DNA from: Panopea generosa
Taxonomy: Eukaryota > Mollusca > Bivalvia > Adapedonta > Hiatellidae
Reading direction: 5' to 3'
Length of the DNA stretch: 64,000 bases
Assembly (NCBI GenBank): GCA_029582155.1
Contig: CM055901.1
Span: forward strand, 2,853,001 to 2,917,000
In this document: positions 1 through 64,000 of the stretch, piece after piece
Position numbering within the stretch: position 1 is the first letter of the stretch
Layout of the letters: each line of letters opens with the position of its first letter
Notes under the pieces: generated by a model
The model's input: only the letters and a program-made list of their open reading frames with translations
Databases searched by the model: none
What the model was told of the DNA's origin: nothing
Made by a program: the position numbers and the translations under genes

Positions 1-2282
1 CTACTACCCCCAACGACTATTACTTCAACGTTGGTATTACTTTATCTTCTTTTTCCCGTTACTGCTTCTTTTGCAAATGATATTCTGTGACTATTTATTT
101 CAATCCTACCCCTAAATCGTCCACACTTCGTTTTTGCACCAAATACATTATTTAATAACTTGCCAATTATTTCTAGAATCCCACGCAAGCTTTTAAAACG
201 CATTTCACACGAATATAATGCAACGCACATGTTGAAAATGAGCGTAATCTAATTTGAAATATGAATTAGTCCCTGAAATAATTAAATTAGCATAATATAA
301 AACACTACAGCTATATCATATTTTCCCCCGATATTATTAAACGATTATGAACTAACACCGATTTTAATGATAGATCTATGTATTTTTTTTTTACAATATC
401 ATCATGTATTATTTTAATATTTAAGTGTGAGCTTGTTTTCTTGCACGACAGAAAGAAACCGCCTGTAGCAAATGTGCTCTGAAACAAAACAAAAAAAATG
501 TGAAAGAGGGTGGGTGGTGGTGGGGCGGCATGTTTTTTTTTCTAAAGTGCTATTTGTAATGTTTGTTGTTATTTTGTTATGTTTTAGTATGTGATAAATA
601 ACCTATAATAACTGATGATATATCAGATGTAAGTAGTGATATATACGGATGAAATTTACTTTGGACATTTCACTGTTTTATTTTCGTAAAATATCCATGT
701 AATTACAATCGCTGAATATCATGTTATTGCCGTATTGTTTATATTTCCATTACTGTACAGACGTTTAATAAAGAAGTTCTGCCTTTATTTATTTAGTACA
801 TTTTTATTTTAAAGTTACACCATTACAGCTCAGCAATACAGTGTCTACATCAGTTGTTACAAGAAATACATTAATACATTAAACGTTACTTATCATACAA
901 TGTTCTATACGTTCGCGAAGTAGAAATGATAAATACGTAATACGGCATTCAAAGAAGCATGTTTAAATGAAACTTCGTATTCTATATTTGCCATTTTAAG
1001 CGAAATTTAGTGCTATCCTTAAAATATGAATTGGTATATTAATTATTTAATGTAACAAAGTGTTACTATATGTATTTGTATTGGTTTACCTGTAAAAAAA
1101 CAAGATAGTATTTATCGCCGACATTATGCTGAAAAACAAAAAACACAAAATAGTCAACATGAAAACACGAGCTCCTGAACCAGACATACACCCAAGGTAA
1201 TCAATGATTGCAGAGGAAGTGCCATATGTTTTCATTAAAGACGCCAGAGTGAAGACGGCGTAATTACATTGAATGCACTATCTATTGTGCTCATTACAAA
1301 CCGCAAACCGGATCAAGTAGTCCTCGTTTTACACTTAGTGCACTCATAAAGTAAAAACAACAATACTCAATCAGTTAAAATAAACGACAATAGGCAAGCA
1401 ATCAGTTGAAAAAAAACAAAACACTCAGTCAAACATAATAAGTTAAAGTCATCCATGTACAATTTATATCACGCAAAGTAAATTAACTGCGCGTGCTTGT
1501 GAAGGAGAACTATTTCTTTAAATACTTTCTAAACATAGTTACAACCTAATATAATTATATAAATATAAGTGAATAAGTTTTTTGCCAGAATAATTTAAAT
1601 GTATTAGCAATAATCTAGTAGTATGCAACATTATAACAAAAACAATACATTGATAACTATGGATTCTCTGATTTGAATCATATACTGAATTATATAAAAC
1701 CTGCACCAGAGCGCGTCTTGTGGCTTTTGTATTGCAGCTGAGGCTTTAAGAACGCATCTGAGTGAAACCATCGCCCTTCCGCAAGTACATGAAATAATGT
1801 CAGAAACAAACTTTAACAATAGTATACACACAGCATTTTTTTATTAAGTCATTAAAAACAAGAGTACACAATTGACGATTTGATACCACATTTGTCGCTG
1901 AGAGTTTTTTAGAAAATAAGAAAATGGACAGACGACACATTATCTCATAAACCCACGTGTGTCTTGGTAAACAATATATACAACTGAAGTTATCGCGCGT
2001 ACATATGAACTGCCATGTTTAAAATAGTACATCGTTGCATGACAAAAGAACATACAATGACATTAGGCTATTAAAATTATCACTATATTATACAGTTGAT
2101 AGTATGAGTCTATTTGCAGAATGGTTTATAAGCCCCTCAACTTGCGTATGCATTCAAGATCAAACTTCTTTTTTCAGCTTGCATACAGTTTTGATATCAC
2201 AGTCACTTTTTACGCTGATATACATTACCTTTACATAAAAGTTATATGACTGTATTTCGAACATTTTAAAATGTAAATAGTA
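1..2282. other. AT-rich sequence, no gene seen
   Basis: No coding exon, SINE head or tandem array was recognised. There are short homopolymer runs only. A stretch around 1760-1800 weakly resembles the middle of the SINE-D family on the minus strand but is too decayed to call. Confidence 0.5.
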
Positions 2283-2368
2283 TCCCCGAGATTCTCGTTG
2301 ATATAACCCAAGATCTCGTTGATATACCCCGAGATTCACGTTGATATACCCCGAGATTCTCGTTGATG
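2283..2368. repeat. 22-bp minisatellite, about 4 copies
   Basis: The unit ccccgagattctcgttgata recurs about four times with small changes; one copy is shortened (cccaagatctcgttgata). Confidence 0.85.
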
Positions 2369-3205
<837 letters not shown>

Positions 3206-3821
3206 TGATGCGTACTTTTGACTTCAAAGGGATATATTGAAGTGGAACTATCGTTTGTTTAATTGATAAAACACAAATTAGGTTATGGAAGTTATACCAC
3301 GTACAAACAAAGCCAACTTGCATAATGTCAGTGATTAAAAAGAGACACTGCCAAGGAAAAAGAATGGAAGACACGAATGACCTGTCAAAGTAAGTGTTGC
3401 GGTGCGATGCGGTGCATTTACATATGCTATCAATGTCCGTATATTACTACTTAGAAATGCTAAATGTCTAGACAATGCCAACACAATACTTAATAAAAAA
3501 TGTTGCATATGTAAAGGAGTAGGTGTAATCTGCACGCAACATAGTATTTAACAGATGAAGCATATAAATGCTAGTGAAGATCGGTCAAACATTTGTTAAT
3601 GATGTTCACTGAAATTCACAAGTTATAGTTTCATATAAACACGTTTTTCATCAGTCTGAATATAAAAATGTGTTTTTCTATGGTTATATCAAATGAACCC
3701 GGCTATCTTAGATAAACGGTAATGACAAACGAAATTTGTTCTATATTAAAAAATCAGTAAGAAAGAACAATATGGTTTACTAAAGGTTCAAACACTATTA
3801 ACATTACGCAATTCTTCATCT
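3206..3821. other. AT-rich spacer, nothing recognised
   Basis: No gene or repeat family was seen before the 168-bp tandem array begins. Confidence 0.5.
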
Positions 3822-4500
3822 TAGATTATATGTAAATAATTAAATATTTCACATTAGGCAATCTTTATGAACTAGGGATTCATATCAATGTATGAATCCC
3901 ACGACAACTTCCTGCATCTTAATTGCATTATCATATGAATGTTTGCCAATTGCTTGGCGATTATGTTACTCCTCGTCTTGGGACAACATTATGATATATG
4001 TAAAGAATTGAATATTTCACATTAGGCAATCTTTATGAACTAGGGATTCATATCAATGTATAAATCCCACGACAACTTCCTGTATCTTAATTGCATTATC
4101 ATATGAATGTTTGCCAATTGCTTGGCGATTATGTAACTCCTCGTCTTGGGACAACATTATGATATATGTAAAGAATTAAATATTTCATATTAGGCAATCT
4201 TTATGAACTAGGGATTCATATCAATGTATGAATCCCACGACAACTTCCTGCATCTTAATTGCATTATCATTATAAATGTTTGCCAATTGCTTGGTGATTA
4301 TGTAACTCCTTTTCTTGGAACAACATTATGTTTATGTAAAGAATTAGATATTTCACATTAAGAAGTCCTTCTAAAACAGTGATGTCAATCAATTAATGAA
4401 TCCCACGACAACCTCCTTAGTTTTGTTCTATGTAATTGGATCTTTATTGCATTACCATACAAATGTTTGCCAACTACTTGGTGATTATGTAAAACATATT
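3822..4500. repeat. 168-bp tandem repeat, about 4 copies, each built around a palindrome
   Basis: The phrase aatatttcac(a/t)ttaggcaa starts at 3843, 4011 and 4179, exactly 168 bases apart; a diverged fourth copy starts at 4347. Each unit holds an inverted repeat gggattcata-tcaatg-tatgaatccc (3875-3900, 4043-4068 with one mismatch, 4211-4236). The fourth copy has lost the left arm. Three or four units of ~160-170 bp recall the repeat cores of bivalve 'pearl'/Helitron-type non-coding elements, but ends of such an element were not identified. Confidence 0.9.
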
Positions 4501-4693
4501 CCAATTTAGTGTGGAACCTTACGCTACGTTTGAATATTATTGGTCGATACGGTCCAAGTTACGTAATTATTAACTTTCAGAGGTAAAACGTACAATGCCT
4601 GGCTCATAAGCCAATCAAAATGAGAATATCCAGACAAGGCATCCTCTGTGTAAAACACTTGAACGCAATTAATATACAGAATGTTAAACATAT

Positions 4694-4698
<5 letters not shown>
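4501..4698. other. Spacer after the 168-bp array
   Basis: Nothing recognised. Confidence 0.4.
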
Positions 4699-4759
<61 letters not shown>

Positions 4760-4760
4760 A
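4699..4760. repeat. (TA)n(GA)n compound microsatellite
   Basis: An AT run passes directly into a GA run. It lies 200 bases after the 168-bp array. Confidence 0.95.
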
Positions 4761-5074
4761 AAGTACAACCGGGGCCGCCACCTTGGAACTCGCAGTAGCA
4801 TTATGGGTAATTGATACGTGGTTGAGGAGTGCAATAAAGCTGGCTCTTCCAAGGTCCCCACATTGTAAATAAATATCAGCGCCAGACTATTATCTAAAAA
4901 CACACCAGTAATACAAAAACATGTCAACAACGTAGGGTTGGCTTACTGAGTGGATTCCTGAACCTAGCCCCTTGCTTCTCAGAATAAACTCTTTCCAATT
5001 CTTTCCTTTACTGGCAATGTTTCTTTATTTTGCATTTTTATATCTACGATAAATAGGTTTTTATTTGACTCCCT

Positions 5075-5911
5075 TTAGACAAGCAATACACACGTTGTTA
5101 CAGAAACATCTGAATATATCTATATACTCTAACACTACCTTTTGACAAGCAATACAAACATTATAACAGAAACGTCTGAATATAGCTATGTACACTAACA
5201 TTATTTTTAGACAAGCAATACAAACGTTATTACAGAAACATTTGAATATATCTATGTATACAAACACTACCTTTAGACAAGCAATACAAACATTATTACA
5301 AAAATATCTGAATATACCTATGTACACAAACAATTCCTTTAGACAAGCAATACAAACGTTATTATAGAAACATCTGAATATATTTATGTACACTAAGACT
5401 ACCTTTAGACAAGCAATACAAAAATTATTAGAGAAACATCTGAATATACCTATGAACTCTAACATTATCTTAAGACAAGCAATACAAACGTTATTACAGA
5501 AACATTTGAATATACCTATGGACACTAACATTATTTTTAGACAAGCAATACAAACGTTATTACAGAAACATCTGAATATACCTATGTACACAAACACTAC
5601 CTTTATACAAGCAATACAAACGTTATTACAGAAACATCTGAATATACCTATAATCACTTACATAATCGTTAGACAAACAACACAAACGTTTTTACAGAAA
5701 CATCTGAATATACCTATGTACACTAAAACTAGCCTAGACAAGCAATACAAACGTTATTACAGAAATATCTGAATAAACCTATGTACACTAACACTTCCAC
5801 TTCCTTAAGTCAAGCAATACAAACGTTGTTACAAAACATATGAATATACCTATGTACACTAACACTTTCACTACCTTTAGACAAACAACACAAACGTTAT
5901 TACAGAAACAT
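5075..5911. repeat. 66-bp minisatellite, about 13 copies
   Basis: The phrase agacaagcaatacaaacg recurs near 5077, 5140, 5209, 5275, 5341, 5407, 5475, 5541, 5606, 5671, 5736, 5808 and 5879. The unit is about 66 bases with slight drift. As 66 is a multiple of three, long frames stay open across it on both strands; these are not genes. Confidence 0.93.
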
Positions 5912-6099
5912 CTGAATATACCTATGTACACAGTGAATATACCTATGTACACAGTGAATATACCTATGTACACAGTAAATATACTTATGTACACAGTGAA
6001 TATACCTATGTACACAGTGAATATACCTATGTACACAGTAAATATACTTATGTACACAGTAAATATACCTATGTACACAGTAAATATACCTATGTACAC
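5912..6099. repeat. 21-bp array nested at the end of the 66-bp array, 9 copies
   Basis: The unit agtgaatatacctatgtacac is repeated nine times. It equals the right-hand third of the neighbouring 66-bp unit (ctgaatatacctatgtacac), so it arose by local amplification inside the last copy. A further degenerate 66-bp-type copy (agacaaacataac) follows at about 6120. Confidence 0.93.
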
Positions 6100-6129
6100 T
6101 ATGTACAACCACTCCCTTTAGACAAACAT

Positions 6130-6915
6130 AACAAACTTTATTACGTTTACATTGCGTGCATCTTCTACATTCAAAACGATATCGTGCGTTTGTCAAAATG
6201 TCAGGGGAAAATGAATTGATCGCAATTATACATGCATTGCATGAACAAACGGAGTATAAATTGATCAACAATTTGGTTTTAAAAGTAAAGAAACAAGCGA
6301 AATACACAATACAAAATGTCTTCGTAATTTGAAAAGAATCATTGAGACATTACAGAGTCATCGGAAAAAATAAAATCAGTAAACATGCATTTGCGGTGTT
6401 CATTTGTAAGAAAGGCTACATTTGTCTGTTATTTGTAAATGAGGACGAGTGATTTAACGAGATATAACGCGCATGAAAACCTGGGTTGAACTCCCTAGTA
6501 GCAATAATGCTGTTGACCGTCTGAGGTTGGTGACAGTGGTGACACCTGTTTTCTCTCCTTCTTTATGCATATTGATTATACTGTTCCAGCGGCTGTGTTA
6601 TTTGAATACCACGTCTTTCTCTTATTTGACATATATTTTCTTTACTTTGATTAAACGCTTCTTTCGTTTAGTGGGTATATCAGTAGTTTTAAATTGTATC
6701 AATCGTAGTCGCTTAATTGATAGAATAATCAAATAATTTCAGCTCAGTAAAGTTGACACATAGTAATATATATGTATATTATATACCTGATTTTTAAAAA
6801 AAATAATGCTCGGAGACATTATTCATATAAACATTTCTATATGTCCTTGTGGAGTTGTGTTTGTATTACTTTAACCTTATACTTATTTGAGGACAACAAT
6901 TTGAATTTGATCTTT
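6130..6915. other. AT-rich spacer, nothing recognised
   Basis: One 87-codon frame (6473-6736) has no recognisable domain and AT-driven composition. Confidence 0.45.
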
Positions 6916-7164
6916 GGTCGGTTTCACCAACCATTCTTGTGAATATTCTTAGACTTGAGCTTGAAAATCCAAATTTCAACCTTAGATGTCTAGTTTACCA
7001 TAGCAGATTGAATAAATATGAGAGTCTTTTTTACTATATATTAGGTGTCCCTACATGCTTGCAAATTTTGGCCTCAATAAATGGTCTCAAGATGTGTTAT
7101 TCAAAATTTATTCTTCAGTTCTAGTCTAAGAATATTCTTAAGAATGGTTGGTGGATACCACCCT
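6916..7164. mobile_element. TIR element (MITE-like), copy 1
   Basis: A ~250-bp element with ~45-bp terminal inverted repeats. The left end reads ggtcggtttcaccaaccatt and the right end aagaatggttggtggatacc. The interior (tttaccat(a/g)gcag; ggtgtccctacatgcttgc) matches the copy at 15542-15792 in inverted orientation. It has no coding capacity. Target-site duplication is not clear. Confidence 0.85.
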
Positions 7165-9961
7165 AGGTCTCCAATTGCATTATACGTACAGATGTCTAAC
7201 ACTAAAACATTGTTTCTGTTTGCATACGTCGTTTATCATATGACGTCGACTCACAGCCACAGTGGTTAGTCCCTGACCTGTGTCTCAATTGTTTGCAAGA
7301 AACAGCTTTCGAGGAGATGAGAAAACTTATGTTTTAACACATTCTTGGTAACCTTTACGTGACATATTTTTCATTGTTTGAATAAGATCTAATTATAATT
7401 ATTTACATCAAAAGAAAAAATATCCACGCACTGGAGCATGATCGAATTTTTGTCAAAGAATTTTATCTTTACCAGTCACGATCTCCTTTTATTAAGCATA
7501 AAGTGAAAGTGTAGAACTCATCAAACAATAACTAAATCTTAATCTGTATTAGGAGATTAATCATAGCGCATATGTATTATGGCTGTACATATAAACTAAC
7601 TGCACGAAACGAGACATGCAGCACGTTACAGAATCAATGGACCGAGGCCGCTTTTGAAAACAACGTGTTCATATATTTTGCAAATAAGGTTTGAAAGAGA
7701 CAATTTAGAAATCGCTTTACCATAATGTCAGGTAATTTAAAAGAAAAAAACTTGTCAAAAATGTTGGTTTAACATGTTCAAGTAAAATAAGAATTGCGTT
7801 ACTGATATTAAGAAAACACATTAAAAGTGTTTTCTATAAAGAACCCGGTTGTTTACGTTGATTAAAGTCCACAATCGAGCTACACTCTTAACCAAAACAA
7901 GTAAATTGGGGAATATAAATAAATATTATACAAAACAAATTAACACTGTCTAAAATCAGCTCCTTTGTCTTATATGTGTATATTTGTAGTTTAAACCGTT
8001 AATAATAAAGAGAGGTAAATCAAGAAAGGCAACATTAAATTTAGTATGCCTGCTTTATGGAAGCTTGAGCTCGCTTGGACAAATAATGTTTATAATTTCA
8101 GTGAAACATTAAGTTTATCGTCCAGGAATCTAGAAATATTATTGAAGGCATTGACAACATCAGTCTATGTTTATTACGAAAGCCAAGTCCCCTGTAAGCA
8201 ATATAAACCAAGTCTGCCAAAGACTTTACAATGCGTACCCAATGTTATACAAACAATGTGTCTAAACGTAGTATTATGAAATTGAAAAAATATGGGTTTT
8301 TTTAAATACATGATATTTATTGACTCACAAACAACACAAAATTAAAGAATGTGAGATATTGTGACATTTACTTTTTTTCTACAGAAAAGTTTTACACTTA
8401 CTAAACACTCACGAAAAGTGTATTCTTTTAGCAACCGCAAAAAAGAAGTTTAATGCCGTTTTTATGCCCAGTTATGTTTGGTATTATGTGTCATTTGTAG
8501 AGAAAATGAATCCGAGTAGAGCCCAGTCCTTTCGCAAAAACTGGCGACATTTTTCACCTTAGGTTTTCTGCCGCACTATGAACGAAGAGAAACCTCAAAA
8601 CCTCACTGCCACACAATCATCGTCCATATTACGGAGGACTTTTTTTTTCATATTCCATGTCATCTCCATGAGAACAATGATCGATGTTTCCGTAAGAATC
8701 TCATACATAACGTTTTTATAACAAAATCATGACCTGGGGCTTATAATTTTGCTTGATCTATTTGTTTCCTTATATCACACTAATAAACCAATCGTGAAAC
8801 ATCGGGTATTTTCGTATCCTCCGTATAATACACCTCGTGTATAGCTCTAGAATACACCAACGCTATTCGCCTGTGTTACAAGTCTGTGTTCTTTCGCGTG
8901 AAAGTAACAAATTATGTATCCGTCATAAATTGAATATATGGCGTTATATATCGATTTTTTTATTTATACACTCGATATGGGTCATGTTTATAGGAAAATT
9001 TAAAATATCAGTCTTGATTAACCAACGTTTATATTTTCAACGTACATGTATATAAGGTGGCAAAATGGCCCCTGCCATTTTTATTTTATCATGTGACTGA
9101 AAGAAGTTCCAATATGACGCCTTATTATGTCAGAGGTCTATTGCATAGCATAAAGGTCGAGGTGATCAGATTGACTAATAAACATAGAGATGCTCCCCAA
9201 CAACATCCGGGGACTTGTCGATATACGTGCTATTATGATTGAGATTCGTGCAGTGCAGGAGGTGTGAGTCAAAGTAAGCATTTTAAGTGCAGCGTCATTC
9301 TGACGGTCTTGACGGTTCTGACATTCGTCTCATACACTTATATTCAATTTATTTACGATATTATTGGATGTTAACATGTTGTAGTTCCCTGATTAATGTC
9401 CTAATTAGTTGCCCATGGGTACTGTTTTATACGCCGTTTATTAATCAAGTTTATTCATTATTAATAACCGAATGTATGAAATCCACGTGGGGGCCATGTG
9501 GTAAACATCTGTCAATGTTAGACTGATGCTCATATCTGTAATATAACTGTGTATACAACTTAGAGTACCCTACTCACAATATTACATCTGAAGACAGGGT
9601 GTCAGTCTATATTTAGTGTCAGAATAGTTTCTTCAACTGACAATCAAGTCAAATGACAAGTCTTTGGGAAGGCCGTGCACGGCAAAATGGCAATAAATGT
9701 CAGGACCATGACGTTCCAAGGCTTCAGAAGTTGTGTACTGGAACGGTAGATTTGCTTAATTCGTATTGATTCGGCGTTATCGTATGCATATTATTGTCCC
9801 TGATTAATTATTTATAAAAACTGTAAAACATGTGCTCAGTCCATCTTGCTCTCACGAGATCAAACGGTTTCTTTATACAATCCACTAAGAACTGAATAAA
9901 TATTATGGAAATGGAATCCGTCCGTCTGTCCATCGCATTTCGTGTATGCCTTACATTATTA
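7165..9961. other. Long AT-rich stretch, no gene seen
   Basis: Frames at 8046-8279, 8837-9055 and 9057-9242 show no known domain or exon borders. A short inverted repeat aaaatggc-ccct-gccatttt lies at about 9062-9081. Confidence 0.45.
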
Positions 9962-10170
9962 GTTCAAACTTATTTATTTTACTTCGATTGTGAAACAAGT
10001 TCTTACAACTTAGGCAAATCACGCTGGAAGTCTTCCTGGTAGAATTGATAATAAGCATATGCGGAAAGGTGTTTTGCTCAAGGACACCACACATAGCCGT
10101 GGCGGAGGATCGAACCCACGACCCTCCGATCATGGGTTCGGTGCTCTACCACTGAACCACGCGCTCCACT
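9962..10170 (-). mobile_element. tRNA-derived SINE, family C
   Basis: On the minus strand the head at 10170 reads as a tRNA-like A box (tggttcagtggtagagcac) and B box (ggttcgatcctcc). The body contains gtgtccttgagcaaaac, then (a/t)caattctacc, and ends in aataaataagtttgaac. The body matches the + strand copy at 59891-60095 along nearly its whole length. Confidence 0.87.
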
Positions 10171-10628
10171 ATATTATTAGAACACATTGTGTAGTTTAAA
10201 CTGTCTCGACACAACGTACTCACTATAGACACAAATAATACACATACGCTGTCATAGCTTTCTTCGGAATCGTCTTCAAGTGTTATTTAATATTAATATT
10301 GAGTTATGACTACCATAGATATTGTAAATAAAATATTGTTTAAACTAACACCAATGGAACCCCATAGAATGCAACTTTTAAAGTCAAGGTTTAATTTGAA
10401 AAAAATGTATTAGCGTTTACTATCACACTCAGAGGATTCACTGGAAACGTTAAATTCAACCACGAAAGGAAATAAGAAGCAACCAGTTCATGGGGGTAAT
10501 AAGATGCAACACCACTCACGCCCCCAACCCCTACACAAGCTTTTGTGACTGGGTCCTTCAAATGCTACGTATTATGATAGTCATATATGTTCTTATATGT
10601 TCAGTGATAATATGATTTTCAAAGAAAA

Positions 10629-10855
10629 TCCGCAGCGGTGGTCTAGCTTCGGATTCGCATGGGGAAGGTCTTGTGTTTGATCCTCGGCAGGGTCAAACTG
10701 AAGACAAAAATTGGTACTATAAACATTCTCGCCTGGCTCTCAGTAATTAGAGGATAGTTTAAGGTCTGAACGGGATATCATACCGTATGTCTGTGGCATG
10801 ACAGTACACACTATCACAGACAGCGTTGACGCTAACAGGTCTTTTACTTCGATGA
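10629..10855 (+). mobile_element. tRNA-derived SINE, family A, decayed
   Basis: The head starts ggtggtctagc, with a B box remnant gtgtttgatcctcgg. The body (ggatatcataccgtatgtct; tctgtggcatga) matches the minus-strand copy at 27890-28169. Confidence 0.8.
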
Positions 10856-11707
10856 GGGAGTGCGCACCCCGGACACTGCATCGTACTAGAAAGTATTGAA
10901 GGGGCCGTTCTTACGTCAAATAAAGATACCCGAATTTCAATGGTGTGCTGTTAAACAAAAACTTAAAAAACATTCATTTTTCTTTGTAGGCAAAAAACGC
11001 GTTGGTAATTTCATCATTGCAGCATCCCGTAATCCTGTCTATTCTGAAGTAATCTTGTACCTGACCCACTTTATAAGTTATTGTCTTAGACGAAACTTGC
11101 TTTTCTAAAAGACAAACGTACTGACACTGTTGTCGCCCATTTTTTATATTTTGTTTATTTTATATAAGGCTGAAACGAACTTAAAATTCATTATTTGTTT
11201 TGTGACTTGTAAAACGCATCTTTGATACCAAAGGGCAGGTGACATTAAGTTTTAGTTTCTAACGTTTTTGCATTGATGTATGCTTATTACAGACAGATGC
11301 TTCACAACAGGTGTTTCCACATGTTCATACGTGAACGGACCTCTGACATTTCCTTTGTTCTTTGGTTCTTATGCAAAGTATAATTTATTTTATTCAGTTT
11401 ATAGAAAGGAGCAAGTTGAAGCATTGTACCAAGACGCCAATATGATTTTAGCGTTAAGACGTAAACGCTTTTATACTAATTGATTTAAGCTCGAGTGAAA
11501 ATAAATGCAAGTGCTCTCGAGTCCGCTTTCTGGATAGAATCAGTAATATGTGTTGGGGGATCGTACTTGCAACATCTGGCGTTAGCGGTTAATACTATTT
11601 CACTTCTACCCCCAGCTCTATACTCGTAAGACGACCAATCTGAACACTTCCTGCACTGTTTTTTTCTCTGTCAGTTAATATAAACATAGTTCATCCAATA
11701 ATTCAAA
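10856..11707. other. Spacer, no gene seen
   Basis: The frames at 10896-11108 and 11280-11483 are unremarkable. An isolated stretch around 11560 may be a decayed SINE but has no clear boxes. Confidence 0.4.
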
Positions 11708-11768
11708 AGCCTCCTATATTAGAGGTGTCCAAAGGCGTCTATATTAGAGGTGTCCATAGGCGTCTATA
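11708..11768. repeat. 27-bp short tandem repeat, about 2 copies
   Basis: The phrase tctatattagaggtgtccaa is repeated with one change and followed by a partial third copy. Confidence 0.8.
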
Positions 11769-12849
11769 TGAAGTAAAGGGTTAAAACGTTGTTTTGTTAT
11801 GTTAAATTTTATAAAAATAACCGACGGAAAACGCTTGTCAAAGGACGACATACGTACTTCATTAATTCGTGTGTACTGTCGGGAATAGTAAAACCCATAC
11901 CACGATTGAGTTGAGGCAGAGAATTGTGAAACATTGCAGGGTAGAAGAAATGATTAGAAAAAGACAATTGCGTATGACGATTCTAATAATTAGAAGACAA
12001 ACTTCACCTGATATACACCATGGGAATTTACGTATGCCTAGTATCCTTTGATTGTTTTTTTGCCTATTTTGTTTTTATTACAAAACTTGAACATTTTGCG
12101 TTCGCACAGTTGTCTTCTAAATAAAAACACGCAATCATATAGATTGATGTTTTAGAGTTAATATACGAAACTTGGATAACAAATTTGCGTATTAAGCCAA
12201 TAGAATTGGAATGGAAAGTATAAACTATTTTTTTATTTACCCCACGCGCTTTGAACAAGTCATTTTGGTGAACAGTAAATGAATTATTGTATTTCCGTTT
12301 CAATTTTATATTGTACATCGAATAGCTCAGGCATCTGTTACTATATCCCTGGCAAATCACTGACCAATAACCAACGAAGCACAAAACAAATTGAAAACAA
12401 AATACACAGCCGAATAACTGTTCTATTCGTGTTATAGTATGCACGACATATTTATTTTATTTCCTTAAACGTTTTCGTCAACATGTTTATTTGTTATGTA
12501 AGTGCTGCTGGTGGATATACAACAATACGCACGTGCATATTGGCGCGATTTTAAAGTTACAGCAGAAATGCCAAACTTACCGTCCAAGTATCCCAACACC
12601 AATACCAACTGAATTCCACTCAATTAAAAAAAAGTTGGGCAATAAAATTATTTTTAAAGTTCTGGATCTATGATATTTTGAAGTTTATCATAATTTATAA
12701 AAATTGCAAGTCGATTAACTTCCATTAAGTCCTGACCAGTAAATGGCATATATGACATTGCTAATACAGGATTTTGTCATATATTTAAAACATCCCCGTA
12801 TTTCATCTTGGTTGCAGCAGATTCCATTTCCTCGGCAGCGGGTTTCTGC
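11769..12849. other. AT-rich spacer, nothing recognised
   Basis: A 126-codon minus-strand frame (12064-12444) has no domain and looks like chance. Confidence 0.4.
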
Positions 12850-13022
12850 TGATCGTTCTAACGTGGTGGATCCTGTTGTCACTTCTCTCTATATCGTCTG
12901 ACTATAAATCCAGGGATCGTGAGTTCGAATCCCCGCATAGTCACAATTTCTGTAATGATTGAAAACGAAATTGTCATTCGTCTCTCAACGCTGGTTCGAG
13001 CGGGAAAGTTATCAGTATACCT
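12850..13022 (+). mobile_element. tRNA-derived SINE, family B, 5' part
   Basis: The phrases cgtctgactataaatccagg and gtgagttcgaatccccgc match the complement of 13436-13668. The body reaches gaaagttatcagt and then diverges. Confidence 0.8.
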
Positions 13023-13361
13023 GCTGTAACATTTGTGGAATTTCGAATATTTTGATTAGTACTTTTTTGTGGAGAGAAAAAGCCCTCTGCATATAGTGTC
13101 AGTGATTTGAAAGGCTTAACAAATGTCTTTCAGATGTTCGGAAAACGTAGAGAATATATTGGAAGACATAATGTTTTACGGATGTAGGGGCATGCCAGAG
13201 TCGAGGTGTGTCTATCATATAAAATCAAATATTATGATTTGAAAGTTTGAACTATACCATGCAGAAAAGGCTGCTAGGCATATATAGTTTTAAGAAAGCT
13301 AATACGATACACGTTCTGTTTACAACTGTCTACGTTTTGTTATTAAAGTTGGTTGTGATTA
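13023..13361. other. AT-rich spacer, nothing recognised
   Basis: No exon, array or SINE part was seen. Confidence 0.4.

Positions 13362-13426
<65 letters not shown>
13362..13426. repeat. (ATTG)n tetranucleotide array
   Basis: About 16 perfect copies. It abuts the 3' end of the minus-strand SINE-B copy that begins ten bases later, so it is probably the (AATC)n tail of that SINE. Confidence 0.97.
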
Positions 13427-13435
13427 CAATTAAGC

Positions 13436-13668
13436 GTCATTTTTATGCCATCGAGTTAAACTAACCACTGTTTCCTGGGATCCTGAAAGATTAACAGGTA
13501 CTATAGCACACCCCATCTCCGCAAGTGACTGATAACTTTCTCACTTGAATGAGACACAATGTCGTATACCAATCATCACGGAGACTGTTGCCGAGCGGGG
13601 GATTCGAATTCACGACCCCTGGATTGATAGTCAGACGCGTAACCGACAGAGCTGATCGGGCCCGGCAA
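13436..13668 (-). mobile_element. tRNA-derived SINE, family B, near full length
   Basis: On the minus strand it starts ccgggcccgatcagctctgt and has a B box gaattcgaatcccccg. The body contains gagaaagttatcagtcactt and it ends ggcataaaaatgacgc, followed by the (AATC)n tail. The same body is present at 26350-26612. Confidence 0.87.
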
Positions 13669-14179
13669 AGTTGGATGTGTGGCGAGCGTTAAAATGTCGC
13701 CTAGTGCTTCAAACGGGCGTTATTACCACATAACCCTTGGGATCATGGAACCCATTCGTTATAATTCGGAAAAGGCCGCCGCTGGTGCCGGTTCCGGCGG
13801 ACGTGATGTGTAGTGTATTTACCATCACACATCATGAACAAACTCCGTCGTTAAACCGAATCTGCTGTATTCCTTTCTTGGATGTTTTCTGTGATTCAAA
13901 GTCATCCAGTTGCTATTAACAAAATATATAAAAATATATATGTATATGTTAATGTTATTTTGTTATTTTTGTTTTATTTTATTATTGGTATAAATTCATT
14001 CTTACAAACATATACATCGATAACACAAAATATAAGCATATATAACAAGTATGTTTTAAACAAATGCCGATGTGATGCTGTCAACCTACGCCTCCAATAA
14101 CATGAATCATACGTTGGGATTCGGACTCATTAAAACAAATATGAATGCAACATTTTCTATAGCATCTCTAATGGTTCAT
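13669..14179. other. Spacer, nothing recognised
   Basis: No exon or repeat family could be assigned. Confidence 0.4.
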
Positions 14180-14359
14180 CTGTGACCGAGTGGACTTAGG
14201 TGCTGTCACAAGATCACAAGATCACTAACCACTCACCGTTAAGTCGTTGGTTCGAATCCCGCTCACTCCAATGTGAGAACGTTAGCCAGTTACTTGCGGA
14301 CAGACGGTACCTAGTTTTACTCGGATTCATTATGAGGTCTTCCTACGCCATTAAACTGG
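14180..14359 (+). mobile_element. tRNA-derived SINE, family D, head and body
   Basis: The tRNA-like head has gaccgagtgg and B box ggttcgaatcccgctcactc. The body (cttgcggac...gaggtcttcctacgccat) matches the copies at 27684-27840 and, in complement, 54238-54482. Its 3' end has expanded into the adjacent 19-bp array. Confidence 0.87.
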
Positions 14360-14891
14360 ATATGCCATATATAACCTGAAATGCCATATATAACCTGAAA
14401 TGCCATATATAACCTGATATGCCATATATAACCTGAAATGCCATATATAACCTGATATGCCATATATAACCTGATATGCCATATATAACCTGAAATGCCA
14501 TATATAACCTGATATGCCATATATAACCTGATATGCCATATATAACCTGAAATGCCATATATAACCTGATATGCCATATATAACCTGAAATGCCATATAT
14601 AACCTGATATGCCATATATAACCTGAAATGCCATATATAACCTGAAATGCCATATATAACCTGATATGCCATATATAACCTGAAATGCCATATATAACCT
14701 GAAATGCCATATATAACCTGATATGCCATATATAACCTGAAATGCCATATATAACCTGATATGCCATATATAACCTGAAATGCCATATATAACCTGATAT
14801 GCCATATATAACCTGAAATGCCATATATAACCTTTAATGCCATATATAACCTGATATGCCATATATAACCTGATATACCATATATAACCTT
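14360..14891 (+). repeat. 19-bp array, 28 copies, derived from a SINE-D tail
   Basis: The unit atgccatatataacctga(t/a) is repeated exactly every 19 bases from 14362 to 14875. Units ending in gat and gaa alternate in part. The single-copy version, ggatatgccatatataacct, is the 3' end of the SINE-D copy at 54 kb. After the array the same tail resumes (aaatgtgttgacaatgacgt). Long minus-strand frames across it are repeat translations. Confidence 0.95.
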
Positions 14892-14919
14892 AAATGTGTT
14901 GACAATGACGTTAAGTCCT

Positions 14920-15541
14920 CCAACTCAAAATTGCGTTTACTGCAAACTTTGCTATATCTGTAAACACTATTGGAAAATGATATATACGCCAGTTGTATTG
15001 AACCTATCGATCGGATTACGTAACAATGGATTCCGACACTTACACTCAGACTCGTAATCGCTTCATGTACGAACTGTCATCAATAATTAACTGAATACCG
15101 ATCTTTTCCGTCCAATCAACAGACTCTTCAGAGAGGTGACTGATCTCTTGTATCTTTGTTTGGTTTTATATTATTAAAGAAAAAGTGTCGGCTCAAATTG
15201 TTCAACATCTTGAAATACAAAGATAGTAAAACATTTGTTTATTTTATGTCTGCATGTTTTCAAGAAAAAAGAATATGTTCCATTTCCATAGTTTGTCTAA
15301 TGGTGTATGTTTTTTACTCTCTTTTTTTACGGTTCAATATCACTTTAAAACATTGTGAATGGAAGAAAGTTCAGCAATATTCTGTATTTGTCTACTTCAT
15401 GCCATACTTTGTTATAAGTAACTCGCTCAACGCTCATGCACACATCATTAACTTGATTTATACCCAAGTGTGGTGACACATGGAAATTGTGACGTGTCAC
15501 TGATGCCAAGTGTTGCAAAGGGGGAATTTACACGACTTCCT
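14920..15541. other. AT-rich spacer, nothing recognised
   Basis: A 106-codon + strand frame (15156-15476) has no recognisable domain or good splice context. Confidence 0.4.
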
Positions 15542-15792
15542 GGGGTGATATTCACCAACCATTCTTAAGAATATTCTTAAGACTTAAACTCAAGAACGAA
15601 TTTTGAAAAACAAATTTAGAATCCATATTTTGAAACCAAAATTTGCAAGCATGTAGGGACACCTTATATATAGTCAAATGAACTGTCACAATTATTATAA
15701 CTGCCATGGTAAACTATATATCTAAAGTTGAAGTTTGAACTTTCAAGCTTAAGTCTAAGAATATTCTTAAGAATGGTTGGAGAATACGACCC
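15542..15792. mobile_element. TIR element (MITE-like), copy 2
   Basis: A 251-bp element inverted relative to 6916-7164. The left end is ggggtgatattcaccaacca and the right end ggttggagaatacgaccc. Both TIRs continue into attcttaagaatattctta, itself palindromic. Confidence 0.88.
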
Positions 15793-16020
15793 ATGTTCGT
15801 TGTAGGAAAGAGAACCATCGCATCTCATCTCGTTATCTTTTCTTTTTAAGCAGCTTTAACATTCTTGATTTCTATAGATAGTTCATCATGCTTTGATCTT
15901 CCACCTTACATTATCACCTTGAAGAGGTTGGTAGAAAGAGATCAAATAAATAACTGCTAAATTATGTAGACAGTAATAGGATTACAAGTGAGATGTAAGT
16001 AGCTATCGTGATTAAGTCAT

Positions 16021-18145
16021 ACAGATGTATCTATATAGTGGTTAATATATAAACAGGTGTCTATATACATGTAGTGGTTAAATATACAGAAAGGTATCTT
16101 TGTACATGTAGTGGTTACATACATAGAAAGGTATCTATATATTTAGTGTGGTTAAATACATAGAACGGTATCTATATGCATATTGTGATTACATACATAG
16201 AACAGTATCTATATGCATGTAGTGGTTAAATATATAGAACGGTATCTTTATGCATAAAGTGGTAAAATACATAGAACGGTATCTATATGCATGTAGTGGT
16301 TAAATACATAGAATGGTATCTATATGCATGCAGTGGATTAATACATAGAACGGTATCTATATACATGAAGTGGTTAAATATATAAAATGGTATCTATATG
16401 CATGTAGTGGTTAAAAACATAGAACATTTTCTACATACATGTAGTAGTTAAATATATAGAATGGTATCTATATGCATGTAGTGGTTAAATACATAGAACG
16501 GTATCTATATACATGAGTGGTTAAATATATAAAATGGTATCTATATGCATGTAGTGGTTAAATATATAGAATGCTATCTATATGCATGTAGTGGTTAAAT
16601 ACAAAGAACGGTATCTATATACATGAGTGGTTAAATATATAGAATGGTATCTATATGCATGTAGTGGTTAAATATATAGAATAGTATCTATATACATGTA
16701 GTGGTTAAATACATAAAATGGTATCTATATGCATGTAGTGGTTAAATACATCGAACGGTATCTATATACACGAGTGGTTTAATATATAGAATGGTATCTA
16801 TATGCATGTAGTGGTTAAATATATAAAACGGTATCTATATGCTTGAAGTGGTTTAATATTCAGAATGGTATCTTTATACACGTAGTGGTTAAATATATAT
16901 AGAACGGTATCTATATGCTTGAAGTGGTTAAATATACAGAATGGTATCTTTATACACGTAGTGGTTAGATATAAAAACGGTATCTTTATGCATGTAGTGG
17001 TTAAATATATAAAATGGTATCTATATGCATGTAATGATTAGATATATAGAACGGTATCTATATACATGAGTGGTTAAATATATATAGAACGATATCTATA
17101 TGCATGTAGTGGTTTAATATAGAACGGTATATATATGCATGTAGTGGTTAAATACATAGAACGGTATCTGTATGCATGAAGTGGTTAGATATATAGAATG
17201 GTATCTATATGCATGTAGTGGTTAAATACATAAAACGGTATCTATATGCATGTAGTAGTTAAATATATAGAAAGGTATCTATATACATTTAGTGATTAAA
17301 TACATAGTAGGGCATATTTATATACATGTAATGGTTAAATACATAGAAAGGTATCTATATGCATGTAGTGGTTAAATACATAGAAAGATATCTATGTGCA
17401 TGTAGTGGTTAAATACATAGAAATGGATCTATATACATACAGTGGTTAAATACATAGAATTGTATATATATACATGAAGTGGTTAAATACATAGAACGGT
17501 ATCTATATATATGAAGTGGTTAAATACATAGAACGGCATCTATATGCATGAAGTGGTTAAATATATTGAAACGTATATATATATATATATATATATATAT
17601 GCATGTAGTGGTTACAGTCTAGAACGGTATCTATATGCATATAGTGGTTAAATATTTAGAACGGTATCTATATACATATAGTAGTTAAATACATAGAACG
17701 GTATCGATATGCATATAGTGGTTAAATACATAGAAAGGTATCTATATACATGTAGTGGTTAAATAAATAGAACGATATCTATATACATGTAGTGGTTAAA
17801 TTTATAGAACGGTATCTATATGCATATAGTGGTTAGATATATATAACGGTATATATATATGCATGTAGTGGTTAAATATATAGAACGGTATCTATATGTA
17901 TGTAGTGGTTGGATATATTTAACGGTATATATATACATGTATTGGTTAAATATATAGAACGGTATCTACATACATGTAGTGGTTAAATATATAGAACAGT
18001 ATATATATGCATGTAGTGGTTAAATATATAGAACAGTATCTATATGCATGTAGTGGTTAAATATATAGAACGGCATCTATATGCATGTAGTGGTTAAATA
18101 TGCAGACAGTATCTATATACACGTAGTGGTTAAATACATTAAACG
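16021..18145. repeat. 37-bp minisatellite, about 57 copies
   Basis: The unit is built on ggtatctatatgcatgtagt followed by ggttaaatacatagaac. It runs for about 2.1 kb with point changes, a few shortened units (catgagtgg without gta) and an internal TA expansion at 17577-17600. No frame stays open for long. Confidence 0.95.
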
Positions 18146-18504
18146 AACATGTGTGTATTCTACGTGCCAGTTAATTTTTAAATGTTATAGTTTATTTAAG
18201 AATTATTTTGTAAAGCCGTCATTTTATTGGAATTGTTAACTCGGGGTTATAGAACGTTATAGTCTGCAAGTCTTCTGGGCACTGACATGCCGGATGTATC
18301 GATCGTATTGTGCAACTATGTATTACATCAGAAAAGTGTACGCGCATCAATCAGTTGTAGATACTGTAATCAATCAAAAACATCTCTCGATTTTTTTTCA
18401 TTTGTACATGCGTGCGTACTTGCGTGCGAGCGTGCAAGCAAGCGTGCGTTTGTGAGTGTCTTTTTAAAATTAATCCCCGACTCTAAGCCGAGGCAAGTGC
18501 TTAA

Positions 18505-19270
18505 AACGATGTCATACCTGAATATTGCGCGATTTTACACCTAAATGATTTCATACCTGAATATTGAACGATGTCATACCTGAATATTGCACTATTTTAC
18601 ACCTAAATGATTTCATACCTGAATATTGAAAGATTTTACACCTAAATGATTTAATGCCTGAATATTGAACGATGTCATGCCTGAATATTGAAAGATGTCA
18701 TACCTGAATATTGAACGATTTTACACCTTAATGATTTCATACCTGAATATTAAAAGATTCTGCACCTAATTGATTTCATACCTGAATATTGAACGATGTC
18801 ATACCTGAATATTGAACGATTTTACACCTACATGTAAATGATTTCATACCTGAATATTGAACGATTCTGCACCTAATTGATTGTATACTTGAATATTGAA
18901 CGATGTCATACCTGAATATTGCACGATTTTACACCTAAATGATTTCATACCTGAAAATTGAACGATTTTGCACCTAATTGATTTCATACCTGAATATTAA
19001 AAGATGTCATACCTGAATATTGCACGAGTCTGCACCATATTGATTTCATACCTGAATATTGAACGATGCCATACCTGAATATTGCACGATTTTACACCTA
19101 AATGATTTCATACCTGAATATTGAACGATTCTGCACCTAATTGATTTCATACCTGAATATTGAAAGATGTCATACCTGAATATTGAACAATTTTACACAC
19201 AAATGATTTCATACCTGAATAATGAACGATGTCATACCTGAATATTGAACGATTTCATACCTGAATATTG
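18505..19270. repeat. Two-monomer minisatellite (23 and 39 bp)
   Basis: A short unit acgatgtcatacctgaatat and a longer unit acgattttacacctaaatga followed by tttcatacctgaatattg are interspersed irregularly. They share the core atacctgaatattg. It lies only 360 bases after the 37-bp array. Confidence 0.92.
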
Positions 19271-19354
19271 GATGTATGATTCCAATGTTCAACCGTGCAT
19301 GTTTAAAGTTTGAATTTCGTTTATACCACCGTAAGACAGTCCTTTTACATCGTT

Positions 19355-19475
19355 ATTGGTTAAAAAGGTAAAGGTTGCGGGTTCGATACCTAGACCGACC
19401 CGTTGGTCTCTCATTAACAACACTCAGTACTGGTTCTACCTTGAAAGCGGATTCGAAAACCGTTCATAGAGGCTC
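19355..19475 (+). mobile_element. SINE fragment (family C-like)
   Basis: A B-box-like gcgggttcgatacctag is followed by agtactggttctacc, a phrase also found in the SINE-C copy at 60009. It directly precedes the ~98-bp array. Confidence 0.6.
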
Positions 19476-19505
19476 GAGCTAAAGTAGAGAAGGGCAATTA
19501 GGGTT

Positions 19506-21085
19506 AAAGGGTTCTCTATTTACATGTTTATATTTCCAGACTGATGTCACTTCCAAATGTTTCATTTACACATCATAGTGGCGTGCTCTATTTTCATGTT
19601 TATATTTCCAGACTGATGTCACTACCAAATGTTTCATTTACACATCATTCAATGGAAGAAAGATGGCAATTAGGGTTAAGGGGTGCTCTATTTACATATT
19701 CATTATATATCTAGACTGATGTCACTACCAAATGCTTCATTCACACATCATTCAATAGAAGAAGGGCAATTGGGGTGAGGGGTGCTCTATTTACATGTTT
19801 ATTATATCTCCAGACTGATGTCACTACCAAATGTTTCATTTACACATCATTCAATGGAAGCAGGATGTCAATGAAGGTGAGGGGTGCTCTATTTACATAT
19901 TTATATGTCCAGACTGATGTCACTTCCAAATGTTTCATTTACACATCATTCAATGGAAGCAGGATGTCAATGAGGGTGAGGGGTGCTCTATTTACATGTT
20001 TATATGTCCAGACTGATGTCACTACCAAATGTTTCATTTACACATCGTTCAATGGAAGAAAGACAATGAAGGCCGGGGTGTGGTGGTGGTGGTGGGGGGG
20101 GGGGGTGCTCTATTTACATATTTATATGTCCAGACTGATGTCACTACCAACTGTTTCATTTACACATCATTCAATGGAAGAAGGACAATGAGGGTGTGGG
20201 GTGCTCTATTTACATTGTTATATGTCCAGACTGATATCACTACCAACTGTTTCATTTACACATCATTCAATGGAAGAAGGACAATGAGGATGAGGGTGAG
20301 GGGTGCTCTATTTACATTGTTATATGTCCAGACTGATATCACTACCAACTGTTTCATTTACACATCATTCAATGGAAGAAGGACAATGAGGGTGAGGGTG
20401 CTCTTTTTACATTGTTATATGTCCAGACTGATGTCACTACCAACTGTTTCATTTACACATCATTCATCATTCAATGGAAGAAGGACAATGAGGATGAGGG
20501 TGCTCTATTAACATGGTTATATGTCCAGACTGATGTCACTACCAACTGTTTCATTTACACATCATTCAATGGAAGAAGGACAATGAGGATGAGGGTGGGG
20601 AAGGGGGGGGGGGGCGGGGTGCTCTATTTACATATTTATATGTCCAGACTGATATCACTACCAACTGTTTCATTTACACATCATTCAATGGAAGAAGGAC
20701 AATGAGGGTGTGGGGTGCTCTATTTACATTGTTATATGTCCAGACTGATGTCACTACTAAATGTTTCATTTACACATCATTCAATGGAAGAAAGACAATG
20801 AAGGCCGTGGGGGGGGGGGGGCGGGGGTGCTCTATTTACATGGTTATATGTCCAGACTGATGTCACTACCAAATGTTTCATTTACACATTATTCAATGGA
20901 AGAAAGACAATGAAGGCCGGGGGGGGGGGGGGGGGGGGGGGGGGAGGGGGGTGCTCTATTTACATGGTTATATGTCCAGACTGATGTCACTACCAAATGT
21001 TTCATTTACACATCATTGAATAGAAAAAGGGCAATGAGAATGAGGGGTGCTCTTTTTACATGTTGATAAGCCCAGACTGATGTCA
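19506..21085. repeat. ~98-bp minisatellite with poly-G expansions, about 17 copies
   Basis: The phrase cagactgatgtcactacc recurs every 95-124 bases from 19538 to 21077. Length differences come mostly from a G run placed just before tgctctattt: 20094-20105, 20603-20614, about 20809-20820, and 20919-20951 (26 G, A, 6 G). Three overlapping + strand frames of 97-160 codons are repeat translations. Confidence 0.95.
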
Positions 21086-22568
21086 CAACCAATAGAGTAA
21101 AACATATACACATGTGTGTGTTAACTTTTAGCAACATAGTTTATATGTTATTTTTCTTTACATAAATTTGAGCAAAACGGTTGGGCAACAATTTCTACCA
21201 ACCTTGGTTTTTGCCTTCACTTCACTACACAATTACAAATATTCAAAATGTCAATTGCAGATAAACATTTTACATATAAAACAACTTCTTTAAATCTCAC
21301 AATTTTCATTTAAATCTCAACAAAGAACGCACAAACTTTCGCTAAGGCCGCTGTTTGTTGGATTTACATGTCAGAATAGAACTTAACAAACATCAATCAA
21401 TACATAGGAATTTTTGACATTTCATAGCAATGGAATTAATAATCAAAATCAAAAATACATATTTACGATAGAAAAGTATTAAGATAGTTTAAATCTTCAA
21501 GTCGCTTCAGTCACACATAACTATACTTATATAGAAGAAGAAGTAAATCATAAAAGAATCCAAAGTTTTAGGCCGATCTTATTGATTTACTGTACTTATG
21601 AAATACCATTATAACGTGCTGGTATGGCAGTTTGTCCATGTACAACTGCCTTCCATCAATAATGGATATGAAAGTCAATAGCTGTAACCCAATCAGCAGA
21701 CCTTTCAGACCGGGATGTTTGTCTGGATCAAAACAATGTTCTTTTTTCTTTGACATTTAAACAATTTACAGTTTGTGCCGTGTATTTCTCATTAGCTATT
21801 TATTGTAATAAAAAAGGAATATCGCAAAAAGATTTTGGGCGATTGTGATAACTGGTCCATTTATTCTATTACACTGATGTTCTTTATGTAAAATATAATA
21901 TAAATCTCTATGGTTACCGTTTACTGACATTCTGTCTCATAAACAATTTAAATCCATTTATACGCCTCCGTTACGCAATGCATTCTGTCAAATCCGTTAT
22001 TTTAAAGTGACTATGTATTTAATTGTGTTCATTTTCAGAGCCATGTAATCCATAACAAAATTTAACTTTATCATTTATAAAAGGAAATAATGTTAATAAC
22101 TTTTTTTTCAATGGTTTTATATCAGATGTAGAAAGGTTTACTTGTTAACTTCTGTTGATTGAATATTATTCCATATCCAATAAATAAAACATTTTTTTCT
22201 ATACCTGTTCGGTATAGCCAATCACCTACCCCAGATGTTACCACGTGATCGTATAATAAGTAGAAGTGTATTGGATCCAATAACTGTTATATTGTACAGT
22301 TCAAAATTGAAGATGGCGTCTTAAAAATAAGAATAAGTTTCAACGATAAAAACAAACAACCGACAAAATGTTCCGCATGACGATGACGTTGAAAAAATCC
22401 GAATATCTGCCACTGCAACTGCCTTCGTCTGCTGATTTGAATTCACGGTTTATATACTTTGTTCATATGCTTGATTTTACTTACTCTTTTGGTAAATTTC
22501 TTTCAGATTGAAGTATTGAATAAAAAGACCATTTTACAGTGTTTTGTACAATATAGGAATATATTGAA
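21086..22568. other. AT-rich spacer with one weak ORF
   Basis: Apart from the minus-strand frame at 21568-21756 nothing was recognised. Confidence 0.4.
21568..21756 (-). other. Weak candidate first exon or chance ORF
   Basis: A 62-codon frame that starts at ATG with a charged N-terminus (M-S-K-K-K-E), then H-P-G-L-K-G and a hydrophobic stretch of about 15 residues that could cross a membrane. Composition is less AT-biased than most frames here. There is no homologue I recognise and no convincing partner exon. Chance is the most likely explanation. Confidence 0.12.
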
Positions 22569-22631
22569 CTCGTACGTATTGTGATCGAAACCACATTGGA
22601 CGGATATGGTTTTCACAACAATACGTACGAG
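22569..22631. repeat. 63-nt imperfect hairpin
   Basis: Arms ctcgtacgtattgtg and caacaatacgtacgag pair, and pairing resumes at aaacc/ggttt; the loop is about 15 nt. Size and shape resemble a small foldback or a pre-miRNA-like hairpin; no known miRNA was recognised. Confidence 0.6.
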
Positions 22632-23644
22632 TAAACAATATTTAATTTGATACCGTAACATAACAAATATAATTAAAATCCCTGGCACTCTATCCAAGTT
22701 TCCGCAATTCGTGTTTTATATTGAATTGCTTCCCTTTGTATTCGTCTGCTTAAATATGCGATGGCGAATGATGAGAATCTGTTAAACACAAACCTGATTA
22801 TACTTTGGAGATAAAGCGTAAAAGAAAATTATCGTTATTATTTTGATATTTATCTTCAAATTTAATATCTCCCTTAAAGCCGATTTTTTTATCTTAACTG
22901 CTGAAAACCCCATATAACATTTCGCATCTGGCATGTGCAAAAGGAAACGGTGATGGTGTGTTTCTTTTAAAGAAAGAAACGTTATGTTACCCCAAATGAA
23001 TACAATGTCTTATACAATTTTGGTAACGGTATTCAGTTGTTTCCGGTATAATCCTCATGCCAGTGGGCGAGATTTGCTGGTACCTGTTGTGCTGGCTTCA
23101 GCAGCTTTATTTGATCATTAACTGTTTTTAGTTATTAATTTGTTTCTATTTTTTTTTTTTTCCCCCTATTCATTAGTATCGGAGTTTATATAATTTCTTT
23201 TAACATTGTTTGAAACAGCACTTTGTCTCTAATACTAGTATACAGAACAAATTCGAAATCTAACTACAGGACCTCCTTTGTGTATAGGCATATGCTGTTT
23301 GCAAAATGCAATTTTATCACTCCGTTTTATCAACCCTTTTGAAAATCCAGACCTGTACTACTCAGAGTTCCAAGCAAAACAAACGTAACCAAACAATAAG
23401 AAAAATGGATGAATATGCCTTTACAAGAGCACAATAATTTCGCCAACCGTATGGAAACACGAATACTATAATATTCATATCTAATATTTTATATCACTTA
23501 TGGGCATTACCGCTGCTTCAGAGCTTGTATTGGTCATTATGCCTTCTGTTGTATTTCTGTAAGCTGTTACAACATTTATACGCCGTACTTGTGATTAGCG
23601 GCTATTAACGACGTCATCTAGGGTTGGAATGATCTTTGTTATGT
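22632..23644. other. AT-rich spacer, nothing recognised
   Basis: Only short homopolymer tracts (a T run near 23150). Confidence 0.4.
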
Positions 23645-23852
23645 ATGTATTTGGCTCCTTGTTGAAGATAGCCAGAATGGTTGCCTGAATATGTTTAATA
23701 TGTATTTGGCTACTTGCTGTAGATAGTCAGAATGGTTGCTTGAATATGTTTTATATGTATTTGGCTCCTTGTTGAAGATAGCCAGAATGGTTGCCTGAAT
23801 ATGTTTTATATGTATTTGGCTCCTTGTTGAAGATAGCCAGAATGGTTGCCTT
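23645..23852. repeat. 55-bp tandem repeat, about 4 copies
   Basis: The phrase tatttggctccttgttgaag starts at 23648, 23703, 23758 and 23813. The second copy is the most diverged. Confidence 0.93.
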
Positions 23853-25327
23853 GTAATTATGGAAGCTTTTCAGTTAACAAAAAATGAAACTTTTACGAGC
23901 GACTATTGCAAGTTAAAGTATTGATAGTTTAAACATGGTTTTGATGGGTTTTTTTCCAACGATCATTTTTTGTGTTTAAGATTGTTTTGACCTTTGCTTT
24001 CTTAATACCATATTGAGACAACACATTACAAGCGTTCTTTAAACTCTCTTTACTTGTGATGCGAGTTGTGTATAATTGGCGGTTGTGTGTTCTGCTCTTT
24101 ATAAAACATATAATTTTACAAACAAAAATCTAAAATCCAATCGCAATAAACCTATGGAGAGCGATTTATTGTAAAACATTAAACATTACAATTTACATAT
24201 TGATTTCTCCCATTTAATGACGTTTCTCTTCATATTCAAGTACCCCTCAGCTATCCAGTATTTTGTTTATAAGATAAACTTAATTGTTTAGTAATGCGAG
24301 TGAGTTCAAGATTAAATAAAATGAGCAACAAATGTCTTTAGTAAACATGATGAGTAAAATGTACATCATTAGATTACTGGAAATTGAGCTTAAATTTCAG
24401 TTTGATCAGAAACGTTACAACTGTTAAGAGAAATTCTTGAGTTAAATAAATGTAGCAATTCACATTCAAATCAGAATGGGTAATATATTTTTGGGAAATA
24501 AGATGGAATACTCCTTTCAAATCGAAACTATAAAGAATAAATTATAAGAATGCGTCAGAGGATTGTCAAGTGTTCACGGGAAGTTCTTAAGGCGTAAAAA
24601 TGCTTCACTTACACATTTTTGTTTATAAATTATTGAGATGTTCCTATCACAATCATTATAATCTACTAGCTCATAATCATTATGTTCTTAAATTCAAAAG
24701 AATGGCTTTGTCATTAAATTTTTCATTAATTTACTTTTTAAAATAAATTTACCACCAAAAATTCCTTTTAAATTTTATGACTACGGTAAATAAATGACAT
24801 TTGATATAACCTTTAACCTGTGTCTTTCCTATTCCCAGAATAAGTAGTGTTTCATTTACCACTGCGTTAAGACGACAAAAGCTAATTAACCCGACAAAGG
24901 CACTCATTGTTTTCTGTCGATATTGGTGTCTCATGGATGCCAGTTTATCCAACATCAGGCAAGATTAATTGTAAATATATCAATTTCGCATTTAATGTCG
25001 TTATTTTATTTAGGAAATTGTGAGAGCGATGTAATGGAATGCATATATGTATATCATTTGTCTGCTGGATGGTTAATACCTTTCTTTCCATTTTTCAAAT
25101 GTAATAGAATATTTTATGCTTATAGCGTAATATATTTCTTCATTGATTTGATCTGCGATTAGGCGATTCCTTGCCTATTGCCCGGATCATTGTAAACAAA
25201 GAAAAGGTATACACGTGAAAGATAGCTAATAGAAGGATCCATTGACAGCGCAGAAGGCACTAAGATAAATAATATGCTAGACTCGGATGTATTCAGTCTA
25301 TTAATGAGGGGTAAATGGAATATACGT
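23853..25327. other. AT-rich stretch, no gene seen
   Basis: Small frames on both strands around 24749-25162 have no domain and no exon borders. Confidence 0.4.
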
Positions 25328-25502
25328 CAATTGACATGACGTGGACTGTCAATCAAACAAGTTGATAATCCAATCAGCGGTCGATATTGGTTCCAAAAAT
25401 TCAGCCATCTTCCTTAGTTTACACTAAATTGTATTTACTTGGACAAACAACGTCACGTGACTAGTGGGCGGAACAATAGCTGTTCTCGTGTCAGGTCAGT
25501 TA
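25328..25502. mobile_element. TIR element (second MITE-like family), copy 1
   Basis: Ends are aattgacatgacg and cgtgtcaggtcagtt. The interior (ataatccaatcagcggtcga; gtatttacttgg; gtgggcggaa) matches the complement of 57715-57895. It is non-coding and about 175 bp. Confidence 0.87.
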
Positions 25503-26349
25503 TTAACGGATGTGGTTTTTAAAGTACATGTATGATGTTTTGCATCATATTGTGGGAAATTGTATTATATATTCCATTTTACTTGTCATTGGTTCACCTT
25601 ATAGCATCCACATTGAAGTACGCGTATTTTGCTACCATCTCTTATGCGTGTAAACAGAATAAGCTAATTTCGTTGTGCACAAGTGTCAACTTTTACAATT
25701 GTTACATCCGTCAAGGATGTCCAATAACAAATATGTTTATGGTGTAATTTAAACAGATGACAACATACTGAAAACAATCAATAATCAAATACCCTGCCAA
25801 GTGTAACAGGGCAGATGGCAAGTTATTTCAAGTCTGACCGCGAATTATTGGATAAGATTGTTTTCTTTTTCTTTTCTTTTTTTTTTTATAGAAACGACCA
25901 GAGATAAACTATATAAATAATACTATCGTATAAATTCTGCCGCATAAATGTCATGAGTCAATTGGGGTCGAAGCCATCCGCATGTTTCATATAAATGTAC
26001 GCATCAGTCACATATCACCAAGCAGACAGCATGTTACGCTGTTACAGACATTTATATGTTCAATTGTGCTTGAGTCGGATGAATAACTATATCTATCTTT
26101 ATATTTAAAACATATTCCCGTGTGAAGAAATGTTTCCCTGAAAGCCATTATATGCCAGACTATTTGTGCTATACTGTAAATGTTTTATTTATCAAGATAC
26201 TAGTATTACATATTACTTATATAAGCTTTTATTTAAAAAATGTAATAAGCTTCAGTTTGATTGGCTGTTTAAGTCAATATATATGCCAATGTACTGAAAG
26301 TCATTTATTGTTGCATGTATACCCGATCAGTTTGTTTGTGTGAATATTT
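25503..26349. other. AT-rich spacer, nothing recognised
   Basis: Two short frames (25532-25747 and 26122-26343) are unremarkable. Confidence 0.4.
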
Positions 26350-26612
26350 AGCGTCATTTTTATTGCACCGCCGTGGGCTAACAGACGATATATAAACACA
26401 ACTATTCTTTTCTGGAAACCTGGAAGGTTAACCGGTACTCAAGCACACCCACCACTGCAAATATCTGATAACTTCCCCACTTGAGTTAGCGGTAAGAGAC
26501 GAATGGCAATAAAACACAATGTCGCATATCAATCATAACGGAGACTGTGACAGTTTGAGATTCGAGCTCAGGACTCCTGGAGTTGATAGTCAGATGAGCT
26601 TACTAATCAGAT
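26350..26612 (-). mobile_element. tRNA-derived SINE, family B
   Basis: It shares agcgtcatttttat at its lower end, then gataacttccccacttgag, aatcataacggagactgt and tgatagtcagat with the copy at 13436-13668. The B box is decayed (gagattcgagctcagg). Confidence 0.82.
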
Positions 26613-26737
26613 ATTCATTTAACAAATACTAAATATATCCTGCTCGGGTAGTTTTTCTTCTATGAAATGCTAAAATAAATAGAAGAAGCGGTAACATTTA
26701 AGCACAACACAGTTAGGCTATGGAGTATCCGATGAAA

Positions 26738-26940
<203 letters not shown>

Positions 26941-27491
26941 TAACAGTAACATTATTGGGTATCGAATTAAATAAATGAAAAAAAAAATACATCTCAGAAA
27001 TGATGCTTTATTAATATGATTTGCTAAATTATAACATGCTTACATCCTAAGCCAGTTATTTGTGAATATGTAAGCATACAGAATGGAACTTATACCGCCA
27101 TTTGTTCTTCATATCTTGCTGATAAATAGATACATCCATACAGTTGTGCTGGAACATCATCCATGTCTGGGAGCTTGAATTTTACTCTCCCTTGGGGATG
27201 GACAAAAGCATTTGCAGAAAATCACGATTTTACGTTTTATATTTCCCTCTAGTCGGCCATGCAAATGAGCAATTCCCGATTGGAATGCATGATTTAATAG
27301 TTGAGTGTATGGCAATGTTTGCCATGTGAAAATGAATAAATATATATTGTCTTTAGACAATGCGATGTCTTTATTTTTACAGTATGTAAGTGACCGGGTG
27401 TTCCGTGAAAGACATTAACAGTTTTTAAGATAGCTAGTTACTGCACCAATACAATATATACCTAACGGAAGTAAAATAAAAACGTATGCCA
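26941..27491. other. AT-rich spacer, nothing recognised
   Basis: No exon or repeat was seen. Confidence 0.4.
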
Positions 27492-27514
27492 CCCCCCCCC
27501 CCCCCCCCCCCCCC

Positions 27515-27550
<36 letters not shown>

Positions 27551-27560
27551 ACACACACAC
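27492..27560. repeat. Poly-C tract followed by (AC)n
   Basis: A run of 23 C, one T, 35 C, then five AC. It may be longer or shorter in reality, since such runs are error-prone in sequencing. Confidence 0.93.
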
Positions 27561-27683
27561 ATAAAAATAAAAGGGTTCTTCTGTCGTTGTCGTTCAAGGG
27601 TGATACATTCTGTTTTGTTGTCTTTGGGATCCTCCGATTGATGTGAGACACTATCTCAGAATCACCACTTACATTGCACGGCT

Positions 27684-27840
27684 AAAGCCGTGGGTGGGTT
27701 TCACCCAGTTCGGTCTAAACACTTCACTGTAATCACTTGCGGAAGGTAGGTGGCTCTACTCAGATTCATGACGAGGTCTTCCTCCGCCAGTAAAACTGGA
27801 TACCATATATATATTATTGAAAATGACGTCAAACGTTTGT
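27684..27840 (+). mobile_element. SINE family D, body and tail
   Basis: Contains cttgcggaaggtaggtggct, cagattcatgacgaggtctt and cctccgcca, ending ggataccatatatatatt, the same 3' end as the copies at 14180 and 54238. The tRNA-like head is missing or too decayed. Confidence 0.78.
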
Positions 27841-27889
27841 CAACTTTAATGTCCTATTGTTATATCTACTTTAAATGTTTAATGCTTAT

Positions 27890-28169
27890 CCGAATGACCG
27901 TGTAAGTGTAACAAGTGTACTTGAGACAGTATTCTAAACGCTGTCACACTGGAGTATCATGCCGCAGACACATGGTATGATACCCCATCCAGTCACATTA
28001 TACTGACACCGGGCCGTATAGACATACAACTCTCCTCTAAATGCTGAGCGTCAAGCGAGGAAGCTTCTAGTACCATTTTTAAGGTCTGTGGTATGACCCG
28101 GCCGGGGATTGAACCCACGACCTTCCGCATGCGAGGCGGACGCTCTGCCACTAGACCACACCGCGGTCT
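27890..28169 (-). mobile_element. tRNA-derived SINE, family A, well preserved
   Basis: On the minus strand the A box is tggtctagtgg and the B box ggttcaatcc. Between them is a stem tccgc/gcgga with loop ctcgcat, i.e. a tRNA-Ala(CGC)-like anticodon arm. The body continues to about 27890. The acceptor stem is imperfect and the sequence is fused to a SINE body, so this is not a free tRNA gene. Confidence 0.88.
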
Positions 28170-29166
28170 TCAAGTAGTAGAACTATTAACGGAAAATAAC
28201 ATGGATGTCACTGCAAATATCGACGTTCTTTTTTTGTTTTTAAATGTTTTATTTCTCATTATACAGACATGTAAATAACAAAACGTTGTTCATATCACAA
28301 AAATAGTAGGAACAGTAGCATGTTGAGATGTACATTTTTATATTAACAAGTGCCTTCAGACTATGTTTATATATCTAAAACTATATATTAAAGCCGTTCA
28401 CAATAATTACATATAGCATTTTAAATAGTATAAAATATGAAAATAAACACGTTATTGGATTTTTACATATACAACATATAAATTTACTTTTTATAACTAA
28501 ATGTTGTCACAATGTGTAATATTAATGTCTGTATGTATAACATAAGAAATAAGTTTGTTCATATAGAGAGTAAAGAAGGGAAAGAGTATAAAGAAAGTTT
28601 AATATCGATGACGGTATATTAACTTTTACGTACCGTTTAACCTTTAGGAACTTTTAATACAGTAGGTCAAACACTGTTGTAAATTTTTCATAAGACGGAG
28701 GTGGTCGATACCATTTTGCGTAATGTTTGTAAGAAAACTACTTATTTACGACCATTACGAGACACAACAACGGTCAAATTAGTCGTAAAGGACTTCCGGA
28801 GAGTTGGTCAGTGAAAACAGATATCTGTTCCTCGACGAGCTGATCAATGATGAGCAACAATAAATGTAATTGATTATAAACGAAAAACCGGTAGTTCCAT
28901 TCCCGCCTTATTTTGTTTGTGTTATGGAAATTGCCCCATCTATATAGGATTGCCTCGTGAAACGAATTACTTTTTACTCTCCGCTCCAGTTGGCTCATGT
29001 ATTCGAATTAGTTCGACTGAACAGGGGGAACACACGGAACATGCTTCAGTTTCAATGGTTGATTTGGTTTGTATGTACGAGTGACAAGATGATTCAGTTA
29101 CTTTATTACAACGTGTTTATTCTTTAGATGCTCATTTTGTCCACGATTGTTGTGAATGTGAATATG
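28170..29166. other. AT-rich spacer, no secure gene
   Basis: A 74-codon minus-strand frame (28774-28998) beginning M-S-Q-L-E-R-R has mixed composition but no recognised domain. Confidence 0.4.
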
Positions 29167-30958
29167 AGACTTTAATTGTCACCCTTTATCTGGGACATTA
29201 TAACTTTATAACCATAGAGCAGCTCGTTCCTATGTGAGACTTTAATTGTCAGCATTTTTCTGGGACACATATAACTTTATAACCATAGAGCAGCTCGTTC
29301 CTATGTGAGACTTTAATTGTCACTTTTTTTCTGGGACACATATAACTTTATAACCAGAGAGCAGCTCGGTCCTCTGTAAGACTTGAGTTATCACAATTTT
29401 TCTGGGACACATATAACTTTATAACCATAGAGCAGCTCGGTCCTCTGTGAGACTTTAATTGTCAGCATTTTTCTGGGACACATATAACTTTATAACCAGA
29501 GAGCAGCTCGGTCCTCTGTAAGACTTGAGTTATCACAATTTTTCTGGGACACATATAACTTTATAACCAGAGAGCAGCTCGGTCCTCTGTAAGACTTGAG
29601 TTATCACAATTTTTCTGGGACACATATAACTTTATAAGCAGAGAGCAGCTCGGTCCTCTGTGATACTTTAATTGTCGCCATTTTTCTGGGACACATATAA
29701 CTTTATAACCAGAGAGCAGCTCGGTCCTCTGCGATACTTTAATTGTCAGCATTTTTCTGGGACACATATAACTTTATAACCAGAGAGCAGCTCGGTCCTC
29801 TGTAAGACTTGAGTTATCACAATTTTTCTGGGACACATATAACTTTATAACCATAGAGCAGCTCGGTCCTCTGTGAGACTTTAATTGTCACAATTTTTCT
29901 GGGACACATATAACTTTATAACCACAGAGCAGCTCGGTCCTCTGTAAGACTTGAGTTATCACAATTTTTCTGGGACACATATAACTTTATAACCAGAGAG
30001 CAGCTCGGTCCTCTTTTAGACTTTAATTGTCACTATTTTTCTGGGACACATATAACTTTATAACCATAGAGCAGCTCGGTCCTCTGTGAGACTTTAATTG
30101 TCACAATTTTTCTGGGACACATATAACTTTATAACCACAGAGCAGCTCGGTCCTCTGTAAGACTTGAGTTATCACAATTTTTCTGGGACACATATAACTT
30201 TATAACCACAGAGCAACAAGGTCCTCTTTGAGACTTTAATTGTCACTTCTTTTCTGGGACACATATAACTTTATAACCAGAGAGCAGCTCGGTCCTCTGT
30301 AAGACTTGAGTTATCACAATTTTTCTGGGACACATATAACTTTATAACCAGAGAGCAGCTCGGTCCTCTGTAAGACTTGAGTTATCACAATTTTTCTGGG
30401 ACACATATAACTTTATAACCAGAGAGCAGCTCGGTCCTCTTTTAGACTTTAATTGTCACTATTTTTCTGGGACACATATAACTTTATAACCATAGAGCAG
30501 CTCGGTCCTCTGTGAGACTTTAATTGTCACAATTTTTCTGGGACACATATAACTTTATAACCACAGAGCAGCTCGGTCCTCTGTAAGACTTGAGTTATCA
30601 CAATTTTTCTGGGACACATATAACTTTATAACCACAGAGCAACAAGGTCCTCTTTGAGACTTTAATTGTCACTATTTTTCTGGGACACATATAACTTTAT
30701 AACCAGAGAGCAGCTCGGTCCTCTGTGAGACTTTAATTGTCACAATTTTTCTGGGACACATATAACTTTATAACCACAGAGCAGCTCGGTCCTCTGTAAG
30801 ACTTGAGTTATCACAATTTTTCTGGGACACATATAACTTTATAACCACAGAGCAACAAGGTCCTCTTTGAGACTTTAATTGTCACTATTTTTCTGGGACA
30901 CATATAACTTTATAACCATAGAGCAGCTCGGTCCTCTGTGAGACTTTAATTGTTGTGT
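29167..30958. repeat. 71-bp minisatellite with higher-order structure, about 25 copies
   Basis: The shared part of the unit is tctgggacacatataacttt followed by ataacca. The rest varies in discrete types: A (gagactttaattgtca), B (taagacttgagttatcac), C (gagcaacaaggtcctctttg) and D (cctcttttagacttta). Units are 71 bases apart (gcagctcgg at 29361, 29432, 29503). Confidence 0.95.
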
Positions 30959-31331
30959 TGATGTTTTAGTTATGATCAGCCGGTCCCATGTAAAATCTAC
31001 AGTAAAAAGCTTCGATTATATGATAACTATATAATTATGCAATATAATTATTTGATATTAATTTATACGTTTGTTTAAAAACTACTCCGGTCAGTTGCTT
31101 GTTGAACACATATATAAGCGCCAAAGGGCGTTAAACATAACATTAGCGTTGACAGTGTATCACTATTTTCAGTTCGTGTATTTGGATCTTTATCAATTAA
31201 AATATATAAAAAACTAAACAATGTATATCAGGTAAGACACCGTTAAGACACCGTTAAGACACTGGTAAACTAGGTTTAACTCTCCTTTAACGGCGCCAAT
31301 GCGATAAACATGTTTTCGCTTTTTCGGATAT
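30959..31331. other. AT-rich spacer
   Basis: Nothing recognised except a doubled aagacaccgtt near 31230. Confidence 0.4.
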
Positions 31332-31547
31332 GTTAGTATTGTACGCGGTATTAGTACTCTATGTATTGATTATGTTTGTATTGTACGCAGTATTAGTACT
31401 CTATGTATTGTTTATGTTTGTATTGTACGCAGTATTAATACTCTATGTATTGTTTATGTTTGTACTGTACGCAGTATTAGTACTCTATGTATTGTTTATG
31501 TTTGTACTGTACGCAGTATTAATACTCTATGTATTGTTTATGTCGTG
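31332..31547. repeat. 42-bp tandem repeat, 5 copies
   Basis: The unit is tattgtacgcagtattagta followed by ctctatgtattgtttatgtt. The 42-base period keeps a 72-codon frame open with a 14-residue hydrophobic repeat; with no borders or homologue it is not called a gene. Confidence 0.93.
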
Positions 31548-32835
31548 AAGGTTGATTCCTTTGAATTATACGTTTTCGGATAAATCTACATATTCTTAGT
31601 TTTGTAAAACATTCCTGAGTCACAATCTCGCTTACATTTATAATGTCTGATAAATCGCATTTTCTTAATGTTTCTCAATATGTCAGACAGAATACATTGC
31701 GAAAAATTAACAGATTTGCTTTTTCACATCTTCTCCTATCTGTCGGAGCAGTAAATAAGCGACGGAACGGTATGAATATATGCATATTGATTCGCTGTGT
31801 AAGAAGATTAATATGTGTCTCTCTATTTCAAAATGTGATTGATCCGTCTGCATTGTTTTTGCTTAAAATCGATCCAGGGCAAAAAGCCAAGTATATTTTC
31901 CATCTGCCAATTTTGCATAAAATGTATAACTTTTGCATCCAAGTGTTGTAACTAAATTAAAAAGGATCAATTCTTAGAGAAAATTATTCATATTTTAGCA
32001 TCACTGTCTCAGAAAGACAATAAGTATCCTAGTCAATTCCATTTCATTTTATGCAGCACGATCCAGTGTGTTAATAAATAATTAATCCCAGAGTTGTTTT
32101 TACATCTGTATGAATGACTAATCATCGATTTAGTGGAGGCAAGCCAGTACTTTATCGTGATGAACTATTAAAAATTCAAATCACTGCTACAATTGCTGTT
32201 TGATTTGTAATTACATAGCATTAACTATGTCAGTATGACTCAATGTTGTCTTACATTTCTATTCATAGATACATTTAAAAATATGTATTCGGACAGAAGT
32301 CATGGCAGTTTTCTTGTAAGATCAAGATCTTTGTCATAGAAAATATCTAATAATATAAACATAATGAATTTAGAAATAAACATCCAAACGATACTGTTTT
32401 GAAATGCTATGGAAATCTCAGAGGTAGTCCGATTTGAATCAACCAATCAAAAACGTTATTCATTTTTTTGCTAAATAGAAATGATTTTTATTCCCGGCCG
32501 AACTTGTCAAGACGTTTGTCTTTTAGAAAAGCAAGCGTCGCATATGCTCAAGACTACATATTGCAGTTAGTGTGGTATATCTATAGAGTGAGGAAGAAAA
32601 TGCTTCAATTAATTTTAAGTCTTCAATTTTACTAATTATTCAATTTTGGCGGTTGGGCTTCACTTTGTCAATAGGAATGTCTCCAACACAAGAATGTCTG
32701 ATACCACTATCAATAATGAAAGTCACACAATTTGGAAATTTCTAAAATGGACACAATTTCATAAATAGGCTTGTGCAAAAATATGCAGAGTATATGCAAA
32801 ATCCAGTGTTTCAAAGTTGACTATCATTTTACTAA
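31548..32835. other. AT-rich stretch, no gene seen
   Basis: A 102-codon + strand frame (31643-31951) has no recognised domain. Confidence 0.4.
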
Positions 32836-34365
32836 CCCAAGGAAACATAGACTGAACCTAGAAGACAGAGGTCAGATTACTGACCCCAGGAAGTAGAGTC
32901 CATCTTACTGACCCAAGGAAGTATAGGTCAGCCTACTGAACCGTGGAAGCATAGGTTAGCCATCTGAACCGCGGAAGCACAGGTCAGCTTATTGAACCGA
33001 TAAAACATAGGTCAGCCAACTGAACCACGGAAGTATAGGTCAGCCTACTGACCCATTGAAGTAGAAACTAGCTTACTGAACCAAGGAAGCATAGGTCAGC
33101 TTACTGAACCAAGGAAGCAGAGGTCATATTACTGAACCAAGGAAGTAAAGGTCAGCTTACTTACTCATTGAAGCATTGGTCAGCCTACTGAACCAAGGAA
33201 GCATATGTCAGCTTACTGACCCAAGGAAATAGAGGCCGGCTTTCTTACCTAAGGAAGTAAAGGTCATCTAACTGAACTGAGGAAGCATAGGTCAGTTTAC
33301 TGACACACGGAGGCATAGGTCAGCTTACTTAACCACGGAAGCATAGGTCAGCCTACTTAACCACGGAAGCATAGGTCAGCCTACTTAACCACGGAAGCAT
33401 AGGTCAGCCTACTTAACCACGGAAGTATAGGTCTGCTTACTGAACCAAGGAAGTAGAGGCCAACTTACTAAACCAAGGAAGCATAGATCAGCTAACTGAC
33501 TGACAGAAATATATGTCAGCTTACTTAACCACGGAAGTAGAGGCCAACTTACTGAACCACGGAAGCATAGGTCAGTTAACTGACCGGCGGAAGTATATGC
33601 CAGTTTACTGACCCACTGTAGCATAGGTCAGATTACTGACCCAAGGAAGTAGAGAACAGCTTACTGAATCAAGTAGGAAGACGAGGTCTGCTTACTGACC
33701 CAAGAAATTATAGGCCGGCTTACTTACCTACGGAAGTAGAGGTCATCTTTCTGAACCAAGGAAGCATAGGTCAGTTTACTGACACACGGAATCATAGGTC
33801 AGCTTACTAAACCACGGAAGCATAGGTCAGTTTACTGACACACGAAAGCAAAGATCAGCTTACAGACCAACGGAAATATATGTCAGCCTACTGAACCACG
33901 GAAGCATATGTCAGCTTACTGATCCAAGGAAGTAAAGGCCAACTTACTGAACCACGAAAGCAGAGGTCAGCTAACTGACCGACGCAAGTATAGGTCAGTT
34001 TACTGACACACGGAAGTAGAGGCCAGCTTACTGATCCAAGGAAGTAGAGGCCAGCTTACTGAATCACGAAAGCAGAGGTCAGCTAACTGACCGACGCAAA
34101 TATAGGTCAGTTTACTGACACACGGACGCAAAGGCCAGCTTACTGATCCAAGGAAGTAGAGGCCAGCTTACTGAACCACGAAAGCAGAGGTCAGCTAACT
34201 GACCGACGCAAATATAGGTCAGTTTACTGACACATGGAAGTAGAGGCCAGCTTACTGACCCAAGAAAGTAGAGGCCAGCTTACTGAACCATGGTAGAATA
34301 GGTCAAATAAACATAAGTCAGTTTACTGACACAAGGAAAAAGATCAGATTACTGATATTAGTCAT
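32836..34365. repeat. 28-bp minisatellite, about 54 copies
   Basis: The unit is ggaagcataggtcagcttac followed by tgaaccac. Copies are evenly spaced (for example 33365 and 33393) but vary (cataggtca/tagaggcca; gaaccacgg/gacccaagg). Near-identical multi-unit blocks in 33950-34270 (agcagaggtcagctaactga) show recent block duplication. Confidence 0.95.
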
Positions 34366-34448
34366 TTTGTAGCTCATAGACTATCTTTTATACCAATCAA
34401 AGATTTAAATCGCAGAACAACGAAACCTTATCGTCGCCTTTTTTATTT

Positions 34449-34860
34449 AAACTTCTGTGCTATTTACAATACTATATATCTATATTGTCTATATACTGTC
34501 TATGCTGTTTGCAATAATATATATATATATATTGTCTATATTATATGTATATATTTTATACTTTATACTTACATACTGTCTATGCTGTTTGCAACACTAT
34601 ATATCTATATTGTCTATATTATATGTATATATTTTATACTTTATACTTATATACTGTCTATGCTGTTTGCAATACTATATATCTATTTTGTCTATATTAC
34701 ATGTATATATTTTATACTTTATACTTACATACTGTCTATGCTGTTTGCAATACTATATATCTATATTGTCTATATTATATGTATATATTTTATACTTTAT
34801 ACTTATATACTGTCTATGCTATTTACAACACTATATATCTATATAGCTATATGTATAAAT
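34449..34860. repeat. 78-bp tandem repeat, about 5 copies
   Basis: The phrase ctgtctatgctgtttgcaa starts at 34496, 34576, 34654, 34732 and 34810. Three overlapping + strand frames of 105-129 codons are repeat translations (78 is a multiple of three). Confidence 0.95.
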
Positions 34861-36392
34861 AGTCTATATCATATACATTTATTGTCTATGAAAATTGTAA
34901 TTATTGTCTTTACTTAATGTATTTAATTTATTTACTTTATGTATTTATTGACTCTATTTATTATCTTTGTCTGTATATTATGTATATAATACATTAACTA
35001 TATGTTTATAATATACTTACCATATCTATATTTTGTTTATATTCAATAAATATAATGAAGGTATTTATCGTATATAATATATGTATATAATGTATTTACG
35101 ATATGTATATATATATATATATATATATAGTACGTATCTATTATATCACGTGTTTTTCGTGTTTATACTATATGTAGATCCTCTTAAATATTTTTTTCTA
35201 AATACCGATAGAAATAAAATCATATTCATATATATATTATTTTATTTCTCAAAACGAAGAAAATAGTTGTTGTTGTTTTTCTGAGAAGCTGTGTTAACTT
35301 TATTTATATTAGCATTGTGTTTAATTTATATTGACTGTTTCCAAATAGAAACAAAAACAGCAATTGTCTTTAATGTGCCATTATTAACAGAAAGATGTGG
35401 TGAAATTGGTCTCATGATTCTACGTGACTTACATTAATGTGTTTCGTTATCTTAACGTCTCACTAAACAGTTACGCCCCTTTTTCCCACGGTAGCAAGAT
35501 TCTTACGCTTAAAAAAAGGCCTATGTACTTTAGTTATGGAATTTTTTCAAAATGGTTCATAGTGGTTGTGATTTCTTGCTGCAGATGAGTAGAGCAAATG
35601 TTGGCATAGCATATACTGCAATAAGACATCACTGGTGTTAAAAAAGTGACTTTTATAGGATTTCAACATGTGCATGTTTTTATGAGCATTTGAGGACTTC
35701 TTTTTTCAAAAAAGCTCAATGTGTCACTGCACCCTCTTTAAAAAAAACAACGTTGACAACCTACCAATTATTGTGCATTTTCATGTGGGTATACATTCCT
35801 GAGTTGAAAAAAAAAATTAAAAAAATTATATGTGGAATTCTTGTTTTACCATTGAAATCCTAGACCTTTTTATATAGAACAAAGAATAAAATTCAACTGT
35901 GTAGTGAGACCTAAATGACAATCTCTATGCTGTATTCTATTTTAATATATTCATAGCTGTTGTTTTGGTATTGAACGTTCTATTAGGTGAATATATAACG
36001 GGGACTTTATTTCAAAAGCCGACACCTAGGAGCTGTGTTTCAAATCGAACAACTTTGGGCTTTTTTGTTAACGTGCAGGACGGTGTAATTTATGATGTAA
36101 AAGCCATTAGGATATTTGTACAAATGGGAACCCATGGTCGAATTTCACCAAGTATTTATTACTTGGAGTAGAACCCAAACCTTACTCAAGTGCACATTTT
36201 TTTGTTGATAAGTAGTGATAGTGAGACTAGGCCAGGGATGAACATAAAAATAATATCATTTGCATCAACAGTATTATGTAAATAAACCATAAAACATTTT
36301 TTTAAAATTTCAAAATCTAACCATTAAATATAATTATTGATTTGGTAATAAAATTAAAGACGAGACCGAGCAGATCGGATTTCCAATTCACA
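34861..36392. other. AT-rich stretch, no gene seen
   Basis: Apart from the TA run near 35107, nothing. The frame at 35965-36171 has moderately protein-like composition but no recognised domain. Confidence 0.4.
35107..35129. repeat. (TA)n microsatellite
   Basis: A pure AT dinucleotide run within a broader AT-rich stretch. Confidence 0.85.
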
Positions 36393-36466
36393 ACCTCAAC
36401 ACACACCTTCCGACTAACTCAGATCAGATCCTCAACACACACCTTCCGACTAACTCAGATCAGATC
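36393..36466. repeat. 37-bp direct duplication, 2 copies
   Basis: The block beginning cctcaacacacaccttccga is present twice in tandem without visible differences. Confidence 0.9.
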
Positions 36467-37639
36467 AAATAAAGGAAAATAAAAATAGAAACAAGTTACA
36501 TGTATGTGAAACACTTAAAATAGAACTCCTCACTATAGTTGTGACCAACACAAAGTACATGCATATAAAACAACGATACTACAAGTTGAAAATATCGTTA
36601 AAACATCGGTAGCAGTCTATAGCAATTGGGACTTCCATCTGGGTTCTATTAAAACGTTATTCGTCCATTTCTTATTAATTTCTACTGAACCAATATTTAC
36701 TTTAATACCTTTTTATCAAATACCATTTTCAATGATCCACTTCTTTTTTTGTTCCAACAACTTGATTCCATGTTCGTTCTTTAAATAAGTAAACCTAATG
36801 CTCCGTTATTTCATGTATACTTGCCATAATTTCTTCCCAAGTATACGCCACGATATTCCTTTGCGTGTTATTTGATATTCTACGATCTGACGCGTATCGA
36901 TTCAGGCACTTCCTCTAGACATCTCGCATCGTCACTGACTTGTTGCACTTATGTTCACTTTACATGCTAAAATGCAATAAGGGAAATTTATTGACTTTTG
37001 GGGTTTCGATTTTTGGTTTTCTTGATTTGTTTGCAGTGTTGCAGATCTATATCATTTGTCATGCATTCGGACGGTCTAGTGCTTTATATGCGTAACTATT
37101 CCGTATCGAATAAAACTAGAATTTGCTGATCTTGGTATTTTGGTTCCATTTATGGGTGAGACGTTAATAGCGTAGATGAGGTGTGCGTGATGTTTTGACA
37201 CCGTTAATGTACGAGTTGTAAATGCATGAATATGCATGGTGTTATGTCGGTAAACATCAGAGCGGCTGTATCATAGCGTGCACCAATACGTTATGCTTAT
37301 ATGGCATATGTGTGTCTTGCTTCTGACTATGTAATGTATAAAATGTTATGACACATATGTCTTTCTAATATGCATAATGAAAGCCATGTTTTATGACACA
37401 TATGTTCTTTACATATATTGCATAATAAAAACACTGTGACCTATTCAAGTCATCTATTGTTCAGTGTTTTTTTTACCACTTTGCAAAATTTCTAAACACA
37501 TACATAAAATAGTTTATATTATTAAATTGATAAAAATCGGTAGTTTTTCTTTTATTGAAATATCAAATACTAAATTCTATATAGTTCTGTGAATGATTTT
37601 ATTTCTTTTATGTTCAGGAAAGCGAATAATCTAATGCTA
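36467..37639. other. Spacer with a small duplication
   Basis: A ~55-bp near-duplicate (ttatgacacatatgt) lies at about 37349-37430. No gene was seen. Confidence 0.45.
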
Positions 37640-37815
37640 GGGCATATGATTCAGAATCGGAGAGTTGGGGCTCGAATCCCCGCCAGAGCCATAATGTGGT
37701 GTCCTTGGGCAAGACGCTTTAACCGCAAATGCGTTATACTGGTTACATGAGGGAACACTTCAAGTGTTATTTGTCTTTGAATTGTAACCGTTTGTACTTA
37801 TTGCGGAGGGCAACA
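37640..37815 (+). mobile_element. tRNA-derived SINE, family C-related
   Basis: The head is ctagggcatatgattcagaa with B box ggggctcgaatccccgcc. The body, gtggtgtccttgggcaagac, corresponds to gtgtccttgagcaaaac in the copy at 9962-10170. Confidence 0.8.
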
Positions 37816-39186
37816 TAAATACATTGACATATATTTCCGGGTAGCTGCAGGGATTGGAAAACTGACGCAGTTACATAATATCTATATACACTAATATTGT
37901 TATGAGTTGTGAATAATAAAGTAGTGCTTTGAATCTATAATCGGCATATAAAATTTCAAAATAACAATTTGACCTCATTGTTCATAATTTTTATTAAATA
38001 TTTATATAGAACACTTATTGGTCATATTATTTGCTCATCATCCTGTATTTGTTGATGATGGGGGTATATATATTTATTTGGTTTGTATATGACGGTTAAG
38101 CTCTCTTTTATTCAGTTTTAGTCATTTTAGTATAATTCAAATATATTTAATTATAAAGTATTCAATATTTGTCACATACCGTCTAAAACGTCTCACACAC
38201 CAATTAATTGTGTACAGTTCTACATATACTTCTTGAACACTGAACACATTGCCAATGGTTCTAAAATGGTCTTATTTCCAACATCTGTTAGTCCAAATAT
38301 GCAGGGAAAAACAGGGGTGGGGTTGATCAGATTGCTTTTCATAATTTCGATGACACCCCTTCATTTTTGACAATACTGCCCATTTGTGGCAGTGGCAGTG
38401 GCACTACGCATCTTTAAACTGTTATATCTTCATTCAACAGTACCCAACAGTACCCAACAGTACCCAATGTCATCCAAACTTACCAGAACTCATGCAAACG
38501 TTCCAATGTTCTCATAAGTACAAAGAAATATGACAATTTCAAGCATTCTCAACAAAAATAATGCCCAATCGATGTCTTCTGTTTGACATACAGTTTCATG
38601 TTTGTTTAGATGAAAAAACTACAATCTGTGCAACAAAATGCATTGACAGTTTTAAAGCCAAATTTCAATTTTATGTACCTTGACCATACACCTCAAAACA
38701 GTTTAAATCATTGACGGTTGATTAAAAAATGTTTTTCTCTAGATCTATATTAGATACTATTCTATTTTTCTATGTGTATATAAACTGTGTCAGACGTTAA
38801 CGTCAACTACACAATGTCAGTAAAATGTAATATCATTGTATGTTACATCATTCTAACGTCTAAGTAAGTACTCTCCTTATCTTTGTAAAACAATATACTA
38901 GTACGACCACTACGTTATAGTGTAATACTGCCCTCATGAACAATAAAATCTATGTGACAATAGCCGATAGTTTCGGGTTTATAAACACTTCTTTTAATCG
39001 ATTAAAATAAATTTTGACTGTCAATTTAGATCTATTAATTCAATTATTCTGCATTAACGTGCTACGAACATGTTAATAACTTTAATGTGAGTGTCGTACT
39101 TTCCTTCATTGCTTCAATGATTTAAATATACATTACATTGCACTGTTAGTCTATGGTAGTCTATCCAAGAACCTGATATCTCCGGA
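37816..39186. other. AT-rich stretch, nothing recognised
   Basis: Only a triple caacagtaccc near 38440-38466. Confidence 0.45.
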
Positions 39187-39370
39187 ATCAGGTCTATTTA
39201 CCCTTAACAAAAAAAAGCAGGGGTTTCCATGCATATCCCACAATTCATAGCCATTGAACACTTACTAAACTTTGACATCATTCAAATGTTCACTGAAACA
39301 ACTGACCAATAAACGTGCTCAAATCATTGCTATATAAAAAACCAATCGGGAGAGCTGGGGCCGTTGTACA
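39187..39370 (+). repeat. Dispersed ~185-bp repeat, copy 1
   Basis: It shares aatcaggtctat, aaaaagcagg, gaaacaactgaccaat, aacgtgctcaaa and gagagctgggg with the complement of 52965-53147. Probably a non-coding mobile element; ends are not defined. Confidence 0.78.
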
Positions 39371-40761
39371 GACTACTATTTTGTGTTTTTTTACTTCTAT
39401 AACAGGATCACAGACTATCCATTCAACTTATCCTTTAACTTGAACCATGACCCTAACACTTATCCTTACGCTTAATTATTACCAAAAGCAAGTCAATATC
39501 TTACTGATCCCTCTACATTCCACTGTATTACTTTCTTGATATGTCGCATTATACTTTATATTCACTATAAACGGGTCGTAACTAATGTTGACAGAATTTG
39601 TGTCACCACCCTCTTTGCATATGTTTGTATAAAATATGTTTTTATATATAAATTAAGAATACGTTTGTAATGAAATATTGGAAGCAATTAATTGATTTAA
39701 ACCATTAATCCAAACTACTATAACTTTAGTACAGACTTCTCAGCCAATTTAGCCTTTAAATTAGTCTTTTACCAAACCAAGAAATTGTTATATACCCATT
39801 TTATTGAACTTCTAGAACTTAAGAACAGATAGTTCGCCCATCTAGTCTTTTAACAAAATCTAGTCATTGTGTAAACTCCTTACATTAGACCCTTAAAGGT
39901 TCCCTGATACAATTTGTATAGTGCGTACTTGAGAGGAGATGTCCACTGCATCCTGACTATATTGCCAAACACAAGTCAGTTTATTAACCCCTTACATTAC
40001 ACTATAACAAGCTTGGTAGAATTTGTATAGTGCGTATTTATTTTTATAACTGGAAAACAGACTGTCCGCCCAAACTTCATTACGAACTAGTTTATTTCCC
40101 AAACTAGGCAATGTCGTTTATTAGCACAAAGAAAGACTACAATCGGAAAAATTAGCTCGGGATTAATTTCGCTGTTAACTAACACTCTCGTCAAGATATC
40201 GCTCCATCAATGGATTGGTAAATACCGCAATCCGGGCCATAATTGCCAGAAAGGGACAGTTATTGGCTAAGTAAACTCCCATCGAACAATTAATAATTTA
40301 CGACAACTGTCAGAGATGGGAATAGTCATTTTTCAAAAGAGTCCACAAATGACTGGTGGAGGAAATCTCAATATTTCAAGCATCTATTTTCTTCATCATA
40401 ATAACAGTGCTGGCAATGATTCTAATCAGAGTTTGAGTTGCCATTATTAAATTACATATTAAAAGAGGATGAAAAACAGATAAAACATGTTACTATTTGT
40501 TTTATTACCCGGAAGAACGTTGTCGTAAAACGTCATATGTAGTGCCATCATTCGGTCTGACCCAGATAAAGGCGCCATATAGGTGCGTTCTGTATCACTT
40601 AAGTTTAAAAAGGTCACAGGTATCTTTTTATTTCTTTTTTTATAAAATATTCAGTAACTATCACCACACATTTAACAGAATTGTCCGTCGGCTGTGGTTG
40701 GTCTTCATAACTTACAAACTAAGAACACTTCTATTGAAATTCACGATAGGGTTAAAAAACA
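39371..40761. other. AT-rich stretch with faint degenerate repeats
   Basis: Phrases such as tataac...acagact recur near 39400, 39715, 39815 and 40055, and aatttgtatagtgcgta occurs twice (39911, 40020). Too degenerate to define a unit. No gene was seen. Confidence 0.35.
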
Positions 40762-40994
40762 TTTTTTTTCTTAAATGCATGTTGAAAGAATGTCGAATCT
40801 GCAGGACTTTATGTGAGATTTGTGCGTGATTCTTTACACATGCATAAAAACCGGAAAATGAATTTAATCCTTATATTTAAGATTAGAATTATTAGATTCA
40901 TTTTCCGTTTTTTATGCATGTGTAAAGGTTCACGTACAAATCTCACATAAAGTCCTGCAGATTTGACATTCTTTCAACATGCATTTAAAAAAAA
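40762..40994. mobile_element. Foldback element with ~100-bp arms
   Basis: The left arm (40762-40863) and right arm (40896-40994) are near-perfect inverted copies. Matching phrases are atgcatgttgaaagaatgtc, ctgcaggactttatgtgaga, ttacacatgcataaaaa and ggaaaatgaat. The loop is about 32 bases. Non-coding foldback or MITE; a long structured transcript is an alternative. Confidence 0.87.
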
Positions 40995-41757
40995 CAAGAA
41001 TCAGACGTTCCCCACCCCCTGCCTCAAGTGAAATATATAAATGAACATTTTAACTATCTGCTGCATAATAAGCGCGTAGGAATACATATCTTAAAACGTA
41101 AAGATGAAGCCCGGCTAAATGCGTTTTATCGAAAAATAAAACTCTTAAAAATGTTTGCGTTATCCAATGAAAATGCTCTAGATACATATATGAAAGTCAG
41201 ATTGGAATTATATCAACCTATTTGTCACACTTTTATGAACTTTGATAAAATACTACAGTGTTCTGTGCCTCCAGTGGATTGTTTTATTAATATGTGTACA
41301 AATTGAACTCATCAATATGCAGATTAATAGGATGTATGTCTGATAAGCAGGCTAGTAGGGAGCACACTTGTTTCCCCCAAATGTATCCTAGTTATAGCAA
41401 TTCCAGTGTATATCAGAGTATTGCTGTCGTCCAGTGAGACAAGCGTTCTGTGTTTTATTTGTTCACCTTGACTAGTCTTGCATGTAATGAGACCCGACTG
41501 AGAACAAGGTATTACATTATCGGGTCACAGTTGTTTGAACACTGACTAAAATTGTATTGTGTGATTTGCATCACGATGTAGTTCACTTGAATAAGTAATA
41601 AAAGTGCTGAAACACGGAACTATAGCACTGTAGACATATGAAGTAATGCTGCAATACTGTATTAACATCTGCTGATTTGTCCGAGACATATCCTATTAAC
41701 GCTAGTGGACACCATTCTCTGTACATCTAAAAATATATATATAGTAATCTCAAAATT
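40995..41757. other. AT-rich stretch, no secure gene
   Basis: A 92-codon frame (41028-41306) just after the foldback is lysine-rich and has no recognised domain. Confidence 0.4.
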
Positions 41758-41868
41758 GTATTTATAGTGTATTTATAGTGTATTTATAGTGTATTTATGT
41801 ATTTATAGTGTATTTATAGTGTTTTTATGTATTTATAGTGTATTTTATTGTGTATTTATAGTGTATTG
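41758..41868. repeat. Short tandem repeat (11-bp unit tatttatagtg)
   Basis: About eight irregular copies of gtatttatagt. Confidence 0.87.
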
Positions 41869-44568
41869 ATACAAAAAAGAACGTAGCAGGGAAGAAAAAT
41901 GAAGACTCCAGGGTTATTATGTGGGAAAGGAGTATTATTATTTTGTTTAGCGTTATAATATATATTTCCCATACTTTCAGCTCACGTCACATCATATGTA
42001 ACGAACGTGTATTCTAATTATGTTTGATAAAATAATAGTACTTCTTTTCACTTCATGCGATATTATTATAAAGCCGTAATAGAATAAACAAAAAAACGAA
42101 TCAACGCATTTTTCTGCAGTAAATTGTTGTGTCTGACAGAAACAGGGTTATATGACTGTGTTGTATCGACTGAATAAATCATGACAATTGGCCATTACCA
42201 TGTATGAGCGGTTTGTCTTGAGGTTTCAAATTTCGTTAACAAGATGCAAATGAGTGACTTTGAAGCATTCAAATTCTGATGAGCTCTGCAGAAACAAATA
42301 TTTTTTAAAGAAATTTACATTTAAAAATATCAGTATGCATTTACATAAATAAGTTCAGGGACTATTGTAGGAACGATTCTTCTAATATATTCAAACAAGT
42401 TTGAAACAAAAAGAATCTCTAGCAAAAATAAAATGCTCAAATACCATATATTTTTAAAGGGAGTATATCAGGAGAAAACGCTATAAATGTCTAAAAAAAT
42501 AAAATTATTTTTAAAATAGATTAAAAGCATTTCATTATCATAAAGAAATGGAATCCAAATGGTTTGATATGTCAAACCCACGGAACGTGGCATAATTGAT
42601 ATTTAAATTATTTTCACATCTACATTCAGTCTCTTTCTAAGATGAAACAAGTTTTACCTCGTGTACATCTGTATAATGGGTTCATATTAAATTCAAAATG
42701 TAAATACATTACTCATTTAATACGTCAAAAAATATGTTGCAGTTTTAGAGGTAAACCTATTTTAGTCTAACCTCGCGGCGTAGCCCAAGTTTGGAAATCC
42801 ACTTTCATTATATTATTTTAGCATTTTTAAAGGGATTATATTGGCAAGTAACACAAACACGCTGTTAGTCCAAATTTCCTGTATGCAGTGTGCACAAAAT
42901 AATGCTTATATATTGACGTATATTTATTTACTTGAAATTTATCAAATTAATAGTAATTGAATATTGGCCAAAACTTTAATACGTCCCGCAATAAAGTATT
43001 GCGCAATGTTATCATTGAACTCCGTAAACTTCCCGAACAAAGCCTCGAAAACGAAATCGGGAACGAGTCTTCACGATGTTATCCGATGATTGATCGGAAA
43101 CCATAAAGCGGTTCGTTGAAAATGGTGAATGTAAACAAAAGCAAAAACGTGGCTTCAGAAACCCGATGTTTGTAACAAAGAGATAATGCAATTAGACACT
43201 TTAGACGCGTATATCTCTAATTTATAAGTGTTTTCATGCTGGGCGTGTGTATTTAGGACAGGGAATTGATGGTAATATGCCAATATAATCCCTTTAAATA
43301 TATATCCTTTTGGCAATACGGGGTCGGTAAGTATATATAGGCATTATATATTGGGAAAAAATGTTTTTAGCCAATTTCTAAAGATATGAAAAAATCCTGA
43401 TCAATTCCCTTTAAATGTTTACATGTTGTAAGTATTTCAGTGACCAGCTTTATAATGGAATGTTCCATGCCGTTATAGATGAGAGCAATATATTCAATTA
43501 GTCCATTTGTTTAAATAAGTATCGTGTATGCTTACATATCTAATGCTTATATTATAACATAACGCAACCAATATGTTAGTACACGATACTGACCACGTTG
43601 GCACTAATTCTATCAATGTTTAGAGTTTTATATTTTTATATAAATGTTAATTGTTATGTTTTTATAAATATTTAAGTAACGAGATAATTCGCCGCTTACA
43701 TTAACCTTGATAGTTCAGCGTGATAAAATACTAATTGATATGATAATAGACACCTTGACGTCTTTTTTTTCAATTCATTGGATAATAAAGAACATATATG
43801 AAAACGCAAACGGGGTTAAGGGGGAACGTACTTGAAAATGAAAAAAAAGTGACACCAATGCAGGAGGTACCAAAGTATTCAATAACATGTCAAGTAATCA
43901 ACCAATATAATTTCATGTAAAAGTCAAACATTTAGTAATGTTATTTGCCTAATAAAGAAACTGAATAGAATGCAATGTTTGTGTTAATGCTGTTTTGGCG
44001 AAAGTGTCCTTAAAATTTGATGTCTATTGTTGGCTATATATTTTCAAATTTTGTTCTTATGAATTCTGGTTAAATAATAAATGCATAATAAATCAAACAA
44101 ATCTCACTGTCATTAGAAAGGCTGATTTCTTTAATTAAAAAACACAATCAATACCAAACATACAATATTCATGCAACGGTCAAAAATATTCCGTTAAACG
44201 CTAACAACTCTAAAAATAGCTTGTTTTGATTATTCGTATAATTGAACTTTTTTAACTACGTCTTGAGTTTGATGCAGATTTCAAAATTGGCAACATATTA
44301 ATCAAAATTGTCAAATGTAGAAAAGTAATTGATTACCCCACTGTAATGTCAGGGGGAAAGCCCTTACGGGACGTGTATGATCTTGTGTAGGTTACGAAGA
44401 AATGGAACAAGACACTAGCTAAATGCGATAACATTATCTTCCAAAAACAATAACCATTCAATGATCAGCAACAACTTTACAAAACTCGATCTATAAACGC
44501 TAACAAGTGTTTTCTGCATGTAGTGTTCGTATTTAAAATTGATATGATAAAGTTGGTTTTTTTTATGG
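41869..44568. other. Long AT-rich stretch, no gene seen
   Basis: Both strands were scanned; no exon-like frame, SINE head or array was found. Confidence 0.45.
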
Positions 44569-44722
44569 ATTATGGTAAATTTTATGAAATTACTTATGGT
44601 TTATAGTTACGTTTGTGAAATTATTTAAAGTTAATAGTAACGTTTATGAACTTATTTATTGTTTATACTAAATTTTATGAAATCATCCATAGTTTATAGT
44701 AAAGTTCATGAAAGTATTTAAT
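44569..44722. repeat. Degenerate ~36-bp tandem repeat, 4 copies
   Basis: Recurring phrases tttatgaaattat and tttatagtaa(a/c)gtt. Confidence 0.7.
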
Positions 44723-44938
44723 CTGCTTTCCATTTGGTATTGATATGGTTCTATATCAATTGAATACATATTTTCACTTCTGAAAACGAAAACATTAAAA
44801 TTGTTAATAAAATTATATCAAACGAAACTTTTCTTTTTTTTTCTTATCTACAATATCGGGTATGAGGAAGATTTTCAAATGTTTAAAGTATATATATTAC
44901 AATGATTCGTAAAAAAAGTGACAGCCAGGCACATTACG

Positions 44939-45158
44939 TTATTTTATATCGGAATCCCCATTGAGCTTGAAAGCGTCAGCGAAAATATCAAGTACGTCAT
45001 TTGTATCGTTAGAGGGTGGGGGGAGTATGAGATGCCCTTTGGCAGAGTTACCATGGACACTGGTCAATTTCTCACACTCCATTAGCTCGAATTTAAAATG
45101 ATAGGTGGTGGAGGGGAACACTCGCTGGATAATGAAGTGTTTCAGCCAGTTATGGAAA
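44939..45158 (-). CDS. Weak candidate terminal exon of an unrecognised minus-strand gene
   Basis: On the minus strand a possible acceptor (ggcacag ending at 45159) leads into 72 codons closed by TAA at 44941-44939. The composition is more protein-like and less AT-rich than the surroundings: F-H-N-W-L-K near the start, a P-P-P-S-N-D-T stretch near the middle, then V-L-D-I-F-A-D-A-F. A TTTATT on the + strand at 44655-44660 gives an AATAAA about 280 bases past the stop. I do not recognise the family, and no partner exon was seen on this strand. It could be the 3' end of an antisense gene, an exon relic, or chance. Confidence 0.25.
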
Positions 45159-46700
45159 CTGTGCCAAGTTATAAATACATAATTAAAAATACAATTCTTA
45201 TTTGAATATGTGTTTGCCTATTTGCATATAAGTGCATATCGGTTTGCTGAACGTACGTAAATAAGAAAAAAAAACATATGTCGAACATGTAACGTAGCAT
45301 GTAAAAGCATAGACAGTCACCACAACACCAGACACATCATCAATACAATAATCATCACATATATAATACATATAAACAGGCGAAGCGACAACAAAGTTCA
45401 CCGCTTTGTAACGATCAGAGAGTTAAACCTGTTATAACACGTGCGCCAAATCTCGCTCTTCTCCTGTCGCCACGTCATGAAACGAGACAGATTTAAGTAA
45501 AACTGCTATATTATGTGGGTCGGGATAATTCGTTATTGCACCCATCAAACTCGTTCTCGTCAGATACTCGTAACATACGACAGACATATATTGGCAAACT
45601 CGTCTAAGTCTGAATACTGACGTTTACAAAAGCACATCTTTTATTCCCCTTATTTTGCTCAGCAACATATCTGTATTTACTATACTAATATATAATCAAT
45701 CAAAACAGCTAAACAAAGAGCAGTCTGTCATTTCAAACACTTTTTGCATTCCGATAGAAAATCCCTAGCCGATAAAAGCCATGCAATATTCATATATCAA
45801 TAATACCCTGTCAACTGCTAACATTTCCAAAAAAAATACGAATACAGTTTTGATTGTTACTAAAACAATTTGTTTTGGCTGCTGCTGTAGGGGCTGTTAA
45901 TTAAGTTTTCTGAACAATTAAACAAGGACTTTTGGTAAATGTTATGCCAATTGCTTTCAAAACAAGATTTCAAATTATTCAATTTGGTCTTTTTAAACAT
46001 CATTTGAATATTTCTAAGGTACATACTTTTCTCGAGCATACGGGATTTTTCAAATATTAACTGTATTGTTTTTGTTTGCCAATTAGCAGTATGAGTATGC
46101 TTCTGGTTATCCATGAAGTAGCCAATTAAAATGTCCAGTATTGAACTTTGTTAACACTGTTAAATTAAACAGAACTTTGAAAGTGCATAGTTATTGACGC
46201 TCGTTAAATGTTTCATTAAAACTCAGACTGCGCATACTAAAAAGCACACACTTTGAAATTACGCCTGGCATATGCCAGATAGTAAAATGTGTAAAACTAT
46301 CGAGTTCGGTATATATCATATACATATATCAATAACAAAGAGTAAATATAAAAAAGAAAATAGTTGAAAATCCTTTCATCTGAAGTAAACACAAACAAAA
46401 TAACAGCCAAGTAAAGGTACGACGTTGTAGCGTACTTCTAATTCCCTAACGCTCTGAACATATAGCAGCGCATGGCCCATTTGTAAATGCAACATTAGAA
46501 TAACATTTTACTACACAATCATACTGAGTTTGTAGATATGTGTAGTCTCTACTGTAAAATAACTTTAACATGGAATGAAACACGAACATCCATTAATTAT
46601 GAATTTTAAGTCACAAGGGACCATACTAAAATTTTGACTGCTTCATAACTTTCAAGAGAAAGTCACGATTGTTTCACGTTCAGCTTTTATGGGTGCGCCA
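45159..46700. other. AT-rich stretch, no gene seen
   Basis: Minus-strand frames at 45198-45401 and 45860-46114 have no recognised domain. Confidence 0.4.
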
Positions 46701-46915
46701 ATCTTTTGACGCAGTCGTTAAACTCAAATTTGACTTAATTAATATAACTTTATTTATGCTTATCTGCATCGTGATAATAAAACTTGCAAACGTGCAAGAT
46801 ACTATTTTGACGAAGTCATAAAATTCAAATTTGAGTTAATCAATACAATGTTATTTATGTATCTGCATCATCTTGTTGCTGTTAGCGATAACAAAGCATG
46901 TCATTGTGCAAGATA
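46701..46915. repeat. 101-bp direct tandem duplication, 2 copies
   Basis: tttgacgcagtcgttaaact at 46705 recurs as tttgacgaagtcataaaatt at 46806. Both continue through actcaaatttga-like sequence to cgtgcaagata/tgtgcaagata. Confidence 0.85.
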
Positions 46916-47751
46916 ATACTTGCAATTTTGAATTCATCGTGGACTTAACAGTGGTTTTATCTGTACAGCGGCAATCATTTGTTGTTGATCTCTTTTTGCA
47001 TGTATGTATTTACTTTGAGAAAAATAAACATTATGTATAATACATTATTTTGGGCAGAGAACCAAAACCAGATAAAATACAAACCTGTCATAAGTTTTTG
47101 GTATTTTCATCCAGCAATTTAAAAGAAGAAAATTATCTATGGAGAACAGTTAGTATATGTTTATGCAGCGAAGTGCTAATGTAACACGGTCATCTTTTTA
47201 TGTATATGAATGAAACATGTAGCCTTTACTTTAAAGTATGCGTTTTACAATAGGATTAACAGTTCATAAAACATTAACATATATGTATATATTTCATAAA
47301 GCAATCTAACCCATCAACATCACTTAAGATTTATAGACTCAAGAGAGAAAAATCTCCTGAAGTCATTAGACAACATAATTTTCTTATACTATCATCTGCT
47401 GTGTCAAATTATATTGTATTTCTGTTTGATTTTTGTTTTAGCTCGAGCTACAGTCTATAATTTGTTGAGACTGGTTTGTCCTTTTAAAATTAATGTATAT
47501 ATGTGTATGCGGTGAAAGGAAAAAAAAAGTATACATACCTATAAACGTCGACAGGTCAAGGAACAATAAATATATTGCGTATAAATTTTGTATATTTATA
47601 TTTCATCATATTGTTGAATAAAAAAAACAACATTTAATTCATTTCAAAGCAAAACAATAAGAAAAAATCAGTTCATTTTCCATCACATGAATAAACCAAT
47701 AATGAAATAATTTTAAAAACCAAAATGTATGCTTTCTTTTTTCCTTTCAGT
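46916..47751. other. AT-rich spacer, nothing recognised
   Basis: No exon or repeat was seen. Confidence 0.4.
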
Positions 47752-47777
47752 GTATATATATATATATATATATATAT
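47752..47777. repeat. (TA)n microsatellite
   Basis: A pure TA run. Confidence 0.9.
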
Positions 47778-47894
47778 GAATGTATGTTACAACTTGACTG
47801 ATACATATATGTGTACGGTTTGTTGAGGGATGGCCCACCCCGACCCTCCCAGACCTATTACGGGGTGATTAAATGGATAATTTTTCAGTGATTG

Positions 47895-47899
<5 letters not shown>

Positions 47900-47928
<29 letters not shown>
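47900..47928. repeat. Poly-A run of 29
   Basis: An uninterrupted A run preceded by locally GC-richer sequence (gcccaccccgaccctcccag near 47832). It could be the tail of a retroposed sequence, but no 5' boxes or target duplication were found. Confidence 0.85.
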
Positions 47929-47930
<2 letters not shown>

Positions 47931-49619
47931 AAAATGTTCACGATATACCCCGTGAAGTTCTATAGGCAGTGCTTTATTAATATCCTCAACCTACATTGCC
48001 GAACGATTTAAACAATTTATTAGAAAAAAAACTATTTAAAACTAACCTGTCGTTTATTTGATATCTTTGTGAATATCCTCAACGTGTGTCAGAAATATAA
48101 TTATTCACTATTGGGTTGAAGACCCTCGGTGTATAGTTGAAAGTGTCAAAACAATTTATCGGCTCTCTTTTAAGTTTGCTGTTTCCGAGTCAATCATTCT
48201 GTATGAAATAGACAATTAAAATTGATTGATTTGAAGTTTACCATTTGCACGGAGTTGTGTGATGTTGCACTGGTTTGAGTGATTGATTGATTCGATTAGC
48301 TTTATGTCATGTGATGTCAGACTTTGAATAAAATCAGTGTTTCTTTATGCTTTATGTTTGATATGTGCATCTTAGTAAAGACATATTGTTAATGATCATA
48401 TTTGCAGCGATTTTAGCCTAAGGTTTCATAATATGAAACCTATTTATATCTATTTCCAAATTTACCTAGGGGTAAGTAGATTTAAATACTTGCAATTAGT
48501 ATAACCTTCTTCGTTTTCGGTTACGTCTATCAGTTTTAATAAATTCACAGAAAAAAAATCGTTTAAATGTTCCGTCGTATGAAGATTATTTGTAACGAAT
48601 CAAGTTGCTTTTGAATAAAGAATATAAAAATACTTCCATTTTTTGATAGGGGCCAGCAGGGTTTCTGTCAACATTGGCTGCACGAAGTAACGAAAGATCC
48701 AGATCATTATTGACCAATTATCGACCTTCAATCAAAATACAAAAACACAAATGCAATAAACATATTCCTTGTTTCATACATTTTATTTCGAGATGCCTGT
48801 CTTGATAGTATTTATCGCATCACACCAGGGACTGGATACTAAACAACATATCTACTTATTGCTGTATATGTTCAATGACATTCGACATCTCTATTCAAAA
48901 ATGATTAATTGAGCAAAGTGTAACAAGTACAGATCATTCGTCAAGATAATTTATTTTGAAGCAACGTCGATTTCCTTGCCAAAAGAGGAAAACCTGATTT
49001 AGCGATAATTTACGGATAACTAGACTTACTTAATTATAGACGTTACATACTGGAATATAACAGAGTTATTGTAGAAGTTATCCGAAAAACCCGTAGTTAC
49101 GAATTATTAGATAATTTTATCTCAAATATAGTGTTTGCACTTGTCCCAATCCATAAAGTTTTAAATTAATTTTATTTTTACATTTGTTATTCAGACGTAT
49201 CTACAGCTATAAGCTTTCTTCACAATCAACATAAAATTCATTAGTATAAACTAAGCTAAACGTACCATTTTTCCTGAGTTATGTCATAAAAAGAATCTTA
49301 CATTCGTGCTCAATCAGTATGTACTTTAAATAGTTGGCAACGTTTTATAAGTTAGCATTAGTATTAATTTTATATCAACATAGCAAAACTGTTGTTTTTT
49401 ACATGCTTACGCACAACGTTATATATAGTTTATAACAAACAGATGGAAACAATGAAGATTGTATTGAGTTCATTTCCATAATTGATTAATTAAGCTCATA
49501 GGGCAGTATGTGTTACGTATTGCGCCACGTTTTTAGACTTATAGTAACCTTGGTTAATTAATAAGACAGCATTACTGTTAATTTTAGTTAAACATGCTAA
49601 TGTACAATATAATCTCTCT
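47929..49619. other. Long AT-rich stretch, no gene seen
   Basis: No exon, SINE or array was recognised. Confidence 0.45.
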
Positions 49620-49630
49620 CCCCCCTCCCC

Positions 49631-49686
<56 letters not shown>

Positions 49687-49690
49687 CTCT
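49620..49690. repeat. (CT)n microsatellite
   Basis: Pure CT from about 49633 to 49680 with degenerate flanks. Confidence 0.95.
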
Positions 49691-49814
49691 GTATATAATA
49701 TTACACAAGGAATCCAATCGAGTTAATAATCTAATTTACTAATAACTACTTTACAAGAACATTACAACATTTATCATTAATATGATAAGATAATATAACT
49801 GCAGGTATGAATAT

Positions 49815-49985
49815 AATCGCTTTGACCTGGTGGTAAAACATGCAGGTTCGAACACGGTCATGTTATGGCTAACTAGAACCAGACACCATCTAACTCAATG
49901 CTCAGAATTACGGCGATAGTTCTACTATTGGCCTGACTGGTATCATTACTAGGCGACTGGGTGACTTATTATACCATGCAAGTTG
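49815..49985 (+). mobile_element. Decayed tRNA-derived SINE
   Basis: tgacctggtggtaaaacatg resembles an A box and caggttcgaacacggtcatg a B box. tcagaattacggcgatagtt and ctactattggcctga follow. The family could not be fixed. Confidence 0.5.
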
Positions 49986-50612
49986 CAGCGCTTGGCATAC
50001 AGTCTGAAGCAGACGCCCTCGTGATATTCAAACACCATATAATACAAAGTGCATGGATAATATTACACATACTGGCGATAAAGGAATGTCTGCAATATTT
50101 TTCTAACAACTGTTAAAACGTTTGTTCCCTTAGCTGGCGGTTATATCTCGTTGGCGACAGAATGTCGCAAACTATTAAGTTACCATACAGACTTCACATT
50201 TGTTGGTGAAGTTTAAGTCACTTGAACCGACAGTTTGTCAATAACACATCTGTGCTAGATTGTCACGTGATGGAATGTGTCACATAATTCAGATGAACAT
50301 ATTTGCATAAATGGGCACTCATCCAGGCAGTTAAGCTTTTAACCGAAGAGAGAAGTTTGCAAATAGGTTTTCTGATCAGTAAAAATCTTCTTCGTAACAT
50401 GTATATTTTTTCATAACAAATAGCTAGGAAACGTGGGGGAATTATGTTGTTCTTTTAATTATGAACATAATGTATGTTTTATGTAAAATTTAAATTCAAT
50501 GTGTGTAACTACTGATACAGTCCAATAAACTTATAAATGACCTAATTTAATTGTACTATTTTAATACGACAGTGTAACATTTATTTATTTATAACATCCT
50601 ATGTAATTGCTA

Positions 50613-50615
<3 letters not shown>
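49986..50615. other. AT-rich spacer, nothing recognised
   Basis: A short N-V-G-E reading near 50430 was checked as a possible T1a fragment, but the frame does not continue as a channel. Confidence 0.4.

Positions 50616-50655
<40 letters not shown>
50616..50655. repeat. (GA)n microsatellite
   Basis: Pure GA followed by degenerate purine-rich sequence to about 50770. Confidence 0.95.
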
Positions 50656-50659
<4 letters not shown>

Positions 50660-51043
50660 GATAGGAGGTGACGAGAGAGAAAGATACATAAGTGAAAATG
50701 ATAATAAAGGAAGAGAGATAGAGGGAGAGACAGAGAATGATAGAGACGATGACAATGACAATGAGGTAGAGAAAAAGCACACAATTGGTTTAATAAAATA
50801 GATGAGAACAGATATTCGCATGTTAGATTATTTCAAAATCTACAAGGACAATATTTTTTTTCTATTTAACATTTTGATCAATATTTCTAATACTTCTGGG
50901 TCCACACTATTCATGAGACTCCTCTCACCACGTTACGACTCCGATATTTATAGATCATTGATGTAGCCATTCTGATGTTATGGATGTATGTACCACGATT
51001 GTCAATATGGTACCCTCGGAAACCATGATATTTAACCTACAGT

Positions 51044-51150
51044 GTAATACAGGTATTACATAATACAGGTATTACATAATATAGGCATTACATAATACAG
51101 GTATTACATAATACAGGTATTACATAATATAGGTATTACATACCCTTGTG
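51044..51150. repeat. 16-bp tandem repeat, about 6 copies
   Basis: The unit aatacaggtattacat, with variants aataggc/aatatagg. The unit is partly palindromic (gtaatacctgtatt on the other strand). Confidence 0.9.
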
Positions 51151-52330
51151 AATACTAACATGTGAAAATGATTTCGGCAGATATTAAATATCTTCTACAG
51201 AAACTCCCAGTATTTAATCAAGCGTCCCAACGATATTAGAGGTTGTTTCATAGCTTTCAGTTATTCTTAGGAAGCCATACTGTTTGCTTTTTTTTCTAAA
51301 AAAATACCATTTTATCTTCCTATCCCGAAATTGTGAATGCTAATCTTACCATCCTATCCCTGTAATACTTTTTTAAAAGTTCGGGCTTCCATTATTGTTT
51401 TTGAACATTCTATTAAACAACACTATAAATACAATCAAATGAAAGTAGAATAATTCATAAGAAATCAACATTTGAAAATATAAATGATCAAACCTAATTA
51501 CAATTCCTGGTATATGAAAGTGTTTCAAAGAGTTACCTTAAGGTCCATAGCATTGCTACCTGTAATGCTGCTAAATGACAATTGCGTTAAACATACATAC
51601 ATTTTAGTGATCTACAGGACAGTCAGTTTTGGGATTATTACCCGGATTGTTCGTCCAGGTAGTGTTGACCTTTATGGCAGCTAATTCTATTTAGTCACTA
51701 ATTATCTTTGCAACACACACATAAAATTATTTTTTATGTTTTGTCATATATTGTTATGAAAGTAATTTTAGAAAATGACACATACGTGTACAAAATAAAG
51801 TATCAAAACGCAAGTTTTAGAATTATTAATTTGCCCAAAATTTTAAACATTTATTTTACTAATGTAGAATTGCAGGACTATTCGTAAGGATTCCAAAGAT
51901 ATACAGTCACACAAAGTTAATTTGTAATCATTGATTATTTATTAGTTTTACAGGAATATAAGGAATAAAATTATCATGGATATAGAATGTTACATTAAGT
52001 ACAACGATTGTAATGAATTAAATAATAAACAATAGCATACATAAGAAACAGTTTTTTCATGATATAGATGTTCCGACAAGTCACGAAAAGGCTCGGCGTT
52101 TTACGTACGAGAGCAAAGTTAAGCGGACAAAGCCGAGGGGTGAATCGGAAGTGATATCGTACTAGGTTAATACTAGAAATATACAATGGGTTTATCACAC
52201 TCAAGTACCGTAAAGTATATGATATTTATAACGCTCGAATGGTAATAAAAAGAAAATCGCTATTAGCAACTTAAAACTATACCCTCACCAAACGAAAACT
52301 GATATGTCAACTTGTTTATCTCCGTTGCAG
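51151..52330. other. Intron or 5' flank directly upstream of the T1b exon
   Basis: No promoter, T1a exon or start codon was found. It ends in the acceptor used by the exon at 52331. Confidence 0.5.
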
Positions 52331-52596
52331 GAGAGCTCCATGTGCCTCTGGAAGTTTGTGGCGCGGTGGTCAAACGAGAGCTGGACTATTGGCAGATAAA
52401 CGAGAACCATATAAAGTCATGCTGTTGGAGGAATTATCGTTCTTACATCGAAAACAAACGTATTTTAGATTCGTTTAACCGTAGTATTCTGAAGCAGCAG
52501 ATGTGTATAAAATACGACGACCTAAAGGGATGGGAAAGATTCCGAACAAAAATGTGGTTGTTTTTAGAATATCCAAGAACTTCCCAATCAGCCATG
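52331..52596 (+). CDS. Shaw/Kv3-like voltage-gated K+ channel, exon encoding second half of T1 domain
   Basis: Internal exon, 266 bp. It follows a good acceptor (tctccgttgcag ending at 52330) and ends at a strong donor (gtaagt from 52597). It opens with the last two bases of a Gly codon (phase 1) and ends in phase 0 on the Met codon at 52594. It encodes about 89 residues. The T1 zinc site HX5CX20CC is complete: His at 52339, Cys at 52357, Cys-Cys at 52420-52425. In Kv2, Kv3 and Kv4 channels this site holds the cytoplasmic T1 tetramer together through zinc and decides which subunits assemble. The CCW-x-x-Y-R stretch and the W-x-x-F-x-x-x-M-W end resemble Shaw/Kv3. The linker after T1 is short. 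The first half of T1 (the NVGG part) and the start codon are not here, so an upstream exon must exist if the gene is functional. Confidence 0.93.
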
Positions 52597-52964
52597 GTAA
52601 GTACAAATAATAAATTAAGTGACTACTTTTTGTCCTACTTTCTCAGTCAATAAAATTGTGCAGATTTTTTTTTAAAAATAGAACATTCCAGTTTACATAG
52701 AGTGTCATGACCGTCAGAAGATGTTGGCAGGCTTCCTCCGCCAATGAAATCGCTCAAAGAACGAGAAACTAGATTAACAACTCAGCTCAACTCAATTAGA
52801 AGTAATATGCACTTTTTTACTGGCGTAGTAATTTTCATATAATTTCTAACATACACATAAAATGTTCGTTTATATATTTTCCATATCCCCATTCATTTGA
52901 TGTTTCTTTTCATTTACTGACTTTTCCTTTGGGCATGATAGTTTTACTGTAGATTACTAGTCTG

Positions 52965-53147
52965 TAAAGCGGGCCCAGCTCTCCTGATTGGGTCCGTTAA
53001 ATAGCAATATTGGGAAAGCCACTTTTGAGCACGTTGATTGGTCAGTTGTTTCAACTGAAAGTTTGATGTCGTAAGCGTTCAACTGCTTTGAATTGTTGGA
53101 CAGGCATAGAATTCCCTGCTTTTTCGTTGGTGGTTTATAGACCTGAT
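52965..53147 (-). repeat. Dispersed ~185-bp repeat, copy 2 (intronic)
   Basis: Inverted relative to 39187-39370. The clearest shared blocks are gagcacgttgattggtcagt, tgtttcaactg and cctgctttttcgttgg. Confidence 0.78.
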
Positions 53148-54237
53148 TTGGGGGAAAGACTTATAGAAATCTATATATGACAATTTTGGACACTTTGTTT
53201 ATCTTCTTTTTAGCGTTATACACGGAGATGAAGATGGAGATATTATTACACTAATTCTAAAAGACAATAAACCCAGACAAAAATATAGACCAATGTAACT
53301 TTACAAGACAGTAATCTGGTGCAATAGCAAATCATTTTTGGAATTATGATTTAAAATACTATATAAGTGTTTTAACACACACTACCGCAGACAACAACTC
53401 ATTGCAAATAAACATGCTAAAATATAAAGTCCAGTCTATTTTAATAAAAAAATAAGGATTGGTGACACATATCTATTATTTAAAATTGCTATAATAATGG
53501 TTCAATTCTAATAAATGGTTTTATAACAGAAAATGGAAGGTTCTTTACTTGAAATGGAAGTTAACACAATTTAAAATATTAAATGATTTGTTTACGCTAT
53601 TGAATTGTGAATTAAGCAATTGAAGAATACCTTTATTATACGTATAACGTTCTTAATATGAGCAACTATTCGCCAACATCATAGATTTAAATGTAATCTA
53701 AAATGCAATTTTAGTAAGCAACATGATACATTCCCATTTCAAAACCAACAAGGACTACATTGCAATGGACCCAGGTTAGAATAATTCATAACATTTTATC
53801 AAACAGTTATTTTTTGCATAAAATTAGATGAAATAATCCAATTTCCTTCTATTGCACATAAGAGGAAACCATAACGCATGTGTTACGTTCCTGCCCCAAG
53901 ACACAATCCATTATAAAATAGTTGAAAAGATGGATTTTCTCTATAAATCATGTAGAAATAACAGAAGGATCGTTTATTTTTAATATAGGAAAATGATTAA
54001 TACCACTACAACTATGTAGTATTGGAAACAAAATTTATATAAAACATATAGAAGTTCTACATAAAAACTTAAAATAAGCTTAAAGGAATATATATAATTT
54101 GCAAAATCTAGCTATAAAAAACAAAAAATTGGAACCTTATAAAAAGGATCTGAATTCATATTTTAGTATTTGATCACAATAAGTAAACAAATCAAATAAA
54201 CTATAAACCGGGTTGCATATACAAAATCTACTTTTTT

Positions 54238-54482
54238 ATTTTTATTGTTTAGAATAGGGTTTAACGCCATTTAAACACATTTCAGGTTATATATGGCATA
54301 TCCATTTTTATTGACGAAGGAAGACCTCGGAAAAAATCTGAGTAGAACCATCCTTCTTCCGCAAGGAACTGGCAAACTTTCTCGCATACAAATTTTGGAC
54401 TGAGCGGGACTCGAATCTTTGACCTAAGCGGTGAGCGGTAAATGCTCTTAAGATGGTACCCACTCGACCTAAGAGGACCCCG
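54238..54482 (-). mobile_element. tRNA-derived SINE, family D, near full length (intronic)
   Basis: On the minus strand: head aggtcgagtgggtaccat, B box agattcgagtcccgctcagt, body ccttgcggaagaaggatggt and cgaggtcttccttcg, and a single tail unit ggatatgccatatataacct. This is the reference copy showing the source of the 19-bp array at 14360. Confidence 0.88.
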
Positions 54483-55686
54483 TAAGAAAAACAAATCTCC
54501 TGTCAATCACACATGCAAATAACGATATCCATATCATAGATTAAAATAAAATTCTATGGTCTTGGTGGAGACAGCAAATTTAAATTACTTGACAATTTCT
54601 TCTTTTTAAATGTTTTACCAGAAACAGCTAGACACCATATATATATTTCCCCAAACCTCTAAAGACCCAATGTGTATACTCTTGTCTCAGTATTTCACAC
54701 CGAATATGAATGTGAATAAATGAAAGAATAAGTTAAAGAGCTACTATAATATCACAAAGATGTACTATTAATGTAAGCATTGTGCACTGTGCGATGGGAT
54801 GACCCTGACCTGTAACACACTTATCGACGGGGAAATAAAGGTACAAAACTGAAAGAAAAAATATAGATATTGTTGCATTGTTATGTAAAGCATGTGTTGT
54901 TTTATGTGTACATATATAAAACATATGTGCTTTTAAGAAACTTAAATACAAATAGAGTTGATTTAAATGCGTTTGAAATATGGAAGAAAACCATGCAGAT
55001 AAATAGAGAAATTCTCTGATATTATTTCTTGAAATTGAATACATTACCTCCATTTACAAAACTTATCCCATCATTTGACATAATAATTAGGTGACAAAAT
55101 AAATGTAAGTTAATTCGGCAGGTAACGAAACAAAATTTCACTCGGAATACTTTGATTGTATATTTAAGTTTAATGGCCAAGATTTTACTACTAAATTTTA
55201 AACATACTATGCATATTTGGCCAAAGGATGGATATAGTACTAGAATAATTCGTTTCCTTGTAAAATGTATTAAGTTCGACATGAAAACATAATAATATTC
55301 TCGTCTTGTTGTATTTCTTAGTTTCACCTAATAAACAGCGTAGGAGAAAGACACTAATCTAGTAGTCTATTGTATTTATCCTTTGACCAAAAATCCAACG
55401 TATGTTTAGGTTTTAAACATTTTATCTTGGATATTATTGAATCATTATTGAAAATTTTATTTTGCTAACAGCCGTATAAACTTTATTCGGTATATAAATA
55501 ATATAATGTACATTTTAAGATTGTCTCTTCGCCCGTGTTGACAAATTACATTGAGAATAGAGGAACCTCCTGCTGATGATGGGTATTAAAACAGTATTGG
55601 AACAATTCATGTACCAGGTGATGTATCAATATATTTGTAAATTTAAAATCATTGCCATAATTTAATTTCAATTGTTTTTTTTTCAG

Positions 55687-56853
55687 GCGTTTGGAATAGT
55701 TTCCTTGATGTTCGTCATCTCGTCAATTCTCGGTTTCTGCCTAGAAACGCTACCAAACTTACGTCCAACAAACGTGACTTTGCCAAACACCACCAGCAAC
55801 TGCAACGGGAAAAATGTAACGACCAGCTATATTCTCAAGCCGAATGAAGCCTTAAACATTCTTGATACCATATGCACAGCCTTTTTCACCATGGAACTAA
55901 TTGTTCGTTTTTCGTTCTCGCCTAGTAAATTTAGATTCGTTCGTTCGGCCATGAACATCATTGACTTGCTGGCGCTTGTACCTCTATATATGCAACTTAT
56001 TTTGAACTCTGACAAGTTCAAGTTTTGCTATGCCAACGAACGGTTTATTTTTGAGATTATGTTCATTTTACGGATCATTCGGATGTTTCGCATTTTTCAT
56101 CTTGTCAAACACTATCAGGCTTTGCAGATTTTAGTTTATGCGCTCAAGGCAAGCTTACAGGAGTTGTTCATGTTAGGGATATTTTTACTCATAGGCATGC
56201 TTGTGTTTGCCACCATGATTTACTATGCAGAACGGAAGGACGCTGTGAATCCCAGTGACACATTTAGCACCATTCCAATCGGCTTTTGGTGGGCAATTAT
56301 CACTATGACAACAGTGGGTTATGGTGACGTTCATCCCGAGAAACCGATTGGTTATATTGTAGGCACGTGCTGTGCCGTAAGCGGTGTGCTAATGGTTGCT
56401 CTCACAATTCCGGTAATTTCAAATAATTTTACTCTGTTTTACACTCACGTCAGGTCTCGGGGAGGGCAGAGCTCTTCAAACGATTTAGGGGATAGTGAAA
56501 TACGATACCATTCTGAAGATGGCGCCAAAATTTACGAGAATGCCAGACGAACTTCAAACGGTTCAATTATCATGAATGACAAAAGTTTGACGCTGCCAAG
56601 AAAGAATTCGAACATTTCCGCCGCTACATTGGATGCTTACACGAATGGAAAGTGCGGTCATAATGGTGATATTAGATACGGGCGGATGTTGAGTGAACCG
56701 TCACCGAGGTACACGGAATCAGCATCTCTGGCAGAAGCTGCAACGACTAAAAGAGCTGAAACGGATTCTTACATAACACGTACAGGTTCTGTGAAGGCTC
56801 ATTCAGATGACGGCGTGATGTACTCAGGTGACGCCATGCTTGACTACTGTTGA
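55687..56853 (+). CDS. Shaw/Kv3-like voltage-gated K+ channel, last coding exon (S1-S6, pore, C-terminus)
   Basis: Encodes 388 residues from a polypyrimidine-tract acceptor (ag at 55685-55686) to TGA at 56851. Domains in order: S1 about 55687-55752; an S1-S2 loop with three N-x-T sequons; S2 about 55852-55914 with the F-T-M-E charge-transfer residues; S3 with I-I-D about 55942-56005; S4 about 56053-56112; S5 about 56152-56232; and a pore with the TVGYGD filter at 56311-56328. In Shaker numbering S4 keeps R2, R3 and R4 (Arg codons 56071, 56080, 56089), but R1 is Phe (56062) and K5 is His (56098). In S6 the glycine hinge is kept, but PVP reads T-I-P (56404-56412) and the next residues are V-I-S before NNF. 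The ~130-residue tail has two PKA-like sites: R-R-T-S (56545-56556) and R-K-N-S (56599-56610). The protein is a plasma-membrane K+ pore subunit. The filter should select K+; gating is probably altered. The family call is secure; whether it conducts alone is open. Confidence 0.95.
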   Translation, partial: AFGIVSLMFVISSILGFCLETLPNLRPTNVTLPNTTSNCNGKNVTTSYILKPNEALNILDTICTAFFTMELIVRFSFSPSKFRFVRSAMNIIDLLALVPLYMQLILNSDKFKFCYANERFIFEIMFILRIIRMFRIFHLVKHYQALQILVYALKASLQELFMLGIFLLIGMLVFATMIYYAERKDAVNPSDTFSTIPIGFWWAIITMTTVGYGDVHPEKPIGYIVGTCCAVSGVLMVALTIPVISNNFTLFYTHVRSRGGQSSSNDLGDSEIRYHSEDGAKIYENARRTSNGSIIMNDKSLTLPRKNSNISAATLDAYTNGKCGHNGDIRYGRMLSEPSPRYTESASLAEAATTKRAETDSYITRTGSVKAHSDDGVMYSGDAMLDYC

Positions 56854-57714
56854 ATAATATGATTTGCAATAAATGTACATTCTCGACCAGGTGGATAATC
56901 TTTGCTAGTGAACTTCATAGTTCTTCTGCATTTTCTTTTTCAAATTTGGCTGATATTTCTTAATTCAAACTTAATGTTTATAAAACGAACACAAATGCAG
57001 GATTGCATCAACATTTGTACATCCACAAATATAAGACATATTCTTTAAACATATATCGTTGAAATATGTCAAACCGAAATAAAACATGTATTAAATATTT
57101 ACATATTAGCATTTTTAACATATTAACACAATTTAAACAATAAAATATGAGAAAAAAAATAGTTAAATATTACCCACCAAAATTGAGAACCTTTATAAAC
57201 ACGACCACGTTTTTGTTTACTTGATACTGTATATCTTTCACGTTTCTCACAATTTATTTGATTGACACGTGTTTCTCACGTTTTATTTTATTGAACTACA
57301 TGTATATACACGTGTTACTACACGTTTGAAATACAATGTTACATTTAAAAAAAATGCCATGCCATAAATGTTTGATGAATTGTTTTTCAATTTGTTTATT
57401 TACTGCATGTACTTCCTCACTGTGATATTATTTTTTGATTACGTATCTATTTAAATCACTTTTGTATGCAAATGATGCCAGCCATTATTGCCGTTGCCGT
57501 TATTGTGCTAGGCGTGTATTTGAGCCAATGATAATTTGCCATTTTAGAACACAACAACTTAGATAGTATTGTACAAACAACATAGTTTTTATTAATTTAT
57601 ATTTTTTATTATCTAAGTACTAAATTAAACGTATTGATGTGATTTTTAAAATGAAACTTGGTTGATATATATTGTGTCTCTGTAGGGGATAGAGGATTTG
57701 GGATTTGCAATTGC
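56854..57714. other. 3' UTR and downstream flank of the K+ channel gene
   Basis: AT-rich, with the polyadenylation hexamers noted above. No further exon. Confidence 0.5.
56868..56873 (+). promoter_or_regulatory. Possible polyadenylation signal of the K+ channel gene
   Basis: An AATAAA hexamer lies only 15 bases after the TGA stop, which would give a very short 3' UTR. Two further AATAAA hexamers at 57078-57083 and 57139-57144 would give 3' UTRs of roughly 250-310 bases. In DNA this AT-rich such hexamers occur by chance, so which one is used cannot be told from sequence. Confidence 0.35.
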
Positions 57715-57895
57715 AATTGACCTGACGCGAAAACGACTATAATTCCGCCCACTTGCCACGTGGCGATGGTTAGCCAAGTAAATACAATGTTATGTTTACT
57801 TAGACATCAACAGTTTGTCTTAGGAAAATGACCGCACTCTAACCAATATCGGTCGCTGATTGGATTATCGAAGTGTGACTGTGTCAGGTCAATTC
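57715..57895. mobile_element. TIR element (second MITE-like family), copy 2
   Basis: Left end aattgacctgacgcg and right end ctgtgtcaggtcaatt form a ~15-bp TIR. It is inverted relative to 25328-25502 and lies about 860 bases past the stop codon of the channel gene. Confidence 0.88.
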
Positions 57896-59890
57896 AAGGG
57901 TTGCTATATAAATCATATTTCTGAGGATCAAATCCTATAAATATTTCATAAAATAATCCCATAAAATAATGTATAGCCAAATCTAATGTTGCTTTGACAA
58001 GTCACGTGCAACGTGTTGCTGTTAAGAAGATAAAAATATGACAAATATCTTGAAAAGCGTTGTTGTCAAAATGGCTAAAGATCATGCTTTTAATACCTTT
58101 AGATTAACTAAAATATTTCAAAATAGTTCTTACCATATACATTTGATACAAATCGAGTTTGCATATGATAAGTTAGCGTGTGTGGGTTTTTTTTTAAAAA
58201 AAAACCAACAAATTTTCATACACTAATATAACGCACTGAAAATGTCCCAATTAATGCCATGTTTAAGTTATATCTTATATGATAATAAACGAATTTCATA
58301 AATTGTAATTACAGAAGCGAATAGAACTTGGCTGAAAGATTTATCCTGAATAAAAGCTTTGTTTAATTGGTCTTAATTGTACATCGTACACATATTGTTT
58401 TAGAATGGATCAGTATCACTGAACCATTATGAATTTCGTATCTACGTCTTATATGATAGTCTTTAAGCGTTTAAATACTGATCGTTCAATTAAATTTGAT
58501 TACAATGCTTTAAATAAAAGAAAAAGTAAGAGTGAACGGCCCGGGTTTGTGATTAAATGTGTCAGTTATTATTCTGAGCAAGAAACGTTGCCAAATTCAA
58601 GCTCATGCGAGATGAATGACTGTGTATCAAACGTACGTGTCAGTATTAATTTTTTTAATATATTCCAAACTTACTAGGATGTAATATAGGATTACTTTTA
58701 CTAAATGAATGATGGTCCAATGCTTCCACGTCTTTCAATTATGAAATATATGTTTTTATTAATTGTAAATATTTTGTTATGGTTGTTACAAGCACTGCTC
58801 TTCCGAGCTTTTGTATTCAGGTGACTGTTCATGTCTTCAGTTAATTTTGCATTGTATATATAACTTGAAAGATGGTCTATCGGCTTCCATCGTAAATCGT
58901 CCAAATTCCATCCAGATCAACACAGGATCTGAGCAAAGTAAGCAATAGTCTATAAAGAAACAATTCAAAGTAATCAAACTTCAAATTTAGATTGATGGCA
59001 AATCAGCAACGCATCTTCTGCGGTGATTGTATCATATAACTTTATAACCTGCTGGATTTATTACATGTATGTTTAAATATGTATACGTATGTTTAAATGA
59101 TAGTTCTTACAGATGCTACCGTACTGTTATGTTGATAATAGATTATCTTTTCATCACTCTATATAAAGTAATTAGACCAATGATTGTCAATTTATTATTA
59201 ATATAATTATAACCAACATGCTTTGTGTAAACAAAAATATCACAATGTATATTTAAATATTTACTTTTTAAATCGTTAGTCTTTAATCGTATGAAGTCGC
59301 TGATTTGAAAGTTACTTTTACCGTATTATCATGTTTATAATTATATTCAATTTATAGCTCGTAAAACAATATTACGTGTATATGATAATGACAGTCCCTT
59401 TTCTTAAACTCAAGAACAATAACGGTAAAGAAAGAAATACCGCTTACCACATCCGTGACGAATTGTTTTAATGTTTTATTTATAAAAATAAAAAAGGAAA
59501 TGGCAGTCACATAAAAACATCAAAGTTTGAAATTGTTTTCTATTTTCTATAAGCAAAAAAATAATGAAATAAAATAAATTATAATGGTTAAAGGTTGCCT
59601 TCAGGGAAGTCGGTATTTCATAGAATTAAGGAGCAATCCGTTCATATTTGTATATTTGAAACCAGGAATAGACAGGCATACATTGCTAACTTGGTTGGGA
59701 ATAGGATGTACAACGTCAGAGTTCCTATATGTTGCTCATAGCACTGTTTTGTCACACTTTTACACACCTTCTTTCTTGAAGTTGGGCACCGGTTTGATGG
59801 TTCGACTAAATCAAATTATGCATGCATATGATTTGAAAAAAATATACCAAGCATAAAATATTTTCTATAACTAATTTCTTGATCAACCCC
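57896..59890. other. AT-rich stretch, no gene seen
   Basis: Frames at 58038-58226, 58429-58677 and 59584-59856 show no recognised domain. Confidence 0.4.
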
Positions 59891-60095
59891 ACTACTGTGG
59901 AGATCAAGTGGTAGAGCATCGGTCCCAGAATCAGAAGGTCTTGAGTTCGATCCTTCGCCACGGCGATGTGAAGTGTCCTTGAACAAGAAACTTTTTCCGC
60001 ATATGCTTAGTACTGGTTCTACCCATGAGGACTTCAAACGTGATTTCTCTAGGTTGTAAAAACTTCAAAATCGAAGTGAAACAAATAAGTTTAAA
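59891..60095 (+). mobile_element. tRNA-derived SINE, family C
   Basis: A box caagtggtagagcatcgg, B box gagttcgatccttcgccac, then gtgtccttgaacaagaaa, agtactggttctaccc and a 3' end acaaataagttt. It matches the minus-strand copy at 9962-10170. Confidence 0.88.
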
Positions 60096-63000
60096 GTAAA
60101 CTGTTATTGAACTTATACCGATTAGTATCTAATTTTTAAATAATAACTGAAATAGTAACGGAAAGACTTACTAATGTTAAAAATACGGATTGTAATGTAA
60201 TATTTGTTCTTACTCCCGGAAACAGGCTATATATTAAAATAAAAAGTCTATATATAAATACACCTCCCCGCCTTTAGCATTAGTACTGTCATTTTCCCAA
60301 ACAGCTAAACATTCCATTATACATGCCACAAAAACACCGTATTTTAGCATCTACTAAACCAACATTAAGCATAAAATATCGATCTACTTTCGCAGAAGCA
60401 ACTTACCAATCACGGTATTCGTAGGACAAAACAATGTAACCTAACGAGAGAGTGACGCCGTTAAATTCATTTTAAGGGTCCAGAAAAAATTAGACTACAT
60501 TAAATGTCTTAATTTCAACTCGCATGCTTCCATGAGCTTGTGAACTAAACTCAAACCATGGTACACAAATGTATTTTATTTATTATTCACTTGCATGCTA
60601 TATTGAAATATTGCATAGTGGTTTGTTCAATTTATATATACAAATCCTTTTCATTATTAAACTTCAGTTATATTGATGCAATAAAACGAAAGACTATATT
60701 TTCTCACTGACTATGTCTTTTTCCCAATTGAATTTACATATTTGGAATAAGCAATGTAGTTGTTAATGTCAAAGCTGCCTGCACTGTAACAATTGCAGAA
60801 TACAATCTGCAACAAATGTTAACACGGTATGACGTAAGAATCACCTGTACATGGGAAATACAAATTAATGCTAAACTCGTGTTGAGCAGTGGTAGAGCAT
60901 CGGATCCGAGATCCATAAAATTGACAATTTCCTTATTCGGACATTCCGCGTTCCATGATTTTTTGAGCTGTACGTCACTGAAGTAGCATTTGCCATAAAA
61001 ATTGAGAAACAATAAAGAATTATTTTGGAAAATAGATAGCAAAGAAACATCATTGCTTAGTCTGCTTTGTGTAAGGAATTTACTAAGACGAACGAGACTT
61101 TCAACTTGCACTAATAAAACCAGACGATATGCAATATATTTGGAAATAAACCGTTGATACATAAATTATTAATATGCAATCTACGCAATCTCGCTTCTTA
61201 ATAAAAAACAATGATATGCTTTTCTCAGTGAAGTTTTGAAAAGATAACATTTGATTAATAAAAAATATTTTGCTTCGTAAAAGCCATCTGCGACCAGATA
61301 TTCTTAGAAACCTCAGGAATTGTATCTGTGGATTTCTTACCGGTGATTCTTACATCATATGAATGTTTTATTTGGAAAAAAACATGTTTTTTTCTAAGTC
61401 ACGCTATATTTACGTCATGTTCATTTAATTAGATTAATCCTGTTGCATGTAAGTATCTTTACTATTCTATAATATTGTTTACGTCTTCATCTGCTGAAAA
61501 AAAATGAGAATAAACTATATAATTGAAACCAGCTGGCGGCGTTGATTTCAGTTTAGTTGTAAGCACACGATTGTTTGCATTATTTCCGTGTAATTAAACC
61601 CTAACATAAGTACTTTTACAGGCTTTTTAAACCTTCTTAGCAATTACAACATATGTTTTAAATATCAGCTAAAAGCAAATATATACTTTTCTCTATACTT
61701 ATGCATTCATTTTCTTTATCTTTTTTTTTTCTCTCTAGATATATTCACCTACTTTCTCTTTCTCACTGGTATGGGAGATGTGTTTGTTATGTTATGACCT
61801 TGAACGGTCGCTCTCTTCTTTAAAAGTAGAAAAATAGATAAATGCTAGTGTATATAATCAGAAATAATATGTCTGAGGGTCAATATTTCACGTGGTGATA
61901 TTTAGAAAATATAAACTGCATAGAAATAAAGTCCATCATTCATTCTACCACACATGTGCTAGAACTGTACCAAACCTTTCGACCATTTATCAGTATGAAT
62001 ACATTAAACAAAATAGAAACTCCCACGCGATTTAAAAAAACGACGTGAATATGATTTTAAACTAGCAGCCCCATTTAAATTGTTTAGAATATTATGAGCG
62101 AACATGACCTTCCAGAAGTTACCTGATAATGACCTATGTGTATACCTTGGTAACAATCTAATCGTTCATTATTTTCACAAATGAATCATATAAATTTCAG
62201 ACTTAGCATGTTATTTATCAAACAATTCACTTTCAACTAAATAAACTGACGTTCAATTAGACCACATACAAAGTCATTACATTATTGAATAAATAGCCTA
62301 TATCTCATATAATGGGAAGAAATGTATGTGCGTGCTTCTGCCATTTCTCATTTTCTCTTATATTTCGTATTGTTACCAACAATAATATTTTATAGCAATT
62401 GCTTCGCAAATTATGCTCACTTAGCCAAGCATGCACATGATTTATTTTATATTTCAGATACGCCCATGTGACCGGAAATAAAGGAGTTCAATAGTTTCAG
62501 ATTCACCTTCATTTTGCTTTAACATTTTGTCGCATTTTACACCGTGTGTGATTAGTATTTGAAACGTTTGCATTTTCTTGTCCAAACGTTTTACACATTT
62601 TTCATATAACATTCTATCGGAGAGCAAGAACTGACAAATGAACAGGGAGACACGTTAAAGAGGATGACATTGCATTGTGGGAGTTTTTGCATTGAACGAC
62701 AATAAGGTTAAAGCAACTTTTGGCGATCGGCATAATGTGAATACACATAAACACGGGTATTTGGGGTTGCTAAGGTGACAGAAAACTGAACTAAATGGAT
62801 GACGTCACTTATAGTCAGTACACTATATCAACTGGACGTCTCACATGTGTCATTTCACTCCGTGGAGAAAGAGGTCCAGATTCGTAGCAAACAAACTGAA
62901 TAATATGTATAAAGTGTGTGGCATAAAGTTTACTGGCAAAACATAAATTATAATGCCACGGTAACACGCGATTGCATGAAAACAAACAAAAACGCTATTA

Positions 63001-64000
63001 GATAAGTGGCGTCGTAAACGGTTATGTTATCGGTTCGCACATATTTTCATTTCATATTTATTGGAGAAAACGCAGATAATTATACAATTGCCGAGGCTGT
63101 ATTCCAAACCGAAGAGCGATTTATAGACATTCCGATCCACTGTATGGATGTAAACTTTGAATGGGTGAATCCTGCAATCACAGTATACATAGTCACATGT
63201 GTCTGTAACTGACTGTACGGTCACACGAGCACTCCGTAAGAATGTTTCTTTGAAAATAAGCTATATTGAATAATACCTTGATGTCATAGGTTGTGTCTTT
63301 AAGCAACATGTTTTTTTTTTATAATTAAGTTAAAATACCACAAAAGTGAATAATGGTGATTTAGTCGACAGTTTTGTATTTGGTTAACAATATGAATATT
63401 CTAAATATTTCAAATGTTGATTTCTTTTCGGATGGCCGAAAGGTGCCGTTATATTGGTTTGGGACACTGTTAAATAAAAGATGAACGAAAATCGTAATAC
63501 AATACAACCAGAATTGCATATGTTTATATGGTGCGTAAAAGTAACTTGCTCGTTAAACATGTTATAGCTTATAACGTTTGTGTTATAAACACATTTCTGA
63601 TATGAAAATATAACTGACAAAAGAAATACAATTCTTATTGTTAAAAGGCAGAACAATAACTCTAAAACGTGACTAAAGCACTTAAAAATTCCTTTCAAGT
63701 TGTCGTTGTAGCGACCTAAATATAATAAATTTGCGCACGAGTGTAACCTATTTCTTGTCTGTTTTCTGACAAGCAGATATATTGCACAAGTCCAATGTGC
63801 TCTGACTATCGACACGGTATTTGATTTGCGTTATTATTTTCGACGGGCACTATGACGCCTATGACATTATATGTATCTTAAATCTCTCCAAATATTCTAA
63901 ATCGCGTCAATGTATTTGTAAATATTGATTACCGCACGTGTCGAACTTAAAGTGTGTCCCATTACGCGTTTTTGGTTCATTTGCATCGACCATCCATGCG
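60096..64000. other. AT-rich stretch, no secure gene
   Basis: Apart from the SINE fragment near 60880, no exon, array or element was recognised. Minus-strand frames of 142-143 codons at 60734-61162 and 63384-63815 lack domains; the first runs through the SINE fragment. Confidence 0.4.
60878..60922 (+). mobile_element. SINE family C head fragment
   Basis: gagcagtggtagagcatcgg followed by atccgagatcc; the body is absent. About 0.8 kb from the full copy. Confidence 0.6.

Follow-up and report, generated by a model that had tools for sequence, protein, structure and literature searches.

What kind of subunit does a Shaw-type potassium channel gene encode when the first proline of its S6 gate is a threonine? 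The P-x-P motif is regarded as the hinge on which Kv activation gates turn. The exceptions that we found in the literature have either lost the second proline, as vertebrate silent subunits have, or belong to another family (hERG). The gene considered here lies in a stretch of 64,000 nucleotides from the genome of Panopea generosa (C8:2853001-2917000; hereafter the window, with positions counted from its first base). A sequence-only reading had described it as a Shaw-like K+ channel in which the first S6 proline is replaced by Thr, and the codons ACA (56404-56406) and CCG (56410) bear this out. The following parts of the gene were recognised in the window:

52331-52596, + strand: exon 2, T1 domain (C-terminal half) and linker to S1, with an AG acceptor and a GTAAGT donor
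52597-55686, + strand: phase 0 intron, GTAAGT ... TTTTTTTTTCAG, from the sequence
55687-56853, + strand: exon 3, S1-S6 and the C-terminal tail, from the open reading frame, Pfam and alignment

The forward-strand reading frame of exon 3 runs for 388 open codons to a TGA at 56851-56853, and the other two forward frames across the exon carry 25 and 26 stops. Its match to Pfam Ion_trans has an E value of 3e-42. Exon 2 covers positions 61-94 of the 94 in Pfam BTB_2 (E 6.9e-5), keeps the T1 zinc-site pattern H-x5-C ... CC, and finds its best PDB matches in Kv3.1 (E 6e-11) and the Shaw T1 domain (3kvt, E 7e-9). Exon 3 by itself scores slightly higher against Kv1.3 than against Kv3.1; with the two exons joined, human Kv3.1 is the best match among solved structures (E 7.7e-73, against 2e-64 for Kv2.1 and 4e-64 for Kv1.3), and the alignment to it is free of gaps through S6. 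A six-transmembrane Ion_trans domain, a TVGYGD filter and a charged S4 identify the product as a Kv subunit.

Within the window there is no second copy of either channel exon at E 1 or better, no Rfam match, and no Pfam match above cut-off in the seven reading frames, besides the channel exons, that were scanned of the 33 listed with at least 100 residues; most of the remaining frames sit in repeats. Minisatellites with periods of 19 to 208 bases are dense over much of the first 35 kb (3827-4417, 5068-6099, 14362-14896, 16036-19254, 19514-21037, 29165-30953 and 32869-34305), one array consisting of 25 copies of a 71-base unit.

The features that bear on gating are as follows:

55864-55866, + strand: Asp in S2 at the Shaker E283 position, by alignment
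56047-56112, + strand: S4, IFEIMFILRIIRMFRIFHLVKH, by alignment
56098-56100, + strand: His (CAT) at S4 position K5 (Shaker K374), by alignment
56311-56328, + strand: selectivity filter TVGYGD, intact
56350-56448, + strand: S6 helix GYIVG...FYTH, from the sequence and predicted helix 220-259 of the structure model
56380-56391, + strand: SGVL with the S6 glycine, intact
56401 onwards, + strand: gate codons L CTC 56401, T ACA 56404, I ATT 56407, P CCG 56410, V 56413, I 56416, S TCA 56419, N 56422, N 56425, F 56428
56404-56406, + strand: Thr (ACA) at the first-proline place (Shaker P473), by codon reading and alignment
56410-56412, + strand: second proline (CCG, Shaker P475), retained, by codon reading
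56419-56421, + strand: Ser (TCA) at the Shaker V478 gate position, by codon reading

The gate thus reads A-L-T-I-P-V-I-S-N-N-F. The S6 glycine, the NNF and the TVGYGD filter are kept, as the sequence-only reading had stated; the Ser at the V478 place and the His at K5 are additional to it. According to the available text of a review (PMC3440756), V478 and F484 are the residues that seal the pore of the Shaker gate, and the place of F484 is unchanged here. The gene lacks the P-x-P of a canonical alpha-subunit, having T-I-P, and it retains at 56410 the second proline whose loss defines the silent (KvS) subunits. A non-conservative change of the S6 gate, here P473T together with V478S, is the mark of regulatory (R) subunits, although it is a marker and not proof. 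A structure model built from 32 rows reached a pLDDT of 86.1 (a two-row model with a pLDDT of 39.5 was dropped), and a kinked and a straight S6 look alike in its secondary structure alone.

In the ungapped register S4 has Phe at R1 and Arg at R2-R4. An alternative alignment opens a three-residue gap in S4 against Kv3.1, in common with Drosophila Shaw and the Kv1-like gene L001 described below, so that the register is uncertain and R1 is Phe or Arg accordingly; R3 is Arg.

The sequence-only reading had proposed that the gene should be aligned with paralogues of the same genome to see whether the altered gate is shared. A profile search of the assembly (1,474,161,289 bases in 39 contigs) with PF00520 at E <= 0.001 gave matches at no fewer than 116 places; 150 of 257 candidates were scored, so the locus counts are lower bounds. 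We examined 48 of the 116 listed loci, hand-picked among the stronger and longer matches and including the window's own. A single-exon pore frame, recognised by a filter-like pattern, was present in 41 of them, and after omission of L056, in which S6 is incomplete, 40 Kv-type loci were tallied. Only six have P-x-P: L007 (Shab-like), L008 (Shaker-like), L009, L010 (Shaw), L011 and L013. Eighteen have lost only the first proline, thirteen only the second, and three have lost both.

The class without the first proline comprises the window gene and L014, L022-L031, L035, L040, L044, L048, L049 and L053. The residue at the first place is Thr in 12 of these 18 loci, the window gene included, and otherwise Ser (2), Ile (2), Ala (1) or Val (1); the second proline is present in all 18 by definition of the class. 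The S6 glycine and TVGYGD are likewise found in 18 of 18, with the proviso that loci chosen by a filter-like pattern would not include any that had lost the filter. At the V478 place Ser occurs only in the window gene and L014, the other 16 having Val (13) or Ala (3).

The thirteen loci without the second proline read P-I-G or P-I-A (Gly in 9, Ala in 4), and all thirteen have Ala at the V478 place. Those on C14 (L036, L038, L039, L042, L043, L045, L046, L047 and L050) form two clusters, at 0.44-0.47 Mb and 19.48-19.68 Mb, with several near copies among them; L033, L041, L051 and L054 complete the class. These genes follow the rule of the vertebrate silent subunits and apparently arrived at it separately. 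The three loci with neither proline (L052, L055 and L058) read F-L-S, carry a TVGYGD filter and have Tyr at the place of Shaker F481. Near copies (L011/L013 at 92%, L023/L024 at 93%, several P-I-G loci at 91-100%, and L042/L043 identical across the aligned part) mean that the 40 loci represent fewer independent genes, and duplicate assembly of some of them is not excluded. The suggestion of a modulatory or oddly gating paralogue is plausible as to role; the gene is not a lone variant, since 18 of the 40 loci lack the first proline and 13 the second. With so many sister loci showing the same or the mirror-image change, the window gene belongs to an old altered-gate family and is not a one-off.

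The altered gates are accompanied by changes in the voltage sensor. K5 is Lys in six of six P-x-P loci against one of the 34 altered-gate loci, which otherwise have Arg (29), His (2), Val (1) or Gln (1). The E283 place in S2 is Glu in all six P-x-P loci against five of the 34; the remaining 29 have Asp (25), Asn (3) or Tyr (1). Should the altered loci descend from one ancestor, the changes at the gate, K5 and S2 are not independent events. A tree of 39 rows (37 loci of this genome, 31 of them altered, and two references) over 299 columns, with the gate columns excluded, contains a branch supported at 97/96 that has the P-x-P rows on one side and all 31 altered loci on the other. Rooting between Shaker and all others, as drawn in PMC9989356, would make the altered loci a single clade. 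They attach beside Shaw and Kv3.1, where the branching order has support of only 47/9, and the long branches make the deep order of the tree unsafe. The window gene pairs with L014 (100/100), and the P-x-x loci cluster together (90/91) with L049 (V-V-P) adjoining them (99/97). The topology test disfavoured (p-AU 0.021) a clade uniting every first-proline loser with the three double losers, a grouping chosen after the first tree.

L014 (C8:24.63 Mb) is the closest paralogue of the window gene, 78% identical over S1-S6, and its gate reads T-F-P-V-I-S-N-N-F. Synonymous sites between the two genes are saturated (pS 0.87, with pN 0.165); over the 61 codons of the pore and S6, dN/dS is about 0.04, a value meaningful as an order of magnitude only because the dS of 2.3 is near saturation. 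In a 34-codon block of S4 and the linker, bounded by EIMF and LKAS, all 18 differences are synonymous; a 37-codon block of S6 has 19 synonymous and four replacement differences, one of which falls on the central position of T-I-P. Thr is encoded by synonymous codons in the two genes (ACA in the window gene, ACG in L014), and the Pro and Ser codons are identical. The retention of Thr, Pro and the gate Ser across saturated synonymous change argues that T-x-P is old and selected, and not an error. By this codon comparison the Thr is held by long-term selection in the pair, which makes a base error at 56404 very unlikely and counts against passive decay of the gate. Transcript reads with a proline codon at 56404, which would have spoken against the altered gate, are unlikely, given that L014 encodes Thr through ACG and that A-to-I editing of ACA could yield only Ala or Thr.

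The tails of the two genes (56449-56850 in the window) are 49% identical overall and share the motifs YHSED, NARRTSNGSII and SVKAHSDDGVMYSG(D/E)AML, which are possible interaction or phosphorylation sites. A stretch of some 370 bases at 35540-35909 of the window is 80% identical to one upstream of L014 in the opposite orientation, and is probably a dispersed repeat.

The first half of the T1 domain was not located. Neither tblastn nor an HMM search with filters off gave exon 1 in the 52 kb of the window that precede exon 2 or in a further 70 kb upstream (122 kb in all); the HMM search scored the gene's own exon 2 at E 5e-9. The same T1 queries recover the N-terminal half in L001 and 12 loci of this genome (13 in all), among which the first-proline-lost class is not represented, and several P-I-G/A loci have both T1 halves nearby. 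At the other 17 loci lacking only the first proline the flanks hold no T1 stretch and no match to exon 2; these flanks extend only about 1 to 1.5 kb past the matches and thus do not imply that T1 is absent. Such loci may have long introns or may have lost T1. The 20 kb upstream of L014 contain neither exon 2 nor exon 1, which makes long introns likely, though unproven.

Against this background, we consider that the window gene may well encode a regulatory (R-type), Shaw-like subunit, weak or silent alone and derived from an old group with a rebuilt gate; the chances of this reading, on sequence grounds, are about even. It is the most likely one because altered gates of this kind resemble those of regulatory subunits that work only in heteromers, and because first-proline mutants of Kv1.1 carry poor currents. 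In the available text of PMC9989356, Kv regulatory subunits with altered gates conduct only in heteromers, and gate changes, as a marker and not a cause, occur in 43 of 44 R-subunits of Nematostella and mouse. Kv1.1 P403A, a mutant of the first proline, gives a small current that opens slowly with a +30 mV shift and is dominant negative, and the current of P403S was not measurable (PMC9331732, available text). Three points weigh against this reading: the orderly choice of Thr or Ser (14 of 18 loci) and the strong purifying selection would fit a working alternative gate equally well, the gates of R-subunits being said to change through relaxed selection (PMC9989356); Kv1.1 P403A conducts by itself (PMC9331732); and there is no proof of the assembly domain, the first half of which did not turn up within 122 kb.

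A serious rival, and a close second, is that the gene encodes an alpha-subunit in which T-x-P is a working one-proline gate, the subunit forming homomers with the S6 bend at the second proline and with shifted or slower gating. This has a less than even chance. The pattern looks too orderly for decay, with Thr or Ser in 14 and the glycine and TVGYGD in all 18 of the first-proline-lost loci, whose choice by a filter-like pattern would have passed over any loss of the filter, and S4 and S6 are under strong purifying selection. Precedents exist in Kv1.1 P403A, which conducts without a partner (PMC9331732), and in hERG, which gates without the PXP prolines (PMC3440756). Other published statements argue the opposite: Kv1.1 P403S has no measurable current (PMC9331732), in several Kv channels alanine at the prolines is 'not well tolerated' (PMC3440756), and alpha-subunits are said not to show a change of the gate (PMC9989356).

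A leak or gating-pore (omega) conductance at rest, through the polar Thr and Ser of the gate or the altered S4 and S2, is improbable. The Asp at the E283 place and, in the ungapped register, the lack of Arg at R1 recall the flatworm channel N.at-Kv3.2, an omega-current channel whose S2 has the shorter Asp and whose S4 is unusual (PMC2443804, available text). In that channel, however, R1 is His and R3 is Gly, while in the S4 of the window gene R1 is Phe (ungapped) and three arginines remain, and an Asp found at the E283 place in 25 of 34 altered loci is not specific. Least probable of all is a pseudogene or an assembly or base error at 56404, to which the first T1 half, sought in vain through 122 kb upstream, and the single base between ACA and a Pro codon might point, but against which stand the 388 open codons beside 25 and 26 stops in the other forward frames, the T, P and S shared with L014 amid silent differences, and the first-place Thr in 12 of 40 loci.

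As a regulatory subunit, the product would tetramerise through its putative T1 domain, mainly with a conducting Shaw-type subunit, for which the canonical Shaw gene of the same genome (L010) is a candidate. It would contribute a K+-selective pore to the mixed channel, and its lower S6, which is more polar and has a single proline, could along with the His at K5 of S4 shift the voltage and speed at which the heteromer opens. A bolder and rather unlikely proposal, drawn from the sequence patterns, is that one genome holds a large clade of Kv subunits derived from Shaw with two mirror-image gates, T-x-P and P-I-G/A, each conserved separately and both linked to the same changes at S4 K5 and S2, and that at least the T-x-P gates operate with a single proline. 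If this were so, P-x-P would not be required for voltage gating in channels of the Shaker superfamily, and the two classes may complement each other in mixed tetramers. The 18 paralogues with only the second proline and the 13 with only the first (near copies included) make each proline testable in evolved, selected channels of one genome instead of in crippled mutants.

We also looked for the altered gate outside this genome. A protein search of viral contigs returned nine stretches with no relative among them, and a DNA pattern for T-[IV]-P-V-I-x-N-N-F returned three, none in an open channel frame. By alignment, two of 26 viral stretches (L005 and L006) are prokaryote-like K+ channel pores without T-I-P; L006 is a viral contig of very large size (IMG/VR, 469,617 bases), in which a pore with TVGYGDF is followed by what looks like an RCK-type domain. 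Among 49 stretches from genome contigs one, L001, is a Kv1-like gene with P-V-P, not T-I-P. Its long open frame (L001:596-2308) encodes an animal-type channel including T1 on a contig assigned to a Polyangiaceae MAG, and is probably eukaryotic contamination of that MAG; L001 has Thr at the V478 place, as does L009 of the present genome. The strings TIPVIS, ALTIPV, TIPVIVNNF and TIPVIVSNF are absent from the literature text searched (figures lay outside the search). Among the literature matches listed, titles and abstracts name no Pro-to-Thr mutant of a K+ channel, and titles and abstract openings no altered Shaw gate in molluscs. Expanded lophotrochozoan Shaw sets are on record, with 13 genes in Lottia and 9 in Capitella against 2 in Drosophila (PMC3519636, available text), and no description of their S6 gates turned up in the text searched, figures and supplements being outside the search.

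Kv3/Shaw channels are among the closest known systems. The window gene shares with human Kv3.1, Drosophila Shaw and L010 the T1 zinc pattern, TVGYGD and the S6 glycine, at 37-42% identity over S1-S6, and with Kv3.1 the NNF; it differs from them in T-I-P for P-V-P, Ser at V478, His at K5 and Asp at E283. Vertebrate silent subunits keep the filter, as the window gene does. Kv5, Kv6, Kv8 and Kv9 have also lost one proline of PXP, but theirs is the second, as the sequence-only reading had said (PMC3440756, available text), and their partners are Kv2 channels; the window gene has lost the first, and the 13 P-I-G/A loci of its own genome fit the silent-subunit rule better. The flatworm N.at-Kv3.2 is likewise of Kv3 type with an altered S4 and Asp in S2, and differs in combining His at R1 with Gly at R3, a combination that the S4 of the window gene lacks (PMC2443804). 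Shaw-type R-subunits are present in Nematostella, whose R-subunits resemble the present group in forming an expanded family with changes in the S6 gate (PMC9989356). Large regulatory-subunit systems have been described in cnidarians and vertebrates, and the sequences reported here suggest that a further animal lineage has one within a Shaw-like family.
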